A stretch of DNA of 64,000 bases from Haladaptatus sp. R4 (GTDB lineage Archaea > Halobacteriota > Halobacteria > Halobacteriales > Haladaptataceae), in assembly GCF_001625445.1 (NCBI RefSeq), contig NZ_LWHG01000005.1:1-64000 (forward strand), in the 5' to 3' direction. Under the pieces are notes generated by a model that saw only the letters and a list, made by a program, of their open reading frames with translations, was not told the DNA's origin and ran no database searches. The stretch's first letter is position 1, and every line of letters begins with the position of its first letter. Made by a program: the position numbers and the translations under genes. Of this stretch, positions 1 through 64,000 are shown piece after piece.

Positions 1-484
1 CGATGTGGCCGCGATCGGGGGCGAAGAGTTGCACCTCGATCTTCGAGTACTCGTGTGACGTACACTTGTACGCAAGGGAGAGGTTCTTGTTTCTGAGATC
101 AGCAGGATCACTACTGTAATCGATGCGTTGTATTTGCCCGAACTTCGTCTTCTTGCTTCCCGTGATGTGAGCGGACTGTGAACCCTCGTATTTTACCTTC
201 GTACTCTTTTTGAGGGCCCCTTGGCCGTTCGTCGCACTCCAGTGGCTGAGCTTTTCGAAGTTCTCGAAAGTCTCCGGACCGCTCTGTTGGTTGCCACCAT
301 CGTTGGTGGTCGTGTCATTACCACCCTTCGTGGAGGTCGTTCCCTTGCCGTCGCCCTTGTCAGTGGTACTCTTCGTGGAGGTGGTGGAGCTATCGTCACT
401 CCCAAAGGCGGAACATCCGGCGAGACCGGCCGCACCGGCCGCACCGACCGTCGTCAGAAACGTGCGTCGTGTCTGTCGTCTCAT
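1..484 (-). CDS. Tat-exported lipoprotein, 3' end outside window
   Basis: The reading frame starts at the ATG complementary to 482-484 and runs off the left edge, so about 161 residues are visible. The N-terminus reads MRRQTRRTFLTTVGAAGAAG and continues LAGCSAF: a twin-arginine motif followed by a lipobox, so the mature protein should be a lipid-anchored extracellular protein. A Ser/Thr/Gly/Asp-rich linker (about residues 27-65) follows, then a beta-rich segment beginning ETFENFEKLSHW. That segment resembles the carbohydrate-binding-like N-terminal region found in some haloarchaeal polysaccharide deacetylases, but the catalytic part is not in the window, so the enzyme identity is inference. 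The Tat lipoprotein assignment is seen directly. Its place next to glycan genes fits a role at the cell surface. Confidence 0.75.
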   Translation of the reverse strand, partial: MRRQTRRTFLTTVGAAGAAGLAGCSAFGSDDSSTTSTKSTTDKGDGKGTTSTKGGNDTTTNDGGNQQSGPETFENFEKLSHWSATNGQGALKKSTKVKYEGSQSAHITGSKKTKFGQIQRIDYSSDPADLRNKNLSLAYKCTSHEYSKIEVQLFAPDRGHI

Positions 485-670
485 CGCTACCCTACCTAAC
501 CAGGCATAGGTATTTTCTTATATGGAGCTTAAGGGCACAATGTCAACGATTGTGCACATGGGAAAATCAGTGTGAAAACACCGTTTACAACGTTTCCAAC
601 AGAGGGAAAACGGGGAGGAATTGAACTAGGCACCTGATAATTAATATGTGGGGTCGATACCGCACTTTTG

Positions 671-2211
671 ATGGCGTCAGACAGGCAAAATCGAAATATT
701 ACGAGTCGTAGAACCTATCTCAAACTTACTGGTGCAATTGCGGCATCGGCTGCTGTCATGGGGTCTGCTTCTGCAAGCAAGTCCGATTATGAAGACCAGT
801 ACGATAGCGTCATTGACGTGACAGAGGTAGGGGCTGACGACGGAGGGGACGAGTCGATTACACCGATTCTTCGGGAACATGCGGACGACGATACGCTCCT
901 TTACTTCCCATCGGGGCGATACTACATGGACGAACAGTTCCGATTTGCCGGGTTCAATAACTTCGGTCTCGCCGGGGACGACGCGGAGCTCGTTCCGGCA
1001 AACTACCACGATTTCGACAGTGGGGGCGATGGGAATTACCGTCTTTTCCGATTGGGAGTCGAATACGAACCGGGAACGGACCTTCGCGTCGAAGGGTTCA
1101 CCGTCGATCAAACGGCCGACGACACGGGAATTCGTGTCATCGAGGCGGCCGTCGATGACGGCCTCCTGGTCCGCGACATCGAAGTTCTCGGCCAACACGA
1201 CAGTGGAACGTGGGGGCCAGCGCGGATGGTCATCACTGACCCCGACGGACAGGGTCTCGTCGAACGGTTCCACGCACCGGATGGCGCGGCGTGGTCCAGC
1301 GAAACGCCGAGTGATTCGCTCTGGCGTGGTCCGACGGGAATCATGTGCAACGACAATAACGAAGGGACGATGACGTTCCGCGACTGTGTGCTCGGTCCCT
1401 TCCCCGACAACGGTCTGTACGCCGCAAACGGGAACGGTTCCGTGCAAATCGAGGGGGGCCGCTTCCAGAACAGTACTGGGACGAACGTCCGTCTCGGCGG
1501 TCACGACAGCTATATCAAAGACGCACGATCATCGTGGACCAGGAGAACCCGCACGGAATCGCCCAGCGTGGTCTCCGCATGGAGAAGGGTAACCTGCTCG
1601 TCGCCGAAAACGTCGATTTCCAGACGAACGTCGAGGAAAGTCCGGCGATATGGGTAACGCACGGTGCCAACTACAACTACATCAAGAACTGTACCGTCAC
1701 CGTTCGAACGGACGACCCGACGACCGGAGTCATGATTCGCGGTAGTGCGGGACACACGCGTATCGAAAATACCGAAGTCAAGCACGATACGGGCGGCGGT
1801 CCAGCCATCAAAATCAAGGACGGCGACGATCCCGTTTACCTCGAAAACGTCACTATCACGGGAGAGGCACCGACTACGGGGTCACGGAGCGCCATCCAAA
1901 ACAACCGTGACGACTGTGAGTTCCGAGCCGTCAACGTCAACTACAGCGGTGGTTGGGGCCGACGCGCACTGACCATCGCAGGCGACAACTGTCTGGTTTA
2001 CGAGGGAGATTACGTCTCCGAAGATCACCCGCTCGAAGTCAGCGGCAACGGAACGTGGATCGAAGGAGTATCCGCACGGTCACGGCGTGACGACGTCGCA
2101 CTGCTCCTCACGGGTGACTCCGAGGACACGTACGTCAAGAAGAGTGACCTCGACAACGGCATCGATGACCGTAGCTCCGACGGCTACGACGGTTGGGGCA
2201 ACGACTTCTGA
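671..2211 (+). pseudogene. Tat-secreted right-handed beta-helix protein, frameshifted
   Basis: Two consecutive frames join into one protein of about 513 residues. The N-terminus has a Tat signal (SRRTYLKLTGAIAAS, ending near ASAS). The body has short repeated beta-strand turns with N/G/D-rich corners (for example VRDIEVLG, IEGGRFQN, IENTEVKH, LENVTITG), the pattern of parallel beta-helix proteins such as polysaccharide lyases or glycan-binding surface proteins. The first frame reads into non-homologous sequence after GHDSYIKDAR near 1528; the second picks up at IIVDQENPHG. Adding one base after position 1528 restores the protein, and the interval is one base short of a multiple of three. I prefer a sequencing error to true decay because both halves look well conserved. 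An ATG at 671 is preferred to the TTG at 668. Confidence 0.75.
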
Positions 2212-2245
2212 TCGGCGACCACTGTTCCCCGCTTGCGACATCGGC

Positions 2246-3052
2246 TCAGGTTTGGGACCGAGTCGCCCGAATGTGATAGGCATCGGACCGCTCGCTCAGC
2301 CGTTCGACGTCGAATCCGTGATCGCGGAGATACGCCTCGATTTCCTCTGTCGTGGTGTCGTAGTGTTGGCTGAGTTCGTGATGAAGTTCAGCATACACGA
2401 CACGAATGTCCGGAAGGATTGATTCGAATCCACGGAGAACCTGTAACTCGGCACCTTCGACGTCTATTTTGAGAATATCGGGGGATGGATACCGACCCTC
2501 TTCGACGAGCGTTTCGCCCCGATACACATCGATGTCGAGTTCGCCATCGACCGAGAGGGAGTGTTTTCCTTCGCCGTAATTGAGACTCCGGATCGCAAGC
2601 GATCCGATCCCGTCCTCGTCCGAGAGGGCGATTTCGGCGACCTCCCACCGATCGATGGGGACGTTCGCGGAGAGGTTGTGTCGGAGACGAACCGCGTTCG
2701 TCGGCATCGGTTCGAATGCAACGACCCTCCCGCTCCGGAGACGCTTTCCGACAAAGCACGTGTGTGTCCCGATGTTCGCACCGATATCGTACACCACATC
2801 CGACTCTCGAACGTCCTGGAGCAAGGATTCGATGACAGCCTGTTCGCCGACGAGCGAGGATGCTCTGTGATACTCGGTTCGAGAATCTGTCGCGAATTCA
2901 GTGGTAACACCGTCGATCGTCACCGTAGTAGACCAGAGATGAATTGCGAGTTTGGCGTGCCAGTAGAGCGTTGACAGTGCTGGTGCGATACCCGTCCGCT
3001 TACACCATTTCCAAGGGCGGCTTTGGGCGATAAACCGCTCTAAATCACGCAT
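2246..3052 (-). CDS. FkbM family methyltransferase
   Basis: A 268-residue SAM-dependent methyltransferase of the FkbM family, which O-methylates sugars and polyketides. The SAM-binding signature VVYDIGANIGTHTCFVGKRL lies near residues 85-104, and the family's DILKIDVEGAELQVLRGFE motif lies near 193-211. The N-terminal 45 residues contain a hydrophobic patch (LYWHAKLAIHLW), so loose membrane association is possible. It is convergent with the beta-helix gene and divergent from the flippase gene, inside a glycan cluster, so a sugar of a surface glycan is the likely acceptor. The substrate cannot be read from the sequence. Confidence 0.85.
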   Translation of the reverse strand: MRDLERFIAQSRPWKWCKRTGIAPALSTLYWHAKLAIHLWSTTVTIDGVTTEFATDSRTEYHRASSLVGEQAVIESLLQDVRESDVVYDIGANIGTHTCFVGKRLRSGRVVAFEPMPTNAVRLRHNLSANVPIDRWEVAEIALSDEDGIGSLAIRSLNYGEGKHSLSVDGELDIDVYRGETLVEEGRYPSPDILKIDVEGAELQVLRGFESILPDIRVVYAELHHELSQHYDTTTEEIEAYLRDHGFDVERLSERSDAYHIRATRSQT

Positions 3053-3299
3053 ATGAATGTATCATGAGGCGACTCATAAATATATATCACAGATAATCCG
3101 AAGCCGAACGGGGGGTGGATGAATTAGCAGGGCCATAACGAAGTCAATAAAGGATATATGTTATATCGAGTATCGGACGATATCCACAGCACATATCAAT
3201 ATATCACCATTCTACACCGATGAATGCGTTATTTCTACCGAATCAGGACGATGATCCGTCTTTAGACGCATCCTCACTTTGGGGAGTGACACACTCGCG

Positions 3300-4820
3300 A
3301 TGAGCAGCAGATCACCGCTCGAATTGTTTCAGTCGCTAAAGCGCGTGTTGTCACCCCGGGGCGGCGTCTCGGAACGGGCAGTGAAAAGCGGCATCTGGGC
3401 GTCGATGGCGAACTTCATCGGACGGGGACTACAACTCGTCAAGCTAATCGTCCTCGCAAACATCCTGACACCGGTACAGTTCGGGTTGGTCGCGTACGCG
3501 TTGTTGACGTTGGCCGCCATGCGACGCTTGTCGAATCTCGGTATCAAAGAGGCGCTCATTCAAAAAGAGGAGGACGGCGTCAACGAGTACCTCGACACTG
3601 CGTGGACGTTGACGGTGATTCGTGGCACGATCCTCTCGATAATCGGGTATCTCGGCGCACCGTACATCGCGACGTTTTTCGGGGCGGGACCACCGGCGAC
3701 GGAGGTCATACGGGTGATGTCGTTGATACCGTTTTTGACGGGTATCCAGAATCCCGGTATCGTCTATTTCCAGAAAAATCTGGATTATGATAAGCAGTTC
3801 GTCTATCAGGTCGGAAAAGCAGTCGTCGCGGTCGGTGTCACGATCGGGTTGGCGTACCTGTGGGAAAGCGTCTGGGCACTCGTCGTCGGCGACATCGCGG
3901 GCGTGCTGACGGCAACGGCGTTATCGTACGTCCTTCACGACTACAAACCGTGGCCGAGTATCGATAGGGAGCAAACGAAGGAACTCGTCGGTTACGGGAA
4001 ATGGATTACTGCGTCCGGCATCGTCGTCTTTCTCACGACGGAAGGGGACGATATGTTCGTCGGATGGTTACTTGGGAACGCTGCCATCGGAATCTACCAG
4101 TACTCGTACAAAGTTTCGAACGCTCCGGCGACGGAAGTGACGAAGGTACTATCGAGCGTCATCTTCCCGACCTACTCGAAACTCCAGAACGACGCTTCGA
4201 ACCTCCGTCGCGCGTTTTTCAAGACGGTACAACTGGCGACGTTCGTCTCGATCCCACTCGCCGTGGGTATCGTCGCTGTCGCGCCCGTATTCGTCGATGC
4301 GTTTCTCGGGGCGGAGTGGCAACCCGCAGTCCAAATAATGCAGTTGCTCGCGCTGTGGGGTATGCTTCGCTCGATCGGTTCGACGACGGGGCCGTTGTTT
4401 CAAGCGGTCGGGAAACCCGATATCGCCACCAAGATACAAGTCGGAAAGCTGGTCATCCTCGTGATCGCGATCTATCCAGTAACCGAAGCCTACGGTATCG
4501 TCGGAACGAGTGCGCTCATCGTCGGGAGCGGGCTGTTCTTCTCGGAACCGGTCGCGACGTACCTCGCCGTCCGTGAGGTCGAGGGAAGCTATCGTCAGTT
4601 CCTTCGTCTCCTTTTTTATCCGCTCACGGCAAGCCTCGGGATGCTCGCCGTCGTAACCTTCGTGGGCGCACGACTCCCCTTCGGAGGAGTTCCGAAGTTC
4701 GTCGTCATGGTCGCCACCGGCGCGGTGTTCTACGGGATGGCCATCCTTGTGATGGAGACCTGGGCGAACTACGGAATCCGAGACGTGTTCCAAACGATGG
4801 CCGGTGCCATCGGAGAATGA
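3300..4820 (+). CDS. Oligosaccharide flippase (Wzx/MATE-like membrane protein)
   Basis: A 506-residue polytopic protein with about 12-14 hydrophobic helices, of the polysaccharide/oligosaccharide flippase type (MOP superfamily). The N-terminal segment VKSGIWASMANFIGRGLQLVKLIVLANILTPVQFG has the shape seen at the start of Wzx flippases: an amphipathic entry followed by TM1 and the 'L.P..FG' turn. Its likely job is to translocate a lipid-linked (dolichol-type) oligosaccharide across the cytoplasmic membrane. An in-frame TTG at 3279 would add seven residues; the ATG at 3300 is chosen because homologues usually begin close to the amphipathic helix. It opens a rightward set with the asparagine-synthase-like and DUF1616 genes. 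Confidence 0.85.
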   Translation: MSSRSPLELFQSLKRVLSPRGGVSERAVKSGIWASMANFIGRGLQLVKLIVLANILTPVQFGLVAYALLTLAAMRRLSNLGIKEALIQKEEDGVNEYLDTAWTLTVIRGTILSIIGYLGAPYIATFFGAGPPATEVIRVMSLIPFLTGIQNPGIVYFQKNLDYDKQFVYQVGKAVVAVGVTIGLAYLWESVWALVVGDIAGVLTATALSYVLHDYKPWPSIDREQTKELVGYGKWITASGIVVFLTTEGDDMFVGWLLGNAAIGIYQYSYKVSNAPATEVTKVLSSVIFPTYSKLQNDASNLRRAFFKTVQLATFVSIPLAVGIVAVAPVFVDAFLGAEWQPAVQIMQLLALWGMLRSIGSTTGPLFQAVGKPDIATKIQVGKLVILVIAIYPVTEAYGIVGTSALIVGSGLFFSEPVATYLAVREVEGSYRQFLRLLFYPLTASLGMLAVVTFVGARLPFGGVPKFVVMVATGAVFYGMAILVMETWANYGIRDVFQTMAGAIGE

Positions 4821-5017
4821 GGACCGTTTCAGATATTCCTAAACACAATATTCCTGATGTTATACTGTGTATAGTTAACCGCCATTGAGGCTATAGTCAT
4901 AGTAGAGCCAACCGTGACACGAGCGAGAATAGAAGAGACGAGAGGAGATCGGCGTGCAGCCGTCGACCGTCGTGGCACGGAACAACCGCCCAATACCCCA
5001 ATAGAGGAGGACGAACG

Positions 5018-6766
5018 ATGAACAAAGAGATATTTGGTGTTTTCGGTGATAAGGATGAGTTCGAACGGTTCCGCTCCGAGCGGGAGTTCGACGATATCGT
5101 GACGAGTGAAGTCGCGACCGTCGGAATTCGGGATACGGGGCTCGGGATTCCAGGCCGGAGCGCCTCCTATTCCGGCGACCTCGGATCGTGTATCATTTGG
5201 GGGGAAGCGTACCCCAACAAACGAGGGTGGTCCGAACCCGCCCGCTGGCTGTTGGAACAGTACGTAGAGAAGGGAAAAGACGCCGTTCGGGATCTCAACG
5301 GATCGTATCTCGCATTCATCCAACACGAGGGGGAAACGGTCGTCATCACCGATCCGATTCGGTCGTGGGAGTGTTTCTACACCGACGATCCGGGTGTTCG
5401 CGTGTTCGGGTCCGACGCGGCTGCCGTCGCAAAAACCATCGATAATCCCACGATGCGTCGCCAGTCCGTGGGTGAATTTCTCCACATGGGCGTCGTTCTG
5501 GGGGACAAGACGCTGTTTCACGAGCTCAGCCGAACGCCGTTCGACGGCTACCTGACTCCGAACAGTGTGAACGAGCTCGATAGGTTCGTCTACGACGAAC
5601 AGGAGATGGACTACGTGGACGAACTCGCGGACCGCCTCCAGCGTGCGATTCGTCTCCGTTCGCGCCAACCCGGCAAGAAGGGATTGCTACTGTCAGCGGG
5701 GTACGACTCGCGGACGCTTCTGTCCCAACTTCCCAAGATCGATCACACGTACACCGTCGGGATGCCGGACGCACAGGAGGTGAAGGTCGCCCGTCGGCTG
5801 GCAAAGCAGTACGGTGTCGATCACACGACGCTAGTGACGAACGACCGTTACATCACACCCGGCGAGCAGAAGGTCCGGGACACCAACGGCATCAAGGAGT
5901 CGATTCATATCCACCACGCGGGCTACAACAGCGAGATAGAGGTGGACACGATGTACCACGCTCTCCTGTTCGATACGCTGTTGAAGGGCTTCGGTCACAA
6001 GCGGACGGAGCTGAAGTTGTTCGGGAAGACGATTCCAACGAAGCGGATGGAGCCGAATCCCGACCCGGTCGAGGCTTCGCTCGATAACTTCGGGTACCTC
6101 CCCGATCACAGTGCTGAACTCGCCGAACAGTACACGTCGGACTCGGATGCCGCCGGAAAGTTCGTCCGGAACGCCATCGACGCCGAATTCGATCGCTGTT
6201 GGAGTCGAACCGACGACGTCCAGAACGCCCTCGCGCTGTTCAGTATCCGAAACCAGCCGACGATTCCGTCCCGAACCCACCTCGCGGACAACTATCTCGA
6301 ATCGTTCATCGCGGCCGACACGGAACTGCTGCAATGGCACCTCCAAACACCGCCGGAGTACCGCAACACGTCCACGGTGATTCGGGCGATTCGACAACTG
6401 GATGAGGACCTGTTCCGTCACCGTCCGCCGGACCGTCCGTACACCTCGACGCTCCTGTCGGAGATGGAGCGGTTCGCACGCCGAAAGATTCCGTTCGTTA
6501 CGGAATATCAGTCTGCGTGGCCCGACCGTCAGAAAGTGTACGACCGCTACAACCTCGACCAGCGGTTGTTCCCCGAGCACGAAACGATCCACGAGTTGCC
6601 CTCACGGCACAAACTCAGGATCAACGATATGGTCGGATGGGTCGCCCAATGTTCGGAGAACAGGGTCAACCCGACGGACGTGCTGCATCTGCCGACGGAA
6701 GCCAAAAACACGGACGATGCGGGGTCTAAAACGAACGGAGCGGACGAGGTTCCGTCGGAGAACTGA
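5018..6766 (+). CDS. Asparagine synthase-like amidotransferase/ligase
   Basis: A 582-residue protein of the asparagine synthase family. An N-terminal Ntn-like region (about 1-190) is followed by an ATP-pyrophosphatase domain whose PP-loop reads LLLSAGYDSRTLLS (near 225). The PP-loop differs from the classical SGGxDS by Ala for the second Gly. The glutaminase nucleophile Cys2 of true AsnB is absent (the protein starts MNKEIFG), so free ammonia or another amine donor is likelier than glutamine. Proteins of this kind in haloarchaeal glycan clusters are thought to amidate sugar acids; that role is inference here. A good ribosome binding site (GAGGAGG at 5003-5009) supports the start. The C-terminus is hydrophilic. 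Confidence 0.8.
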   Translation: MNKEIFGVFGDKDEFERFRSEREFDDIVTSEVATVGIRDTGLGIPGRSASYSGDLGSCIIWGEAYPNKRGWSEPARWLLEQYVEKGKDAVRDLNGSYLAFIQHEGETVVITDPIRSWECFYTDDPGVRVFGSDAAAVAKTIDNPTMRRQSVGEFLHMGVVLGDKTLFHELSRTPFDGYLTPNSVNELDRFVYDEQEMDYVDELADRLQRAIRLRSRQPGKKGLLLSAGYDSRTLLSQLPKIDHTYTVGMPDAQEVKVARRLAKQYGVDHTTLVTNDRYITPGEQKVRDTNGIKESIHIHHAGYNSEIEVDTMYHALLFDTLLKGFGHKRTELKLFGKTIPTKRMEPNPDPVEASLDNFGYLPDHSAELAEQYTSDSDAAGKFVRNAIDAEFDRCWSRTDDVQNALALFSIRNQPTIPSRTHLADNYLESFIAADTELLQWHLQTPPEYRNTSTVIRAIRQLDEDLFRHRPPDRPYTSTLLSEMERFARRKIPFVTEYQSAWPDRQKVYDRYNLDQRLFPEHETIHELPSRHKLRINDMVGWVAQCSENRVNPTDVLHLPTEAKNTDDAGSKTNGADEVPSEN

Positions 6767-6811
6767 TTAGCAGCCGTATAATAAAACCCGCGTACAACGA
6801 CTTCCAGGACA

Positions 6812-8008
6812 ATGAGTACGAATAGCCGCTGGTGGTTTCTCGACCTCACGCTGGCGCTTGTGCTGACTGCTGTCGGCGGTGCCGCTTCGTATATGGGGAT
6901 CGGCGGACGATTACAGGTCGCGCTCGTGGTCCCGCTCGTCGTCTTCTTACCGGGGTACGTTCTCGTCTCGGCGCTGTTCCCGGAAGGAGGGGACAACGAT
7001 GACCGGTCGTTCAAGCCGAGCGAAAACATCTCGGCGTACGCCATCGGAGGAACTGTGCGAGTCGCGCTCGCAGCAACCCTCAGCGTCGCCATCGTCCCGA
7101 TGATAGCCGCGCTGGCGAACTTCACGCCATGGGGGGTTCGTCTGCACCCGATTTTGTACGGTATCGTGATTTTCACCGCAGTGACCGGTGTCGTCGCGTT
7201 CGTCCGTCGGTTACGCGTGCCAGCGGAAAATCGGTACTCACCCGGTCTTCCCGGACTGTTGTTCAGTCCGGCGGATCGTTCGAACGGCGGATTGACGATG
7301 GCACTGAACGTGGGTATCGTCATCAGCGTCCTTCTGCTCGCATCTAGCGCCGGATACGCCGTACTTCACCCGCCACAACCGGAGCCGTTCACCGAGTTCC
7401 ATCCGCAGACGAACAAGATAGACGGCAACACACAGACGATGTATCAGTCGGACCTCGCCTCGGACGGTGTGACCGTCAATATTCAGAACCACGAGGGTGA
7501 AACCGTACAGTACACCGTCGTCGCCCTCCTCCAGCGAGTCGAAGACGGGAAAGTGACGGACCAATCCCAGTTTGCGAAAGAACAGGTAACGGTCGATGCG
7601 GGACAGAAAAAGCAGGTGACGCTCACCGGCGACCCAGCGTTGTCCGGCGACAACGTTCGAGTTCAACTCTATCTGTACAATGGACCGGCGTCGGGGCAAC
7701 CGGACGAACAGGCGCGCATTTGGCCGGTTTCGAAGAGTGCCTCCTCGGACCAAGGCGACAGTAGCGACCAGAATCAGGGGTCGGACAACGGTCAGGAGAC
7801 CACCCAACAACAAACGACGGAACGACAAACGACGGCCCAGCAGACGACCCACCAGACGACGCAGCGGCAGAGTACCTCGACGAGTTCGCGGACGTCGTCC
7901 ACAAGCAGTACGTCCACGACGGGGGGAACGACCACGACCAACGGAGGCGGCATCTCGACGACATCGAGTACCACGACGACGACCACTGACGACGGCGGCT
8001 TCTTCTAA
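6812..8008 (+). CDS. DUF1616 family membrane protein with Thr/Ser-rich tail
   Basis: A 398-residue protein. The N-terminal 180 residues hold four or five membrane helices typical of DUF1616: DLTLALVLTAVGGAASYMG, then LVVPLVVFLPGYVLVSALFPE with the family's 'PGY..V..LFP' turn. About residues 185-310 form an extracellular beta-rich domain (EFHPQTNK...). The last 90 residues are almost entirely Gln/Thr/Ser (TTQQQTTERQ-type), a likely O-glycosylated or cell-wall-spanning stalk. The molecular function of DUF1616 is not known to me; it occurs repeatedly beside haloarchaeal glycosylation and S-layer genes. It follows the asparagine-synthase-like gene by 45 bp and is probably co-transcribed. Confidence 0.8.
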   Translation: MSTNSRWWFLDLTLALVLTAVGGAASYMGIGGRLQVALVVPLVVFLPGYVLVSALFPEGGDNDDRSFKPSENISAYAIGGTVRVALAATLSVAIVPMIAALANFTPWGVRLHPILYGIVIFTAVTGVVAFVRRLRVPAENRYSPGLPGLLFSPADRSNGGLTMALNVGIVISVLLLASSAGYAVLHPPQPEPFTEFHPQTNKIDGNTQTMYQSDLASDGVTVNIQNHEGETVQYTVVALLQRVEDGKVTDQSQFAKEQVTVDAGQKKQVTLTGDPALSGDNVRVQLYLYNGPASGQPDEQARIWPVSKSASSDQGDSSDQNQGSDNGQETTQQQTTERQTTAQQTTHQTTQRQSTSTSSRTSSTSSTSTTGGTTTTNGGGISTTSSTTTTTTDDGGFF

Positions 8009-8166
8009 TTCGACGGTCGGTCGACCGTAACTGGTCGATCGAATCCAAAATTCGGTCGTGTGTGACGTGTTGATCGGACAGGCGATGGAAAGATCCCACA
8101 CCGCTCACGTCAAGTGATTAGGAAACGGATAAACGCGCACTCAAACACGAAGGAAACGACGGGGGA

Positions 8167-9084
8167 CTATTCGTACTGCTCGCAAACGCGGTGGACGCCT
8201 TCCTCGAAGCTGACTTCGGGTTCCCAGCCGGTTTCGGTAGTGAACTTGGTCACGTCCGCCATCGTGTCGTGGACGTACACGTCGTCCGGAATGGGATTCT
8301 CGACGTAGACGGGTTCGACGTCCGTGCCGAGTTCGTCGTTGATGTACTCGACCACGGTGTTGAAGTCGTAGCTCTCGCCGGTGCCGAGATTGTAGACGCC
8401 GGTCAGTTCGTTCTCTGCCGCGGTTTCCAGTCCGCTGACGATGTCCGTGATGTACGTGAAGTCGCGTGTCTGACTTCCGTCGCCGTAGACCTCCGGCGAT
8501 TCGCCGTGAGCGATGTCGTCGGCGAACTGGGCGATGATGTTGGCGAACTCCCCTTTGTGCTCTTCCGCGCCGCCGTAGCCCTGATAGACGGAGAAAAATC
8601 GCATTCCGGCCATGTTCATGTCGTAGTGGTGGGCGAAGTACTCGGCGTAGCGTTCGCGGGCCAGTTTGGACGCCTCGTAGCCCGTCCGGGCTTCCACGTC
8701 CATGGATTCCGGGGATGGCTCCGTCCGACTACCGTAGATGGACGACGTCGTCGCGTACACGACGGTATCACAGCCGTCGTTCCGAGCCTGCTCGACGGTG
8801 TTGACGAACCCTTCGATGTTCACCCGTGCACCTTTCGTCGGGTTCTCCTCGTGCATCGCGTAGGACGAGAGCGCAGCGAGATGGAAGACCACGTCCACGT
8901 CGGTCGGGAGGTCGTCTTCGAGGACGCTCCGTTCGTGGAACTCGACGTCGTCGTCGAGGTTCTCCTCGACTCCGAGATAGCCATCGTCGATCGCGACGAC
9001 TTCGTTCTGTTTGGCGAGATGGTTAGCGAGGTTCGAGCCGATAAATCCGGCACCGCCGGTTACGAGAACGCGTTTTCCCTGCAT
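8167..9084 (-). CDS. NAD-dependent sugar epimerase/dehydratase
   Basis: A 305-residue extended short-chain dehydrogenase. The NAD-binding GxxGxxG motif is seen as VLVTGGAGFIGSNLANHL near the start, a Ser/Thr catalytic residue lies in VVYATTSSIYG, and the family's YxxxK appears as YEASKLARERY. The family's VYGDGSQTRDFTYI signature follows. It resembles UDP-glucose/UDP-GlcNAc 4-epimerases and dTDP-glucose dehydratases; the exact substrate cannot be assigned. It is the last gene of a leftward glycan operon whose upstream members are a nucleotide-sugar dehydrogenase and glycosyltransferases, so it probably supplies an activated sugar to the same pathway. Confidence 0.85.
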   Translation of the reverse strand: MQGKRVLVTGGAGFIGSNLANHLAKQNEVVAIDDGYLGVEENLDDDVEFHERSVLEDDLPTDVDVVFHLAALSSYAMHEENPTKGARVNIEGFVNTVEQARNDGCDTVVYATTSSIYGSRTEPSPESMDVEARTGYEASKLARERYAEYFAHHYDMNMAGMRFFSVYQGYGGAEEHKGEFANIIAQFADDIAHGESPEVYGDGSQTRDFTYITDIVSGLETAAENELTGVYNLGTGESYDFNTVVEYINDELGTDVEPVYVENPIPDDVYVHDTMADVTKFTTETGWEPEVSFEEGVHRVCEQYE

Positions 9085-9169
9085 GGCTCACCATGCGACA
9101 GGCGGCGAAAAAAGGCTACTGGAACGTCAAAGCGAAACCCGCGCCCGTCCGGGGAGGCGGCTGTCAACC

Positions 9170-11197
9170 TCAGACAGTCCGGTTGGCACAGAGCATCACG
9201 TCCCCGTTGTCGTAGAGGATGCTCTGGTCGGGACGACAGATCTGTTGTTGGGAGACCTGTCGGTAGACGGGAACGCTCGCGGTTTTATCGCCGTTGGCCT
9301 GCTCGGATTGGCTCTCGTTGAGCTGTTTGACGAGCTGGAACGACGGTGCCCCGGTGGACTGGTACTTTCGATACACCGTAAGCGGATGGTCGGTCGGACC
9401 ATCCCTGTTATCGGCAGAGAGATTGGCCGCAGTCGCCGGATACGCCCCTGTTCTGGCGAACACCGTCTGATACGGATGGTCGGTGTGGATGAACAACGAT
9501 TGATCCCGAGGGAGTTGGGACGAATCGGGCGACCCCGTCATGTCCGCGATGGTGTGAACCGCCGCGATTTCCGACTCGGTGTAGGTCAGTCGCTCCTGGT
9601 CCTGCGGGAAGAACGGACTGTCCAACGTCCCGTGGCTGGAGATAACCATCACACTCGGATACAGGAGCGCGAGGACGACCAACGCTGTAACCACGACGTT
9701 CCGGTTGAGGTTGTGCACGAGATAGCCGACACCCATCGCACCGAGGATGGCCATCGGCGCGTAGAGGAACGCGAACCAGCGCTGTGGGATGAAGTTTCGG
9801 ATGCCGAACATCGGTAGACCGAGCGTGAAGGCCGTCATCACGATCGTCGCGAACAAGAGCGTAAACACCGAATGGGAGATGCGTTTCCGGCGAAGCACGT
9901 ACAGACAACCGACGGTTGCCAACGCGAACAGGATCAGGAATCCCGACGCGTCGATGTACGTCTCGATTTTTTGGAGAAGGGTCGGTGCGGAAAGCGTGAT
10001 GAACTGGGAGTTGTTGCTCGCGAGATTGAACAGTCCTGCGCTCGATACTAATGTCTGTTTCAGATACAACAACACCGTTTTGAGGAACGAATTCCCGTTG
10101 TATGGGGTAAACGACCACATGAACGTGACGAGACCGATGTCAAACGCAAGGAGTCCCGCGAGATTGACGGGTTCCAGTTTTCGGTAGACGCCTGGTCTGC
10201 GAGCCGTCATCTGGAAGATATCCAGCTTGAACACAAACTGTGCTAGCAGTCCTGAAAACACCACGACGAGCATGATGAACGTCGACACCTGATGGGTCAG
10301 GATGATGGCGATGGAAAGGAACACGAGCAGGCCGAAGTCCCGTGCGTTGTACTCCAGCCGCATGATTCGCAGGAGTGCGTAGACGATAGCGATGAAGAAC
10401 AACAGACCGTGACTCGTCGGAATGAGGTGAATCCCCCACTCGATGAAGTAGTCACCGAGCGAGTACAACATTGCCGCGAGCACGGCCCACCGTACCGGAA
10501 CGAGTAGCTTCGTCGCGCCGTAGACGAACAGAATCGCCATCGGCATCACGAGACCGACCGAGAGGTATAGTGCGTTCCGAAGCGACACGTCGTACAACAT
10601 CGCGGAGGACGCAACGAGCAAATGGAACAGCGGTGCCGCGATTTGTTTGTTCCCGTTCATCGCGGAGAGGGAGTGCTGTTCGAAAACACCCCGGGCCAAC
10701 TGTGTCATGTGCGTCCAGATGTCGATTCCGATGTACGTCGGCGTGGTGTACACCGCCGTGAGCCGAATGACGAACGCGAGCGCGATTACCTGGACCAAGA
10801 GAAGCGACGGAAGGAGGTCCTCGTCGTCCACGAACAGGATTTGAAGCATGATGAGCGTTCCCGTGATGCCAGAGAGGACGTAGAACAACCGGGAGCGCTC
10901 GCTCGCGTGCAGTGCGATGGCGATCATCGCGGCCATCAGCACGAAACAGATACTCGGGAGTACCTGCGCGACTAGCTGTGAGAACGATGGATACTCGTAA
11001 ATCGTCTCTCGGTCGTTGCGGACGGCGAGCAGATAGAGTCCACAGCCGAGGCCGAGGACGATGGGAATCGTCTTGATGTATATCTGTGAGGCGAAAAACC
11101 GCAACGGAAACAGCCCGATGGCGACGATGAGACCGAGAATTGCCGCATCGACGTCGAACCGTCGCTGCTTCAACCAGCCAGACATATTCCCAAACAT
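9170..11197 (-). CDS. Polytopic membrane protein, possible GT-C glycosyltransferase
   Basis: A 675-residue protein with about 13 hydrophobic helices in the first 520 residues and a soluble C-terminal domain of about 150 residues. Between the first helices lies YIGIDIWTHMTQLARGVFEQ, an acidic/His extracytoplasmic loop of the kind carrying catalytic Asp in GT-C enzymes that use polyprenyl-linked sugars. The GT-C fold is inferred from topology and context, not from a recognised domain. It sits between the DUF354 gene (45 bp upstream) and the epimerase gene (85 bp downstream). A start four codons later (MSGW) is equally possible. Confidence 0.65.
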   Translation of the reverse strand: MFGNMSGWLKQRRFDVDAAILGLIVAIGLFPLRFFASQIYIKTIPIVLGLGCGLYLLAVRNDRETIYEYPSFSQLVAQVLPSICFVLMAAMIAIALHASERSRLFYVLSGITGTLIMLQILFVDDEDLLPSLLLVQVIALAFVIRLTAVYTTPTYIGIDIWTHMTQLARGVFEQHSLSAMNGNKQIAAPLFHLLVASSAMLYDVSLRNALYLSVGLVMPMAILFVYGATKLLVPVRWAVLAAMLYSLGDYFIEWGIHLIPTSHGLLFFIAIVYALLRIMRLEYNARDFGLLVFLSIAIILTHQVSTFIMLVVVFSGLLAQFVFKLDIFQMTARRPGVYRKLEPVNLAGLLAFDIGLVTFMWSFTPYNGNSFLKTVLLYLKQTLVSSAGLFNLASNNSQFITLSAPTLLQKIETYIDASGFLILFALATVGCLYVLRRKRISHSVFTLLFATIVMTAFTLGLPMFGIRNFIPQRWFAFLYAPMAILGAMGVGYLVHNLNRNVVVTALVVLALLYPSVMVISSHGTLDSPFFPQDQERLTYTESEIAAVHTIADMTGSPDSSQLPRDQSLFIHTDHPYQTVFARTGAYPATAANLSADNRDGPTDHPLTVYRKYQSTGAPSFQLVKQLNESQSEQANGDKTASVPVYRQVSQQQICRPDQSILYDNGDVMLCANRTV

Positions 11198-11241
11198 CGA
11201 TTATCGCCTCCGTCTGCCGAATCGTGGTTTCGTTATCATAG

Positions 11242-12299
11242 TTAAACCTCCGCGCCCGGCCGTGTCGTCCGACCGTGTTTCCGGGAACGGCCGGTGAGGG
11301 CGCGCAAAATGACGTCGGTCGTATCGACTTTGTCATCGAGAAGCCGTTCTCGGCGTTGCTGCCAGTCGGTGTCGCCTTCGAGGATGGAAACCGACTGTTC
11401 GAGCGCGCGCTCGTGTCGGTCTTCCTGCTGATAGTTGAACAGGAGTTCGTAGCGCTCGTCCAGTTCGTCCGTGTAGCCCATCGTTAGCGTGTTAACGTAG
11501 ATGGCAGGCGTACCGAGGACGCACTCTCCGCCGCCATCGTCGCGCCTTCCCCGACGAACAAGTCGGCGAACGCGAGCAGGTCGTGCATCCGGTGTGGCGC
11601 GACCGTTGCCCGGTGTGATTCGAGCGACGAGGGGAGCGAGCGTTCGGAGGTGATGAGCACCTCCGAACCGGCGTCCTCCAATTGCGTGACGACATCGCGT
11701 ACGTCGTCGAATCCACCTTGTCCCACGTCGTGTGATGCGCCCCACTCGACGAGCCTGAGGACGGTGAATTTCTCCTCGGGATCGAGACCGAGTTCCTCGA
11801 CCACCGTCGGGTCGGGCGTGAATCGGTCGGGGTGGAGATACGCGAGTTCGTGATAACCGGGGTATCGAACCTGCTTCGAACCCACATCACGCGTGTAACA
11901 ATCGGGGGTGTAGATGGCGTCGGCGAACGGAAACGCGAGTTTCTGAATGAGTTTCGCGTGTTCCGTGTCGTAGAAGATGACGCTGCGTGCACGCACGGCC
12001 GTTGCCACGTGTGCGGCCGCTACACCGCCGATGGCGGTTATCACATCCGGCCTCAACTGAACTGCCCGGCGGAGCAGACGCGCCTCGTAGGTCGCCTGTA
12101 CCCGTGCCAGTTCCGACAGACCCGACGCGGTGCCAGCCAGCACCTCGTGGTCGATGTCGTACCGATCGAGCAGTTCGACCGCCATTTCCTTCTCACGGGC
12201 GAAGACGTGAACGTCGTGCCCCTCGTCCTCCAGTTCCGCGATCGCGTTGCGGAAGAAGTGGACGTGTGCCGGGTGTTGAATGGTGACGAACACTCTCAT
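11242..12299 (-). pseudogene. DUF354 glycosyltransferase-like protein, frameshifted
   Basis: The two frames join into a protein of about 352 residues. The first 260 residues begin MRVFVTIQHPAHVHFFRNAI, the characteristic start of DUF354 proteins, which share the GT-B fold of UDP-GlcNAc 2-epimerase-like glycosyltransferases. The family's C-terminal signature is split: GEGATMAAESA in the first frame and VLGTPAIYVNTLTMGY in the second. Adding one G near 11520 makes GEGATMAAESAVLGTPAIYVNT continuous, and the interval is one base short of a multiple of three. A sequencing error is more likely than decay because both parts are intact. Its ATG overlaps the GT2 stop by four bases, showing translational coupling within the operon. 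Confidence 0.8.
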
Positions 12300-13252
12300 G
12301 GGTTCTGCCTCCTGTCGAGGACGATTCCGACGATGATTCCGACGACGCCGACGAGAAGCGACGTGAGCGATTTGCGTGCGTCGTCGTTCTTCGTCCCGGT
12401 GAGGGTCGAGCCCAACGCTCGGACACCGAGTGCGATCCCCGCTAATCCGCTGACGATGCCGAAGAGATAGGCGATACCGAGCGGGTGAGTTCGGTAGCGT
12501 GCCCCGAGCCGCCAGAAGAAGTTTCTGAGGAGCATGAGCGACACCTTGGGGATGTAGTCGCCGTACTGGATACTGCTCTCCTCGTCACCGTACGTCGCGG
12601 GCATATCCACGTCCGCGACCCGCATGCCGGCGACGTTCAGCTTCACGAGGATGTCGTTGCAGTAGCCGTAGTACTCGTACATCCCTTCGAGATCGATAGC
12701 CTCCAGCGCTGGCAACGAGATCGCTGTGTACCCGTTCTGTGGATCAGTGATGTCCCAGTAGCCGCTGGCGATGCGCGTCAACCCGGTCAACAACCAGTTT
12801 CCGAGCAGGCGGAATCGTGGCATCTCTTCGCGGAGTTCCGAGTTCGAAAGACGGTCGCCTTTCGTGTACTCGGCGTCTCCGGTCACGATCGGGTCGAGAA
12901 ACCGAGTCATTATATCGGGGTCCATCTGTCCGTCCGCATCGACGGTGACGGTGATGTCCGTCCCGTCCTCGCGGGCCGCGAGATACCCCGTTTTGATCGC
13001 CGCTCCGGCCCCTCGGTTCACCGCATGCTGAATGGCGACGACGCCGTTGACGGCGTCGTCACTCTCCCCTGCACGGGGTGCACGCTCGATGGTTGCGTGT
13101 GCTCTAATTTCGTCCCACGTACCGTCGGTCGAGGCGTCGTCAACAGCGTAGACACGGTCCACGAAGTCGGGGAGCGAGTCGAGAACATCGCCAACGAACC
13201 CTTCTTCGTTGTACGCGGGCACGACGACGCCTATCGTGTGCCCTTCGTACAT
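12296..13252 (-). CDS. Family 2 glycosyltransferase (dolichol-phosphate sugar synthase type, AglJ-like)
   Basis: A 318-residue GT2 enzyme. The nucleotide-sugar site is visible as GVVVPAYNEEGFVGDVLDSL near the start, VDDASTDGTW near 38-47, and the metal-binding VTVDADGQMDPD near 100. The C-terminal 60 residues hold two hydrophobic helices (LAYLFGIVSGLAGIALGV and LLVGVVGIIVGIVL), typical of polyisoprenyl-phosphate glycosyltransferases. Known relatives (AglJ) start the N-linked glycan on dolichol phosphate; the sequence alone does not prove the sugar. The gene follows the nucleotide-sugar dehydrogenase without any gap and overlaps the DUF354 start. Confidence 0.85.
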   Translation of the reverse strand: MYEGHTIGVVVPAYNEEGFVGDVLDSLPDFVDRVYAVDDASTDGTWDEIRAHATIERAPRAGESDDAVNGVVAIQHAVNRGAGAAIKTGYLAAREDGTDITVTVDADGQMDPDIMTRFLDPIVTGDAEYTKGDRLSNSELREEMPRFRLLGNWLLTGLTRIASGYWDITDPQNGYTAISLPALEAIDLEGMYEYYGYCNDILVKLNVAGMRVADVDMPATYGDEESSIQYGDYIPKVSLMLLRNFFWRLGARYRTHPLGIAYLFGIVSGLAGIALGVRALGSTLTGTKNDDARKSLTSLLVGVVGIIVGIVLDRRQNP

Positions 13253-14623
13253 CTACACCCTCCGGTAAGCGAATCCGGCGTCGAATACTTTCTCGGCGTT
13301 GAACGCGCCAGTTACGTCGATGAAGACGGGATCGTCGTTCATCCGGTCCGCCATCTCCTCCAAGTCGAAATCGTAGAAATCCTGATGCGGCGTGGCGAGG
13401 ACGATGCCGTCGTATCCGTCGAAGGAGAAGTCGTCGTCCTCCTCCACGGAGATGCCGAACTTCTCACGCATGAGTTCGTTGTCACCGTGTGGATCGTAAC
13501 CGACGGTCTCGATGTCGAACTCCTGGAGCTGACGAATGATGCCGTCCACTTTGGACGTGCGGATGTCGGCCACGTCCGGCTTGTAGGTCAGCCCGAGGAT
13601 GAGGACGCGACTGTCTCGAAGCGTCTTTCCTGCCCGGTTCAGCTCCTTTATCATCATGTTAGAGAGGTGGGCAGGCATGGCTTCGTTGACGTCACGGCTC
13701 TGCTGGATGAGTTTGGGCGAGAATCCAGACTGCTTGGAACGATGGATGAAGAAGTACGGATCGACGGGGATGCAGTGACCACCGACCAGTCCTGGGCGGT
13801 AGTCGTGGAAGTTCCACTTCGTCCCCGACGCTTCAAGGACTGAACGCGTGTCGATGTCCATATCCATGCTGTCGAAGGCCATCGCCAGTTCGTTCACGAG
13901 CGCGATATTCAGGTCACGCTGGACGTTTTCTACCACTTTGCTCGCTTCCGCGACTTCCATGGAGTCCGCTTTGTGAACACCCGCGTCGATGACGGTCGCG
14001 TACAGTTCGGCGATATCGTCACGAACCTCGTCGTTCATTCCGCCCACGACTTTCACGACGTCGCGGAGACCGTGCTCCGGGTCGCCGGGCGTTGCGCGCT
14101 CCGGCGAGTAGCCGACGAAGAAGTCCACACCGCAGGTCAGTCCGGACGCTTCTTCGATTGCGGGAACGAGGACTTCACGGGTCGCTCCCGGGAAGACCGT
14201 GGATTCGAGAATGACGGTCGTGTCGGGGGAGATGTGTTCGCCCACAGTTTTTCCGGCAGCCACCACGAAGTCGAGGCTGGGTTGGTCGTTTTCGTCGACC
14301 GGCGTCGGAACCGCGATCATCACGTAATCCGCACGGGTGATCTCATCGGGGTCGTTCGTGTACGTGATTTCGCTCTCAGCGATGGCCTCGTCTCCGAGGT
14401 CGCCCGTGGTGTCAGTGCCGCCGCGAAGGGTTTCGACTTTGCTGTCGTCAATGTCGAAGCCGACGACGTTGTACCCTTCTTGGTCGAATCCGACTGCCAA
14501 CGGGAGTCCAACGTAGCCGAGACCGACGACACAGATCGTCGCTTCCCGGGCCTCTGTTACGTCGCTCTCATCACTTCCAGCGTAATCCGGCTGGCTGTCG
14601 ATGTCTCCTATCGTCGAGTTCAT
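13253..14623 (-). CDS. Nucleotide-sugar (UDP-sugar) dehydrogenase
   Basis: A 456-residue UDP-glucose/GDP-mannose dehydrogenase family enzyme that oxidises a UDP-sugar C6 to a uronic acid in two NAD-dependent steps. The Rossmann motif ICVVGLGYVGLPLAVGF lies near 31-47, and the catalytic Cys is in GLVGGHCIPVDPYF near 285. The 'GYVGLP.A' form and the GGHCIPVDPYF box are those of the WbpA/TviB-type UDP-N-acetyl-hexosamine dehydrogenases rather than Ugd, so UDP-GlcNAc or UDP-ManNAc is a plausible substrate. First gene of the leftward operon; the N-terminal 25 residues are an acidic extension. Confidence 0.88.
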   Translation of the reverse strand: MNSTIGDIDSQPDYAGSDESDVTEAREATICVVGLGYVGLPLAVGFDQEGYNVVGFDIDDSKVETLRGGTDTTGDLGDEAIAESEITYTNDPDEITRADYVMIAVPTPVDENDQPSLDFVVAAGKTVGEHISPDTTVILESTVFPGATREVLVPAIEEASGLTCGVDFFVGYSPERATPGDPEHGLRDVVKVVGGMNDEVRDDIAELYATVIDAGVHKADSMEVAEASKVVENVQRDLNIALVNELAMAFDSMDMDIDTRSVLEASGTKWNFHDYRPGLVGGHCIPVDPYFFIHRSKQSGFSPKLIQQSRDVNEAMPAHLSNMMIKELNRAGKTLRDSRVLILGLTYKPDVADIRTSKVDGIIRQLQEFDIETVGYDPHGDNELMREKFGISVEEDDDFSFDGYDGIVLATPHQDFYDFDLEEMADRMNDDPVFIDVTGAFNAEKVFDAGFAYRRV

Positions 14624-15115
14624 GGGTGATTGTCCTCCATTCGAGTGCTCCCCGGTATCGACTGATACCAGAGCGACCGGCAGCGAGGGAAAGCGGAGGT
14701 TGAGTTTCCTTCGATTCTCCGGTCGGACTTTCCTCGTTAAAATCCATCAAACCCTGTGGGCTTTATTATACACTGACTAATGGCCTCGTGCCCGAGAGTG
14801 GCGGTTTTTCAGTAGGAAGATATGCGGGGAGAGGAAAGATAACACACCACAATCCGTAGATAGATAATATCCACAACCAGTCACGCACGCGTAATAGCAA
14901 ATAGATAAGCCACCCCCGTGTCAGCCGGTCTTCGTGGCTGACGGGTCCGATATGTTATGAAAATACATGCGGGTGGATAATCGCAAGACTGCGGCATTAT
15001 GAACTCGCTACAACGGTTTGAATGGTAAACGAACAAGAACGAACAGTACGGGAAAGTGGGTGCAACATCCGGGAGCGGCTTCTCCGTTTATTACCTCCCC
15101 CAGGAACGGACATGT
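14624..15115. other. Intergenic region between divergent genes
   Basis: This 490-bp stretch separates the leftward glycan operon from the DUF7344 gene. I see AT-rich promoter-like sequence near 14840-14890 and around 14950-14975, but no ORF with coding character. Its right end holds the TTTATTA promoter described separately. Confidence 0.5.
15052..15093 (+). promoter_or_regulatory. Promoter of DUF7344 gene (TTTATTA with degenerate upstream repeat)
   Basis: TTTATTA at 15087-15093 is a TATA-like box 29 nt from the ATG, so the transcript should be nearly leaderless. About 18 nt upstream are two half-sites ten bases apart (GAAAG at 15052 and GCAAC at 15062), a degenerate form of the tandem GAAAC element seen at 40.14, 42.6 and 61.68 kb. 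The flank TCTCC before and CCTCCCC after the box is also shared with the 61.7 kb copy. Confidence 0.5.
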
Positions 15116-15694
15116 ATGAGCGCAACGACACAACAGGTCGAAGAACAATCTAGCTCCATGGACACGACATCGTCCGTAGAGTTGGGCGAGGATCAAATCT
15201 ACCATCTCCTCCAGAACGAACGACGTCGTTACGTCCTTCGATATCTACACGGCTCGGACGAACAGGAATCGATGCGCGACATCGCGGAACAGGTCGCCGC
15301 ATGGGAAAACAACAGCACCGTTCAGGCGATCACGTCCAGTGAACGCCAGCGTGTGTACATCCCGCTGTACCAGTCCCATCTGCCGAAACTCGACGAAGAG
15401 GGCATCATCGAGTACGACCAGAGTCGCGGGACCGTAGAAAAAACGGACATGGCCGACGTGTTGTACGACTACCTCGAACCGACCGCAGTTGCGGCGGATG
15501 ACGACGAAGATGTAAGCGATGACGAACAAACTCGCTGGGAACACTACTACCTCGGCGCATCCGGCATCGGCGTAACTCTGCTCGCCGGAGCGGCACTCGG
15601 TCTGTCCCCGTTCGCAATACTCCCATCGGGTTCGGTTGGACTGGCGATCCTCGGCATGTTCTGGGCGTTAACAGTTGGACAGCAACTCGCGTAA
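15116..15694 (+). CDS. DUF7344 winged-helix membrane regulator (copy 1)
   Basis: A 192-residue protein. Residues about 20-110 form a winged helix-turn-helix domain (DQIYHLLQNERRRYVLRYL, then AEQVAAWENN, then RVYIPLYQSHLPKLDEEGII), the DUF7344 signature common in haloarchaea. A short acidic linker follows, then two membrane helices (YYLGASGIGVTLLAGAALGL and ILPSGSVGLAILGMFWALT). This suggests a membrane-tethered DNA-binding protein whose signal is unknown. Two paralogues lie at 40212-40790, of identical length, and 41943-42536. The ATG at 15116 is chosen because it gives the MSxT start shared with the other copies. Confidence 0.85.
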   Translation: MSATTQQVEEQSSSMDTTSSVELGEDQIYHLLQNERRRYVLRYLHGSDEQESMRDIAEQVAAWENNSTVQAITSSERQRVYIPLYQSHLPKLDEEGIIEYDQSRGTVEKTDMADVLYDYLEPTAVAADDDEDVSDDEQTRWEHYYLGASGIGVTLLAGAALGLSPFAILPSGSVGLAILGMFWALTVGQQLA

Positions 15695-15958
15695 CGATCG
15701 ACCAAACGAGTGACGGATAGGGATGCTTTGCGGATCAGTTTTTTACTAATGCAACTCATGTTTTCGTTTATTTACATCCGAGAATCCATCAGATCTCCAT
15801 AAACAGACGAATCTCGGTCGTAACCTACTAGTAAGGCAGGCTAAATACAAAAGGTATAAGCAGTAGAAATCCAACCCCAAAGGAAAAATACTCAGCGCGG
15901 AAATACCAAACATAGAACGGTTCACCTTACGAAACCGGAAGCCAGACTTCACACCAAC

Positions 15959-17410
15959 ATGACAAACAGGCAACTAGCCATATTCTCCGTCTGCCTGCTA
16001 CTCCTCACCGCCGTCGCGCCGACCGCGTCCGCCGGTGCAACACCGGGAGGTAATCAATTCGTTATTCAGAGCGTTACGTACTCGGGTGCGGGCGTTGCCA
16101 AAGCCGGGGAAAATATAACATATTTGTGGCGGTCAGCACCACACAACGAAACTGTAACAGTGTATACAGGAAATCGTTCCGGAACGCACGAGGTGTGTAC
16201 TAATTTCCGTACGCCGGGGAACAACGCGACGAATTTGACGGGTACGAAGACGTGTCGAGAGATATCGCTCTCCCCCAACGGCGTCCAACAGATCAACTTC
16301 AGCTTCGGGAGTATTTCGACGAACGCGAGTGGACGACAGAACGCTGTTGCGACGGTCAAAGACGGAGAGAAGGTCATCGCACAGCAAACGGTTCCCGTCT
16401 ATCTCATGGTGAAGACGGGCGATGACGATGGGGACGACCTGACCAACAAGAAGGAGATCAAGCTCGGAACGAACGTTACGAGCAAGGATACCGACAAGGA
16501 CGGGCTCGAAGACGGCGAAGAAGTGAACAACTACGGGACGAACGCGACGAAAGCGGATACGGACGGGGACGGACTCCGCGACAGACAAGAGATAAGCATC
16601 GGGTCGAATCCGACCCAGGAGGATACCGACGCGGACGGGTTGTCAGATAAGCGAGAGTACGAACTCGGAACGAACGTCAGTAACGCCGATACCGACGGTG
16701 ATGGATTGACCGACGTTTCGGAGGTGAACGGCACGACCAAACCCACGATGGCGGACAGCGACAAGGACGGATTGAACGACAGCGTGGAGGTCGCAGGTGC
16801 CACGGATCCGATGAAACCCGATACCGACGAGGATGGGTTGGAAGATGGAAAAGAGAAGAAACTCGGAACGGATCCGACGAAAGCGGACACCGACGGGGAC
16901 GGACTCAGTGACGGGACGGAACAGAAACTCGGAACGGATCCGTTGAAGCGAGATACCGACGGTGATGGACTCAGTGACGGGTTCGAACACAGCTTCGGGA
17001 CGAACCCGAACAGTCGCGTTCTCACTGGTGGTCTGTACCTCGTCTTCCTGAGTTTACTCGTCGGGATGGCGCTGTTGGTTCAGCGGAACGGAACCGAATG
17101 GCTCCCGACGCTACTCGGGGGCGAGAGCAGTCGGGACGGAGAACCCAAACCCGAGCCGCACCTACAGGATGGGAAAGTGACGACGGACGCGGATCGCGTC
17201 TTAAAACTCCTGCGAGAGAACGGCGGTCGACTTCCACAGGGAGAGATCATCGAGCGGACGGGTTGGTCGAAATCGAAGGTGAGCCGCCTCCTTTCGAAGA
17301 TGGAAGACAGGAAACAGGTGAGTAAGATAAATATCGGCCGGAAGAACATCGTCATCCTCTACGGACAGGAACCTGGGAATACAAATAACACGTCCGAAAA
17401 ACCGCAGTAG
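15959..17410 (+). CDS. Secreted thrombospondin-3-repeat protein with TM helix and intracellular winged helix
   Basis: A 483-residue single-pass receptor-like protein. A Sec signal (QLAIFSVCLLLLTAVAPTASA) is followed by a beta-rich domain (about 27-150) with paired cysteines. Nine DxDxDGL-type calcium-binding repeats run from about 155 to 345 (DTDKDGLEDGEE, DTDGDGLRDRQE and so on), as in thrombospondin type 3 modules. One membrane helix is at about 354-374 (LYLVFLSLLVGMALLVQ). The cytoplasmic tail ends in a winged helix (RVLKLLRENGGRLPQGEI, then WSKSKVSRLLSKMED) and a basic wing. The layout suggests an outside-in sensor that controls transcription, perhaps responding to calcium or surface state; that is inference. 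The wHTH resembles the one at the end of the 43991-45061 gene. Confidence 0.8.
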   Translation: MTNRQLAIFSVCLLLLTAVAPTASAGATPGGNQFVIQSVTYSGAGVAKAGENITYLWRSAPHNETVTVYTGNRSGTHEVCTNFRTPGNNATNLTGTKTCREISLSPNGVQQINFSFGSISTNASGRQNAVATVKDGEKVIAQQTVPVYLMVKTGDDDGDDLTNKKEIKLGTNVTSKDTDKDGLEDGEEVNNYGTNATKADTDGDGLRDRQEISIGSNPTQEDTDADGLSDKREYELGTNVSNADTDGDGLTDVSEVNGTTKPTMADSDKDGLNDSVEVAGATDPMKPDTDEDGLEDGKEKKLGTDPTKADTDGDGLSDGTEQKLGTDPLKRDTDGDGLSDGFEHSFGTNPNSRVLTGGLYLVFLSLLVGMALLVQRNGTEWLPTLLGGESSRDGEPKPEPHLQDGKVTTDADRVLKLLRENGGRLPQGEIIERTGWSKSKVSRLLSKMEDRKQVSKINIGRKNIVILYGQEPGNTNNTSEKPQ

Positions 17411-17772
17411 AGACGGTTGAAACCGCTAGTCAACGGGTAGTTCGGCGCCGAAGTGTGGAAATGTTTAACATTATAAATACACATCTAAACAGAGTGTAAC
17501 TGTATCGAAACCCGATACATTCGGTTTACATTCCTGCTAAGATACCCCCTTAATCAGTCTATAGTAATGGGGGTAGGGAGAAATGTCGAAGACAAGAGCC
17601 AGTCGTTTCCAGCAGGTGGGACGGCGGGGCCTATAGGACACACCCATGAACTACCTTGACACAATAGACGGACGTGCGACGGTTCGTTCTGGCTTGCTTC
17701 ACGATACGACGGGGCGTGCCAGCTCGGAACGACAGTACGAGCAGTCCGCGAGAAAAACGGAGGAGACGTAGG
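17411..17772. other. Intergenic region upstream of glmS with a short inverted repeat
   Basis: No coding sequence is seen. TACCCCCTTA at 17543-17552 and TAATGGGGGTA at 17565-17575 can pair to a C5/G5 hairpin with a 12-19 nt loop. It lies about 200 bp before glmS and may be a terminator for the upstream gene or a regulatory element. A start at 17674 would put about 33 extra residues before Cys2 and is not credible. Confidence 0.4.
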
Positions 17773-19586
17773 ATGTGTGGAATTATCGCCCGCATTGGCG
17801 AAGGAGATGCGATTACGAAGCTCGTTACGGGACTCGAAAATCTCGAATATCGAGGTTACGATTCGGCCGGAGTCGCCGTCCAGAACGGGTCAGGGATATC
17901 GGTCTACAAGCGTTCGGGCCAGATCTCCGAACTGAAAGACAGTATCGTCGGGAGCGTCCCCAAAGGGAACGTCGGGATCGGTCACACGCGATGGAGCACG
18001 CACGGACCACCGACCGACGAAAACGCTCACCCCCACACGAGCGAGACGGAAAACGTCGCCGTGGTTCACAACGGTATCATCGAGAACTACAACGAACTCA
18101 AAGAGTGGCTCAAAGGGGAAGGCTACGAGTTCACGAGCGATACCGATACAGAGGTCATTCCACATCTCTTCGAATACTATCTCGAAGACGCGTCCAGCAT
18201 CGAAGACGCGTTCCGCCAAACCATTCGCGACCTCGAAGGCAGCTACGCGGTCGCAGCGATCGTCGATGGCGTACACGCCATCTACGCGGCCCGACAGGGA
18301 TCGCCGCTCATCCTCGGACTGGACAACAACGAGTACTACCTCGCCAGCGACGTGCCCGCGTTCCTCGACCACACTGATCGGGTCGTCTACTTCGAGGACG
18401 GCGACGTCGCCGTCCTCGACCGAACGGCGTGACGATGACCGACCTCGACGGGAACATGGTCACTCGTGACGTGGAACGGATCGACTGGGACCCCGAGGAC
18501 GCCGGTAAAGGTGGCTACGAGCATTACATGCTCAAGGAGATCAACACCCAACCGAACGCGCTCGCCAACACCATCGAAGGACGAGTGGAGGACGGGGAAG
18601 TCAGCCTCGAAGCCTTCCCGGACGGGACGTTCGCCGATGTAGACGACGTTCAGTTCGTCGCCTGCGGGACGTCGTATCACGCCGCGCTGTACGGACAGCA
18701 ACTCCTCAACCAGTGTGGAATCCGTGCACAGGCGTTCCGAGCGAGCGAATACGTCGATTCGTCTGCCAGCACCATCACGGAGGACACGTTGGTCGTCGCC
18801 GTTACCCAAAGCGGGGAAACGGCGGACACCCTCGGTGCGCTACGAGGAGCAAAAGAGAAAGGCGCACGAACCGTCACCGTAACGAACGTGATGGGTTCGA
18901 CGGCGGCCCGCGAAGCCGACGACGCGCTGTTCATCCGCGCCGGACCGGAGATCGGTGTGGCCGCCACCAAGACGTTCTCCTCGCAAGCGGTCATGCTCTC
19001 GCTCCTCTCGCTACGACTCGCCGAGGACATCGAGACGGCGACATCGCCGGAGGACCAAGCGGACCTCCTCCGCGACTTGGAGAAACTGCCCGAGCACGTT
19101 CAGGAAGTGCTCGACACCACGGACGCCAAACGGATAGCCAGCCGATACACCGGCAGCGAGGCGTTCTTCTTCATCGGTCGAGGGTTGAACAACGCCGTCG
19201 CCAAGGAGGGGGCGTTGAAGTTCAAGGAGATCACCTACGAGCACGCCGAAGGGTTCGCCTCCGGCGAGTTGAAGCACGGACCGCTCGCGCTCGTAACACC
19301 GGATACACCAGTGTTCGCGCTGTTCAACGGCGTGAAAGACAAGAAGACGCTGCAGAACGCCAAGGAAGCACAAGCACGCGGCGCACCCATCGTCTCGGTC
19401 GCGTGTGCAGGCCACGATTCGGAGAAAATCTCCGATGCGTTCCTCGAAATCCCGAAGACTCACACCGTCTGGGCGGGACTGCTGGCGAACATCCAGTTGC
19501 AGCTAGTGTCCTACTACGCGGCGAAGAATTTGGGTCGCCCGATAGACAAACCGCGAAATCTGGCGAAAAGCGTCACCGTCGAGTAA
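17773..19586 (+). pseudogene. glmS: Glutamine--fructose-6-phosphate aminotransferase (isomerizing), frameshifted
   Basis: Two frames join into a protein of about 604 residues, the normal GlmS length. It makes glucosamine-6-phosphate from fructose-6-phosphate and glutamine, the first step to UDP-GlcNAc. The start MCGIIARIGE places the nucleophile Cys at residue 2, and the glutaminase region shows HTRWSTHGPPTDENAHPH. The second frame carries two SIS domains (VACGTSYHAALYGQQLL, TQSGETADTLGALR, EGFASGELKHGPLAL) and ends KPRNLAKSVTVE. The first frame hits TGA at 18430 after VAVLDRTA. Adding one G near 18427 restores VLDRTGVTMTDLDGNMV. As the enzyme is likely needed and both halves are conserved, I take this for a sequencing error. 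Confidence 0.88.
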
Positions 19587-19601
19587 TCGACGAGGGTAGT
19601 G

Positions 19602-19811
19602 TCATGGAACGCGGTCTATTTTTTGCGGATACGAACGGGCACGAGTCCGGAGTCGATACGCGTGAAACAGCGCGAGCGTTGCGAACGCGGCGATAGTTAC
19701 GTACGCAACCGAGAGGACGAACGTACTATCGACGATCCATGCACCAACCACCCCGCACGCGCTGAGAATTGCGAGCCAAAGATACCGAACGCTCCAGTCG
19801 GTCGTAGACAT
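19602..19811 (-). CDS. Small two-helix membrane protein
   Basis: A 69-residue protein starting MSTTDWSVRYLWLAILSACG, with two membrane helices (YLWLAILSACGVVGAWIV and FVLSVAYVTIAAFATLALFHAY) and a basic C-terminus. I do not recognise the family. The ATG at 19811 is preferred because the sequence upstream in the same frame lacks the codon usage of the helices. It lies tail to tail with glmS. Confidence 0.5.
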   Translation of the reverse strand: MSTTDWSVRYLWLAILSACGVVGAWIVDSTFVLSVAYVTIAAFATLALFHAYRLRTRARSYPQKIDRVP

Positions 19812-20156
19812 CGTCCGGAGCTCACACGGGAAGAATATTATTATCAGGTGAGTAAACGCGTGGCTAGCCGCCACATAAACGGACGAATTCGACGGTGAGA
19901 AAGAACAAACAAACAGATATGTGGAAATGCCTGAAAGTAGCAATATCGGCCGAGCCAAAACTTATTACTAGGATCGCGGAATAGTAACAAACGTCCCGTC
20001 GTCGCCGTGGCAGACGTCGGCAGGGACAGCTGTCATCCACTCTTCCGAACGTCTAGATGGGAGCCGTGGCTACGGGTAGTTATGGTGAAGGCCGTCGAAG
20101 GGGAGAGCACATTTCGTCTGTCTTCGCGGGAGGATTGGCAGGTGGATTTGGTAGGA

Positions 20157-20180
20157 GTGAGAGAGGTCATTTCGTGTGCT
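20157..20180 (+). repeat. Left arm of 24-bp perfect inverted repeat
   Basis: This arm contains GAGAGAGGTCATTTCGTGTG and is exactly complementary to 20601-20624; the arms are 420 bp apart. It includes one TTTCGTGTGC repeat unit. Confidence 0.85.
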
Positions 20181-20600
20181 TTCTCTCTGAAGAGTGCACT
20201 CATAGGTAGAGATGTGGTTGATCCAACGGCTTTCTCGAAAACTCACCGAGCACACGAAACTGACGAAGTTAGGTTTTAAAAATACGCCTAATACTTTCGC
20301 ATAGAAGATAAAACGGTATTGTCTACTGTAGAGAGAGTATATGTGTGTCTAGCTTTTGTTTTAGAAGATAGAAGATCGGGAGGAAACGGTGGGCACGGTA
20401 GGGTATTTTTCGAAAGAGTAAGAGAGTGGATTTCGTCTGTTCCTGCCGTGTGACGTTAGAGTAGAAACGCTGAAAACGACCATTTCGGAAAATGTCACTC
20501 CTTAAAACTGAGTTTCGTCTGTTTCATGTGCCTGGGGTTGTTTCAAGAACAACCGGAGATTCAGCGTCAAAGCGACGGGTACCCCACTCTCGGACAACAG

Positions 20601-20624
20601 AGCACACGAAATGACCTCTCTCAC
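20601..20624 (-). repeat. Right arm of 24-bp perfect inverted repeat
   Basis: It is the exact reverse complement of 20157-20180. The identity extends well past the ten-base core motif. Confidence 0.85.
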
Positions 20625-20722
20625 TCACCACGACATTCTATGACAAAGTCGAACGGGAAGAGTACATTTCGTCTGTCTTGTTGGAATTACACTTCCCAGT
20701 TTTCAAATAGTTTGCTCCCATC

Positions 20723-20740
20723 CACACCAGTTTCCTTGCT
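20723..20740 (-). repeat. ORB-like element, orphan cluster (reverse)
   Basis: Read on the minus strand it is AGCAAGGAAACTGGTGTG. It faces the two forward copies at 20909 and 20955 across the AT-rich stretch 20741-20908. Confidence 0.55.
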
Positions 20741-20908
20741 TCGTGATCAGACACACACCGGTTTTCCTCTGCTTTTCGATGAGGGCGACCAACTACCGCT
20801 AAAGTCCATCTTTTTAGCCCAAGTAAAAATCCAGTACGGCTATATTGTATATATTGACTAATAAAACATCACCCCGGATAGATCTTCCATGTGTTCTATT
20901 CGCAGGAT

Positions 20909-20935
20909 AGCAGAGGAAACATGGTGTGAGTGTCC
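20909..20935 (+). repeat. ORB-like element, orphan cluster (forward 1)
   Basis: The core AGCAGAGGAAACATGGTGTG resembles the GGAAACGTGGTGTG half of the ORB type at 26.8-28.0 kb. Confidence 0.55.
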
Positions 20936-20954
20936 TACTTAAACCACGAGAGAT

Positions 20955-20980
20955 AGCACAGGAAATCTGGTGTGTCTTCC
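20955..20980 (+). repeat. ORB-like element, orphan cluster (forward 2)
   Basis: The core AGCACAGGAAATCTGGTGTG matches the preceding copy at 17 of 20 positions, including the AGCA lead and the TGGTGTG end. Confidence 0.55.
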
Positions 20981-21016
20981 GAACGGAGATTATCGATGCG
21001 AAAGAGAAGAAGCCCG

Positions 21017-22344
21017 CTATTCCGCGTATTCGGCCACGAAGGCGTCGGCCGTCTCGAACACCTCGTCGGCGGCGTCCGGGTCGCGGGCCTCGGCGGCGAT
21101 GCGAACCAACGGTTCGGTGCCGCTGGCGCGGATGAGGAACCAGCCCTCGTCCAGCGACACGCGGACGCGTCGATGGTCGTGGCGTCTTCGTAGCGCTCGG
21201 TGACGGCGGCCGAGAGGGATTCCATCAGACCGACCTTGTCCTCGACGTGGACGTTCTTCCGCCGGATAGGGTACTCGCCGACGTCGGCCGCGAGCTCCGA
21301 CAGCGACCCGTTTTCGGCGACGAGTTCGGCGAGGCGGCAGGCCGCGAGGGGACCGTCGGGGCAGAGCGTCTGGTCGGCCCAAATCCACGCGCCGGACTGC
21401 TCGCCGCCGAAGACGACACCGGGTTCGGTCGCGCGCTCGGCGACGTACACGTCACCGACCTGCGTCCGCACCACGTCCGCGCCCTGTTCGGCGAGGACGT
21501 CCTCGACGATGAGGCTGGTGTCGACCGGCGTGGCGATCGTTTCACCTTCACCGGCGTGTTGGCGTGCGAACAGGGTGAGCAACACGTCGCCCGAGATGAA
21601 GTCGCCGTTTTCGTCCACGGCCATCATGCGATCGGCATCGCCATCGTGTGCGATTCCGAGGTCCGCGCCGATTGCCGTGACGTGATCACAGAGCGACTGG
21701 CAGTTCTCCGCCGTTGGTTCGCTCGGGCGTGCGGGGAAACGGCCGTCGGGTTGCGCGTTCAGCGTCTCCACGTCACAGCCGAGTTCGTAGAGGGCGTCGG
21801 CGGTGGCCGCACCAGCACCGTTCCCGACGTCGATGACGACGGAGAGATCAGCGGGCGAGACTGCCTCGGCAAGGGTTTCGACGTGTTTGTCGTGTGCCCC
21901 ATCCCAGTGTGTTTCTTCGCCGGTTTCGTCCCAGCTTGCGAGGTCGAACGCCTCGTCCTCGATGATGGATTCGATTTCCGCGCGTTGGTCGGCGTCGAAC
22001 GCTTGCCCGGACGGGTTCCAAAGTTTGATTCCGTTGTCCGTCGCCGGGTTGTGTGATGCTGTGATGGAGACGCCCGCGTCGGCGTCCTGCCACTCGACGC
22101 TTCGAGCGACGGTCGGCGTCGAGGCCAGACCGAGCATCACGACATCGGTTCCACATTCACGGAGACCGGCCGAAAGCGCATCCGCGAGGAATCGTCCGCT
22201 GTCGCGGGGGTCACGTCCGATAACGACGCGCTCGACGCCGGTCGAGGCGAGCGCTCGACCGACCGACAACGCGAGGTCTCCGGTGACTACTTCGCCGACA
22301 GGGCCGCGAATTCCGCTGGTTCCGAACATTGATTCGTACGACAT
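21017..22344 (-). pseudogene. glmM: Phosphoglucosamine mutase-type phosphohexomutase, frameshifted near the C-terminus
   Basis: Joining two frames gives about 442 residues, normal for archaeal GlmM/phosphohexomutase. It should convert glucosamine-6-phosphate to glucosamine-1-phosphate, the step after GlmS. Visible are MFGTSGIRGPVGEVVTG at the start, the phosphoserine loop SITASHNPATDNGIK, the metal loop DGDADRMM, the sugar loop GGEQSGAWIW, and the phosphate-binding RASGTEPLVRI. The last motif sits in the second frame. The break is near 21170, where adding one G gives TTIDGVRVSLDEGWFLIRAS. Substrate could also be another hexose phosphate, but glmS is the nearest upstream-lying gene of known pathway. 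I judge the frameshift a sequencing error. Confidence 0.85.
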
Positions 22345-22512
22345 TCGGGACGGCCAAAAGGGTTCCCTTCGGACGGGACTGTTTACTGGAAAGCGGGCAT
22401 GAGTCGTCGGTTTTTACCAAATGAGAGAAAAGTTCACAACCGTCCGACTACATAGAATGTGAGAGTATATCACGCAAAGGAACGAATAGTAACTCGAAAC
22501 GAGTGAGTGGAA

Positions 22513-22944
22513 ATGTACACCGAAATACTCGTGGCGACCGACGGAAGCGACAGGTCAGCCGTCGCGTTGGAGCACGCTTTCGAGTTGGCGGCACAGTTCG
22601 ACGCGACGCTCCACGTAGTGTACGTACTCAATACGGCCAACAGTCCGCTTGGACTCGACAACGTTCTCACCGACGTTCACAACCCACCGGGGGAATCGCT
22701 CATCGAGGAAGTCGTCCAAGAGGGACGAGAGCAGGGTCTCACCATCGAAGGCCACGTCCTCAAAGGGGTTCCCCACGAAACGATCGTCGAGTACGCCATC
22801 GAGAACGGGGTCCATCTCATCGTTATCGCAACCCACGGTCGAAGCGGGGTCGTGCGAGGGATGCTCGGCAGCGTCACCGAAAACGTCATCCGTCGCTCGG
22901 AGGTCCCCGTCCTCACGGTTCGAATCGGTAGCGCCGATGGCTGA
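22513..22944 (+). CDS. Universal stress protein (UspA family)
   Basis: A 143-residue single-domain Usp. The N-terminal strand and loop ILVATDGSDRSAVALEHAF and the ATP-binding signature VIATHGRSGVVRGMLGSVTENVIRRSEVPVL (Gly-2x-Gly-9x-Gly-Ser) are both present, so it belongs to the ATP-binding subgroup. Role in stress or metabolic signalling is general for the family; nothing here ties it to one stress. ATG at 22513 is preferred over GTG at 22507. It may be co-oriented with the Nramp gene 190 bp downstream. Confidence 0.88.
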   Translation: MYTEILVATDGSDRSAVALEHAFELAAQFDATLHVVYVLNTANSPLGLDNVLTDVHNPPGESLIEEVVQEGREQGLTIEGHVLKGVPHETIVEYAIENGVHLIVIATHGRSGVVRGMLGSVTENVIRRSEVPVLTVRIGSADG

Positions 22945-23073
22945 GCGACCGAAGTGAACAAAATTTTGACGCTGTCGGGAGAATCCCGCAACATACCGGG
23001 GAAGACATCAGAGTTATATTTGGGCACGCTAAACAAAGAATTAGATGAGTCAAAAGCAGGGAGCTGGAATGCC

Positions 23074-23133
23074 ATGTCGCGAGTAGCAAACGAGCGATTG
23101 GGATTCTCTACCGACAACGAGGAGATGATGTGA
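23074..23133 (+). CDS. Possible 19-residue leader ORF coupled to the Nramp gene
   Basis: An ATG at 23074 opens MSRVANERLGFSTDNEEMM, and its TGA at 23131-23133 overlaps the Nramp ATG (TGATG). The overlap would allow translational coupling. There is no homology I recognise, and so short a frame may occur by chance; the GAGGAG inside it (23119-23124) also serves as the Nramp ribosome binding site. Confidence 0.25.
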   Translation: MSRVANERLGFSTDNEEMM

Positions 23134-24365
23134 TGAAATACTCCTTTCGGGAAGTTCTCTCATACCTCGGGCCGGGATTCATCATCAGTGTCGCGTACAT
23201 GGACCCCGGTAACTGGGCCACGAACATTTCGGGCGGTGCGAAGTTCGGATCAGCGCTCCTCTGGGTCATCGTCCTCGCCAGTTTCATGGCGATGGGAATT
23301 CAGATAGTCGCGGCGAAGCTCGGTATCGCAACAGGGAAGGGTGTCGCACAGCTTTGTCGGGAGCGATTGCCCCGGCCTGTCGTCCTCGTACTCTGGGCTG
23401 CTGCGGAGCTCGCGATGATCGCGACGGATATGGCGGAGATCATCGGCGCAGCCATCGGTTTCAGCCTCATCTTCTCGCTTCCGCTTTGGGCGGGTGCGAT
23501 ACTGGCGGGAATCAGTTCGTTCGCGCTTCTCGGGGTCAGAACCGCACACAAACGAGGATTTCGATGGGTCGAACTGCTCATCATGTCCCTGGTCGGCGTC
23601 ATCTCGATCGCGTTCATCTTCGAGATGGCGCTCGCGCAACCGACCGCGGGAGAAATCACGAGCGGACTTGCACCGAGTATCCCGAATGCGAGCGCACTGT
23701 ACGTCGCTATCGGGATACTCGGTGCCACCGTGATGCCCCACAGCGTCTACCTCCACCCGTACATCGTCCAAGATCGTCGGAGCCGTCTCATCGAGGACGA
23801 AGGGGATACGGAAGAGGTTCACCGGCGTCACTTCATCCTCGAAAGCGTCGATACCGTCATCGCGCTGTTCGGGGCCATGTTCGTCAATGCGGCGATGCTC
23901 ATCGTCGCGGCGGCCGCGCTTCAGGGCACCGGCATCGAAACCCTCAACCAAGCGTACGTCACGCTCGATGGTGTGTTCGGTGGACACGCTAGTTTGGCGT
24001 TCGGTATCGCCCTCATCGCCGCCGGACTCTCCTCGTCGCTCGTGGCGACGATGGCCGGACAGACGGTGATGGATGGCTTCCTCGACCTCAACATCAACGT
24101 CTGGATTCGACGATCAGTCACGCTCATTCCAAGTTTGGCCGTCGTGGTCGCCGGGTTCGACCCGACGTCGGTGCTCGTCGCCTCGCAGGTCGCGCTGAGT
24201 TTCGAACTCCCGTTCGTCCTCATCCCGCTCGTCTGGTTCACCCGGGAGGAGGGAATCATGGGTTCGTTCCGCAACTCGTCACGAACGACGAGCATGCTCG
24301 GGATCGTCATCGCGCTCATCATCGTCCTCAACATCTGGTTGCTTTACTCGACGCTATTCGGGTGA
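23133..24365 (+). CDS. Nramp family divalent metal transporter
   Basis: A 410-residue transporter with 11 hydrophobic helices, of the Nramp/MntH family, which imports Mn2+ or Fe2+ with protons. The TM1 metal motif DPGN is seen in YMDPGNWATNISGGA, and the TM6 region reads GILGATVMPHSVYLHPYIVQ, keeping the metal-selecting Met. The usual MPHN is MPHS here. The N-terminal YLGPGFIISVAYMDPGN is canonical. The ATG at 23133 has a good GAGGAG site; a GTG one codon earlier is possible. Upstream sequence 23015-23045 has an imperfect TTTGGGCACGCTAAAC that could be a metalloregulator site, but the symmetry is poor. Confidence 0.88.
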   Translation: MKYSFREVLSYLGPGFIISVAYMDPGNWATNISGGAKFGSALLWVIVLASFMAMGIQIVAAKLGIATGKGVAQLCRERLPRPVVLVLWAAAELAMIATDMAEIIGAAIGFSLIFSLPLWAGAILAGISSFALLGVRTAHKRGFRWVELLIMSLVGVISIAFIFEMALAQPTAGEITSGLAPSIPNASALYVAIGILGATVMPHSVYLHPYIVQDRRSRLIEDEGDTEEVHRRHFILESVDTVIALFGAMFVNAAMLIVAAAALQGTGIETLNQAYVTLDGVFGGHASLAFGIALIAAGLSSSLVATMAGQTVMDGFLDLNINVWIRRSVTLIPSLAVVVAGFDPTSVLVASQVALSFELPFVLIPLVWFTREEGIMGSFRNSSRTTSMLGIVIALIIVLNIWLLYSTLFG

Positions 24366-24379
24366 CGTGTTTCGACAAG

Positions 24380-24505
24380 TCAATTGTTCCCCGTCGCACG
24401 GACGACAGCGTACAGAACCGCGGTGACGATGCCGGTGTACTGAATGACGGCGACGAGAATGATGGCACCGCTACGGATGCTTTCACTCAGAAGCCAGAAT
24501 CTCAA
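24380..24505 (-). CDS. Possible 41-residue membrane peptide
   Basis: A frame opened by TTG at 24505 reads LRFWLLSESIRSGAIILVAV, continues IQYTGIVTAVLYAVVRATGNN and stops at 24380. The run of about 24 hydrophobic residues with a polar end looks like a real single-span peptide. There is no ATG and no clear ribosome binding site, and it sits tail to tail with the Nramp gene. It could equally be chance sequence. Confidence 0.3.
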   Translation of the reverse strand: MRFWLLSESIRSGAIILVAVIQYTGIVTAVLYAVVRATGNN

Positions 24506-24525
24506 CGGAATTCTGAATCAGACGA

Positions 24526-26202
24526 TCAGACGGACGACGATGAAGAAATAGGTTCGGAGAGGGACGGAACCGGTTGTGGTCCATCGTCCGGAACCTGTGT
24601 CGGTTCCATCGGCTCTTCGATGCGGTATATCATCGCACCCTCGTTCTCGTAGACGAGTTTGTATCGATCCGAATCGACGAGGTGCTCACGCATCCACGGT
24701 TTCTGATATTCGTCGATGCCACGGACGGTGTAATGTCCTTTCGGGACGTACACGTAATCCGGGTTGACCTTGTTGGAAACCAACTTCTGGGTCAAGCAGG
24801 TTTTGCCCGGACAGCGAGATATTCGCTTGTACAAGCCTAGCTGATGCCGATACTTGGCATGGCCTTTCCACTCAACCCCCCACGGGCCGATGAGAATCGT
24901 CCGGTCGGTCATGAGCGGGAACCACTCCGCGCTGTCGCCGAGGACGACGAAGTTAGCGCTCGGACTCGTGTTGTCCTGAGCCCACTGCATCGCAGCCATG
25001 TCGTCGTCGTCCACGAACGACGGCTGTGTCGAACTACCGAGATGGGAGTGTAAATCACCCGCCGCGAACGCGACACCGACGCTCGATACCAGGATCGCGA
25101 GAACCATGATGACAGCGAGCGGTGCGGACCGGGAGTATCGCGTCCGCTTCGACCAGCGACGGACCAGCGGGATGACGACCTCGAACACGAGTACCGACGC
25201 CATCATCACACCTGCCGGGAACTGATACCGGAGCTTTCCGAGCATGTACGCACCCGAAAGCATCCACAACGGGAGGAAAAACCGTCGCTTTGCGACGAGA
25301 TATGCCGCACCGGCGAACGAGCCGATGAAGAAGATGGTCGGCATGCTCATGTCCAGCGGGTAGATGAACTGCTTGATCAGACGGTGCGTCCCACCACCCA
25401 AGCCTGTGTGTGTCCCGGAAGCGGCGGTAAAGATACTGGGGCCGTGAATGGCGATGATTTGAAGCCACCATGGGGAGGAGATTACCACCCCTCCCATGAC
25501 GACGATTCCACCGTACACCAGTCCCCGGAGCGTTCGGTTGAAACACACGTACATCACGAGATACGTCGTCCCGAAAAAGACGGTGTAAACCGGATGGGTG
25601 AGTATGATCAACCCGAAAAGGACAGCGGAGGCTAAGAGCCACTTTCTCTCCTCCGTTTTGAACAGCTTGATACCCGTGTACGCGCCAGTCACGACGAAGA
25701 GGAATGCGGGGGCACGAACGATGCCACCCGCAGAGAGGTGCCACTGAAGGACGGGCGGTGACACTGCGAGGAGAAGCGTGGCGAATCCTGCTCGCGGCGT
25801 CGAATCGAGTATCTCACGCGAGAGATAGTAGAACGGCACGAGATACAGGATCGTGACGAGACCGGGAAGGAGACGACTCAACGTGATGGGATCGACGCCA
25901 GTCGTGTCCATCAGAATCGCAGAAACGTAGTACATCAACGGCGGATAGGCGAACGGAACACCCTCCTTGGTATAAAGTGGGATTTGGGCCGGGAGACCGT
26001 AGCCGTGTGCACTTATTTCACGTGCGATTTTCATATAGAGGCCCGCACCGTACGCCGGGTACGGATGCGTCATGAGGTACGTGAGATACACCAGCACTCC
26101 CGTCCCCATCGCTGTCGCGAGCCAGGCACGTTCGTCGCTGGCAAGCTCGACTAACTTCGATACGACATCCCATTTTTGTCGTTCATTGATTTCATGTGAC
26201 AT
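24526..26202 (-). CDS. Polytopic membrane protein, GT-C glycosyltransferase-like
   Basis: A 558-residue protein with about 10-11 membrane helices followed by a soluble domain of about 130 residues. The first extracytoplasmic loop (HPYPAYGAGLYMKIAREISAHG, then PFAYPPLMYYVSA) has the shape of the catalytic loop of ArnT/PMT-like GT-C enzymes, which move sugars from polyprenyl carriers. The C-terminal domain has WFPLMTDRTILIGPWGVEWKG and a Cys pair (CPGKTC). Function is inferred from fold shape only. It stands alone between the Nramp gene and the first origin, away from the glycan cluster at 1-14 kb. Confidence 0.6.
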   Translation of the reverse strand: MSHEINERQKWDVVSKLVELASDERAWLATAMGTGVLVYLTYLMTHPYPAYGAGLYMKIAREISAHGYGLPAQIPLYTKEGVPFAYPPLMYYVSAILMDTTGVDPITLSRLLPGLVTILYLVPFYYLSREILDSTPRAGFATLLLAVSPPVLQWHLSAGGIVRAPAFLFVVTGAYTGIKLFKTEERKWLLASAVLFGLIILTHPVYTVFFGTTYLVMYVCFNRTLRGLVYGGIVVMGGVVISSPWWLQIIAIHGPSIFTAASGTHTGLGGGTHRLIKQFIYPLDMSMPTIFFIGSFAGAAYLVAKRRFFLPLWMLSGAYMLGKLRYQFPAGVMMASVLVFEVVIPLVRRWSKRTRYSRSAPLAVIMVLAILVSSVGVAFAAGDLHSHLGSSTQPSFVDDDDMAAMQWAQDNTSPSANFVVLGDSAEWFPLMTDRTILIGPWGVEWKGHAKYRHQLGLYKRISRCPGKTCLTQKLVSNKVNPDYVYVPKGHYTVRGIDEYQKPWMREHLVDSDRYKLVYENEGAMIYRIEEPMEPTQVPDDGPQPVPSLSEPISSSSSV

Positions 26203-26827
26203 CAGATTTCACTCCAACTTCGATAGTCGTTTGATAGTTTCCCTGACCGGGGTTCGTCGACACCCTCCGACACGCACCATTCACTTTGTGAGTGGGATGG
26301 GTGCCGATTTGTGAACCAAGTGGGCGCGAGAGTTGTTGCTTGTATGCAAGAGCGGCCGACTATACTTTCTTTCTGGCCGCTATGCTTACAATTCCTGCCC
26401 GTATTTCGTCTACGTTCGAAACGCGATTCGGACATCGCAGTAGCGAACACGTGGGAGGGGAGCACAGGAGTACGGCGATACGTCATCAGGGAGGGCATCT
26501 TTTTCATAGCGTATACGTGGAGACTTTTTATTATCGCGTGACTAAGCCGTTCAAGCACTGTTTGAACGTTGAATGAACGATCTAGTACGATCCTACTGGG
26601 AAGTGAAAATCGCGAAACGATAATATGGAGATCATATATGGGAAAATACAGCACAGTATACTTAATTTTGTGGAATCGTTGATAGCATGGAAACTGCTCT
26701 CACGGACCATTCGATAGTCGACTGGCCGTGTTCGGAATCGGAAAAATACAATTAGATAGTAGATAGAACGATACAGATGTCGAGTTATACTGCATGTCAT
26801 ATGGTAGCGTATATCTCATTCACACAC

Positions 26828-26849
26828 ACACCACGTTTCCAGTGAAATC
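26828..26849 (-). repeat. ORB1 copy 1
   Basis: Contains ACACCACGTTTCCAGTGAAA, a full match to the consensus, and lies farthest from the initiator gene. Confidence 0.8.
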
Positions 26850-27011
26850 GGAAAAAGGTGGGTGGGGGTGCAGATGAAATGGGGGTTTGATGGGGGTTTC
26901 CTTACCACAAAACAACAGGAAATGCTACAGATCCCCATGAAGTACGTGTGAAGAACATAAACAAGAAGGAGAATAATTATATTTGTATGAAAATATATAG
27001 ACAGAAGGGAG

Positions 27012-27033
27012 ACACCGCGTTTCCAGTGAAAAT
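27012..27033 (-). repeat. ORB1 copy 2
   Basis: Contains ACACCGCGTTTCCAGTGAAA, with one change from the consensus. Confidence 0.8.
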
Positions 27034-27194
27034 ATAGGATTATAAACTTTTGGTTCAGACAGTGAGGAAGCGTCCCGAAGTCTAAAAGGAAGCGTATGCG
27101 AAGGAGTTGGAAAGCAATAATGGACAAGAATCAAACACGAAAAAGAGAAGTGCAGTCAGCAGATAGACACGGTCTACAAGCCGTATAAGCACAA

Positions 27195-27216
27195 ATTTCA
27201 CCGGAAGCGAGGTGTC
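27195..27216 (+). repeat. ORB1 copy 3 (degenerate)
   Basis: Reads TTTCACCGGAAGCGAGGTGT, with three changes from the consensus; probably a weak site. Confidence 0.55.
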
Positions 27217-27393
27217 CAAGGGAAAGAAAAAGAGCAGTTCTTAGATTTCTGATCCGAGCAAACGAGAACGAAATAACACGGGGTGACAGTCAAGATTACA
27301 GGAGAACGAAAAGACGGAAAAGAAACGAGAGGGACGAGGAAAGCGAAAATGACGAGGAAAGCAAGAATGACGAGGAGATCGAGAGGACGAGAG

Positions 27394-27415
27394 AATTCAC
27401 TGGAAACGTGGTGTG
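27394..27415 (+). repeat. ORB1 copy 4
   Basis: Contains TTCACTGGAAACGTGGTGTG, a full match apart from the first base. Confidence 0.8.
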
Positions 27416-27449
27416 AGAAACGGATCGATTCGCTCTGGGAAACGGATCG

Positions 27450-27471
27450 ATTTCACTGGAAATCAGGTGTG
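27450..27471 (+). repeat. ORB1 copy 5
   Basis: Contains TTTCACTGGAAATCAGGTGT; the core TTTCACTGGAAA is intact and the spacer before GGTGT differs. It starts 56 bp after copy 4 in the same orientation. Confidence 0.75.
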
Positions 27472-27563
27472 AGAACGCCCACGTAAACGGGCAAAATACC
27501 GTTCCTCTTCTTTTTCGCTCCCGATTCTCTCTCGTCATCAGCTGCTTAGATCGCGTTCCTGAG

Positions 27564-27585
27564 ACACCACGTTTCCAGTGAAAAC
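27564..27585 (-). repeat. ORB1 copy 6, left of the unwinding region
   Basis: Contains ACACCACGTTTCCAGTGAAA and forms the central inverted pair with copy 7. Confidence 0.85.
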
Positions 27586-27631
27586 CCTACGAATTCGCGA
27601 GAACAGTCCAACCCTCATTTCAGCTCTAACT

Positions 27632-27653
27632 ATTCGTGACATACGTCACGAAT
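27632..27653. repeat. Perfect 9-bp dyad inside the unwinding region of origin 1
   Basis: ATTCGTGAC (27632-27640) and GTCACGAAT (27645-27653) are exact complements separated by ATAC. It lies between the central ORB pair and does not resemble the ORB, so a second factor could bind it. Confidence 0.7.
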
Positions 27654-27801
27654 TCATTGTAGTTAATGACTACCCAATGGACTTTTATGCTGTGTAGGTA
27701 TATATATTTTTCCATATGCCCTCTTGATCTATATGGTTGTTGTCATCAATAATAGGTGAATATTGCCGGGAGTTCTCTTCTCACCCCCACCTTTTCAGCC
27801 G

Positions 27802-27823
27802 ATTTCACTGGAAACGTGGTGTG
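27802..27823 (+). repeat. ORB1 copy 7, right of the unwinding region
   Basis: Contains TTTCACTGGAAACGTGGTGT followed by GTGTGTC; inverted partner of copy 6. Confidence 0.85.
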
Positions 27824-28011
27824 TGTGTCTCACTTCAATCTCTCCCAAAGTGACTGATCTCCAAACGACTCACCACCGACAACGACGACCAAAGTTTGGC
27901 GCAGAGTACGGTCGCGGTTCGACCGGAACCAGCAGAACTCAACTGAACGATCCGATTTCTACCCAACTTCCATCCGACTTCCACCTATGTCCTGCCCGGA
28001 ACAGTAAAGGG

Positions 28012-28032
28012 ATTTCACTGGAAACGTGGTGT
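28012..28032 (+). repeat. ORB1 copy 8, abutting the orc1/cdc6 start codon
   Basis: Contains TTTCACTGGAAACGTGGTGT and ends two bases before the ATG at 28035, so initiator binding here could repress the gene. Confidence 0.85.
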
Positions 28033-28034
28033 CC

Positions 28035-29231
28035 ATGAGCGATGCCGACTCGGACGAACTCTTCTCCCGGGAGGACCTCATCTTCGCCAAAAAGGAACTC
28101 CTCGAAATCAACCACCTCCCTACTCACGGGAGGATCGTGGGCCGAGACGATGAAATTTCTGCTCTAGCGAACGCTCTGAATCCTGCTTTGTTCAACCAAT
28201 CTCCGAGCAACGTCTTACTGTACGGAAAAACTGGAACCGGAAAATCACTCTGTGCCAAACACGTCTCCCGTCGTCTCGTCGAAGAGGCTGACGAGGAGGG
28301 TGTCACCGTCGGTGTCGCTTACGTGGACTGTGCACAGGACAGCACCGAAACGCAAGCCGTCCAGACAATTGCGAGCACAACGAACACCGAGGAGACGGAC
28401 ATCTCGATCCCTGACAAAGGAATCTCCACTTCGACATACTACAAGCGCCTGTGGCGGATTCTCGACGCTCTGTACGACGTCGTCGTCATCATTCTCGACG
28501 AGATCGACAAGCTGGAAAACGACGATATTCTGATGCAGCTTTCGCGTGCGGGTGAAGCAGGGAAACTACAGCACTGTAAACTCGGCGTCATCGGTATCAG
28601 CAACAAGATCAAGTACAAAGATCGGATGGACGAGCGGGTGAAATCGAGTCTCTGTGAGCGTGAATTCGTCTTCCCACCATACGATGCCAACCAGCTTCGA
28701 GCCATTATGGAGGCCCGTAGTGACGCGTTCAAACAGGGCGTTTTGGAGCCCGGAACGATACCGCTCGCCGCCGCTCAGGCCGCACAGGAACACGGGGACG
28801 CTCGCAAAGCGATCGACATCCTTCGATATGCGGGTGAACTCGCGCAAGCGGAGAACGCTGAGCGGGTTCGGGAAGAGTACGTGAAGAAGGCGCGCGAACG
28901 CGCGGAAAACGACCGATTTCGTGAACTGATTCGTGGCGCGACGCCACACTCAAAATACGCGCTCCAGGCCCTTGCAATCCTCTCGCTGGACAATCCTGAC
29001 GTGGATGCGTTCCGAACCAGCCGGGTATACGAAGTGTACGAACAAGTCTGTCGCCAGATGGATAGCGATCCGCTTTCAACCCGACGCGTGCGAGACTTGC
29101 TCCGCGAGCAAGCGTTCCTCGACGTTATCGAACAAGCCCGTCAGAGCGGTGGGAGTGCTGAAGGTAGTTATACCGAACACCGATTGCTGGAAGATCCCAA
29201 AGTCGTCAAAAAAGTGCTCGTCACCGAGTAG
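28035..29231 (+). CDS. Orc1/Cdc6 replication initiator (origin 1)
   Basis: A 398-residue AAA+ initiator. The N-terminal FAKKELLEINHLPTHGRIVGRDDEI is the lead-in common to haloarchaeal Orc1/Cdc6. Walker A GKTGTGKS is at residues 64-71, Walker B VVIILDEIDKL near 155, and the C-terminal winged helix (about 300-398) includes TRRVRDLLREQAFLDVIEQ. It should bind the ORBs immediately upstream and open the origin. The ATG at 28035 is taken, as the GTG codons at 28026 and 28029 lie inside the last ORB. The transcript would be almost leaderless or start within the ORB. It is the best candidate for the main chromosomal initiator in the window, but which of the three is dominant cannot be read from sequence. 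Confidence 0.92.
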   Translation: MSDADSDELFSREDLIFAKKELLEINHLPTHGRIVGRDDEISALANALNPALFNQSPSNVLLYGKTGTGKSLCAKHVSRRLVEEADEEGVTVGVAYVDCAQDSTETQAVQTIASTTNTEETDISIPDKGISTSTYYKRLWRILDALYDVVVIILDEIDKLENDDILMQLSRAGEAGKLQHCKLGVIGISNKIKYKDRMDERVKSSLCEREFVFPPYDANQLRAIMEARSDAFKQGVLEPGTIPLAAAQAAQEHGDARKAIDILRYAGELAQAENAERVREEYVKKARERAENDRFRELIRGATPHSKYALQALAILSLDNPDVDAFRTSRVYEVYEQVCRQMDSDPLSTRRVRDLLREQAFLDVIEQARQSGGSAEGSYTEHRLLEDPKVVKKVLVTE

Positions 29232-29283
29232 TAACCGATTTCGACGGAAGCAGTTGCTGGGGGACGAGTTTACCGAGAGGCGT

Positions 29284-29496
29284 TTATTCTCCCCACAGCG
29301 CTCGACATCGTTTATCACAGAACGCATGGATTCGGAACCCACTTCCATCATCACTGGCGAGGACTGGATGCCATTCGTTCGTCTCAACTATCGAACCGCA
29401 GTACGAACAGATATCCGTCCCTGTCTTCGTTTCGGTCTCTCTCGATATCCCCGTCTCCCTCGATACGAGACCCCCTCTTCTATCGTTTCTGCTCAT
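29284..29496 (-). CDS. Small zinc-finger protein (DUF7576-like)
   Basis: A 70-residue protein with CSYCGSIVETNEWHPV and CDKRCRALW: two Cys pairs likely to bind one zinc ion. The pattern 'CxYCG....EWHPV....F.FCD..C..W' is that of a small family widespread in haloarchaea. Role unknown. The start MSRNDRRGG at 29496 is preferred to MLIENRAM 21 bases upstream. Confidence 0.65.
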   Translation of the reverse strand: MSRNDRRGGLVSRETGISRETETKTGTDICSYCGSIVETNEWHPVLASDDGSGFRIHAFCDKRCRALWGE

Positions 29497-29784
29497 CGCT
29501 CTGTTCTCGATTAACACACACTTCCGTCATATTATATAATTTTCCATCTATTTCTCAACGCTGAGCATGATGTCGATTATCCTAAAATATATAAATTATC
29601 ACTCATAAAATGGAACCACTTCGTCTCTCTTCAGATCTTTATATTTAATTTTCTCGTCTATAAATAAAAATGTTCGAGCTACACACGCAACTGTTGCCCG
29701 AACGGCCGAGAAAGGACACGATGTGTATTCACTACCATCGAAAACGGATTGGGCGTATCCGTTCAAGGGACACACATCATCGAG

Positions 29785-30351
29785 TCACGTTTCGACGTCC
29801 GTTCCTGATTCGGAATCGAATCGAAATTCCGCGTGATCGAATCCCGTGTCGTACGCTGGTATGGAGTCGGATTTCCGTGCTTGACGGACCGTCAATTGGA
29901 AGGTCAGTATGCCGACGACGAGTAACGCGATATTCGCTGGTCCATTGTTCGCATAGACGAGGTTGAACGTATGCGGCTTTTTGAGCACTGGGTAGAGCGG
30001 TTTGATTCCCATCGGCGTGATCACATCGCCAGCAAGGTGACAACAGACTCCTCCGAACCCAGTGACGAACCCATAGAACGATTCTTCGCGTTTTCCATCG
30101 AGTGCGAGCGGCTCGAAACAGTATACGATGAAAGCGAGTACTCCCCCTGCGAGGAGCGCCGCCCAAAGCGTATGCGTGAGTCCTCGGTGTGATAACTGCG
30201 CCATATGGAGGTCGATATCGGGTGCGATACCCATGGCCAGTGCTGCTACGGTTACTATTTTCGCCGCCCGAATTTTGTCGCGCGTAACTAATCCGAAAGT
30301 GACGAATCCAAAGACGAACAGTACTATACCGAAGTGACCGAGCGGATTCAT
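29785..30351 (-). CDS. Membrane-bound metal-dependent hydrolase (YdjM-like)
   Basis: A 188-residue protein of the YdjM/DUF457 type, with four hydrophobic helices. The metal-ligand pattern is seen in MNPLGHFGIVLF, GIAPDIDLHM, SHRGLTHTLWAAL and GDVITPMGIKPLYP: His, Asp and His residues in the order usual for the family. Relatives are membrane proteins with presumed phosphatase-like activity; the substrate is unknown. The C-terminal 35 residues are acidic and may be cytoplasmic. Confidence 0.75.
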   Translation of the reverse strand: MNPLGHFGIVLFVFGFVTFGLVTRDKIRAAKIVTVAALAMGIAPDIDLHMAQLSHRGLTHTLWAALLAGGVLAFIVYCFEPLALDGKREESFYGFVTGFGGVCCHLAGDVITPMGIKPLYPVLKKPHTFNLVYANNGPANIALLVVGILTFQLTVRQARKSDSIPAYDTGFDHAEFRFDSESGTDVET

Positions 30352-30485
30352 GCGGCCACCGAACGCTTGACATCCCCTGACATGCTCAAGCGATTCTATG
30401 TGCTGTCCCTCCCAAAACGTGCGGCTTCAACCGTGTAGACTTTAAGTTCCTCCTCGCTGGGTTCAGCGTTGTTCCTTCACTATCG

Positions 30486-31247
30486 TCAGCAATCCTTCTT
30501 CTCGACGGCTAACGTACTACCGATTAGTTGTTCCGTGTCCCTGCGGAGTCGCTGTGATATCGCGGATGTCGATATATCGAGCTCGTGTGCGAGTTCGTTC
30601 TGCGAGATTCGACGTGGAATCTCGTAGTACCCGCACTCGAACGCCATCCGAAGCAGTTGTTTTTGCTTTTCGGTTAACCCCACGACATCGGATTCCTCGT
30701 GGTCCGTCGCGTTACCGAGTTGGTTGACACGGAACGTCACGTCGTTTTCCAGGCAGTACTCCCGGAACGAGACGAGTGCTTGGCGGGTTGGTATCTGCAT
30801 CCTGACGACCCAACCGCCATCCCCACTTTCCACGTCGAGGATACGCGCGTCGAGTTCCGGACAGCGTGGCGCAATGAGCTCGACGGTGGAAACCGGTTCC
30901 AACCGATAGACTCGGCGTCCTTCGTACGTCTCGACGAGCACCGGCTCGGCAACCGTGTGGTCTTGTTGCAGTTCGCGCTCGAACGTGTCGAACTCCTCGC
31001 CACGGACTGAGATAAAGAGGTGTTTCGGCGTCGTCCCGGTCAAGTGTTCGATTTCGATGGTGACATCGGTAACGGCTTTGACAGTGGGAGAGAGGAGAAG
31101 ATCGGGACCGGAGAGGGACACTTCGGCGACGATATCGTACAGTTGTCGTTCGATACCCGTCTCGTCGTTATTCGATACCGTCGGTGCCGATTTTGTCAAA
31201 CTGCCAGGATGTGGCTGGTTAGTGGCATTGTTGGATTCTCCACTCAT
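30486..31247 (-). CDS. Bat-like regulator with C-terminal HTH_10
   Basis: A 253-residue protein. The C-terminal 55 residues (LTEKQKQLLRMAFECGYYEIPRRISQNELAHELDISTSAISQRLRR) form the HTH_10 domain of the bacterio-opsin activator Bat. The preceding region (about 40-190) has the regulatory beta-rich domain typical of Bat-like proteins, with FDTFERELQQDHTVAEPVLV and DVESGDGGWVVRMQIPTRQAL. It lacks PAS or GAF domains. The protein at 43248-43994 has the same layout and similar motifs (GNGGWVVRIQLLSRESL), so the two are paralogues. Target genes are unknown. Confidence 0.85.
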   Translation of the reverse strand: MSGESNNATNQPHPGSLTKSAPTVSNNDETGIERQLYDIVAEVSLSGPDLLLSPTVKAVTDVTIEIEHLTGTTPKHLFISVRGEEFDTFERELQQDHTVAEPVLVETYEGRRVYRLEPVSTVELIAPRCPELDARILDVESGDGGWVVRMQIPTRQALVSFREYCLENDVTFRVNQLGNATDHEESDVVGLTEKQKQLLRMAFECGYYEIPRRISQNELAHELDISTSAISQRLRRDTEQLIGSTLAVEKKDC

Positions 31248-31346
31248 CTCTGTAGTATATAATTAACGGCCGACTGATGGATGTTATAGCTATATTCGTA
31301 GCCCGTTTTCCCCCGGGCTTCAATATGTATAAATCGTGTCTCTGTT

Positions 31347-33371
31347 TCACTCGTCTTCGAACAGTATTGTCAGCAAGTTGCGCTCTGATGCCCGAAGATG
31401 GCGGTTGAACGTCGGCTGTGAGACTCCGAGCGATTCGGCGATCTCTTGCCCGGTGCTTTCCCGCGGCCACTCGAAAAAGCCGCTCCAGTACGCCGTTTCC
31501 AACGCTTCCGATTGCCGATCAGTGAGGCGGTGGCGCAACTGTGCTCGAAAGTCCTGCTCGGTCTGTACCGGTCGGTCTCGCTTTCGACGGGCGATGAGTT
31601 CCGTGTCGCTGTAGCGATTTTGGAACGTTTCGACGAACAGGCGAACGTCCGCCGTTTGTGGCAACTCGACGGTCAGTCTCGCTTCCCTTCCCTCCGCTGT
31701 CGCAGATTTTGGGATCGCTCCGTGGTCGAGCAGCAACGAGATTACGTTCGTCCCCGTCACCGTGCATTCGAACAAATTTCTCTCGTTATCCCCGGTGACG
31801 TGCCGGATATCGTTGATGATGAGCGACTGGTCGGAAAACGAGACGACGGATTCCGGCGTCGTTCCTTCGGTAGTGAAGAACAGTCGAAGCGTATCGTCCG
31901 TTTCGCGGATAACGCTCTCGAATTCGAACCGACAGTCGGCCATCTTGACGAGCTTGATGAGCGTAAATTGCGGGTCACATACCCGGAACTCCAGCTCTAC
32001 TGCGCTGTCACTCACCAGTGCTTTCTTGCTTTCGACGGCATTGATGGCGTAGGCGATCGCTTTTCCGACGTCTTCGAGCAGGGATTTTTCTTCCGAATCG
32101 AACATACCCGGTCCGCCAGCATACACGGTGAGAACGCCATAGATACTCCCTCCGTAGACGAGGGGAACGCTGATTGCCGCCCGATATCCCCTTTTGAGTG
32201 CTTCTTGTCGCCACGTTTCGTACGGCGGGTCACCGAGGAGATCATCGTCAATTGCTGGTTCCCTCTCCCGTGCCGCCGTCCATGCGGTCGTTTGTGCTGT
32301 CTCGGCCCCTGTCTCCGAGAGTTCGTCGAGAAACTCCTGCTCGTTACCCACCCACGTCCGTGCCGAGAGTTTGTCGGTCGTCGAGTCGTACTCCCCGATC
32401 CATGCAAATCGATAGGGGTCCGCGTTCGTCAACCGCTTGCAGACGGCGTGCTCGATGCCACTTCGCGTATCCATGTCGATGAGCGTCGTCAGTACGTCTC
32501 GAACGACCGATTCTCGGCGTTGTGTGCAGTTGAGTATCGCTTCGGTATCCGACAGGGCCGCTTCTTGCGTTGAAAGTTCCCACTCACGATCGAGACGGGT
32601 AAGTGCCGTCTCGGCGTTCGAAACGAGTACCTCTGTGAGATTCGATTTGCTCTCGTCGTACTCGTTCTGTGAACCCTCGGTGACGATCAGTACACCGTGT
32701 TTTCCGAGCGGAAGGGCGAGACGTCGCCCGTAGTGGTCATTTCGGCTCTCGCTGCACGTTTCCCCTTCGAGAAATGCTTTCCACCCAAGACCGGCGTCGA
32801 TGTCGAACAGTTCGTCGTCCGGTTCGGAAACTCCTTCCCATGCGACCGGTCGGAGCGCACCCTCTTCGCTGTCGTATCGTGCCACGATTGCGGACGAGTA
32901 GCCGAGTTCCGATTCCGCAACGTTGACCGTCGTTTCGGCAATCGCGTCCTCTTCCTCGGCGTCTATCAGCCGTTTCTGTGCGTCTTGTACCGCCGAGAGT
33001 CGTCTATCGTGGTGAATCCGTTTCGCAGTGTGGTTCATTCTACTCGCCAATGCACGGCCACCACCCGCTGCTGGTATCCATTCCGCGAGGTCGTTATCGA
33101 GGACGTTCTCGACGGTCCGGTCATCCGCATCGCAAAAGAGAAAACGCCTGATAGATGGGTGTGACTGTCGAACGTCCTGCAAGAACGAAACGACGTCCAT
33201 TCCGCGGATCGTTGTCGTACAAACGACACAGTCGGCTATTTCGAGTATCTCGTGGATATCTTCGACGCCTGCCGTCGTTTCGACGGTGATACCCGATCGC
33301 TCTCGAAGCACCGTTGTCACTCCCTCGTCGTCGGGCGGGGAAACGAAGAGGACGCGGACTGCTTCAATCAT
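31347..33371 (-). CDS. Bat-like sensor-regulator (receiver-like, GAF domains, HTH_10)
   Basis: A 674-residue one-component regulator. An N-terminal receiver-like region (MIEAVRVLFVSPPDDEG, ending near 115) is followed by a short coiled segment (AVQDAQKRLIDAEEEDAI), a first GAF-like domain (about 135-260), a second GAF domain (about 280-440, including SVPLVYGGSIYGVLTVYAGGPGMF), the Bat regulatory domain, and HTH_10 at the C-terminus (LTDRQSEALETAYWSGFFEWPRESTGQEIAESLGVSQPTFNRHLR). GAF domains usually bind small molecules, haem or chromophores; the ligand here is unknown. ATG at 33371 is chosen because it starts the receiver-like strand. Confidence 0.85.
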   Translation of the reverse strand: MIEAVRVLFVSPPDDEGVTTVLRERSGITVETTAGVEDIHEILEIADCVVCTTTIRGMDVVSFLQDVRQSHPSIRRFLFCDADDRTVENVLDNDLAEWIPAAGGGRALASRMNHTAKRIHHDRRLSAVQDAQKRLIDAEEEDAIAETTVNVAESELGYSSAIVARYDSEEGALRPVAWEGVSEPDDELFDIDAGLGWKAFLEGETCSESRNDHYGRRLALPLGKHGVLIVTEGSQNEYDESKSNLTEVLVSNAETALTRLDREWELSTQEAALSDTEAILNCTQRRESVVRDVLTTLIDMDTRSGIEHAVCKRLTNADPYRFAWIGEYDSTTDKLSARTWVGNEQEFLDELSETGAETAQTTAWTAAREREPAIDDDLLGDPPYETWRQEALKRGYRAAISVPLVYGGSIYGVLTVYAGGPGMFDSEEKSLLEDVGKAIAYAINAVESKKALVSDSAVELEFRVCDPQFTLIKLVKMADCRFEFESVIRETDDTLRLFFTTEGTTPESVVSFSDQSLIINDIRHVTGDNERNLFECTVTGTNVISLLLDHGAIPKSATAEGREARLTVELPQTADVRLFVETFQNRYSDTELIARRKRDRPVQTEQDFRAQLRHRLTDRQSEALETAYWSGFFEWPRESTGQEIAESLGVSQPTFNRHLRASERNLLTILFEDE

Positions 33372-34209
33372 TGTTTTCTTCCGTGAAGGGATACCTTGTA
33401 CGACCGCTGACAATACCTTACTCTTCCGATTTCGGTCAGTTGTACGTTCTCCTACGGATAAAATGTACGGTTGTAATATCTTAAACCCAGATATCTCTCT
33501 CAGATGGTTTCATGTCGTTTCGAATCCTCTAATACTCGCTTATACCGCTGGTTTTCCTGTTTTGCATATTTATCGCCTAAATACTCATCATACTACTGTC
33601 TTTTTCAATTGCTAATTGTAGGTGTCTGATAACAACTATATTCGGATTCGACGATGACGGTAGTCATGTCTTTCCCACCCGTTCGAATCGGAACGCCTGT
33701 CCGATAGGTGACGTGCTTTCGATCGGTACTGGAAGCGATTCCGATTCTCGGACTCTCAATCGAGCGCTCTCCTATCCGTCGTTCGTCGTCCCCGCTCTTT
33801 GACTGTGAAACCCACCCTTTCTCTCGGTCGACCATTCCGCACGACCACCGGTGATAACCCACTTCCCATTACCAATATAATCGGAATTGCTATCTGGACC
33901 TCGAAAATCGCATGACTGCGGCCGATTTTCGAGTGAATATATTACATGACGCTATACAAAATTAGCGAAGGGTTATTTACAGTTCTATGGATTCTGGTTT
34001 CTACTCCTGAAATATTCTCACCGATAACGTAAATATCTTGACAGTAGTTCCAACAGTCGGCTTTATTTCCCCGATTTCGTCGTTCTGTCTTTGCTTCGAC
34101 CCGTTCCCCTCCTCGATTGACGGATTTCTGTCCGTCTCCTCTTGGAGAACGTCGCTATCGAGCGCTACCGCTGATCGGTATCGTGATCTTCCGATACTGC
34201 TGTGTAGGA
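33372..34209. other. Long intergenic region with no convincing gene
   Basis: This 840-bp stretch is AT-rich in places (33470-33610 and 33880-34030). A frame at 33605-33862 on the minus strand could encode 85 residues with no clear family and weak coding character; I do not annotate it. No repeats or RNA gene were recognised. Confidence 0.4.
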
Positions 34210-34446
34210 TTAGTCGGCGTGAGGAGCGACTGTCTCGGTCGTCTCGCTCGTCAGTTCTGTCGTAAGCTCGTCCCCTAGCGTGAGTACTGCTTCTCGGTGG
34301 TCGTTTTTCGAGTGATGAATAGAAGTAGGTCGCGTATTTTGTCCGTCATATTCCGGGAAGTCAAATGTAGAGTCGGATTTGATCTCGAATCGTGTTCGTA
34401 CTTCCGAAAGCAGTCCATGCAGATGAATGAGCTCTTGTTTTTTCAT
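34210..34446 (-). CDS. UPF0058 family protein (copy 1)
   Basis: A 78-residue protein starting MKKQELIHLHGLLSEVRTRF, the hallmark of UPF0058, a small helical family found in nearly all haloarchaea, often in several copies. Its function is not established. The SIHHSKNDHREAVLTL motif is shared with the copy at 41669-41902. The internal start at 34446 is chosen by match to that copy. Confidence 0.8.
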   Translation of the reverse strand: MKKQELIHLHGLLSEVRTRFEIKSDSTFDFPEYDGQNTRPTSIHHSKNDHREAVLTLGDELTTELTSETTETVAPHAD

Positions 34447-34598
34447 CCCGACGACAACTAACGACCGAACCCCTATAGTATTTCCTTGAGACAACCTCTC
34501 ATACGATGGCGTTCAAAACCCGCTGGAGGGCGTTCTCCGCTCTTATTCATTTCTCACACTTCAATCGGGTACACAAACTCTCGCTCACGATGTACGGT

Positions 34599-35174
34599 TC
34601 ACTTCGTGAAATCACTGTGAGAAACTGACCCTTTACGGGGAATCATGTCTCCAGTTGGTACTTTCACATCCGGTGACATACCTCCCTCGGCGGGCCCACC
34701 CGGTTTTTCGACGATGATTCGTCCAAGCATCCCGAGCGTCTTATGGGGGATACAGTAGTAGCCGTGTGTTCCCACCGCCTCGAACGTGTGCTCGTACGAT
34801 TTCCCCTTTTGCAGGACTTTGCTCCCCCACGCTGCTGCGTCCTTCGGTATCCGATTGGCTTCGGCGTAGATGTTTCCTTTGTGGTAGGCCATTGCGGAGT
34901 GGTTTCCGCTTTTCGTGATGAACGTCACGCTGTCCCCCGGAATGAGATACAACCCGACTGGGTCGAAGTAATTACCCTCCCCGTCGGTTTTCATCTCTAC
35001 TGTCGCGTTACCCCCCTTCGGACTGGACGTCAGTGTCTCCACTTCGTCGTCCACACTGAACGCGGAACAGCCAGCAACCCCCGTGGCGCCGACCGTTGCG
35101 ACGAATTGCCGCCGTTTCGTATTCCTCTCATTTGATGATCGAAATAAGTTGTTTCCGATACCCTCATTCGACAC
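34599..35174 (-). CDS. Halocyanin-like copper lipoprotein
   Basis: A 191-residue small blue copper protein (plastocyanin/azurin family). The N-terminus has a Tat-like KRRQFVATVGATGVAG and a lipobox Cys, so it should be anchored outside the membrane. The type 1 copper ligands can be placed at His in KSGNHSAMAYH, Cys and His in YYCIPHKTLGMLG, and the Met in the same loop. Halocyanins carry single electrons between membrane redox complexes; the partner is not evident locally. The spacing Cys-x2-His-x4-Met is typical. Confidence 0.85.
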   Translation of the reverse strand: MSNEGIGNNLFRSSNERNTKRRQFVATVGATGVAGCSAFSVDDEVETLTSSPKGGNATVEMKTDGEGNYFDPVGLYLIPGDSVTFITKSGNHSAMAYHKGNIYAEANRIPKDAAAWGSKVLQKGKSYEHTFEAVGTHGYYCIPHKTLGMLGRIIVEKPGGPAEGGMSPDVKVPTGDMIPRKGSVSHSDFTK

Positions 35175-35304
35175 TACTCGTCGGTTCTGTTGGCTGACGA
35201 CCGAACTCGCCCCTCAGTTACTTCGGCCTTCTCTCTTTGGCGCCCTCTCTCTCTCTCTCTCTTTGCCCCTCTCTTTATACACATGTCTCTCGAACTAGTC
35301 CAGG

Positions 35305-35487
35305 ATGTTCGGTCGAACACGACGGTTTTGGACTGGGGTGGCTTTACTGGTAATTGGTGCTGCTTTACTCTTCGAAAGCTACATCCCAGGATTCGACGGG
35401 CCAATCGTGCTGCTCGCAGTCGGTGTGATCGTACTCGCTGCCGGAACGCTCATGATCGCTGTCGAGCGGGGACAGCGTCCCGTCTAA
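35305..35487 (+). CDS. Small two-helix membrane protein
   Basis: A 60-residue protein with basic N-terminus (MFGRTRRFW) and two membrane helices (VALLVIGAALLFESYIPGF and IVLLAVGVIVLAAGTLMIAV). No family is recognised. Length and composition look genuine. It lies head to head with the halocyanin gene (130 bp between) and just before the parA upstream repeats. Confidence 0.55.
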   Translation: MFGRTRRFWTGVALLVIGAALLFESYIPGFDGPIVLLAVGVIVLAAGTLMIAVERGQRPV

Positions 35488-35553
35488 CGCTGTCGTATAG
35501 CTACTCAGGAGTTCCTCGCTTGCCCCTCCATCAGTACCAATTGTGCCAAAGCT

Positions 35554-35615
35554 GTTTTGCTAGACGAACCGTCAAAACCGGTTTTGACAGTTTTTCTCTC
35601 TTTTCTGGTTTTGCT
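35554..35615. repeat. parA upstream iterons with 18-bp perfect palindrome
   Basis: The palindrome GTCAAAACCGGTTTTGAC is at 35571-35588. From its right arm, 8-base units follow every nine bases: GTTTTGAC (35581), GTTTTTCT (35590), TCTTTTCT (35599) and GTTTTGCT (35608). Another GTTTTGCT at 35554 is exactly three periods upstream. The same units occur in an array at 49389-49460. The site lies 163 bp upstream of parA and could be its operator or part of a partition site. Confidence 0.75.
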
Positions 35616-35750
35616 CACGATGTGTTGTTCGATTCTCTCTTCCCATCAACTCGGAATATTCGTCCCTTGAAGCCCGCAACCCTCCTTTTGAGCTTCCTTT
35701 GTGAATGTCTGACGCGGTTTTATGTGGTTTGGATGGTTTTTCGATTTTGT

Positions 35751-36542
35751 ATGTCCGATACAGCCAAAATAGCCGTCTCGAATCAGAAAGGCGGGGTGGG
35801 AAAGACGACGGTAGCTATCAACGTCGCCGGGGCGTTGAGTCATCGGGGGAACGATGTGCTGTTTGTGGACCTCGATCCACAAGGGAACGCAACTGAAGGA
35901 CTGGGGTTGGAATCGGAGTACGAGGCACAACCACCGACCCTGTTCGACGCGCTGACCGATCACGAGGTGCGCGGGGACGTCGATTCGCTCATCGTCGCCC
36001 ACGAGGAGATGGACGTGCTTCCGAGCAATATCGACATGACCAGTGTTGAACCCGAACTGACGATGGCGATGCGCGGCCGAGAGCGGCTCGTACAGGTCCT
36101 CGACGCGCTCGACGCCGACTACGATGTCATTATCATCGATTGCCCGCCGTATCTCGGCAATCTCACTGACAACGCTTTGCTCGCCGCTAAAAACGTACTC
36201 ATCCCCGCGCTCGCCGAATCGACGAGTAAACGCGCGCTGGAAATCCTGTTCGACCAGATGGAGGTACTGGAGGCGGAGTACGACACACAAGTTCGCGATC
36301 TCGGTGTCGTCGCCAATCGCGTCGAGGCGACCAACGAGGCGGACTCGATGCTCAAGTGGTTCGATGAGGCGTTCACCGATATTCCCGTTTGGGAGGTTCG
36401 AAAACGGGTAACCCTCCAACGTGCGTTCTCGGCTGGCTGTTCGATTTTCGAGTTCGAGGAGGAGTGTGACATGGCCGCCGTTTTCCTCTCTATCGCCGAG
36501 GACCTCGAACGTCAACTCGGGTTGGTGGAGGTAACCGCATGA
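35751..36542 (+). CDS. ParA family partition ATPase
   Basis: A 263-residue ParA/MinD-type ATPase of the small (type Ib / Soj-like) class without an N-terminal HTH. The deviant Walker A KGGVGKTT is within IAVSNQKGGVGKTTVAINV, followed by VLFVDLDPQGNATEGLGL, and Walker B reads YDVIIIDCPPYLGNLTDNAL. It should form ATP-dependent patches on DNA that move a bound cargo such as a centromere. Its stop overlaps the next gene's ATG (ATGA), so the two are coupled. The ATG at 35751 is taken; a longer frame upstream crosses the iterons and shows no ParA homology. Degenerate 9-bp T-rich units run up to the start codon. Confidence 0.88.
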   Translation: MSDTAKIAVSNQKGGVGKTTVAINVAGALSHRGNDVLFVDLDPQGNATEGLGLESEYEAQPPTLFDALTDHEVRGDVDSLIVAHEEMDVLPSNIDMTSVEPELTMAMRGRERLVQVLDALDADYDVIIIDCPPYLGNLTDNALLAAKNVLIPALAESTSKRALEILFDQMEVLEAEYDTQVRDLGVVANRVEATNEADSMLKWFDEAFTDIPVWEVRKRVTLQRAFSAGCSIFEFEEECDMAAVFLSIAEDLERQLGLVEVTA

Positions 36543-37018
36543 GCGACGAGAGCCGTGCCGACCGTCTTCGGCGTCGTCGCCGTGCACAGCGCGAGCAACA
36601 GGAAGACTCCGAAGAACCGTCCACACAGTCCGAACGATCAAAGTCATCCGAACCATCAGAATCATCTGAACCATCCGAACCATCCGAACTCTCCAAACCG
36701 GACGAAGCGTCCGCAAGCGACGAATCGGTCGGATTTTCCCGTACGCGGAACGTGAACGATACCACTGGTTCTTCCGCTGTGAGCGACTCCGAGAGCGTGA
36801 AAGCGACTCGCGTCGGCACCTACATGTATCTCCCCGAGAACCAGCGTTCCACGCTCGACTTCCGCTACAAGGAGCTCAATCTCGCGTACGAACGAGCCGT
36901 CGGCGACGAACTAGAGAAGAACCGCCATTTCTATCCGCTGGTCGTACAGGCCGGACTCGAAGCACTCGACGGAGTGGATGGAGAAGAGATTAGAGAACGT
37001 CTCATGCAGTTCGAGTGA
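36539..37018 (+). CDS. ParA-coupled partner protein with SEP repeats
   Basis: A 159-residue protein. It has a basic N-terminus (RADRLRRRRRAQREQQ), a disordered Ser/Glu/Pro region (about 30-58; SEPSESSEPSEPSELSKPDE, encoded by 9-nt repeats), and a folded C-terminal domain (about 88-159) starting RVGTYMYLPENQRSTLDFRY and predicted mostly helical. It overlaps parA by four bases. By position it is the likely ParB-equivalent, binding the centromere and stimulating ParA, but it has no ParB or ribbon-helix-helix signature that I recognise. The basic head could contact ParA or DNA. Confidence 0.7.
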   Translation: MSDESRADRLRRRRRAQREQQEDSEEPSTQSERSKSSEPSESSEPSEPSELSKPDEASASDESVGFSRTRNVNDTTGSSAVSDSESVKATRVGTYMYLPENQRSTLDFRYKELNLAYERAVGDELEKNRHFYPLVVQAGLEALDGVDGEEIRERLMQFE

Positions 37019-37066
37019 ACGCTTACGCGTCGGTACTACTCTAAAAAGATCGGGGACCGTCGGAGG

Positions 37067-37423
37067 TTACTGGGCCGCTTCGAGGAGCGATTCGACCTTT
37101 TCCGCGCGCTCGTCGTTCGTGATGAACTTCTTGAAGCGCCATTCGAACGAGTCGAGGAGAACCTCGATACCTTCGTCCGTAATCGCATACTCGTTCGTCC
37201 GTTTGTCGAGCTCGCTCTTCTCGACCAGCCCACGCTCGATAAGCGTATCGAGGTTGGGATACAGACGGCCGTGGTTCACTTCCTCATCGTAGAAGTCCTC
37301 AAGCTCGCGCTTGATAGCGAGACCGTATCGGGATTCTTCTGCGAGGACTATCAGAACGTTTTGCTGAAACGCGGTGAGGTCGCGTGCGGTCGCCACGTTA
37401 CTAACCGTTTCTGCCTCTGACAT
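37067..37423 (-). CDS. PadR family transcriptional regulator (copy 1)
   Basis: A 118-residue winged-helix protein. It shows the PadR pattern: FQQNVLIVLAEESRYGLAIKRELEDFYDEEVNHGRLYPNLDTLIERGLVEKSELDKRTNEYAITDEG. The 'HGRLYPNLDTL' recognition helix is nearly identical to that of the 41148-41447 protein. The C-terminal helix (about 85-118) should mediate dimerisation. Ligand and targets are unknown. Confidence 0.88.
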   Translation of the reverse strand: MSEAETVSNVATARDLTAFQQNVLIVLAEESRYGLAIKRELEDFYDEEVNHGRLYPNLDTLIERGLVEKSELDKRTNEYAITDEGIEVLLDSFEWRFKKFITNDERAEKVESLLEAAQ

Positions 37424-37681
37424 GGTAGTATGGTGTGATATTCTTTGACAGAGGTTATAAACCTTCCTACTTCAGACAATATTTATGCCCCCCTATTACA
37501 AATATTATTTAACAGTATCCGATTGATCGAAGATTATTGAGTTATGTCTGTAGATATTTGGCACAATACTCAAATATTGCCCTTTCTCTGATTCTTACAC
37601 TCGTGATTTTTGTGCAGTGGGCAAATATCTATCGGACGTCGCGTCGGCGAACGTTTGGACACCTGTCACCATCTTCTATAG

Positions 37682-37978
37682 TCACTCAACGATCTCTACC
37701 TGCTTTCCATCGCTTGCTGATGGCGTCGGCTGTTGTAATTCCGATTCCAACTCTTCGAGCGTGGATCCGGCCTTATTGACCGACTCGTCGGGTAGATCAA
37801 GTCGTATCTGTAGATTACAGTCGCGGCAACAGGCGTCTCCGACGATTCCCTGTTCGTCGTCCTGCCAAATGTCGACCCGAAAGTGCCGGTTATCACAGTC
37901 CTCCGACGGACATTCTATCTCACCGGAATTTAACATCGACTCGATGTTCTCTTCGACGAGTTCAATAATATCAATCAT
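37682..37978 (-). CDS. Small zinc-ribbon-like protein
   Basis: A 98-residue acidic protein with CPSEDCDNRHFRVDIW and CCRDCNLQIRLDL: two Cys knuckles suitable for one zinc. The C-terminal 30 residues are low complexity. No family name is assigned. It is isolated, with short intergenic regions on both sides. Confidence 0.65.
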   Translation of the reverse strand: MIDIIELVEENIESMLNSGEIECPSEDCDNRHFRVDIWQDDEQGIVGDACCRDCNLQIRLDLPDESVNKAGSTLEELESELQQPTPSASDGKQVEIVE

Positions 37979-38562
37979 AATCCCAACGAAGACTCCAAAT
38001 TATTTAATGATATTGATCAATATCTATTTTGATAATTGGTTCTGACACACTCTCACCGTCCTTTCATCACTGGTATCTTTGCTTCTATTGTCGTTTAATT
38101 GGTGGATAATAAAGTGCTCTACCGACGTCGTGTTTAGTACGCCCTCATGTGGGCGTCTTGTGTGCGTTACGGTAAACGACTCGCCCGGCGTTGCCGGAGG
38201 CGATGGTAGTGGGCTGGCACCCCGCTTCGTGTCACCATCCTCCTACGAAAGTTCTCCTTCCGGGCGAACGTTTCCTTCCACTCGACGTAACTTCGATAGC
38301 GTACCCTCCGCGTTCTACGATCCATTCCGACGAAACGTGACGGAGAAGTTCCGTCCCGATTCGTATAGAAAATCCAACAATATGTGTTCTCCCCCAGCAG
38401 CCACGCCCAAGGGAGATGTTACATGCCAGACGTTCACACGACTTCTGATATCTCATACTCATCGGAAATCAGGGTGCCCGATGTAGCCGACCTGTCTCGC
38501 AACTAGTCGGAAACTCCCTCGGGCAGTAAAAATTGGGCTGGATGTCTGAAGCGCTTAAACGC
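37979..38562. other. Intergenic region, possibly with a mobile-element remnant
   Basis: No intact gene is seen in 580 bp. A plus-strand stretch at 38160-38280 reads VTVNDSPGVAGGDGSGLAPR, loosely like the poorly conserved tail of haloarchaeal IS1341-type TnpB proteins; that is a memory-based impression, not a match I can prove. Confidence 0.3.
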
Positions 38563-39519
38563 TTAGTGGATACCGAGCGCTTCGATCTGTTCTTGGTATC
38601 GATTTCGGATCGTCACTTCCGTCACTTGGGCGACGTCGGCGACTTCGCGCTGCGTCTTCTTCTCGTTGCAGAGAAGCGAGGCAGCGTAAATCGCGGCAGC
38701 AGCGTAGCCTGTCGGGGATTTCCCCGAGAGGAGCCCCTGCTCTGCGGTCGTATCGATTATTTCGTTCGCTTTCGACTGTACCTCTTCACTGACACCGAGG
38801 TCGGAACAGAAACGGGGGACGTACTGCTTTGGGTCGACCGGCTTCATCTCGAGACCGAGTTCTTGCGAGATGTACCGATATGTTCGGCCGATTTCTTTCT
38901 GATCCACCCGCGATACCTCTGCAACCTCTTCGAGGCTTCGTGGGATACCCTCCTGCCGACATGCGGCATACAGCGTGCTCGTTGCGACGCCTTCGATGGA
39001 GCGTCCGCGAATCAGGTCTTCGGCCAATGCACGCCGGTAGATAACCGACGCGACCTCGCGTACCGACCGTGGGACACCCAGCGCGGATGCCATTCGGTCG
39101 ATTTCGGACAGCGCGAACTGCAAGTTGCGCTCGCCCGCGTCTTTCGTTCGAATGCGTTCTTGCCACTTTCGCAGTCGGTGCATCTGACTGCGCTTTTCCG
39201 ACGACAGCGACCGACCATACGCGTCCTGGTTCTTCCAGTCGATGGTCGTCGTCAGCCCTTTGTCGTGCATCGTCTGCGTAGTCGGTGCACCGACGCGCGA
39301 CTTGCTCTGTCGCTCGCTGTGATTGAACGCGCGCCACTCCGGCCCGCGGTCGACGTGGTCTTCTTCGACGACCAATCCACAGTCATCACAGACGAGTTCG
39401 GACTGGTCCGCACTATTGACGAGGTTTTTCGACCCGCACTCGGGACATCCTTTGACCCCCTCCTCCTCGGTTTCGGTTTGCTCCGCGCGGCGCTCCCGTT
39501 GGCGAGTGGACCGTTTCAT
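38563..39519 (-). CDS. tfb: Transcription initiation factor IIB (TFB)
   Basis: A 318-residue general transcription factor. The N-terminal zinc ribbon is seen as [24 protein letters not shown], the B-finger/B-linker as [21 protein letters not shown], and two cyclin repeats follow ([29 protein letters not shown], and [21 protein letters not shown]). The end, [21 protein letters not shown], is the HTH that reads the BRE. Haloarchaea carry several TFBs; which promoters this one prefers is unknown. The ATG at 39519 starts [11 protein letters not shown], typical of the family. Confidence 0.92.
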
Positions 39520-39675
39520 CAATGTTCTATACTCAATGCGAACATTTAAATCCCCGGATGGCACCTCATAGATGGCTTTCGGTTCCTTCTGACATCTCTG
39601 TCCCGGAAACACGAAGACGGCGACGTATTCTGGATAATGTGTCTATTATCTATGGTGTATGAAACGAGAATAGGG

Positions 39676-40065
39676 TTAACAGCTAGGTTTTGCTAATCGA
39701 GAGATCTCGACCATCGTATCGTTGCTGTCGGGGTTCGAGTCGCGGAACGTCCACGAACGGTCGAACACCATTCCTGCTTCCTGGCCCTTCATGAGCAACT
39801 CGTTGAGAGCTACCTCGAAGTCGGCGGTGGTCGTATTTTTGGAGACGCTTGGTTGGTTTGGAGTTGGGTCGGCTAGTTCAGGGCGCGGGGCGAGGCTCGT
39901 TATTTCCACCGTCACATCGTCATATTCGGGCTCGTCATGACGGAACGTCCACGAGCGGTCGAGTTGGACGCCGTTTTCACGTGCTGTGGAAACGAGGACT
40001 TCGAGAGTTCGTTCGAACTCCTCGGGAGATGCTGCCCAGGCTGGTATGTGGTTTGCCTGGCTCAT
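39676..40065 (-). CDS. Tandem 'DRSWTFR' domain protein (copy 1)
   Basis: A 129-residue cytosolic-looking protein built from two repeats of about 45 residues. Each has a helix (FERTLEVLVSTARENGV, and FEVALNELLMKGQEAGM), then LDRSWTFRHDEPEYDDVTVEITSLA or FDRSWTFRDSNPDSNDTMVEISRLA. I do not recognise a named family. The paralogue at 61761-62123 has the same two-repeat layout, which supports the MSQANH start at 40065 over a longer frame. It is divergent from a DUF7344 gene and shares the 40.14-kb promoter element. Confidence 0.75.
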   Translation of the reverse strand: MSQANHIPAWAASPEEFERTLEVLVSTARENGVQLDRSWTFRHDEPEYDDVTVEITSLAPRPELADPTPNQPSVSKNTTTADFEVALNELLMKGQEAGMVFDRSWTFRDSNPDSNDTMVEISRLAKPSC

Positions 40066-40134
40066 TTCATTCAGTGCTACGTGCATCCTCCATATAAACT
40101 CGGAATGCCGTTCCATGCAGTTCCGATCTTTCTC

Positions 40135-40184
40135 ACCGTTTGAAACAGTTTGAAACGGTATGGGAGGGCGTCGTCTGTTTATTA
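40135..40184 (+). promoter_or_regulatory. Promoter with tandem GAAAC sites, 18 nt before TTTATTA
   Basis: GTTTGAAAC at 40138 and TTTGAAACGGT at 40149 form a direct repeat that is also a near-palindrome over 40135-40159 (arms ACCGTTT and AAACGGT). It ends 18 nt before TTTATTA (40178-40184), the likely TATA box, 34 nt from the DUF7344 start. The palindrome also lies about 70 bp upstream of the divergent DRSWTFR gene, so one factor could serve both. Confidence 0.65.
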
Positions 40185-40211
40185 TCTCTCCAGATTACGG
40201 TTGTACTAGTC

Positions 40212-40790
40212 ATGAGCACGATGGAGCGGCCTTCGCTTAGTATCGATGACCGGGCTTCAGATGGGCAATCGGTAATCGAGGGGCAAATCTCGACGGACGA
40301 CGTGTTCCACATCCTTCAGAGTCGACGGCGTCGTGCCGCGGTTCGATATCTCCGCGAGACGGAGGGTCCGGTCGAGATGAGCGACCTCGCGGAGCAAGTC
40401 GCGGCGTGGGAGAACGAGACGACGGTCCAAGCGCTCACATCGGACGAGCGTCAACGTACCTACATTCCTCTCTACCAATCCCACCTTCCCAAACTCGACG
40501 AAGAAGGCGTCATCGAGTACAACAAAGACCGCGGTATCGTCAGAAAGACCCCGCTAGTAGCCGAGTTAGAGCGGTATCTGTCCGTCGAGGACTCATCGGA
40601 CATCGAGACCGGCGGTGATGAACACCGATGGGATACGTATTATCTCTGTGTCTCCTCGCTCGGATCGTTCTTACTACTCGGCGCGGCGTTTCACTTTCCC
40701 CTCTTTACTCTCGTTCCCAGCATCGCAGTGGTCGCATGTGTGCTAGCTGCATTTTGGCTCGTGTCAGTTAGCCACTCCCTTTCCGTGTGA
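40212..40790 (+). CDS. DUF7344 winged-helix membrane regulator (copy 2)
   Basis: A 192-residue paralogue of the protein at 15116-15694, of identical length. The winged helix (DDVFHILQSRRRRAAVRYLRE, then AEQVAAWENETTVQALTSDERQRTYIPLYQSHLPKLDEEGVI) is followed by two membrane helices near the C-terminus (LGSFLLLGAAFHFPLFTLV, and VVACVLAAFWLVSVS). It starts MSTMERPS at 40212 in line with the other copies. Its divergent neighbour belongs to the DRSWTFR family. Confidence 0.85.
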   Translation: MSTMERPSLSIDDRASDGQSVIEGQISTDDVFHILQSRRRRAAVRYLRETEGPVEMSDLAEQVAAWENETTVQALTSDERQRTYIPLYQSHLPKLDEEGVIEYNKDRGIVRKTPLVAELERYLSVEDSSDIETGGDEHRWDTYYLCVSSLGSFLLLGAAFHFPLFTLVPSIAVVACVLAAFWLVSVSHSLSV

Positions 40791-40849
40791 TTTCAATGCA
40801 GCGTGACGATAGTCGGGAACAACGCGAACCGTCTCGTTTCGATTCTCCC

Positions 40850-41017
40850 TCAGCGTAATTCGTCTAAGCAGTTCTCACAGATGTCTACGCTCGCTCGGAG
40901 ATACGCTTCTTGCTCTTGTAGTTCCATTTCGATGCGCGTTACTGGGACGTAATCTTTGCAGTATGCACATCGCTCGATAGCGTCGACTCGGTTCGATACG
41001 TCGTGATTTCTCGGCAT
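40850..41017 (-). CDS. Small CxxC...CxxC zinc-binding protein
   Basis: A 55-residue protein starting MPRNHDVSNRVDAIERCAYC, with a second pair in VDICENCLDEL: a compact treble-clef or rubredoxin-like zinc site. GGAGCGGAG lies just upstream of the ATG as a ribosome binding site. Family unknown to me. It faces the DUF7344 gene tail to tail and lies upstream of the PadR gene. Confidence 0.65.
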   Translation of the reverse strand: MPRNHDVSNRVDAIERCAYCKDYVPVTRIEMELQEQEAYLRASVDICENCLDELR

Positions 41018-41147
41018 TATCTCCGCTCCCGTTGCAGTCCGATGGCCATCAGGTGGGGATATGAAAAGAACCCTCCAAAAGCTATGCGTTAGTAGTTCCG
41101 TGCTTTAAGTACAAACGGACTACAACGGGCGGAAAAAGGCGGTGCCG

Positions 41148-41447
41148 TTAGTCTGCGAGTTCTGCTGCTTCTTTCTCGCCAACGTACTGCGCTTCCCACT
41201 CCCGTCGTGCTTCGATCTCCCGCTGACCACGTCGAGTAAGGGTGTAGTAGTTCGTTCGGCGGTCGACTTGTCCCTTCTCGACCAGTCCTTTGTCCACGAG
41301 GGTGTCGAGGTTGGGGTACAGACGCCCGTGGTGAATGTCCTTCTCGTAGTAGTCTTCGAGTTCCTCTTTGATGGCGAGGCCGTGTGGTTCGGTCAACCCG
41401 TTGATGACGTACAACAGGTCTCGCTGGAAGCCAGTCAGGTCGTACAT
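41148..41447 (-). CDS. PadR family transcriptional regulator (copy 2)
   Basis: A 99-residue PadR protein: FQRDLLYVINGLTEPHGLAIKEELEDYYEKDIHHGRLYPNLDTLVDKGLVEKGQVDRRTNYYTLTRRG. It is shorter than the copy at 37067-37423, lacking most of the extra N-terminus and C-terminal helix. Targets are unknown. Confidence 0.88.
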   Translation of the reverse strand: MYDLTGFQRDLLYVINGLTEPHGLAIKEELEDYYEKDIHHGRLYPNLDTLVDKGLVEKGQVDRRTNYYTLTRRGQREIEARREWEAQYVGEKEAAELAD

Positions 41448-41668
41448 GTTCGACTCGATGTTATGTCTATGGGGTATTAGTTAAGTGCATGATAATGCTC
41501 GTCTTGCGCGGTGAAAATGGGTTTCTCCCTCTGTTTTTGAATTTGACAGCTCCGCAATCTTGACAAACATTCATCACTGTTGTCCGGTTTCTAAACGGTT
41601 ATTCCCGAAAAATCTGTCCAAAAATGGCCCAAGATAATATATGTGCTGAGTCATCATGTGGCTATACT

Positions 41669-41902
41669 ATGAAGAAGCAAGAGTTGATTCATATTCACGG
41701 ACTGCTCGCGGAAGTACAGGCCCAGTACGAGGAACGAAACGATCGAACCCTTGACTTTTCTGAGTACGAACGGATCGGTGTCAATCCGACATCGATACAT
41801 CATTCAAAAACTGACCACCAAGAGGCCATCTTCGCACTCATAGATAGAATTACTGATAATATGGCCGCGAAAGAAGAGCAACTGACGTCGCACGCCAACT
41901 GA
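41669..41902 (+). CDS. UPF0058 family protein (copy 2)
   Basis: A 77-residue paralogue of 34210-34446. It begins MKKQELIHIHGLLAEVQAQY and keeps SIHHSKTDHQEAIFAL. An in-frame ATG at 41624 would add 15 residues with no family match, so 41669 is preferred. It is convergent with DUF7344 copy 3. Confidence 0.8.
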   Translation: MKKQELIHIHGLLAEVQAQYEERNDRTLDFSEYERIGVNPTSIHHSKTDHQEAIFALIDRITDNMAAKEEQLTSHAN

Positions 41903-41942
41903 TAGCTTCTGTACCACCGAAGTATCGTCGAATAGGTCCCCG

Positions 41943-42536
41943 TTATCGTCCGCGCGCCCGTTCTGACATCGCTTGTGCGAGCGTTACGAGTGAGAACATC
42001 GCAACGATACTCCCACCGATCGCTACGCCAGGTAGTGCTGTGAGTATTGGTGCGCCGAGAACCGTCCCCGCAAGGAGAATGGTACTGAGCACCGAGACGC
42101 CCAGATAGTACGATTCCCACGACGGTTGTTGGATCGATTCTTCGTCGTCTTCCGTTTGCGTTTCGACGGTAAGGTACCGGTCGAGTTGATCCGCCAGCTC
42201 CGTTCGTTCGACCGTTCCCCTGCTCTGGTTGTATTCGATGATTCCTTCCTCATCGAGTTTGGGAAGATGGGACTGGTAAAGGGGGATGTACACACGCTGA
42301 CGCTCGTCCGACGTGAGCGCTTGGACCGTCGTCTCGTTCTCCCACGCCGCAACTTGCTCCGCGAGGTTGCGCATCTCGACGATTCCGTCGTTGTCTTTGA
42401 GATAACGGAGCACGTGACGCCTTCGAGGGGTCTGGAGGAGATGGAAGATTTTATCCTTCGAAAGTTCCGGTTCCGGACTCACATCTGCTGCGATACGCGT
42501 GCTTCCGTCGTCCGCCTGAACTTCAGTAGCGCTCAT
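41943..42536 (-). CDS. DUF7344 winged-helix membrane regulator (copy 3)
   Basis: A 197-residue paralogue of the proteins at 15116 and 40212. The winged helix reads DKIFHLLQTPRRRHVLRYLKDND, then AEQVAAWENETTVQALTSDERQRVYIPLYQSHLPKLDEEGIIEYNQSRGTV. Two C-terminal membrane helices follow (YYLGVSVLSTILLAGTVLG, and LPGVAIGGSIVAMFSLVTL). The ATG at 42536 gives MSATEVQADD, in line with copy 1 (MSATTQQVEE). Confidence 0.85.
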   Translation of the reverse strand: MSATEVQADDGSTRIAADVSPEPELSKDKIFHLLQTPRRRHVLRYLKDNDGIVEMRNLAEQVAAWENETTVQALTSDERQRVYIPLYQSHLPKLDEEGIIEYNQSRGTVERTELADQLDRYLTVETQTEDDEESIQQPSWESYYLGVSVLSTILLAGTVLGAPILTALPGVAIGGSIVAMFSLVTLAQAMSERARGR

Positions 42537-42562
42537 GACGGATGAATTATCGCTAGAATGGG

Positions 42563-42612
42563 TAATAAACCAATAATGTTCTCCCAATTTGTTGCGAACG
42601 GTTGCGATAGAT
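42563..42612 (-). promoter_or_regulatory. Promoter of DUF7344 copy 3 (GCAAC direct repeat before TTTATTA)
   Basis: On the minus strand, TCGCAACCGTTCGCAAC (starting near 42610) is a direct repeat of TCGCAAC with the same ten-base spacing as the GAAAC pair at 40.14 kb. It lies about 20 nt before TTTATTA (42563-42569 on the minus strand), which is 33 nt from the ATG. Confidence 0.55.
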
Positions 42613-43247
42613 TGTTAGTTCAGTTAACGACCCTATAACATGTAGGACAGATTTATCTGTTGCTTTTATTATTTGTCGGATAAAACTATGGGTACTTGGA
42701 CGGTCATTATGGCGGTTGGGGGATTAAAAACGGTGTTTTGGGCCTTGTTGTACCGTTTTTCGATGGGGTCTGCGTTCTTCATCTCCTCGTCTGGGGATTA
42801 TTGTCGGAACATATTTTTGAATTATCGGCAGTATTATCCTTGAATTGGTCTCTATCGCCGTCCGAAATGTCTGCTGAAACAATTGTGGACGGTATCCCTC
42901 CTCTCTTTCTTTCACGGCTATTTTCCCATCAAATCACTCTCGGCGAACGATTTTGGTTAACCTCTCTATAGTAATCAGGAGATAAGACGTAGAAAGATAC
43001 GCCCAGCACGGAGGCGGGGTGTGACAATATCCGGCCGCGAGGGTCGTTAGCGCTCATGACTCCTATCTCCCTCGTGTTCAGCTTCATACCTTCTTAGAAA
43101 ACATTCAGAAAACAATTCGAGATTTAACTCAATTACGAAAGGGTGCCTTCCGATACGGCTTCGAATAGCTTTCTTTCGCGCTCATTTTGTTCCCTAAACT
43201 TTAAAGCCAGGTACGGTAATACCACAACCGGATTTGGTTCCTCGACA
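42613..43247. other. Intergenic region without a clear gene
   Basis: About 630 bp, AT-rich. A short plus-strand frame from the ATG at 42688 reads MGTWTVIMAVGGLKTVFWAL before losing character and stopping near 42844; it looks like a chance hydrophobic frame or a decayed small membrane protein. Nothing else is supported. Confidence 0.35.
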
Positions 43248-43994
43248 ATGGCACATGGCGCATCCAATTCCGACAAGGCTTCCAAGGAGCTAAACGACTC
43301 GTCGGAGTCCTGTATGCAGGATGATTCTTCGCCTACTTCCGCTCCGCAAACTCTCCTCGCCGAGGTTTTCATTTCCCATGAACGTCTCGTTCTCGTTCCG
43401 ACACTCGAATCGACCTCCGAACTGTCGGTTCAGATCGAGGGAACGCCGGTAGCCGACGGTTCGTTTCACTTCGTGTCCGTCTTTGGAACCGATTTTTCGT
43501 CGTTCGAACGCTCCCTTGAGACGGATACGACCGTGAGCGAAGCAATCCTCTTTTCGACGTCCGGTGACCGGCGAACGTACCGAATTCGACCATCACCGGA
43601 TACGCTCCCGCTCCTTCCGACCGCCAACGACTTGGGTATTCGGACGCTCGATATCCAGAGCGGAAACGGAGGGTGGGTCGTTCGGATCCAACTCCTGTCG
43701 CGCGAGTCCCTCATCGATCTTCGAAAAGCGTGTCTGGAAGTCGGTACTACGTTCCACGTCCGTCAACTGTACGATTCGGATTCGAATACGGATATCGACA
43801 GTACACGGTTGACCGAACGTCAGCGAGATACCGTTCTCACTGCCTATCGATCGGGCTATTACAACGTTCCTCGGGGAATCTCACAAGGCGAACTCGCGGC
43901 AGAACTCGACGTCTCGACGTCGGCGATTTCACAACAGCTACGACGAGCAACTAAGCAACTCATCGCCAGTACCTTCGTCGTCGATGAGGATTAA
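43248..43994 (+). CDS. Bat-like regulator with C-terminal HTH_10
   Basis: A 248-residue paralogue of 30486-31247. HTH_10 lies at the C-terminus (LTERQRDTVLTAYRSGYYNVPRGISQGELAAELDVSTSAISQQLRRATKQLIAS). The Bat-type regulatory domain precedes it (FSSFERSLETDTTVSEAILF, and DIQSGNGGWVVRIQLLSRESLIDLRKACLE). The N-terminal 45 residues are Ser-rich. ATG at 43248 (MAHGASNSD) is preferred to an upstream start. It overlaps the convergent DUF7504 gene by four bases. Confidence 0.85.
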   Translation: MAHGASNSDKASKELNDSSESCMQDDSSPTSAPQTLLAEVFISHERLVLVPTLESTSELSVQIEGTPVADGSFHFVSVFGTDFSSFERSLETDTTVSEAILFSTSGDRRTYRIRPSPDTLPLLPTANDLGIRTLDIQSGNGGWVVRIQLLSRESLIDLRKACLEVGTTFHVRQLYDSDSNTDIDSTRLTERQRDTVLTAYRSGYYNVPRGISQGELAAELDVSTSAISQQLRRATKQLIASTFVVDED

Positions 43995-45061
43995 GCTTCG
44001 AACGGCGATTTCGATGCTTCCGGTTCGGAACCATTGAGGAAGACGAGATTTCCCCGTCCGATTTGGACCCGCGTTATCTCCTCGTTTTCCTCCATCTTCG
44101 ACAGTTTCCTGCTAACGGTCGACTTGGACCACGACGTCTCGGTCGTGATATCCGCCTGTTTCATTCGACCGCCGTACTGAATGAGAAGGGAACGGATCCG
44201 TTCTTCGTCGGTCAGCATCTCCTCGTCCGCTAAACTCCCGATCGGTGTCTGGACCGTCTCCGTACTCTCCTCTTCGCTTTCGGTCGGTTCCTCGACACTG
44301 GTTTCGGTGGCGGGTTCCTCCTCCTGTTCCGGCTTCTTTCGGTCGAAGAGGCCGGAAAGGATCGTTCGAATGGACGACAGTGGGCCAGTCGATGGTTGTT
44401 CCGGTTGCTCGGTGTCGTCCTCGGCTTCGGTCGTTTCAGCCGTTTCCGTGCTCGGAGTGTAGGTCGGTGTGGTCGTCCAATCGGCACCGCTATCGGAAAC
44501 CTCGACGACGACGTCAAACAGCGTTTTTAGAGTATTCGTGGTTTCTGGATCGTGGATATCGGGATCCATCTGGAAATATCCGACCGCTCCTGCAGCTTGT
44601 ATTCGGTGTGTAAGTATGTGGAGATAGCGAAATGCAGTATCAAAATCGACGTATTCGAGGAGAACTGTTAGGGTTTGTACTGATACTACTGGTTGCGTTT
44701 CTCCGTCCGTCCACTCCTTCAGGCGGTCACTCAGTGGAACGATGATCTCCATCGGGTCGGTCGGGTCAACGACGTCCGTCGTCACGTAATCGGGAGTCTG
44801 TTCGTCATACGTCTCGGACTGGGCCATTCCACTCGCATGGATGAACCGTACTTCCCGTGGTGGTGCCCCGACACTCCGTTGCCAATCTTCGAGCCACTGT
44901 CCCGGTGGCTGCGTGTAGGTAACGGTTGCTAAACTGAGATTTTTTGGCCGCATCGAAGCTACAAGCTCCATGTGCGCCCGGTTGCCATCAGGGGTGAGAG
45001 GGGCAAGGACGAGAACGTTTGACGCTCCTTGAAGGTCTTCTTCTATCTTGCGAACGTTCAT
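43991..45061 (-). CDS. DUF7504-like protein with C-terminal winged helix
   Basis: A 356-residue protein. The N-terminal 190 residues (EEDLQGASNVLVLAPLTPDG, then QPVVSVQTLTVLLEYVDFDTAFRYLHILTHRIQAAGAVGYFQMDP) match the RecA-like fold of DUF7504 proteins, but no Walker A lysine is present. A long acidic Glu/Thr linker (about 205-280) follows, then a winged helix (EERIRSLLIQYGGRMKQADI, TETSWSKSTVSRKLSKMEENEEITRVQIGRGNLVFL). The same wHTH type ends the TSP3-repeat protein at 15959-17410. It is probably a cytosolic DNA-binding regulator. Confidence 0.75.
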   Translation of the reverse strand: MNVRKIEEDLQGASNVLVLAPLTPDGNRAHMELVASMRPKNLSLATVTYTQPPGQWLEDWQRSVGAPPREVRFIHASGMAQSETYDEQTPDYVTTDVVDPTDPMEIIVPLSDRLKEWTDGETQPVVSVQTLTVLLEYVDFDTAFRYLHILTHRIQAAGAVGYFQMDPDIHDPETTNTLKTLFDVVVEVSDSGADWTTTPTYTPSTETAETTEAEDDTEQPEQPSTGPLSSIRTILSGLFDRKKPEQEEEPATETSVEEPTESEEESTETVQTPIGSLADEEMLTDEERIRSLLIQYGGRMKQADITTETSWSKSTVSRKLSKMEENEEITRVQIGRGNLVFLNGSEPEASKSPFEA

Positions 45062-45498
45062 TTATTCCATTTCTCAATATATTCTTTTACTTCTATATTC
45101 TGGATAGTATCTATCATATTAAATACACTGCGGCATGATATCAATGTATTGTTCTCCTAGACTATCCTCTGATATACGTTTGCATTTCCAATTGTCGAAG
45201 TGATGAATCCTTTGACAGTGTCCGATTCGTGAATTGTAGGGCCCAAATATTGTCGTTCCGGTTTTTTCGGTGTGACTGTCGAGGATATCTTCGGAGTGAC
45301 GTGGATAGACATGGAGGTAAATACGTGCTTACCTCGATGTTTCGTACCCGTCTATCGTCGTTCATACCTGCGAGTTGTTTCCGACAACCCGTGTTCGTTT
45401 TAAGCCATACATCAGCCTACCCTAAAGCCAGTGTGTGACTATTACCATCCTTTATTAGCGACCCGGTTATCAAAAAGTATTGGCTTGCAAATGCAGGG
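45062..45498. other. Intergenic region without recognised features
   Basis: This 437-bp stretch is AT-rich in its left third, as expected for the promoter of the leftward DUF7504 gene. I see no gene, repeat or RNA. Confidence 0.4.
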
Positions 45499-46146
45499 TC
45501 ATCCGTCGTGACGTAACGTGTTTGTGATAAGATTTGCGTGCCCGCGTCGCAATCGCGTCGAAAGTGCGTTCGGTGAGATATCGAGTTCGCCAGCGACGTG
45601 TCCCAACGTTACTTCGCGGGGAACGTTGAAGTAACCGGAATCGAGCGCGGTCACGAGGGCTTCCCGTTGTTTCGGCGTCACTTCATATTTCCCGAACGCG
45701 TTCGGATGTCGAGATTCGTAGAGTCGAGTCAACTGAAAAGAGAGATCGTAGTTTTCACAGTAGTCGTGAAACTCCGTCAGTGACGATTCGCTTGGAAACA
45801 ACAACTTGAGAAACCAGTTCTTTCCATCGCTGGTCGCTTCGAGGATACTGGCTTTCAGTTTCGAGACGGCGTGACCGACTGTACCAGTACGCTGGCGCCA
45901 CGAAACCCGGTAAAACCGTTCGTCGTCGTGTTCTTCCAGAACCGTTAATGATTCGACAGTTATATCGTCTTCAAGTGCACGTTCGAACGATTCGAACGTC
46001 TCTCCACTCGCCCAGAAGTACGGAGTTACATATTCGCTGTCCGCAACGACGCGCTCGATCTCGACATGAATCGCGGAAACTCGTCGCAGTGTTTCGTGGA
46101 GGATGAACTCCTCTGCTGGCACGACGAACTCGGTCAAAACGCTCAT
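45499..46146 (-). CDS. Bat-like regulator with HTH_10, short form
   Basis: A 215-residue protein with the Bat regulatory domain (TFESFERALEDDITVESLTVLEEHDDERFYRVSW, and SDGKNWFLKLLFPSESSLTEFHDYCENYDLSFQL) and HTH_10 (VTPKQREALVTALDSGYFNVPREVTLGHVAGELDISPNALSTRLRR). It has no extra N-terminal domain. It is less similar to the 30486 and 43248 proteins than they are to each other. It is divergent from the HalX response regulator gene. Confidence 0.85.
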   Translation of the reverse strand: MSVLTEFVVPAEEFILHETLRRVSAIHVEIERVVADSEYVTPYFWASGETFESFERALEDDITVESLTVLEEHDDERFYRVSWRQRTGTVGHAVSKLKASILEATSDGKNWFLKLLFPSESSLTEFHDYCENYDLSFQLTRLYESRHPNAFGKYEVTPKQREALVTALDSGYFNVPREVTLGHVAGELDISPNALSTRLRRGHANLITNTLRHDG

Positions 46147-46379
46147 CTCTCTATCCCATGCATGGTGTCGGCAATATTGTAGCTATCGGTGCCTCCTCCC
46201 GCTGTTTTCTCCCATCTTCGGCGCTATTATCGAAAAGCTTTTATCAAAATGGAGTCCATCCGTCTATTGATTGCAAGACAAGTGAGTGTAGTTCATGCAT
46301 TATATTCGAAGTCACTGCCAACGTATAATTGATCTCGCTACGTTTGATATAGCAATGGCAGTGAAACACCACGTAACCA

Positions 46380-47003
46380 ATGTCTGACGAGCCAACTGTT
46401 CTCATTGTTGACGATGAGCATGCGATCACGGACCTGCATGCTCGGTGGCTTGATGATTCCTACGACGTTAGGAAGGCGTACAACGGGACTGAAGCGCTAG
46501 ATAAAATCGACGATTCCGTCGATATCGTCCTTCTCGATCGTCGCATGCCGGACTACTCCGGTCAGGAAGTCCTCGGCAAAATCCGTGAGCTATCGGTCGA
46601 TTGTCGAGTTGCGATGGTAACTGCGGTCGAACCCGATTTCGACATCCTTGAACTCGGATTCGACGATTACATCTGCAAACCGGTTTCCGATCCGGAGCAA
46701 CTTCGAGAGATCGTCTCTTCACTCGAAACCCGCTCGGCGTACGACTCACAGGTACAGCAGTTTCTCTCGCTGTCGTCGAAACGGGCCGCGTTGGAGGATC
46801 GAAAGGAAGCGAACGAACTCTCGCAAAACGAGGATTACGTCGCTCTCGAAACACAGTTGGCATCGCTTCGAAACGAACTTTCGTCCACGGCAATGGATTT
46901 GGACGACGATGACCTCCGCGCGGAGTTCCACAACCGCAACGGATCCGGCTCCAAGTTGATGGAGTCCGCAAAACAGAACGACGCATCGGAGACGAAAAAC
47001 TGA
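46380..47003 (+). CDS. Response regulator with HalX domain
   Basis: A 207-residue protein. The receiver domain (1-118) has the acidic pair D11-D12, phosphoacceptor Asp53 in VDIVLLDRRMPDYSG, Thr in MVTAVEPD and the conserved Lys in YICKPVSDPEQL. The HalX domain (about 130-185) follows, with LSSKRAALEDRKEANELSQNEDYVALETQLASLRNEL. HalX is a haloarchaeal helical domain without known DNA contact. The histidine kinase gene lies 195 bp downstream on the same strand, so the two are probably a pair. Confidence 0.9.
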   Translation: MSDEPTVLIVDDEHAITDLHARWLDDSYDVRKAYNGTEALDKIDDSVDIVLLDRRMPDYSGQEVLGKIRELSVDCRVAMVTAVEPDFDILELGFDDYICKPVSDPEQLREIVSSLETRSAYDSQVQQFLSLSSKRAALEDRKEANELSQNEDYVALETQLASLRNELSSTAMDLDDDDLRAEFHNRNGSGSKLMESAKQNDASETKN

Positions 47004-47197
47004 CGGTTATCGTCAAATAGATGCCGTGTTGGATTATTCGATAGAATTATGAATAATAATCCCGAATCTGACAGGAAGAGGCTGTCTATCATGCTTCCCT
47101 CTTGGACACAACTATGGGTCGTTTCGTCCGTCGCTCATTCGCCACTCTCCACTCTCCACCGATCTCGTTCGTTGACGTCCAGCGGGAAACGACAACC

Positions 47198-48607
47198 ATG
47201 AGCGAAAATAGGACAGCACAGGGGACCGAGTCCGTTTCGAAGGGGAGTGTTCTGTTGCTCATCGATCATCGACGGAACCGTCGACTGTTAGCCGACTGGC
47301 TCACGTCCGAATACGAAGTCGTTCTTCCGGAGAACGGTCTCGATGTGTCGTTTGACCTCTGTATCGTCGACGAGGCATCGTTCAGCCGACATCGTGATGA
47401 ACTCGAACGCAAAAAGGAAGCCGCACTTCCCACGTTTCTCCCCTATCTGCTCGTCACGTCGACGACGTCCCCCGCACGGACACCGGAAGTGTGGCAGGGA
47501 GTCGACGAAGCCATCACGACACCCATCGAGAAGGCAGTCCTGCAGGCACGATTGGATGGGTTGCTCGAACGTCGGCGACTATCGGTCGAAATCGAGCGGG
47601 AGAAAGAACAGAGCGAAGAGCGGTTTCGAACGTTGTTTCAGACCGCCCCCGACCCGGTTTTCGTTCTCGATGCTGATGGCCGAATCGAGGCAGTCAACGA
47701 CGCGTTTTGCCGTGTCTCCGGACTCACTCGATCGACCGTGCTTGGCGAACGGTTGGAGAGTATCGACGCGTTCCCCAACGATTCGCTCGATAGGCTTGCC
47801 GCCGACATGCGTGGCCAAGGGCGAAATCCCGATCCTTCGCCGTACTCGGTGACGTACATGACGCCGGACGGGGAAACACGGTACGCGGAAATCAATACCA
47901 CTCTGATGCGATTCGACGAGGAGATGCCCGAAATCATCGGTATCATCCGAGACGTAACCGAGCACAAGCGGCGAAAGCAGGAACTCCAGCGGCAGAACGA
48001 GCGTCTCGACGAGTTCGCTAGCATGCTCGCTCACGAACTTCGTAATCCACTCGGAATCGCACAGGGATATCTTCGTGTCGCGGAGATGGAAGACTCCGAG
48101 GACGCGTTTGAGGAGGTTCGTGGTGCGCTCGACCGAATGGAACGAATGATAAACGAAATGCTGGACCTCGCACGCAAACCCGACGCGCTCAACGACAAGG
48201 AAATCACCGAGTTCTACGATATCGTCGAGAACGCGTGGTCGCGTATCGCTCCGCCCGAGGCAACCCTCGTGTTGGAGAACGTCGAGGGTGAGATTTCGGC
48301 CGATATCGACCGGTTGAGCCAGGTTTTCGAAAACCTGTTTCGAAACGCCATCGAGCACGTCAGCCGGGACGTTACGGTTCACGTCAAACGCATTTCGAAC
48401 GGTGTCTGTATCGTCGATGACGGTTCCGGAATCGATCCGGACGAGCGCGAGCTAGTGTTCAAAAGCGGCTACACGACGGACAACGGAACCGGTCTCGGTC
48501 TCTCCATCGTTCAACAGATCGTCGAAGCGCACGGCTGGGAAATCGATGTCTACGAGGGCAGTACGGGCGGCTCACGGTTCGAGATCACGGGTATCGATTT
48601 CGAGTGA
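47198..48607 (+). CDS. PAS-containing sensor histidine kinase
   Basis: A 469-residue soluble kinase. A receiver-like domain (about 15-125) is followed by a short coiled coil, a PAS domain (about 147-265, RFRTLFQTAPDPVFVLDADGRIEAVNDAF), a HisKA domain with His279 in MLAHELRNPLGIAQG, and a HATPase domain with N-box FENLFRNAIEHV, G1 IVDDGSGIDPDERE and G2 GLGLSIVQQIVE. There are no membrane helices, so the signal is cytosolic. The ATG at 47198 is preferred because the frame upstream of it lacks domain homology. Likely partner: the HalX regulator upstream. Confidence 0.9.
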   Translation: MSENRTAQGTESVSKGSVLLLIDHRRNRRLLADWLTSEYEVVLPENGLDVSFDLCIVDEASFSRHRDELERKKEAALPTFLPYLLVTSTTSPARTPEVWQGVDEAITTPIEKAVLQARLDGLLERRRLSVEIEREKEQSEERFRTLFQTAPDPVFVLDADGRIEAVNDAFCRVSGLTRSTVLGERLESIDAFPNDSLDRLAADMRGQGRNPDPSPYSVTYMTPDGETRYAEINTTLMRFDEEMPEIIGIIRDVTEHKRRKQELQRQNERLDEFASMLAHELRNPLGIAQGYLRVAEMEDSEDAFEEVRGALDRMERMINEMLDLARKPDALNDKEITEFYDIVENAWSRIAPPEATLVLENVEGEISADIDRLSQVFENLFRNAIEHVSRDVTVHVKRISNGVCIVDDGSGIDPDERELVFKSGYTTDNGTGLGLSIVQQIVEAHGWEIDVYEGSTGGSRFEITGIDFE

Positions 48608-48763
48608 CGGGCGGCTCTCGTCGCCCGCATCGTGGAAACGAAATCCGTGAACACACGGGAGATGACAGTCGCACAAAGCCGTTGTTCTTATCCGGGATGA
48701 AAGTGAACTCGATTCGTTCTACCGAGTGAAGCGTGTGGGTGCCAAAGCCGGAACTCGACGGTG

Positions 48764-49018
48764 TCAACGCCATTCCCTATCGACACGATGTTCGATCGTC
48801 GGATCCGCGGCGGCACCGCGTTTTAGCGCCGCCCAACGGGTACACTTGGGGCAGGCATAGACGATGCCGTCTTCGGTTCCCATCGTCCGTGCGAACGAAG
48901 GATCGACGTGTTCGTTTCCACAATCAGGGTTTCGGCAGTAGCGCTTCGAGTCCGTGTGCCGATTCCACACGCCACGTCGAACGGTATCGCCCGTGTTCTG
49001 CCACTCGGATTTAGCCAT
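48764..49018 (-). CDS. Small zinc-ribbon protein (DUF7563-like)
   Basis: An 84-residue protein with YCRNPDCGNEHVDPSFARTMGTEDGIVYACPKCTRWAAL: a Cys4 ribbon resembling small haloarchaeal zinc proteins of the DUF7563 kind. It overlaps the upstream gene by eight bases, forming a two-gene unit of zinc-ribbon proteins. Function unknown. Confidence 0.65.
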   Translation of the reverse strand: MAKSEWQNTGDTVRRGVWNRHTDSKRYCRNPDCGNEHVDPSFARTMGTEDGIVYACPKCTRWAALKRGAAADPTIEHRVDREWR

Positions 49019-49214
49019 GGATACTCACCTTCTCGCGCGCGAGGCGCTCGCCCGTCTTTCTATCATGTAGCTTCCAAAATTCGGCGTCCATTCCGGGGAG
49101 CCGACTACACTGGTGACACCAGAAGTGGCTGTTCGTCGTCTCCCAACTGGTGTGGCCGTTCGGGCACGTGTAGCGCCACTTCGTGATCGGTCCGTCGATA
49201 TCGTGGACACCCAT
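49011..49214 (-). CDS. Small zinc-ribbon protein
   Basis: A 67-residue protein starting MGVHDIDGPITKWRYTCPNG, with CPNGHTSWETTNSHFWCHQC: two Cys positions and a His that could complete a zinc site. The start at 49214 fits better than the frame beginning 18 bases upstream. It is the first gene of the pair with 48764-49018, downstream of the iteron array at 49389. Confidence 0.6.
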   Translation of the reverse strand: MGVHDIDGPITKWRYTCPNGHTSWETTNSHFWCHQCSRLPGMDAEFWKLHDRKTGERLAREKVSIHG

Positions 49215-49388
49215 ACGCTGGCATACGACCATTCTTCAAAAAACTTCGAGCCTTATCCATGGTGAAAGTAAATCCTCATTCGTTCGTGACGTTTACCTCC
49301 GCTATCGTCCGTTTTCGGCCGCATACGGAACTACAGCTAAGTGAAAGTAAACCACCGTGGCGATACTCTGTTTTTGGCGTATCTGGAA

Positions 49389-49460
49389 GTTTTGACTGTT
49401 TTTCTAGTTTTGACGGTTTTGACGAATTTTCTATTTTTGCTGGTTTTGCTGGTTTTGATA
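49389..49460 (+). repeat. Array of eight 9-bp-phased GTTTTGAC-type iterons
   Basis: Units begin exactly every nine bases at 49389, 49398, 49407, 49416, 49425, 49434, 49443 and 49452: GTTTTGAC, GTTTTTCT, GTTTTGAC, GTTTTGAC, AATTTTCT, TTTTTGCT, GTTTTGCT and GTTTTGAT. The first two units and their phase match those upstream of parA (35581 and 35590). The array lies in non-coding DNA between tenA and the zinc-ribbon pair. It is a candidate ParA-system centromere or a regulatory array. Confidence 0.75.
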
Positions 49461-49474
49461 GCTCTCCCCGAGCA

Positions 49475-50128
49475 CTACCACGTTTCTCCGTCGTACGCCA
49501 TTCCCCAAAATGCCGTTTCGAGGCGTGTACTCGTCAAGAACGCATTCTCCATCGCATCACGTATTCCCGGTGATTCGTCCGCTTGTCGGTCCACGAACGT
49601 TCGCATCCATGCGACGGAGTCACGAAATTCGTCGCTCGTATACTTCTCGATGAACGGCGTGTATCGGTGCTCTCCGTCCGCGATGGTTGCCATGTGCTCC
49701 GCGACGTCGAGATATCCCTGACCGCACGGGTAGACGGCCGCTGCGAGTTCGGCGAGCGTTCTCTCGTAGGCCGTTCGCAACAGGTAGTTCGTGTACGCGA
49801 GACACGTCGGCGTTTTTTGAACCGCTTCGAGTTCGGCACGGGAAATTCCGTAGTCGGCGGCGAACGAGCGATGTAACTCCATTTCGTCCGCGAGAATCGT
49901 GTGTGCGACATCGAACGCGTGGGTCATCGTCGCCTCGTCGCGTGCTTTGCAGCCGGCGACGGCGAACACGCGAGCGTAATCGAGCAGGTAGCGATAATCC
50001 TGCTCTACCCAATGTCGGAACGCATCCGCTTCGAGCGTTCCGTTCGCCAATTCGACGACGAACGGATGTGCTTTCTGCTCTTCCCACAGGTCGCTCCCTC
50101 TCGTGAGGAGATGGTCACTGAACGCCAT
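49475..50128 (-). CDS. tenA: TenA/thiaminase II family protein
   Basis: A 217-residue all-helical protein of the TenA family, which hydrolyses aminopyrimidine derivatives in thiamine salvage. FRHWVEQDYRYLLDYARVFAVA and EMELHRSFAADYGI are typical, and the catalytic Cys is probably that in AVYPCGQGYLDVAE. The start at 50128 (MAFSDHLLTRGSDLW) is preferred over 50197. It is downstream of hisS on the same strand with a 119-bp gap. No thi genes are near, so a salvage role is by family only. Confidence 0.85.
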   Translation of the reverse strand: MAFSDHLLTRGSDLWEEQKAHPFVVELANGTLEADAFRHWVEQDYRYLLDYARVFAVAGCKARDEATMTHAFDVAHTILADEMELHRSFAADYGISRAELEAVQKTPTCLAYTNYLLRTAYERTLAELAAAVYPCGQGYLDVAEHMATIADGEHRYTPFIEKYTSDEFRDSVAWMRTFVDRQADESPGIRDAMENAFLTSTRLETAFWGMAYDGETW

Positions 50129-50247
50129 ACTACCATATCTATTCTCAAGTGGTATATCTTGGTGGTGGATGTTCGGAATAACTGATGTCACCACCATCAG
50201 CCAGCGCTATCGATCGATTCTCGACCAAAGAAAAGAGAAAAACGACC

Positions 50248-51546
50248 CTACAGTCGATCGAGGACTTCCGAGACGACTTCGTCCTTCGGTACCTGGTCTT
50301 CCTCGCCGGAATCCATGTTTTGAACCGTGACGACGCCCTCGTTCAGGTCTCGTTCACCGACGACGACGGTGTATTCGGCGTTGATGCGGTCGGCGTACCC
50401 GAACTGCTCGCCGACGCTCCGACCGGTCAGGTCGGTTTCGACGGTCAGCCCTTCCGCACGCAGTCCCTTCGCGTACTCCATCCCGATTTCGCGCACGGAA
50501 TCGGAAATCGTCAACACGTAGACGTCCGTCGAGAGCGCCTCGTCGGGCCACTCGTCCAGTTCCTTCAACAACTGCATCGTCGTGGAGTAGCCGAACGCGA
50601 ACCCGATTGCGGGTACTTCGCGGTTCCCGAACTGCTCGATGAGGTTGTCGTATCTGCCGCCGCCGAACAGCGCGCGGAGGTCGCTCTCGGTCGAAAACGC
50701 CTCGAAGACGAGACCGGTGTAGTAGTCCATTCCGCGAACGATGGAGAGGTCGAAGGTACACGTCTCCTCGACACCGTACGCCGAAAGCACGTCGTAGAGG
50801 TCGTGCATGCGGTCGATTGCATCGTCAGCGGCATCGCCCTCGGGTGCTTTGTTCGAGAGTTCGACCAGTGCGCTCTCCATGTCTCCGCTGATGGCGGTGA
50901 GTTCGTCGATCTCCTCGGCGGTTTCGCGGTCCACGCCTTCGAGTTCGAGGTTGTCGAGGAACTCCTCTCGACTGATCTTCTCCTTCTTGTCGATGACGCG
51001 CATCACGTCCTTGCTTCCCTCCACGTCCATCGCGTTGAGCAAGGCGTCCAGCAGTTGTCGGTCGTTCAGTCTGAACTCCACCGAGTCGGCGACCCCGAGT
51101 TTCTCGTAGATGGTGGCCGCACAGGCGATGATCTCCGCGTCCGCCTCGACCGATTCGACGCCGAAGATGTCGATGTCGGTCTGGAAGAACTCGCGGTCGC
51201 GTCCCTTCTGGACCGCCTCGTAGCGCCAGCGTTTCGAGGTGTCGAACCACTTGATCGGCGTGCCGAGGTCCTTTCTCTGTTGGACCAACCGCGAGCGAGT
51301 CGGCGTCTGTTCGGGGATGAGCGTGACTTCGCGTCCGCCTTTGTCCTCGAAGCTGTAGGTCTGTTCCACGATTTCGTCGCCCGACTTCACCCGAAAGAGG
51401 TCGGTGGGTTCGACGCTCGGCGCGTCGATCTCGCGGAAGCCGAACTCGCGGGCCGTCGCTTCGACGGTGTCCACGAGTTCGCGCCACGCCGCCCACTCCT
51501 CCGGGTAGCGGTCGTAAAAGCCTTTGAGGCTCTCGAATTCGTCCAT
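50248..51546 (-). CDS. hisS: Histidyl-tRNA synthetase
   Basis: A 432-residue class II aminoacyl-tRNA synthetase that charges tRNA-His. Motif 2 region reads IKWFDTSKRWRYEAVQKGRDREFFQTDIDIFG, with the histidine-binding RGMDYYTGLVFEAFS and the motif 3 region GGRYDNLIEQFGNREVPAIGFAFG. The C-terminal anticodon-binding domain starts near VYVLTISDSVREIGM. ATG at 51546 (MDEFESLKGFYDRYPEEW) fits the family start, while the longer frame has no homology. A 25-bp gap separates it from the upstream Dph6-like gene. Confidence 0.93.
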   Translation of the reverse strand: MDEFESLKGFYDRYPEEWAAWRELVDTVEATAREFGFREIDAPSVEPTDLFRVKSGDEIVEQTYSFEDKGGREVTLIPEQTPTRSRLVQQRKDLGTPIKWFDTSKRWRYEAVQKGRDREFFQTDIDIFGVESVEADAEIIACAATIYEKLGVADSVEFRLNDRQLLDALLNAMDVEGSKDVMRVIDKKEKISREEFLDNLELEGVDRETAEEIDELTAISGDMESALVELSNKAPEGDAADDAIDRMHDLYDVLSAYGVEETCTFDLSIVRGMDYYTGLVFEAFSTESDLRALFGGGRYDNLIEQFGNREVPAIGFAFGYSTTMQLLKELDEWPDEALSTDVYVLTISDSVREIGMEYAKGLRAEGLTVETDLTGRSVGEQFGYADRINAEYTVVVGERDLNEGVVTVQNMDSGEEDQVPKDEVVSEVLDRL

Positions 51547-51571
51547 GGTTCGCGTATCGGAGGCGAGCGCT

Positions 51572-52231
51572 TTACGTTTGGCTATCTCGTGTGTCCTCCG
51601 GTTCGAGTTCGAACGTCGCGACGATGTCGTCGCCTTGCCGCTTCGAGCCGACGAGTTCGAGATCGATCCGCGTCTCGAACGACGGTCCGTCGACCGTAAC
51701 GGTGTGGTACTCCCCTCCTTCGCCCAACGGGTGAACACCGCGTTCGTGCAGGTGGTTCAGAAACGTCTCGTCGAGCGGCCGCCCGAGCCATCGCTCGTCG
51801 ATCTCCGTCGAATCGAGTTTCGCGACGCGGGCCTCGAACCCCCTGTCCAGGAACGTCCGGTAGGTCGCGGTCGGTTCCCGGTCCCAAAGCGGAAACACCG
51901 GTGTGACGCCGGTTTCGTCGCAGATCGATTCGACCCATTCCCTATCGGCATCGACGTCCACGGTGCCGAACACGCCGTACTTCTCGTCGAGTGATTCGAG
52001 GACGCGTTTGAACTGTTCCTCGTACGTCTCCCACGTCACCCGTCGTTGCACGAGCGTCGTCCCGACACTGCGGGCCTGTCGCCGGATGAGTTCGTGGTAC
52101 GACCCGGCATCGCGGTCGTCCCGTCCGTCGACCATCATCGTGACGAACCGCGAGACGTCGTACTCGTCCACCGCCAAATCCCACGCCAGACTGCTATCCT
52201 TGCCGCCGCTCCACGAGCAAAACGCGTCCAT
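51572..52231 (-). CDS. Dph6-like ATP pyrophosphatase (diphthine ammonia-ligase family)
   Basis: A 219-residue N-type ATP pyrophosphatase. The PP-loop SWSGGKDSSLAWDLA is at the N-terminus, and GVFGTVDVDADREWVESICDETGVTPVFPLW is the pattern of the diphthamide synthase/YjgF-associated family. The GEGGEYHTVTVDGP motif is typical. In archaea such enzymes amidate diphthine on elongation factor 2; that role is likely but not proven here. Upstream of and probably co-transcribed with hisS. Confidence 0.8.
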   Translation of the reverse strand: MDAFCSWSGGKDSSLAWDLAVDEYDVSRFVTMMVDGRDDRDAGSYHELIRRQARSVGTTLVQRRVTWETYEEQFKRVLESLDEKYGVFGTVDVDADREWVESICDETGVTPVFPLWDREPTATYRTFLDRGFEARVAKLDSTEIDERWLGRPLDETFLNHLHERGVHPLGEGGEYHTVTVDGPSFETRIDLELVGSKRQGDDIVATFELEPEDTRDSQT

Positions 52232-52383
52232 ACGTTCTCCGACGATACCCGTCGCGACGTGTTGAACCGTTCCGTTCGCAGTCGTCGGAGAGCCCCCATC
52301 CGATAGACGGCGCTTACCACCACCGGGCCGCGGTGTCTGTCGCGACCCAAAATCACTACCACCGCCCGCGACAACAGTCCGAC

Positions 52384-53532
52384 ATGCGAATTACGGACTA
52401 CGAACTGTTCGCCGTCCCGCCGCGTTGGCTGTTCCTTCGAATCGAGACGAGTGACGGACTCGTCGGTTGGGGTGAACCCGTCGTCGAGGGCCGTGTGAAG
52501 ACGGTCCGCGGCGCGGTCGAGGAACTGATGGACGACTACTTGGTCGGCGAGGATCCGATGCCGGTCGAGGATCACTGGCAACGACTGTATCGTGGCGGAT
52601 TCTACCGCGGCGGTCCCGTTCTGATGAGCGCCATCGCGGGAATCGATCAAGCGCTGTGGGACATCCGTGGAAAGGCGTTCGGCGCGCCGGTGTACGACTT
52701 GCTCGGCGGCCCGGTCCGCGACCGGGTACGCGTCTACCAGTGGGTCGGCGGCGACCGCCCGGCGGGCGTCGCCGAGGCCGCTCGCGAGAAGGTGGACGCC
52801 GGATTCACGGCGCTGAAGATGAACGCGACGCCCGAACTCCGTCGAATCGACACGCCCGCGGCGGTCGATTCGGTCGGCGAGCGACTTGAGACGGTTCGAG
52901 AGGAAGTCGGCCCGGACGTGGACATCGGCGTCGACTTCCACGGGCGCGTGGCGAAGTCGATGGCGAAGCGACTCGCCGACGTCCTCGAACCGCACGACCC
53001 GTTCTTCATCGAGGAACCGGTGCTTCCGGAACAGAACGAGTTCCTCCCACAACTCGCGGCTCACACGTCGATTCCGATCGCGACGGGCGAGCGGATGTAC
53101 TCCCGTTGGGATTTCAAGGAGGTGTTCGAATCGGGCGCAGTGGACGTGATTCAACCCGACCTCTCGCACGCGGGCGGAATCACGGAAACGCACAAAATCG
53201 CGTCGATGGCCGAGGCCTACGACGTGGCGCTCGCGCCACACTGTCCGCTCGGCCCGGTCGCACTCGCGTCCTGTCTACAGGTCGATGCCTGCTCGCCGAA
53301 CGCGTTGATTCAGGAACAGAGCCTCGACATCCACTACAACGAGGGCGGCGACGTGCTCGATTATCTGGCCGACCCCAGCGTCTTCGACTACGAGGACGGG
53401 TACGTCTCGCTCCCCGGCGCCCCCGGATTGGGCGTCGAACCGGACGAGGAAACCCTGCGCGAGCGCGCCGGTCACGACGACTGGCACAACCCAGTCTGGC
53501 GACACGATGACGGCAGCGTCGCGGAGTGGTGA
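52384..53532 (+). CDS. dgoD: D-galactonate dehydratase (enolase superfamily)
   Basis: A 382-residue enzyme of the mandelate-racemase/enolase superfamily, the same length as bacterial DgoD. It should dehydrate D-galactonate to 2-keto-3-deoxygalactonate. Signature parts: AGIDQALWDIRGKAFGAPVYDLLGG; ALKMNAT near 142; Asp in DIGVDFHGR; Glu in FFIEEPVLPE; Glu in IATGERMYSR; and HCPLGPVALA with the catalytic His. A related galacturonate-like aldonic acid is possible. No transporter or aldolase of the pathway is adjacent. It is divergent from the Dph6-like gene. Confidence 0.88.
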   Translation: MRITDYELFAVPPRWLFLRIETSDGLVGWGEPVVEGRVKTVRGAVEELMDDYLVGEDPMPVEDHWQRLYRGGFYRGGPVLMSAIAGIDQALWDIRGKAFGAPVYDLLGGPVRDRVRVYQWVGGDRPAGVAEAAREKVDAGFTALKMNATPELRRIDTPAAVDSVGERLETVREEVGPDVDIGVDFHGRVAKSMAKRLADVLEPHDPFFIEEPVLPEQNEFLPQLAAHTSIPIATGERMYSRWDFKEVFESGAVDVIQPDLSHAGGITETHKIASMAEAYDVALAPHCPLGPVALASCLQVDACSPNALIQEQSLDIHYNEGGDVLDYLADPSVFDYEDGYVSLPGAPGLGVEPDEETLRERAGHDDWHNPVWRHDDGSVAEW

Positions 53533-53775
53533 CGGTTCGGTGTAATTCCGTTGTTTGCGTATCCATCCATCGGAAATGGTTGTGGTCACACACCAGTTGT
53601 AGAGTGTCTTGAGTCTCCTACGGAAGCAAGCTAAAGCAAAAAGCCACGATGTATTTAAAGAGATGATTTTTAGGAGTCGATTTTGTGACTAGTATCTAGT
53701 GTTCACACTACTTGAAGAGGTACTCCACACACAGATTTTGACGTTCGGAACTACTGTACACAGAGAGGTTCAGGT
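53533..53775. other. Short intergenic region between convergent genes
   Basis: About 240 bp between the convergent dgoD and orc genes. It shares GTGTCTTGAGTC (53602-53613) with 60927-60938, both just beyond the ends of orc genes. I see nothing else. Confidence 0.35.
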
Positions 53776-55077
53776 TCACCAGTCTTGGACACGGCGTTGG
53801 TCGAGATTATCATTCAGTTCGGAAAATCGGTTATCGTCGATAAGGATATCGTACACGAGGTCAGAATCTTCGACAAGCCGATTGAGGAGATTGATGCCAC
53901 CGGAACGACCTCGATTCTCCTTTTGGATGTCGATAAGGCCGAGAAATGCTTGCTCTTTCAAGATATCACGGAAGCGCCGCTCGGAGAGTGTGTCTAAATC
54001 GATTGTCCTGCAAATATTCGAATACTGGCGGTAGACGAGTTGTGTGGCGAATTCGTCTTGTGCCGAGTTGTTTGTGAGAATAGAGAGTGCTAAGAGCACT
54101 GCTTTTGCTTGTTGTGGAACCCCCTCGATAAGTTCCTTGAAGCGATCCTTTTCTGCTTCAGTACGCGCCTCTCGGACATGCGCTTCAGTTACCTGCTCTG
54201 CATCCTGCTTATATGCTAAATTGCCCGAATGACGAAGGATGTCAATTGCCTTTCGTGCATCACCGAAGTCCTGAGCCGCAAAAGCCGCACAGAGCGGGAT
54301 AACGTCGCTCGTTAATACATCGGATTGGAATGCGTCTTTCCGGTTTTCCATGATCTGCTCCAACTGAGTGGCGTCATACGGTTGGAAGGCCATCTCCTTT
54401 GGCTGCAGACTCGACTTTACTCGTTCGTTCAGATCATCTGCCCATTCGATCTTGTTACTGATCGCGATAACTCCGATACGACAGGATGTGCTACCGGATT
54501 CACCGGCTCTAGACAGTTTCATCAATATGCTATCGTCAGTCATCAAATCTGCTTCGTCGAGGATGATGATGGCAACGTCATATTGGGAATCCAAGACTGT
54601 CCAGAGTCGCTCATAGTAGGCAGCAGTAGAGAGACCAGTTTCAGGAACTCGAAGCTGTGTTACATCCGGTTGGTTGTAATGGCGCGCAAGGGTCGAAACT
54701 GCTTGTGTCTCGGTGCTATGGGTTGAACAATCGACGTATGCTGTGCCAATACTGACCCCGTCTTTCGCTAACTCCTTTGCACGGGTTGTGACGTGGCGCG
54801 AAACCAGTGATTTCCCTGTTCCCGTTTTCCCGTAGATAATTACGTTTTCAGGTGAGTGCCCATTGACGGCACTTCGCAGTTCTTCCGCTAACATTCGAAT
54901 TTCGTCATCTCGGCCGACGATCCGGTCGGCACTTGGGACGTGATCGATTTCGAGCAAGCCCTTATTTGAAAAGATGTTATCTTCTTGCTCGAAAATTTCA
55001 CGAGCAACGTCGAACCCCTCACCACCATCTGTTCGTAGCTGGGATTGGTTTGGCTCGTTACCACGAGACTGGTTCAT
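53776..55077 (-). CDS. Orc1/Cdc6 replication initiator (origin 2)
   Basis: A 433-residue AAA+ initiator. IFSNKGLLEIDHVPSADRIVGRDDEI is the usual lead-in, Walker A is GKTGTGKS in NVIIYGKTGTGKSLVSRHV, and Walker B is VAIIILDEADLM. The winged helix is at about 325-433 (ERRFRDILKEQAFLGLIDIQKE). It should bind the ORBs in the region to its right. It is clearly a paralogue of, not identical to, the proteins at 28035 and 59652. The N-terminal 20 residues are Gln/Asn-rich and unlike the others. Confidence 0.92.
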   Translation of the reverse strand: MNQSRGNEPNQSQLRTDGGEGFDVAREIFEQEDNIFSNKGLLEIDHVPSADRIVGRDDEIRMLAEELRSAVNGHSPENVIIYGKTGTGKSLVSRHVTTRAKELAKDGVSIGTAYVDCSTHSTETQAVSTLARHYNQPDVTQLRVPETGLSTAAYYERLWTVLDSQYDVAIIILDEADLMTDDSILMKLSRAGESGSTSCRIGVIAISNKIEWADDLNERVKSSLQPKEMAFQPYDATQLEQIMENRKDAFQSDVLTSDVIPLCAAFAAQDFGDARKAIDILRHSGNLAYKQDAEQVTEAHVREARTEAEKDRFKELIEGVPQQAKAVLLALSILTNNSAQDEFATQLVYRQYSNICRTIDLDTLSERRFRDILKEQAFLGLIDIQKENRGRSGGINLLNRLVEDSDLVYDILIDDNRFSELNDNLDQRRVQDW

Positions 55078-55123
55078 ACACCAACTATTTGTAACAACTC
55101 ACATATATCTCCTATGATATTAT

Positions 55124-55143
55124 GGGGCCTCCTTTCCGACGTT
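55124..55143 (-). repeat. ORB2 copy near the initiator gene
   Basis: GGGGCCTCCTTTCCGACGTT, close to the orc start, where binding could autoregulate the gene. Confidence 0.6.
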
Positions 55144-55210
55144 AATTATTGTGCTTATCGGCGTTGCAACGCATTTGGCGGCGTATTTGCAGTGGATTGT
55201 ATTGAACTAC

Positions 55211-55221
55211 GTTTCCGACGT
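55211..55221 (-). repeat. ORB2 core, no C-run
   Basis: Only the core GTTTCCGACGT is present. Confidence 0.5.
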
Positions 55222-55397
55222 ATAGTCATCTGTTCTCCCCTTTGTTCCGATGTTTCTACCCGATTTAAGCGTTCTTGGGCTGTATTTCGATCTACTTTCC
55301 ATTTATATATCATAACCTTGTTTCCGAAGTTTGAACCGGTTCTCCCCCCTCTTTTCCGATGTTCCCGAAATCTCATCGAAGGAATTCATTTTTCACT

Positions 55398-55422
55398 CCC
55401 TCCCCCCGTGTTTCCGACGTTA
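55398..55422 (-). repeat. ORB2 copy with C-run
   Basis: CCCCCCGTGTTTCCGACGTT forms the core; it matches the next copy over about 20 bp. Confidence 0.8.
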
Positions 55423-55454
55423 TCCTCTAGTGGAGACTCTATACAGAGAACACC

Positions 55455-55479
55455 CACACCCCCCGTGTTTCCGACGTTT
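55455..55479 (-). repeat. ORB2 copy left of the unwinding region
   Basis: CCCCCCGTGTTTCCGACGTT with an extended ACACC lead; inverted partner of 55630-55656. Confidence 0.85.
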
Positions 55480-55629
55480 CTTCTAGCGACTTTCTAGACT
55501 TAGATTTCAATTAGAAAACACTCCCCACTCGTCTTCTAATTGCTGTGTGAGTGGAAACCAGTGACTTCAATTCCCTGTTCCGGTTAGTCATCGACTGCTT
55601 CCATAAAGAGACTCACATAGAATTTCGTA

Positions 55630-55656
55630 GAACGTCGGAAACGTGGGGGGTGTGTG
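55630..55656 (+). repeat. ORB2 copy right of the unwinding region
   Basis: GAACGTCGGAAACGTGGGGG then GTGTGTG; complementary to the 55455 copy apart from one or two bases. Confidence 0.85.
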
Positions 55657-55698
55657 CTTTCTTTTCTCCCAACAAAGAATACTGAAACTGACCTTCTA

Positions 55699-55716
55699 GA
55701 ACGTCGGAAATGGGAT
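55699..55716 (+). repeat. ORB2 copy, outer right
   Basis: GAACGTCGGAAATGGGAT keeps the core with a shortened G-run. Confidence 0.6.
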
Positions 55717-55865
55717 TTCTCCATCTCACTTAAAAACTGTTTCCTTGGGAAACTCGGAAGTTCCGGAAACTCATCCTCCACTGCAAACCATCATACAACT
55801 TTGATCGACCCTGTTTTCGTTCAGGCGACGTATAACAAAACTCCATCCGGCCGACGTGGCTGTAA

Positions 55866-57350
55866 ATGGGGTCTGTGGGTCTGGTTACCGGGAGGACAGT
55901 CGTATTACTACTCGTGCTGTCGCTCGTCGCTGGCACGTTCGCTCCGCAAGCGACGGCACAATCGTCGGGCGGACAGTCGTCGAGCGGGCCGCCGTCCGTT
56001 TCGATTTCCATCGAGCGGCACGCGTCCCAATCCGGCACCGTTCGCTATCATCTCGATTTCGAGACACCCGACGACGGGAGCCACTTTTGGCTCATCAATT
56101 ACACCGGAAACGTGGTGTCCTCGGATGGGTTCGTCAGCGACCAAACGGGGAACGGAAACCACGCACTCCGTTGGGACGGCGAGACTGACTCCCCGTCGAT
56201 GACGATCACCACGAGTGTTCACTCCGGAAGCGGTCGCGAGTTCGCGGCGACCGACGACTGGGCGCTCGCACCGACGCCGAGGATGTCGGTCGCGTGGGAA
56301 TCCACGGCCGCCGACGACTGGAGCTATTTTCACCCCCTCCAGGACGACTATCCGGATCGGAGCGTTTCGTTCGCCGATTCCGGCGTTCTCGGGTCGGCGT
56401 TCACGTACGTCGGAAAGTACCACGAACGCGTCCGTCACGCGGACGGGCAACGATTTCGGATGATCGTCGCGGCCGATGCGTCTCCAGCCGAGTCCCCCAA
56501 GTCGATTTTCAACTCGCTCAGCGCGGCGAGCAAACGGATTCCCGGCCAGCCCCCGGACGACGTACTGATGTTCGTCCTCCCCGACCCGATTTGGCGCGGT
56601 GGGTACTCCTCGCCGAAGTACGGCGAACTATGGGTACACGAAGACGCCCGCCTCGACGATCCACAGAATCTCTGGTTACACGAGTATTTCCACACGCGAC
56701 AGTCGTTCGAACTGAGCGATAAGATGGAGTGGTTTCGGGAGGCCAGCGCCGCCTACTTCGCGTCGGATCTGGCGATGAAGGAGGACGAAACCTCGAAATC
56801 CGCCGTTGTCGGAACGCTCTCGTCGAAATCGTACGACGCATCGACGCTCTCGAAACCGAACACGTGGGCCGACCGTGAGGTCCCGTACTATCGCGGGGCG
56901 CTCACCTTGTGGGCCCTCGACGAAAAGATACAGCAGGCGACCGACGGGCATCGTAGCCTGATGGACGTATTTCACCGGATGAACGAACACGATGGGACGG
57001 TCACGTACGCCGATTTCCGGAATATCGTCGCCGACGTGGCCGGACGGTCGATGACACCGTGGTTGAACAAGCACGTCACGACGACCTCGAAACTACGCCT
57101 GCAGGATCTCAAACAGGCGAACGATGCGGGATCGAACGTCGGCGATGGTGATGGGTCACAGAAGGATGTGGGCGCGGACAAACAGTCCGGCGGTATGAGC
57201 GGAATTCATTCCCCAGCAAAGACGGGTAACCTACCTTCGACGCTCGTTTTCTGGGGAGGACTCGGTCTCGTCAGTTTGGTGTTCGGACTGACGGTGGCGC
57301 AGTACGCATCCGGTCTGGTGTCCCGGTTCCGCGGTGGAAGGGGGAAGTAA
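55866..57350 (+). CDS. Membrane-anchored extracellular gluzincin metalloprotease
   Basis: A 494-residue protein. A signal peptide (VVLLLVLSLVAGTFAPQATA) leads to an N-terminal beta domain (about 45-195), then a zinc peptidase domain with HEYFHTRQSFELSDKMEWFREASAAYFA. Here HExxH and the downstream Glu in WFREA are spaced as in gluzincins (M1/M61-like). A Gly/Ser/Asp linker and one C-terminal membrane helix (LVFWGGLGLVSLVFGLTVAQY) with a basic end anchor it. It probably trims surface proteins; targets are unknown. It is the only gene besides nadE between origins 2 and 3. Confidence 0.8.
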   Translation: MGSVGLVTGRTVVLLLVLSLVAGTFAPQATAQSSGGQSSSGPPSVSISIERHASQSGTVRYHLDFETPDDGSHFWLINYTGNVVSSDGFVSDQTGNGNHALRWDGETDSPSMTITTSVHSGSGREFAATDDWALAPTPRMSVAWESTAADDWSYFHPLQDDYPDRSVSFADSGVLGSAFTYVGKYHERVRHADGQRFRMIVAADASPAESPKSIFNSLSAASKRIPGQPPDDVLMFVLPDPIWRGGYSSPKYGELWVHEDARLDDPQNLWLHEYFHTRQSFELSDKMEWFREASAAYFASDLAMKEDETSKSAVVGTLSSKSYDASTLSKPNTWADREVPYYRGALTLWALDEKIQQATDGHRSLMDVFHRMNEHDGTVTYADFRNIVADVAGRSMTPWLNKHVTTTSKLRLQDLKQANDAGSNVGDGDGSQKDVGADKQSGGMSGIHSPAKTGNLPSTLVFWGGLGLVSLVFGLTVAQYASGLVSRFRGGRGK

Positions 57351-57442
57351 GCCGGTTCTCTCATTTCCTCCTCAGTGTGGCTACGTCGACGAGTATCGTC
57401 GTCGAGTCGGCGGACGGACGTGACACACTCCCCCGATTTCGT

Positions 57443-59110
57443 TCACTCCGGGAGGGTGCTTTCGTACTTCGCCGCGAGCGGGTATCGCCATCCCACGCCG
57501 AACGCTTTCGGAGATACCTTGAGCACGGGAGCGGCCTGAAACCGTTTGTACTCGGATCGATGTAGCATCGAAAGTACCCGACGAACCGTTTCGTGGTCGT
57601 ATCCCGATTCGACCAGTTCGTCGGCGGTCAGCCCTTCGTCAACGTACCCCGCTAGAATCGAATCGAGAACTTCGTACGGTGGAAGGTCGTCCTCGTCGGT
57701 TTGATCCGCCCGAAGTTCCGCGGAGGGCGGTTTTTCGATGACGCGTTCGGGGATGGTCGTCTCGGATGCGTTCATCCGATTTGCGAGCTCGTAGACGAAC
57801 GTTTTCGGGCAGTCCGCTATCGGAGCGAGTGACCCACACATATCGCCGTAGAGGGTGGTGTACCCGATGGCGAGTTCGCTCCGATTACTGGTCGCGAGGA
57901 GGAGACGGCCCTGTTCGTTCGCGATGGCCATCAGTGTCGTCGCTCGAATTCGTGCTTGGACGTTCTCCTCCGTGACGCTCGGTTCCTCGTCGAGAACCGG
58001 TGCCAACTCCGCCTCGAACGACTCGAAGGTGTCCTCTATCGGTATGTCGAGGAAGTCGATATCGAGGTTGTCGGCGAGTTCGCGGGCGTCGATTTCACTC
58101 TCGTCGCTGGTGTATCTGGTCGGCATGGCGACACCGAGGACGCTCTCCTGACCGAGCGCATCGACGGCCAGCGCGGCCGTCAGCGAGGAGTCGATCCCAC
58201 CCGAAAGTCCGACGAGAACGTCCTCGAACCCCGTTTTGTGGACGTAATCCCTGATCCCGAGTGCGAGTGCCGACCGGATCTCCGCCGCTCCAACCGGGGG
58301 TTCGGGGGCGATGTTTACCGTCGCAGGGGATTCGGCGTCGAGCGGGACGTCGTAGACCGCGAAATCCTCCTCGAAGGTCGCGAGTCGGCATGCTATCGTC
58401 CCGTCGGGTGCGACGACGAACGAACGGCCGTCGAAGATGAGTTCGTCGTTCGCACCGACCTGGTTCACGAAGACCAGCCACTTGCCGTGGTCGCTGGCGT
58501 GTGCACCGAACAGTTGCTCCCGAAATTCGCCTTTCCCGCCGTAAAACGGACTGGCGGAGCTGTTTACGAGCAGATCAGCGCCCGCCGTCACGAGGTCTTC
58601 GATGGGGTCCTCGTCGTACTCCGGGCGCTCCCACACGTCGGGTTCGTTCCACGCGTCCTCACAGATACTGACGCCGAGTTCGGTTCCGTCGCCGAGCGTG
58701 TGGAGCGGTTGGCTCGTCGCGGGCTCGAAAAATCGGTCCTCGTCGAACACGTCGTACGTCGGGAGAAGCCGTTTCTCGGTCCGACCGACGACCGTTCCAT
58801 CGCGGCATATCGCCACCGCGTTTTGCACCCCTTTTCCGTACTCGTCGGCGTTCCGCGCGACGAACCCGACGATGGCCGTGATGTCCGTCGCTTCCTCGGC
58901 GATTCGGTCGAGCGCGGCAAGCTGTGTTTCGATGAACGACTCGCGTTTTACGAGGTCCTGGGGAGGATAGCCGACGAGCGCGAGTTCCGAGAACACGACC
59001 AGGTCGGCGTTCTCCTCGCGTGCTCGACGGATTCCGTCCTTGATCTTCCGTTCGTTGTCCTCGATATCCCCGACGGTGTAGTTCGATTGTACCAGTGCGA
59101 CCCGATGCAT
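57443..59110 (-). CDS. nadE: Glutamine-dependent NAD+ synthetase
   Basis: A 555-residue two-domain enzyme that amidates nicotinic acid adenine dinucleotide to NAD+. The N-terminal nitrilase-like glutaminase has its triad at Glu42 (FSELALVGYPPQD), Lys in GRTEKRLLPTYDVFDEDRFF and Cys in LGVSICEDAW. The synthetase domain has the PP-loop VGLSGGIDSSLTAAL and NRSELAIGYTTLYGDMCG. ATG at 59110 (MHRVALVQSNYTVGD) fits the family; five codons upstream lie an alternative start. It is convergent with the protease gene and starts next to origin 3. Confidence 0.93.
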   Translation of the reverse strand: MHRVALVQSNYTVGDIEDNERKIKDGIRRAREENADLVVFSELALVGYPPQDLVKRESFIETQLAALDRIAEEATDITAIVGFVARNADEYGKGVQNAVAICRDGTVVGRTEKRLLPTYDVFDEDRFFEPATSQPLHTLGDGTELGVSICEDAWNEPDVWERPEYDEDPIEDLVTAGADLLVNSSASPFYGGKGEFREQLFGAHASDHGKWLVFVNQVGANDELIFDGRSFVVAPDGTIACRLATFEEDFAVYDVPLDAESPATVNIAPEPPVGAAEIRSALALGIRDYVHKTGFEDVLVGLSGGIDSSLTAALAVDALGQESVLGVAMPTRYTSDESEIDARELADNLDIDFLDIPIEDTFESFEAELAPVLDEEPSVTEENVQARIRATTLMAIANEQGRLLLATSNRSELAIGYTTLYGDMCGSLAPIADCPKTFVYELANRMNASETTIPERVIEKPPSAELRADQTDEDDLPPYEVLDSILAGYVDEGLTADELVESGYDHETVRRVLSMLHRSEYKRFQAAPVLKVSPKAFGVGWRYPLAAKYESTLPE

Positions 59111-59261
59111 GTCAATATGTCCCACGGGGTCGTAGGGAGTCGAGTGGCAAAGGTGTGGTGTCGGTGAGATGCAGGAATTTTGTTGGTCATCTAGTGGGGC
59201 AGGTGCTGTGTTCCTATTCAGTTGTATGGGTACTTGTCTGATTTCCCTGTAGGTAATCCCA

Positions 59262-59289
59262 CTATTTCCAGTTCAACACCCCTCTTATA
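59262..59289 (-). repeat. ORB3 partial copy, outer left
   Basis: The minus strand reads GAGGGGTGTTGAACTGGAAA, a rearranged or partial match. Confidence 0.45.
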
Positions 59290-59316
59290 ACACTCCCACC
59301 CCGGGTTTCCAGTGCT
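59287..59316 (-). repeat. ORB3 left arm
   Basis: Thirty bases complementary to 59486-59515 with one mismatch (A for G within the G-run). Confidence 0.88.
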
Positions 59317-59485
59317 TCTCTGATCATGTGGCCTCACTTGCTCCAGTGTTACCGCAGCACTTGTTGAATTAATATATTATATTAGAACTCAAAATCTCTA
59401 GTACTGTTCTGTTTTGTCACTACTCCACATATATGTTTCGTCTCTAGATATTAGAATCAGTAAATGCGATGCGTCAATTGAGGAA

Positions 59486-59515
59486 AGCACTGGAAACCCG
59501 GGGTGGGGGTGTTAT
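59486..59515 (+). repeat. ORB3 right arm
   Basis: Core AGCACTGGAAACCCGGGGTG, then GGGGTGTTAT; it faces the left arm across 169 bp. Confidence 0.88.
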
Positions 59516-59525
59516 AATATGGCCC

Positions 59526-59551
59526 TAGCACTGGAAGTGGTGGGGTCACTT
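59526..59551 (+). repeat. ORB3 partial copy
   Basis: TAGCACTGGAAGTGGTGGGG; core intact, following bases changed. Confidence 0.6.
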
Positions 59552-59590
59552 ATCGTATTTAATAGTACTTAAACGAATGGAGCACCGGAA

Positions 59591-59620
59591 GCATTGGAAC
59601 TGGTGGTGGTGGGGTTTTAT
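59591..59620 (+). repeat. ORB3 degenerate copy beside the initiator gene
   Basis: GCATTGGAACTGGTGGTGGT, then GGGGTTTTATA; 30 bp before the orc ATG. Confidence 0.5.
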
Positions 59621-59651
59621 ATCGAAGGCAACTCTTGCTTATTATACACTC

Positions 59652-60863
59652 ATGTCGGATTTCGATTTCACACCAAACGAGTTTCCCTTTAAGAACAGGA
59701 ATGTATTAATGGAGGACTACACTCCGAATACACTCGTTGGAAGAGATGACGAACTCACAGAGTATCATTCCGTGTTACAGCCTGCAATCAATGGCGAACA
59801 GCCTAATAACATTTTTCTCTATGGAAAAACTGGTGTCGGAAAAACTGCTGCGACACGATTTTTGCTTGATCGGCTGGAGCAAAACTCCGTTGAATACAAT
59901 GTCGATATTAAAACGGCGGTCGTCAATTGTGATGGATTCGACACTAGCTACCGTGTTGCCGTCCATCTCGTCAACAAATTCTGCCCGCCCGAAGAGCAGA
60001 TTAGCGATACTGGTTATTCGCGTTCGCAAGTTTATGATGCGCTATGGAATGTTCTCGATTCCTGTGGTGGAATTTTTATCCTTGTTCTCGACGAGGTTGA
60101 TCACCTTCAGGATGAATCGATTCTCTACCAACTCTCTCGTGCTCGTGAAAATCGAAACATCGAAAGCGCTCGTATCTCCGTCATCGGGATAAGTAACGAT
60201 CTCACTTTCCGGGACCACCTCTCTCCCAAGACTCGTTCGTCCTTGTGCGAACGTTCTATTTCGTTTTCTACATACGATGCGAACGAACTCCAAGAAGTTC
60301 TCCGACAGCGTGAGACGGCCGCCTTTACAGATGGTGCGCTTGAAGATGACGTTATTCCTCTTTGCGCAGCCTATGGCGCACAAGAGTCCGGCGATGCGCG
60401 TAAAGCCCTTGACTTACTTCTTCAAGCAGGTGATCTCGCCCGGAAAGAAGATGCCGAGATCGTAACGGAAGATCATGTCCGGCGTGGACGCGACGAACTT
60501 GAGGAGGAGGAAGTCGCTGTGGGAATTGTCTCGTTAAACCAGCACGAGCAACTGGTTCTGTATGCTCTTACGACATTCGAAGCAAATGAGGAGACGCCGA
60601 TACGTACGCGATCACTGTACGAGCGATATACCACACTCGCTGAAATGGCGGCGATGAGTCCCAATTCGTCACGATGGATGCGAGCTCAGTGCGATACCCT
60701 CGAAATGCTCGGGCTCACGGAAAGCAATCACAGGAACGAAGGACTGGCCGGTGGAAGTTACCGAGAGCACGTTCTGGCGCAGGATTTAGATTTGGTTGTT
60801 CAGGCGCTCGACGGAACGATTATGCAGACCGGTATTCATGATAGTATTGAAAAGCATATCTGA
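59652..60863 (+). CDS. Orc1/Cdc6 replication initiator (origin 3)
   Basis: A 403-residue AAA+ initiator. FPFKNRNVLMEDYTPNTLVGRDDELTEY leads to Walker A GKTGVGKT, Walker B IFILVLDEVDHL, and a C-terminal winged helix (about 305-403). It is the most divergent of the three at the N-terminus and lacks the 'LEI.H.P' lead-in. The ATG at 59652 is preferred; an upstream frame from 59577 begins MEHRKHWNWWWWGF, which is simply the translated ORB copy. It should bind the ORB3 set just upstream. Confidence 0.92.
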   Translation: MSDFDFTPNEFPFKNRNVLMEDYTPNTLVGRDDELTEYHSVLQPAINGEQPNNIFLYGKTGVGKTAATRFLLDRLEQNSVEYNVDIKTAVVNCDGFDTSYRVAVHLVNKFCPPEEQISDTGYSRSQVYDALWNVLDSCGGIFILVLDEVDHLQDESILYQLSRARENRNIESARISVIGISNDLTFRDHLSPKTRSSLCERSISFSTYDANELQEVLRQRETAAFTDGALEDDVIPLCAAYGAQESGDARKALDLLLQAGDLARKEDAEIVTEDHVRRGRDELEEEEVAVGIVSLNQHEQLVLYALTTFEANEETPIRTRSLYERYTTLAEMAAMSPNSSRWMRAQCDTLEMLGLTESNHRNEGLAGGSYREHVLAQDLDLVVQALDGTIMQTGIHDSIEKHI

Positions 60864-61126
60864 GCAAGTGGTCTCCCTTTCGCTTTCCGTGATCGTGTAC
60901 TCGTGATACCGATCCACTGTATTCAGTGTCTTGAGTCGTGCGGTACTCGAACGATTGTGGAAAGACATGCAATACGGTGAGGGTGTGCCCGGAGGACCGC
61001 CCTTTCAGCGCTTTATATCGACGTCGTCACCGTCTCTCCATTTTGGCGGCCGAAAATAGTACAGGCTCGTTTGCACGAACAACGCGGCAAACGTAAAGGT
61101 GCTTGCGCCCCTCGTTGTTTCATACC
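60864..61126. other. Intergenic region after origin 3 initiator
   Basis: About 260 bp with no gene. GTGTCTTGAGTC at 60927-60938 also occurs at 53602-53613, beyond the origin 2 initiator. Confidence 0.35.
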
Positions 61127-61624
61127 ATGACGAAAGATTTGGACGTGTCGTGGCTTCACCTCACACCCGACGAGGAGGTTCTCTGGGCAGGTCACCGGAG
61201 TTTCTATCAGACGATTCCGTCGATCCTCGCCGGTATCGTCCTCGTTTTGATCGGTGTCGGTATCATCGGAAGCGGCTACTTCGGTTGGGCGAAGTGGCTC
61301 GGCGTTCTTCCGATTGTGGCCGGAATCGCGGTCGCCGTCCCGTCGTTTCTCCGTTGGCGAAGCGAATGGTTCGTCCTCACGACCGAGGAGATATATCACA
61401 AGCGTGGCGTCTTCGCACAGGACGTATCACAAATTCGACTGGATCGTGTGCAGGATATTGCCTTCTCACAATCACTTCCGGAACGCATCTTCGATTACGG
61501 GACGGTGAGGATACACACCGCTGGCACGTCGACGAACAACCTCGTTTTTGAGAACGTTTCCAACCCACAATCTATCAAAGGACTGTTGACTGAACAGTTG
61601 GATAAAATCTCTCCGCGGCAGTGA
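61127..61624 (+). CDS. PH-domain membrane protein (bacterial YdbS-like)
   Basis: A 165-residue protein. Two membrane helices (SILAGIVLVLIGVGIIGSGYF and WLGVLPIVAGIAVAVPSFL) are followed by a bacterial pleckstrin-homology domain (EWFVLTTEEIYHKRGVFAQDVSQIRLDRVQDIAFSQSLPERIFDYGTVRIHTAG). The 'R....I.LD.VQDI..SQS..ER...YGTV.I.TAG' pattern is characteristic. Role unknown; such proteins bind lipids or stress factors in bacteria. The ATG at 61127 gives the family-like TPDEEVLWAGHRS start. Confidence 0.85.
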   Translation: MTKDLDVSWLHLTPDEEVLWAGHRSFYQTIPSILAGIVLVLIGVGIIGSGYFGWAKWLGVLPIVAGIAVAVPSFLRWRSEWFVLTTEEIYHKRGVFAQDVSQIRLDRVQDIAFSQSLPERIFDYGTVRIHTAGTSTNNLVFENVSNPQSIKGLLTEQLDKISPRQ

Positions 61625-61676
61625 TCTCTGACTCGCTGATTTTCGACGTACAAACTTCGACAACAGAACATACGCG

Positions 61677-61723
61677 GTTTGAAACGATCTGAAACGGTGC
61701 ACGACGAGTTTCTCCTTTTATTA
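61677..61723 (+). promoter_or_regulatory. Promoter with tandem GAAAC sites, 18 nt before TTTATTA
   Basis: GTTTGAAAC at 61677 and TGAAACGGT at 61690 repeat the arrangement at 40138-40159 with the same ten-base spacing. They end 18 nt before TTTATTA at 61717-61723. The 18-nt gap is the same as at 40.16 kb. The box is followed by CCCCCC, as in the DUF7344 promoter at 15.09 kb. Confidence 0.65.
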
Positions 61724-61760
61724 CCCCCCGGGGATATGGCCGAATCGAGGAAAGCGAAAA

Positions 61761-62123
61761 ATGAGCCAAACTGACAGCGCCTCTCTTTGGACAGGTCCCC
61801 AAGAATTCGAGGGTTCTTTGAAGACCCTCCTGGTTGCGGCACGCCGTGGTGCGGTCACGTTCGACCGCTCGTGGACGTTCCGCCGCGAGGACGATCACCC
61901 CGACCTCATGGTCGAAGTGACGCGACTTGCGAGCGATCCCGAGACCACACAGACCTGTGGGGAGCACGCACCTACGATGGACGAAACGGAGTTCGAAACC
62001 AAACTGTCATCCCTACTCCGAGGCGCACATCGGTCCGGAATCGGCTTCGATCGTGCGTGGACCTTCCGGTGTGCTGATGGTCTCGACCTGATGGTTGAGA
62101 TCACGCAACTCGCTAAACGGTAA
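61761..62123 (+). CDS. Tandem 'DRSWTFR' domain protein (copy 2)
   Basis: A 120-residue paralogue of 39676-40065, also with two repeats: FEGSLKTLLVAARRGAVTFDRSWTFRREDDHPDLMVEVTRLA and FETKLSSLLRGAHRSGIGFDRAWTFRCADGLDLMVEITQLA. Both repeats keep Asp-Arg-x-Trp-Thr-Phe-Arg and a Val-Glu strand. The gene starts MSQTDS, parallel to MSQANH of the other copy. No known family is assigned. Expression probably follows the promoter at 61.68 kb. Confidence 0.75.
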   Translation: MSQTDSASLWTGPQEFEGSLKTLLVAARRGAVTFDRSWTFRREDDHPDLMVEVTRLASDPETTQTCGEHAPTMDETEFETKLSSLLRGAHRSGIGFDRAWTFRCADGLDLMVEITQLAKR

Positions 62124-62162
62124 AAAACTCCTCTCCCTCCAAACGATCGATACCCCCTGTTC

Positions 62163-62459
62163 TTACGCCGCTTCGATGTTCTGTAGCTCGCCGATCGGCT
62201 GTCGCTCCTCCGCAATCGGCTTGAGGCGGTCGACTTGGGGATCGAGCCATCCACCGACCCATTGAGTCTCGATGCGGAGATAATCTTCCGCGAATGTTTT
62301 CACCAGTATGGTAAATCGGTCGTTCGTTCGGTCGATATCGTGCACGTGGCAATCGATAGTGGTGTCACCGACGGTGACGCGGAGGGGGTCTTCGATTTCG
62401 AGGCCGACGAACGAGTCGACGAGATCGGAAACCTTGTGGCGGCTTTCGGTCGCACTCAT
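62163..62459 (-). CDS. Hypothetical protein
   Basis: A 98-residue protein, MSATESRHKVSDLVDSFVGL, with strands LRVTVGDTTIDCHVHDIDRT and RFTILVKTF, suggesting a small beta-barrel fold. No family is recognised. The ATG at 62459 is chosen over one eight codons upstream because it matches the common MSA start. Convergent with the preceding gene. Confidence 0.55.
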   Translation of the reverse strand: MSATESRHKVSDLVDSFVGLEIEDPLRVTVGDTTIDCHVHDIDRTNDRFTILVKTFAEDYLRIETQWVGGWLDPQVDRLKPIAEERQPIGELQNIEAA

Positions 62460-62705
62460 TACAACTACCGCTTTTTCCCCCATCTCTAAAAAGGGGGAAT
62501 ACGGTTTCAGACTGTTTTATTCGTTAACCGACAACAGGGAAACCGGTACCGTCTTGCGTTTCATTCGTTTTATTATCGAATAACCATCATTCTATCTATC
62601 CCTATATAATGAGTGGGAGCACGAAGGTCAACATCTTTTACCGCATCCCCGAAATGATACGTTAGAGATGGTTTGGGAGTGCCGCGACGTGAGCGAGGGA
62701 GCAGA

Positions 62706-63074
62706 ATGAAACAAGTTGCCAATCATACGGTCAAGGAAGCGAACGGCTGTTACAGTGGTATTCCGGTCCGTATCGAGGATTATCGGCTCCAACGCAACGT
62801 CTACGGTGGGATCGAATGGTCGGATGGGGTTGAATCGGTGATCTGCCGTCGAGTCGGTGACCAGTGGCAAGCACTCGTCGTTCGGAACGGGGAAACAAGA
62901 ACGCTCTTCCCCGGACTCGGGTCACAAAACCACGCCCTGTGGTTGGCGCGTGAGTATCTGGAGTTCGAGCAGACGTACGATGGTATGGATGTTTGGGAAG
63001 ATCTCCCATCCCGAGAGCAGTCGAATCCGTTCCGTGACATGATTTCGTCCACGCAGAACTCGTTCCGCGTGTAG
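62706..63074 (+). CDS. Hypothetical protein
   Basis: A 122-residue protein with GCYSGIPVRIEDYRLQRNVYGGIEWSDGV and VICRRVGDQWQALVVRNGETRTLFPGLG, then a helix (LAREYLEFEQTYDGM). The pattern suggests a small alpha/beta domain. I cannot name it. It is transcribed toward the GlmU-like gene, with a 52-bp gap. Confidence 0.55.
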   Translation: MKQVANHTVKEANGCYSGIPVRIEDYRLQRNVYGGIEWSDGVESVICRRVGDQWQALVVRNGETRTLFPGLGSQNHALWLAREYLEFEQTYDGMDVWEDLPSREQSNPFRDMISSTQNSFRV

Positions 63075-63126
63075 TTCGCTCGTTAGCCCGTGAATAATTA
63101 TACGCCTTCTAGCGGAAGATACTGCT

Positions 63127-64000
63127 ATGCAAGCAATCGTTCTGGCCGCAGGTGAGGGTACACGAATGCGACCGCTATCCGCATCGTGTCCGAAGCCCAT
63201 GTTGCCGGTTGCAGAGGAACCACTTGTCGCTCACACGGCGCGTGCCGCCGTCGAAGCGGGTGCGGAAGAACTCGTTCTCGTCGTCGGCTACGAGGCTGAC
63301 ACCGTTCGAGAGTACTTCGGCGCGGAGTACGCCGGAATCCCGGTCAAATACTCGGTACAGGAAGAGCAACGCGGGACGGCCGACGCGGTTCGCGCGGCCC
63401 GAGAACACATCGACGGGCCGTTTGCGGTCCTCAACGGCGACAATCTCTACGATACCGCTGCCGTCAAACAGCTACTCTCGAACGGTCCCGGTGTGGGGAC
63501 GTACCGAGTCAATGATCCTTCGAATTACGGCGTCATCTCGACGGATGGTGACCGTGCGACGGGTATCGTCGAGAAACCGGACGACCCGCCGACGGACCTC
63601 GCCAACACTGGTGCATACGTGTTCCCTGAAGAAGCGCGTGACTGGCTCGACGTCGGTGAGAGCGAGCGCGGCGAGTTCGAAATCACGGACGTAGTGGAGC
63701 GCGTCATCGAGGAATACGACGTCACTGCCGTCGAAGTCGAACGGTGGCTCGACGTGGGACGTCCGTGGGAACTGCTCGAAGCGAACGAATGGAAAATCGG
63801 CGAATTGGAACGCGATATCCGTGGGGACGTGAGCGATGGGGCCACGATCACGGGGGATGTAGTCGTGGAAGAGGGTGCAACGGTCAAATCCGGCGTCGTT
63901 ATCGAGGGACCGGCGCTGATCCGTTCGGACGCAACCATTGGGCCGAACGCGTACATTCGGGGTGCAACGCTCGTGGATAATGGCGCAAAAGTCGGTCACA
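63127..64000 (+). CDS. Sugar nucleotidyltransferase, GlmU-like, cut by the window end
   Basis: About 291 residues are visible; the 3' end lies outside. The nucleotidyltransferase domain (1-220) begins MQAIVLAAGEGTRMRPLSAS and continues CPKPMLPVAEEPL, with FAVLNGDNLYDTAAV and FEITDVVERVIEEYDV. From about residue 240 a left-handed beta-helix begins (DGATITGDVVVEEGATVKSGVVIEGPALI, with hexapeptide spacing), so it is a bifunctional enzyme of the archaeal GlmU/glucose-1-phosphate thymidylyltransferase type. With glmS and glmM in the window, UDP-GlcNAc synthesis is the likeliest role. Confidence 0.85.
   Translation, partial: MQAIVLAAGEGTRMRPLSASCPKPMLPVAEEPLVAHTARAAVEAGAEELVLVVGYEADTVREYFGAEYAGIPVKYSVQEEQRGTADAVRAAREHIDGPFAVLNGDNLYDTAAVKQLLSNGPGVGTYRVNDPSNYGVISTDGDRATGIVEKPDDPPTDLANTGAYVFPEEARDWLDVGESERGEFEITDVVERVIEEYDVTAVEVERWLDVGRPWELLEANEWKIGELERDIRGDVSDGATITGDVVVEEGATVKSGVVIEGPALIRSDATIGPNAYIRGATLVDNGAKVGH

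Follow-up and report, generated by a model that had tools for sequence, protein, structure and literature searches.

An orphaned array of ORB-type boxes without a G-string, predicted to be part of a plasmid replication origin in Haladaptatus

We suggest that a field of seven TTTCGTSTGY repeats between glmS and glmM on a plasmid of Haladaptatus sp. R4 makes up the section of a plasmid origin that an initiator would bind, that this origin belongs to an ORB class without the G-string, and that its initiator gene has been lost, a prediction that we hold with a probability of about 0.85. In this prediction, the array would consist of ORB-type boxes arranged in two facing copies of an orc promoter/origin module around an AT-rich centre, where an orc gene would be expected; intact relatives carry the orc gene inside a bracket of boxes.

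All coordinates refer to the window, which is the analysed stretch of 64,000 nucleotides at the start of contig NZ_LWHG01000005.1 (C5). The ends of this contig overlap by 127 bp, so that it closes into a circle of 78,310 bp; this plasmid is collinear with a 78.9-kb circle of Haladaptatus sp. DYF46 and with a 79-kb contig of another relative. The plasmid has its main origin at 26.8-28.0 kb, ahead of the orc gene at 28026, and the boxes there are of the canonical TTTCACTGGAAACGTGGTGTG type. The GC-skew maximum of the plasmid, at 27473, coincides with this origin and not with the repeat field, which speaks against our reading of the field. A close homologue of this orc gene (92-98% identical) is present in the stretches retrieved from six of eight relatives; in the seventh it lies elsewhere on the same contig (98%), and the retrieved stretch of the eighth showed none.

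An earlier reading of the window from sequence alone had described seven copies of the motif in both orientations in non-coding DNA, and exact copies (n = 7) indeed lie where it had placed them, spanning about 565 bp (Table 1) in the interval between the convergent genes glmS (+) and glmM (-), which holds only unsupported mechanical ORFs. The genome-wide search that this reading had proposed gives 38 exact copies in the 4.9-Mb assembly, 7/38 of them in the field, and at the background rate seven copies would fall within 566 bp with a Poisson probability of ~1e-21, so that a chance cluster is excluded. The mixed orientation and irregular spacing of the copies do not fit the regular direct repeats and unique spacers of a CRISPR, in agreement with the earlier reading. 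Because the boxes lie on both strands and the TTT/CGT codons are invariant at third positions, a coding repeat (S-T-F-R-L/V) was rejected. An RNA element was also rejected, no Rfam match being found within the window, as was a phage or virus element: there was no phage match, and a scan of viral contigs with GAGAGNNNATTTCGTSTGY returned 19 contigs with a single match each and no cluster.

Table 1. Features in and around the glmS-glmM interval of the window
Feature	Position	Strand	Exact TTTCGTSTGY copy	Remarks
glmS C-terminal part, left neighbour	18429-19586	+		
ORB-type site 1	20102-20124	+	20112+	GGAGAGCACATTTCGTCTGTCTT; PWM from other genera only, model R2
Dyad left arm	20155-20277			orc promoter/origin module facing right; pairs with 20504-20626
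ORB-type site 2, distal box of left module	20158-20182	+	20170+	inverted repeat, PWM, model R2
Site 3, tandem half-sites and TATA-like box	20250-20280	-	20250-	GCACACGAAACTGACGAAGTTAGGTTTTAA as read on +
AT-rich centre	20281-20420			~58% AT, candidate unwinding region; expected place of orc gene
ORB-type site 4	20421-20443	+	20431+	highest score of all sites; PWM, model R2
Site 5, same tandem half-site and TATA element, pointing left	20501-20531	+	20513+	GCACATGAAACAGACGAAACTCAGTTTTAA on -
Dyad right arm	20504-20626			same module facing left
ORB-type site 6, distal box of right module	20599-20624	-	20602-	inverted repeat, PWM, model R2
ORB-type site 7	20657-20679	+	20667+	PWM, model R2
Second orphan origin	20719-20976			ORBs on - (~20721, ~20752), AT-rich stretch, ORBs on + (~20906, ~20954); type GCAGAGGAAACRTGGTGTG
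Deletion junction	20944-20953			orc of DYF46 (L111 3154-4380) missing here, boxes kept on both sides
glmM, right neighbour	21017-22344	-		frame shifted near 21165; plain ORF extends to 20935

The motif is linked to one type of initiator. A 27-nt sequence model of the sites, comprising the seven window sites and a copy in DYF46, gives no further match below E = 1 in the genome it came from and finds clear clusters, usually one each, in Halorussus genomes. There, each cluster immediately precedes an orc1/cdc6 gene, and these genes are of a distinct type. The proteins encoded by such genes have the Cdc6 AAA+, lid and winged-helix domains and form a single monophyletic clade (support 0.97), and the gene is found in 60/292 haloarchaeal genomes sampled, in 25 genera. 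Among Haladaptataceae, a cluster is present in 9/9 genomes with an orc gene of this subfamily versus 2/19 without (Fisher 8e-6). At least one box lies upstream of the gene at 44/44 pooled subfamily loci (30 class-level best hits together with family and named-plasmid loci, some places being counted under two ids) versus 0/20 loci of other Orc1/Cdc6 types; since the motif was refined on sites beside subfamily genes, the 44/44 count is partly built on the loci that it describes, and the 30 class-level loci had been retrieved through the protein and not through the motif, most of them being absent from the building of the PWM. In a box-model search, strong box sites were found in 47/60 genomes with the subfamily gene versus 25/232 without, box counts being dependent on the threshold. 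Named plasmid examples come from Haloferax mediterranei (pHME132, with the subfamily protein WP_004060577.1), Halocatena marina, two Haladaptatus strains, QDMS2 and DYSN1, and Halorussus aquaticus and Halorussus caseinilyticus. The two versions of the box in the window, TTTCGTGTGC(TTT) and TTTCGTCTGT(CTT), are both common among the sites of that search. A PWM built from other genera without the window sequence recovers 5/7 sites of the field and marks a single further position on the plasmid, sites 3 and 5 (the tandem half-site boxes) falling below its cut-off. The same PWM marks nothing near the other orc genes fetched from the same genome (L174-L184).

Combining the 44/44 versus 0/20 linkage with the single clade, we assign TTTCGTSTGY as the predicted ORB-type initiator site of this one Orc1/Cdc6 subfamily. 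The sequence-only reading had held that the motif is not the ORB. This holds for the G-string ORB of the neighbouring cluster and has to be given up for ORB-type boxes at large, the motif being tied to a different Orc1/Cdc6 subfamily. Its proposal that the field binds an origin-associated protein is very probably correct as judged from this linkage; for its other proposal, a chromosome-organising protein, we found no evidence.

The G-string has been described as essential for oriC1 and as a contact of the AAA+ domain. Read on the reverse strand, the box of the field is GAACAGACGAAAYGTACTCTC and keeps the ORB core GAAACGT, which is common to TTTCACTGGAAACGTGGTGTG, and a pyrimidine tract, TACTCTC, occupies the position of the G-string, so that the window boxes fall outside the G-string ORBs of halophiles. 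The G-string ORB pattern occurs in 5/44 upstream regions of the subfamily (1-2 each) versus roughly half of the 20 loci of other Orc types that served as controls (3-7 each). A class without a G-string thus offers a natural test of how this element can be dispensed with. Published predictions of haloarchaeal origins used the G-string as a criterion (PMC3528665, PMC4595724) and because they demanded it, they may have missed origins of the G-string-less subfamily. Two box sequences, taken literally, and their reverse complements were found in no relevant paper of the open-access literature, to which the search was confined, subscription literature lying outside it. Like the orc/cdc6-adjacent ORB origins of haloarchaea (oriC1 and other families; PMC3528665), the field has an AT-rich stretch surrounded by repeated boxes, a box sequence that follows the Orc subfamily, and the core GAAACGT; it differs from them in having TACTCTC instead of the G-string and in having no orc gene.

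The layout of the field also matches that of intact subfamily loci. The inverted repeat reported by the sequence-only reading is perfect but longer than the 24 bp that it had given, i.e. 26 bp (20155-20180 / 20601-20626). Two further copies had correctly been described as related over about 31 bp; these are sites 3 and 5, which form a second inverted pair with the same dyad centre as the pair of sites 2 and 6, the offset between the inner and the outer pair being 89 bp on both sides. The core decamers of all seven sites correspond to the consensus. The element ACGAAAC-N-ACGAA-N4-GGTTTTA, which combines two half-sites in tandem with a TATA-like box, comes after a box at many intact loci and lies ~50-120 bp ahead of the start of orc. 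This element was matched in 18/44 subfamily loci, with a distance of 82-86 bp from TTTCG to ACGAAAC in 6/18 of them and a wider full range. Site 3 matches this promoter-proximal element, both arms of the dyad carry the order of ORB, ~84 bp, and tandem half-sites with TATA that is found upstream of subfamily orc genes, and on the plasmid of the window the element occurs in these two arms only. The pairs 2/6 and 3/5 flank an AT-rich centre that is a putative site of unwinding and contains at 20294 CTTTCGCATAG, which resembles CTTYGYRTAGCGGCAAAC of Halorussus origins; the AT-richness and this match are both modest. In most intact loci, boxes on the + strand upstream and on the - strand downstream of orc bracket the gene. 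Given this arrangement and the module layout shared by both arms, the field looks like a bracket from whose centre the gene is missing, with one module inverted and duplicated. The 64-bp spacers between the inner and outer sites are 39% identical across the arms; if the arms go back to one ancient inverted duplication, the boxes could have stayed alike while the spacers diverged, and independent modules or later gene conversion would fit equally.

Based on known archaeal initiators, we suggest that an Orc1/Cdc6 protein would bind the boxes, open the AT-rich DNA and load MCM. It would also repress its own promoter, and the box over the orc promoter suggests such autoregulation. The field itself is accompanied by no orc gene of any kind in the interval, and a tblastn search of the glmS-glmM interval (E 10) gave no remnant of a cognate orc. 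The subfamily is absent from the assembly, in which the best Orc is only 36-42% identical to it; as the draft assembly is 95.85% complete, a cognate orc could sit in a gap. With neither an adjacent orc nor a subfamily member in the assembly, we classify the field as an orphaned origin or box array rather than as a working origin. In published work, origins depended on their own cdc6 (PMC3936714), and since no subfamily member is encoded in the assembly we would expect the field to lie dormant unless it is supplied with an initiator in trans. As the most likely state we consider that the field was orphaned recently and is probably dormant.

The adjoining ORB-like cluster that the sequence-only reading had pointed out is real and has a similar history. 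In DYF46, the glmS-glmM interval holds a 408-aa orc1/cdc6 gene, and the origin upstream of this gene aligns to window 20721-20952 and the box downstream of it to 20945-21003. The window thus lacks exactly the orc gene of DYF46 and keeps the flanking boxes, which makes the neighbouring cluster an orphan origin itself. Close relatives of the DYF46 Orc are found on Halorussus plasmids, and an H. halophilus plasmid has the order glmS-orc-orc. The same glmS/glmM pair is present in eight relatives with an interval that lacks the field, and the field as a whole is missing from eight congeneric genomes except for one copy in strain DYF46. The sequence-only reading had counted absence from relatives against its own proposal; we read it as reflecting origin loss or turnover, not chance.

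Arrays of this class without a full-length orc recur in other haloarchaea. At locus L298 (967-1522) the box bracket surrounds a truncated orc, at L301 (191-1522) two unrelated small ORFs take the place of orc, and in other genomes the scores of some orphan sites equal those of intact sites, with full consensus. Orphan arrays abut a different origin in the window, in G010 and at L314, L320 and L322. Boxes of the class without an orc of their own border directly on boxes of another type of origin at L314 710-2018, L320 1444-1978, L322 1300-1560 and L231 6618-6790, a recurrent juxtaposition that the window shows as well. Such arrays display a step of origin turnover in which the initiator is lost and the boxes are left behind.

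An orphaned origin could be a relic of recent date, or an initiator could still bind it in trans. The intact core decamers of all seven sites together with the full-scoring orphan sites elsewhere agree less well with a relic in decay than with continued use. As the main rival to a dormant origin we consider it possible, though rather improbable, that the array is kept as a functional decoy or regulator that titrates an Orc1/Cdc6 acting in trans, from another or an incoming plasmid, and in that way contributes to incompatibility or copy control. The recurrence of full-consensus orphan arrays, with at least one strong site in 25/232 haloarchaeal genomes without a full-length orc, and the location of several of them next to a different origin would agree with this, and titration by an ORB-rich region has a published precedent (PMC3936714). 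On the other hand, the assembly encodes no trans-acting initiator of matching specificity, and the closest relatives do without the field, which is thus not generally needed. Extended to the class, the tentative proposal would be that orc-less, G-string-less arrays are selected elements that are recognized in trans or act as decoy or incompatibility devices against plasmids carrying the subfamily Orc, often fused to a second origin as composites of two specificities.

Three further explanations fare much worse than the orphaned origin. The perfect 26-bp inverted repeat, and the comparison with the DYF46 interval, in which the window has an insertion of ~515 bp flanked by similar 25-bp motifs, bring to mind a MITE, i.e. 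an element of ~470 bp that has the 26-bp inverted repeats as its ends and was inserted next to an origin. However, there is no other copy in the genome, the genus or the plasmid and phage collections, the supposed terminal repeats contain boxes that occur singly upstream of orc genes, and further sites lie outside the repeats, so that this reading is largely refuted and very unlikely. Iterated sites near an origin, with no obvious repeat array beside parA, could alternatively form a parS-like plasmid centromere for the ParA-family protein encoded at 35190-36542; this is highly improbable, as the plasmids of DYF46 and G006 keep parA and its neighbour without the field and the motif tracks the orc subfamily. 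Transcription factor operators for glmS or glmM might be expected as inverted sites in an intergenic region, but glmS and glmM converge, neither gene starts within the interval and the field is thus upstream of neither, and with eight relatives having the gene pair and no field this explanation is scarcely credible.

Among characterized systems, a close parallel to the orphaned origin is oriC2D of Haloarcula hispanica (PMC3936714). It, too, is a dense array of boxes next to an origin, may bind an initiator without being an active origin itself, and is thought to titrate Cdc6E. oriC2D adjoins its cognate cdc6E, whereas the field lacks a cognate gene and its role in titration is putative. Dormant or deficient origins, such as oriC4 of Haloferax mediterranei (PMC4595724) and the Cdc6D- and Cdc6G-associated origins of Haloarcula (PMC4441112), similarly illustrate that modules turn over, are damaged and fall silent on multi-origin replicons; these origins keep their adjacent cdc6, whereas the field keeps boxes only.

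Several minor observations concern the remainder of the plasmid. Two further orc modules at window 53776-55077 and 59577-60863 have their own box types (AACGTCGGAAACGTGGGGGG and GCACTGGAAACCCGGGGTGGGG, respectively) and are missing from the plasmids of the two closest relatives. A ParA-family gene and a small following ORF (35190-37018) are conserved across the plasmid family; no centromere-like repeat array was found beside the gene. glmS (17674-19586) is frameshifted near 18430 and glmM (20935-22344) near 21165, the frames being open in relatives, and split orc genes also occur elsewhere in the assembly, at C2:50122 and C10:22253; the split glmS, glmM and orc genes suggest sequencing errors in the draft. 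At 31877-31899, a stray 18-bit match to the box PWM, probably due to chance, lies inside a gene for a BAT/HTH_10 regulator. A small upstream ORF (MSxRRRGRRxLGQLSS in relatives) gave only a short match, in G006. Finally, upstream of orc on the Halorussus caseinilyticus plasmid (L267), the boxes have TTTGGAGTGTTC for TTTCGAGTGTTC, and the inverted and promoter-proximal copies are changed alike, an apparent case of a box set that coevolved as a whole within one origin.
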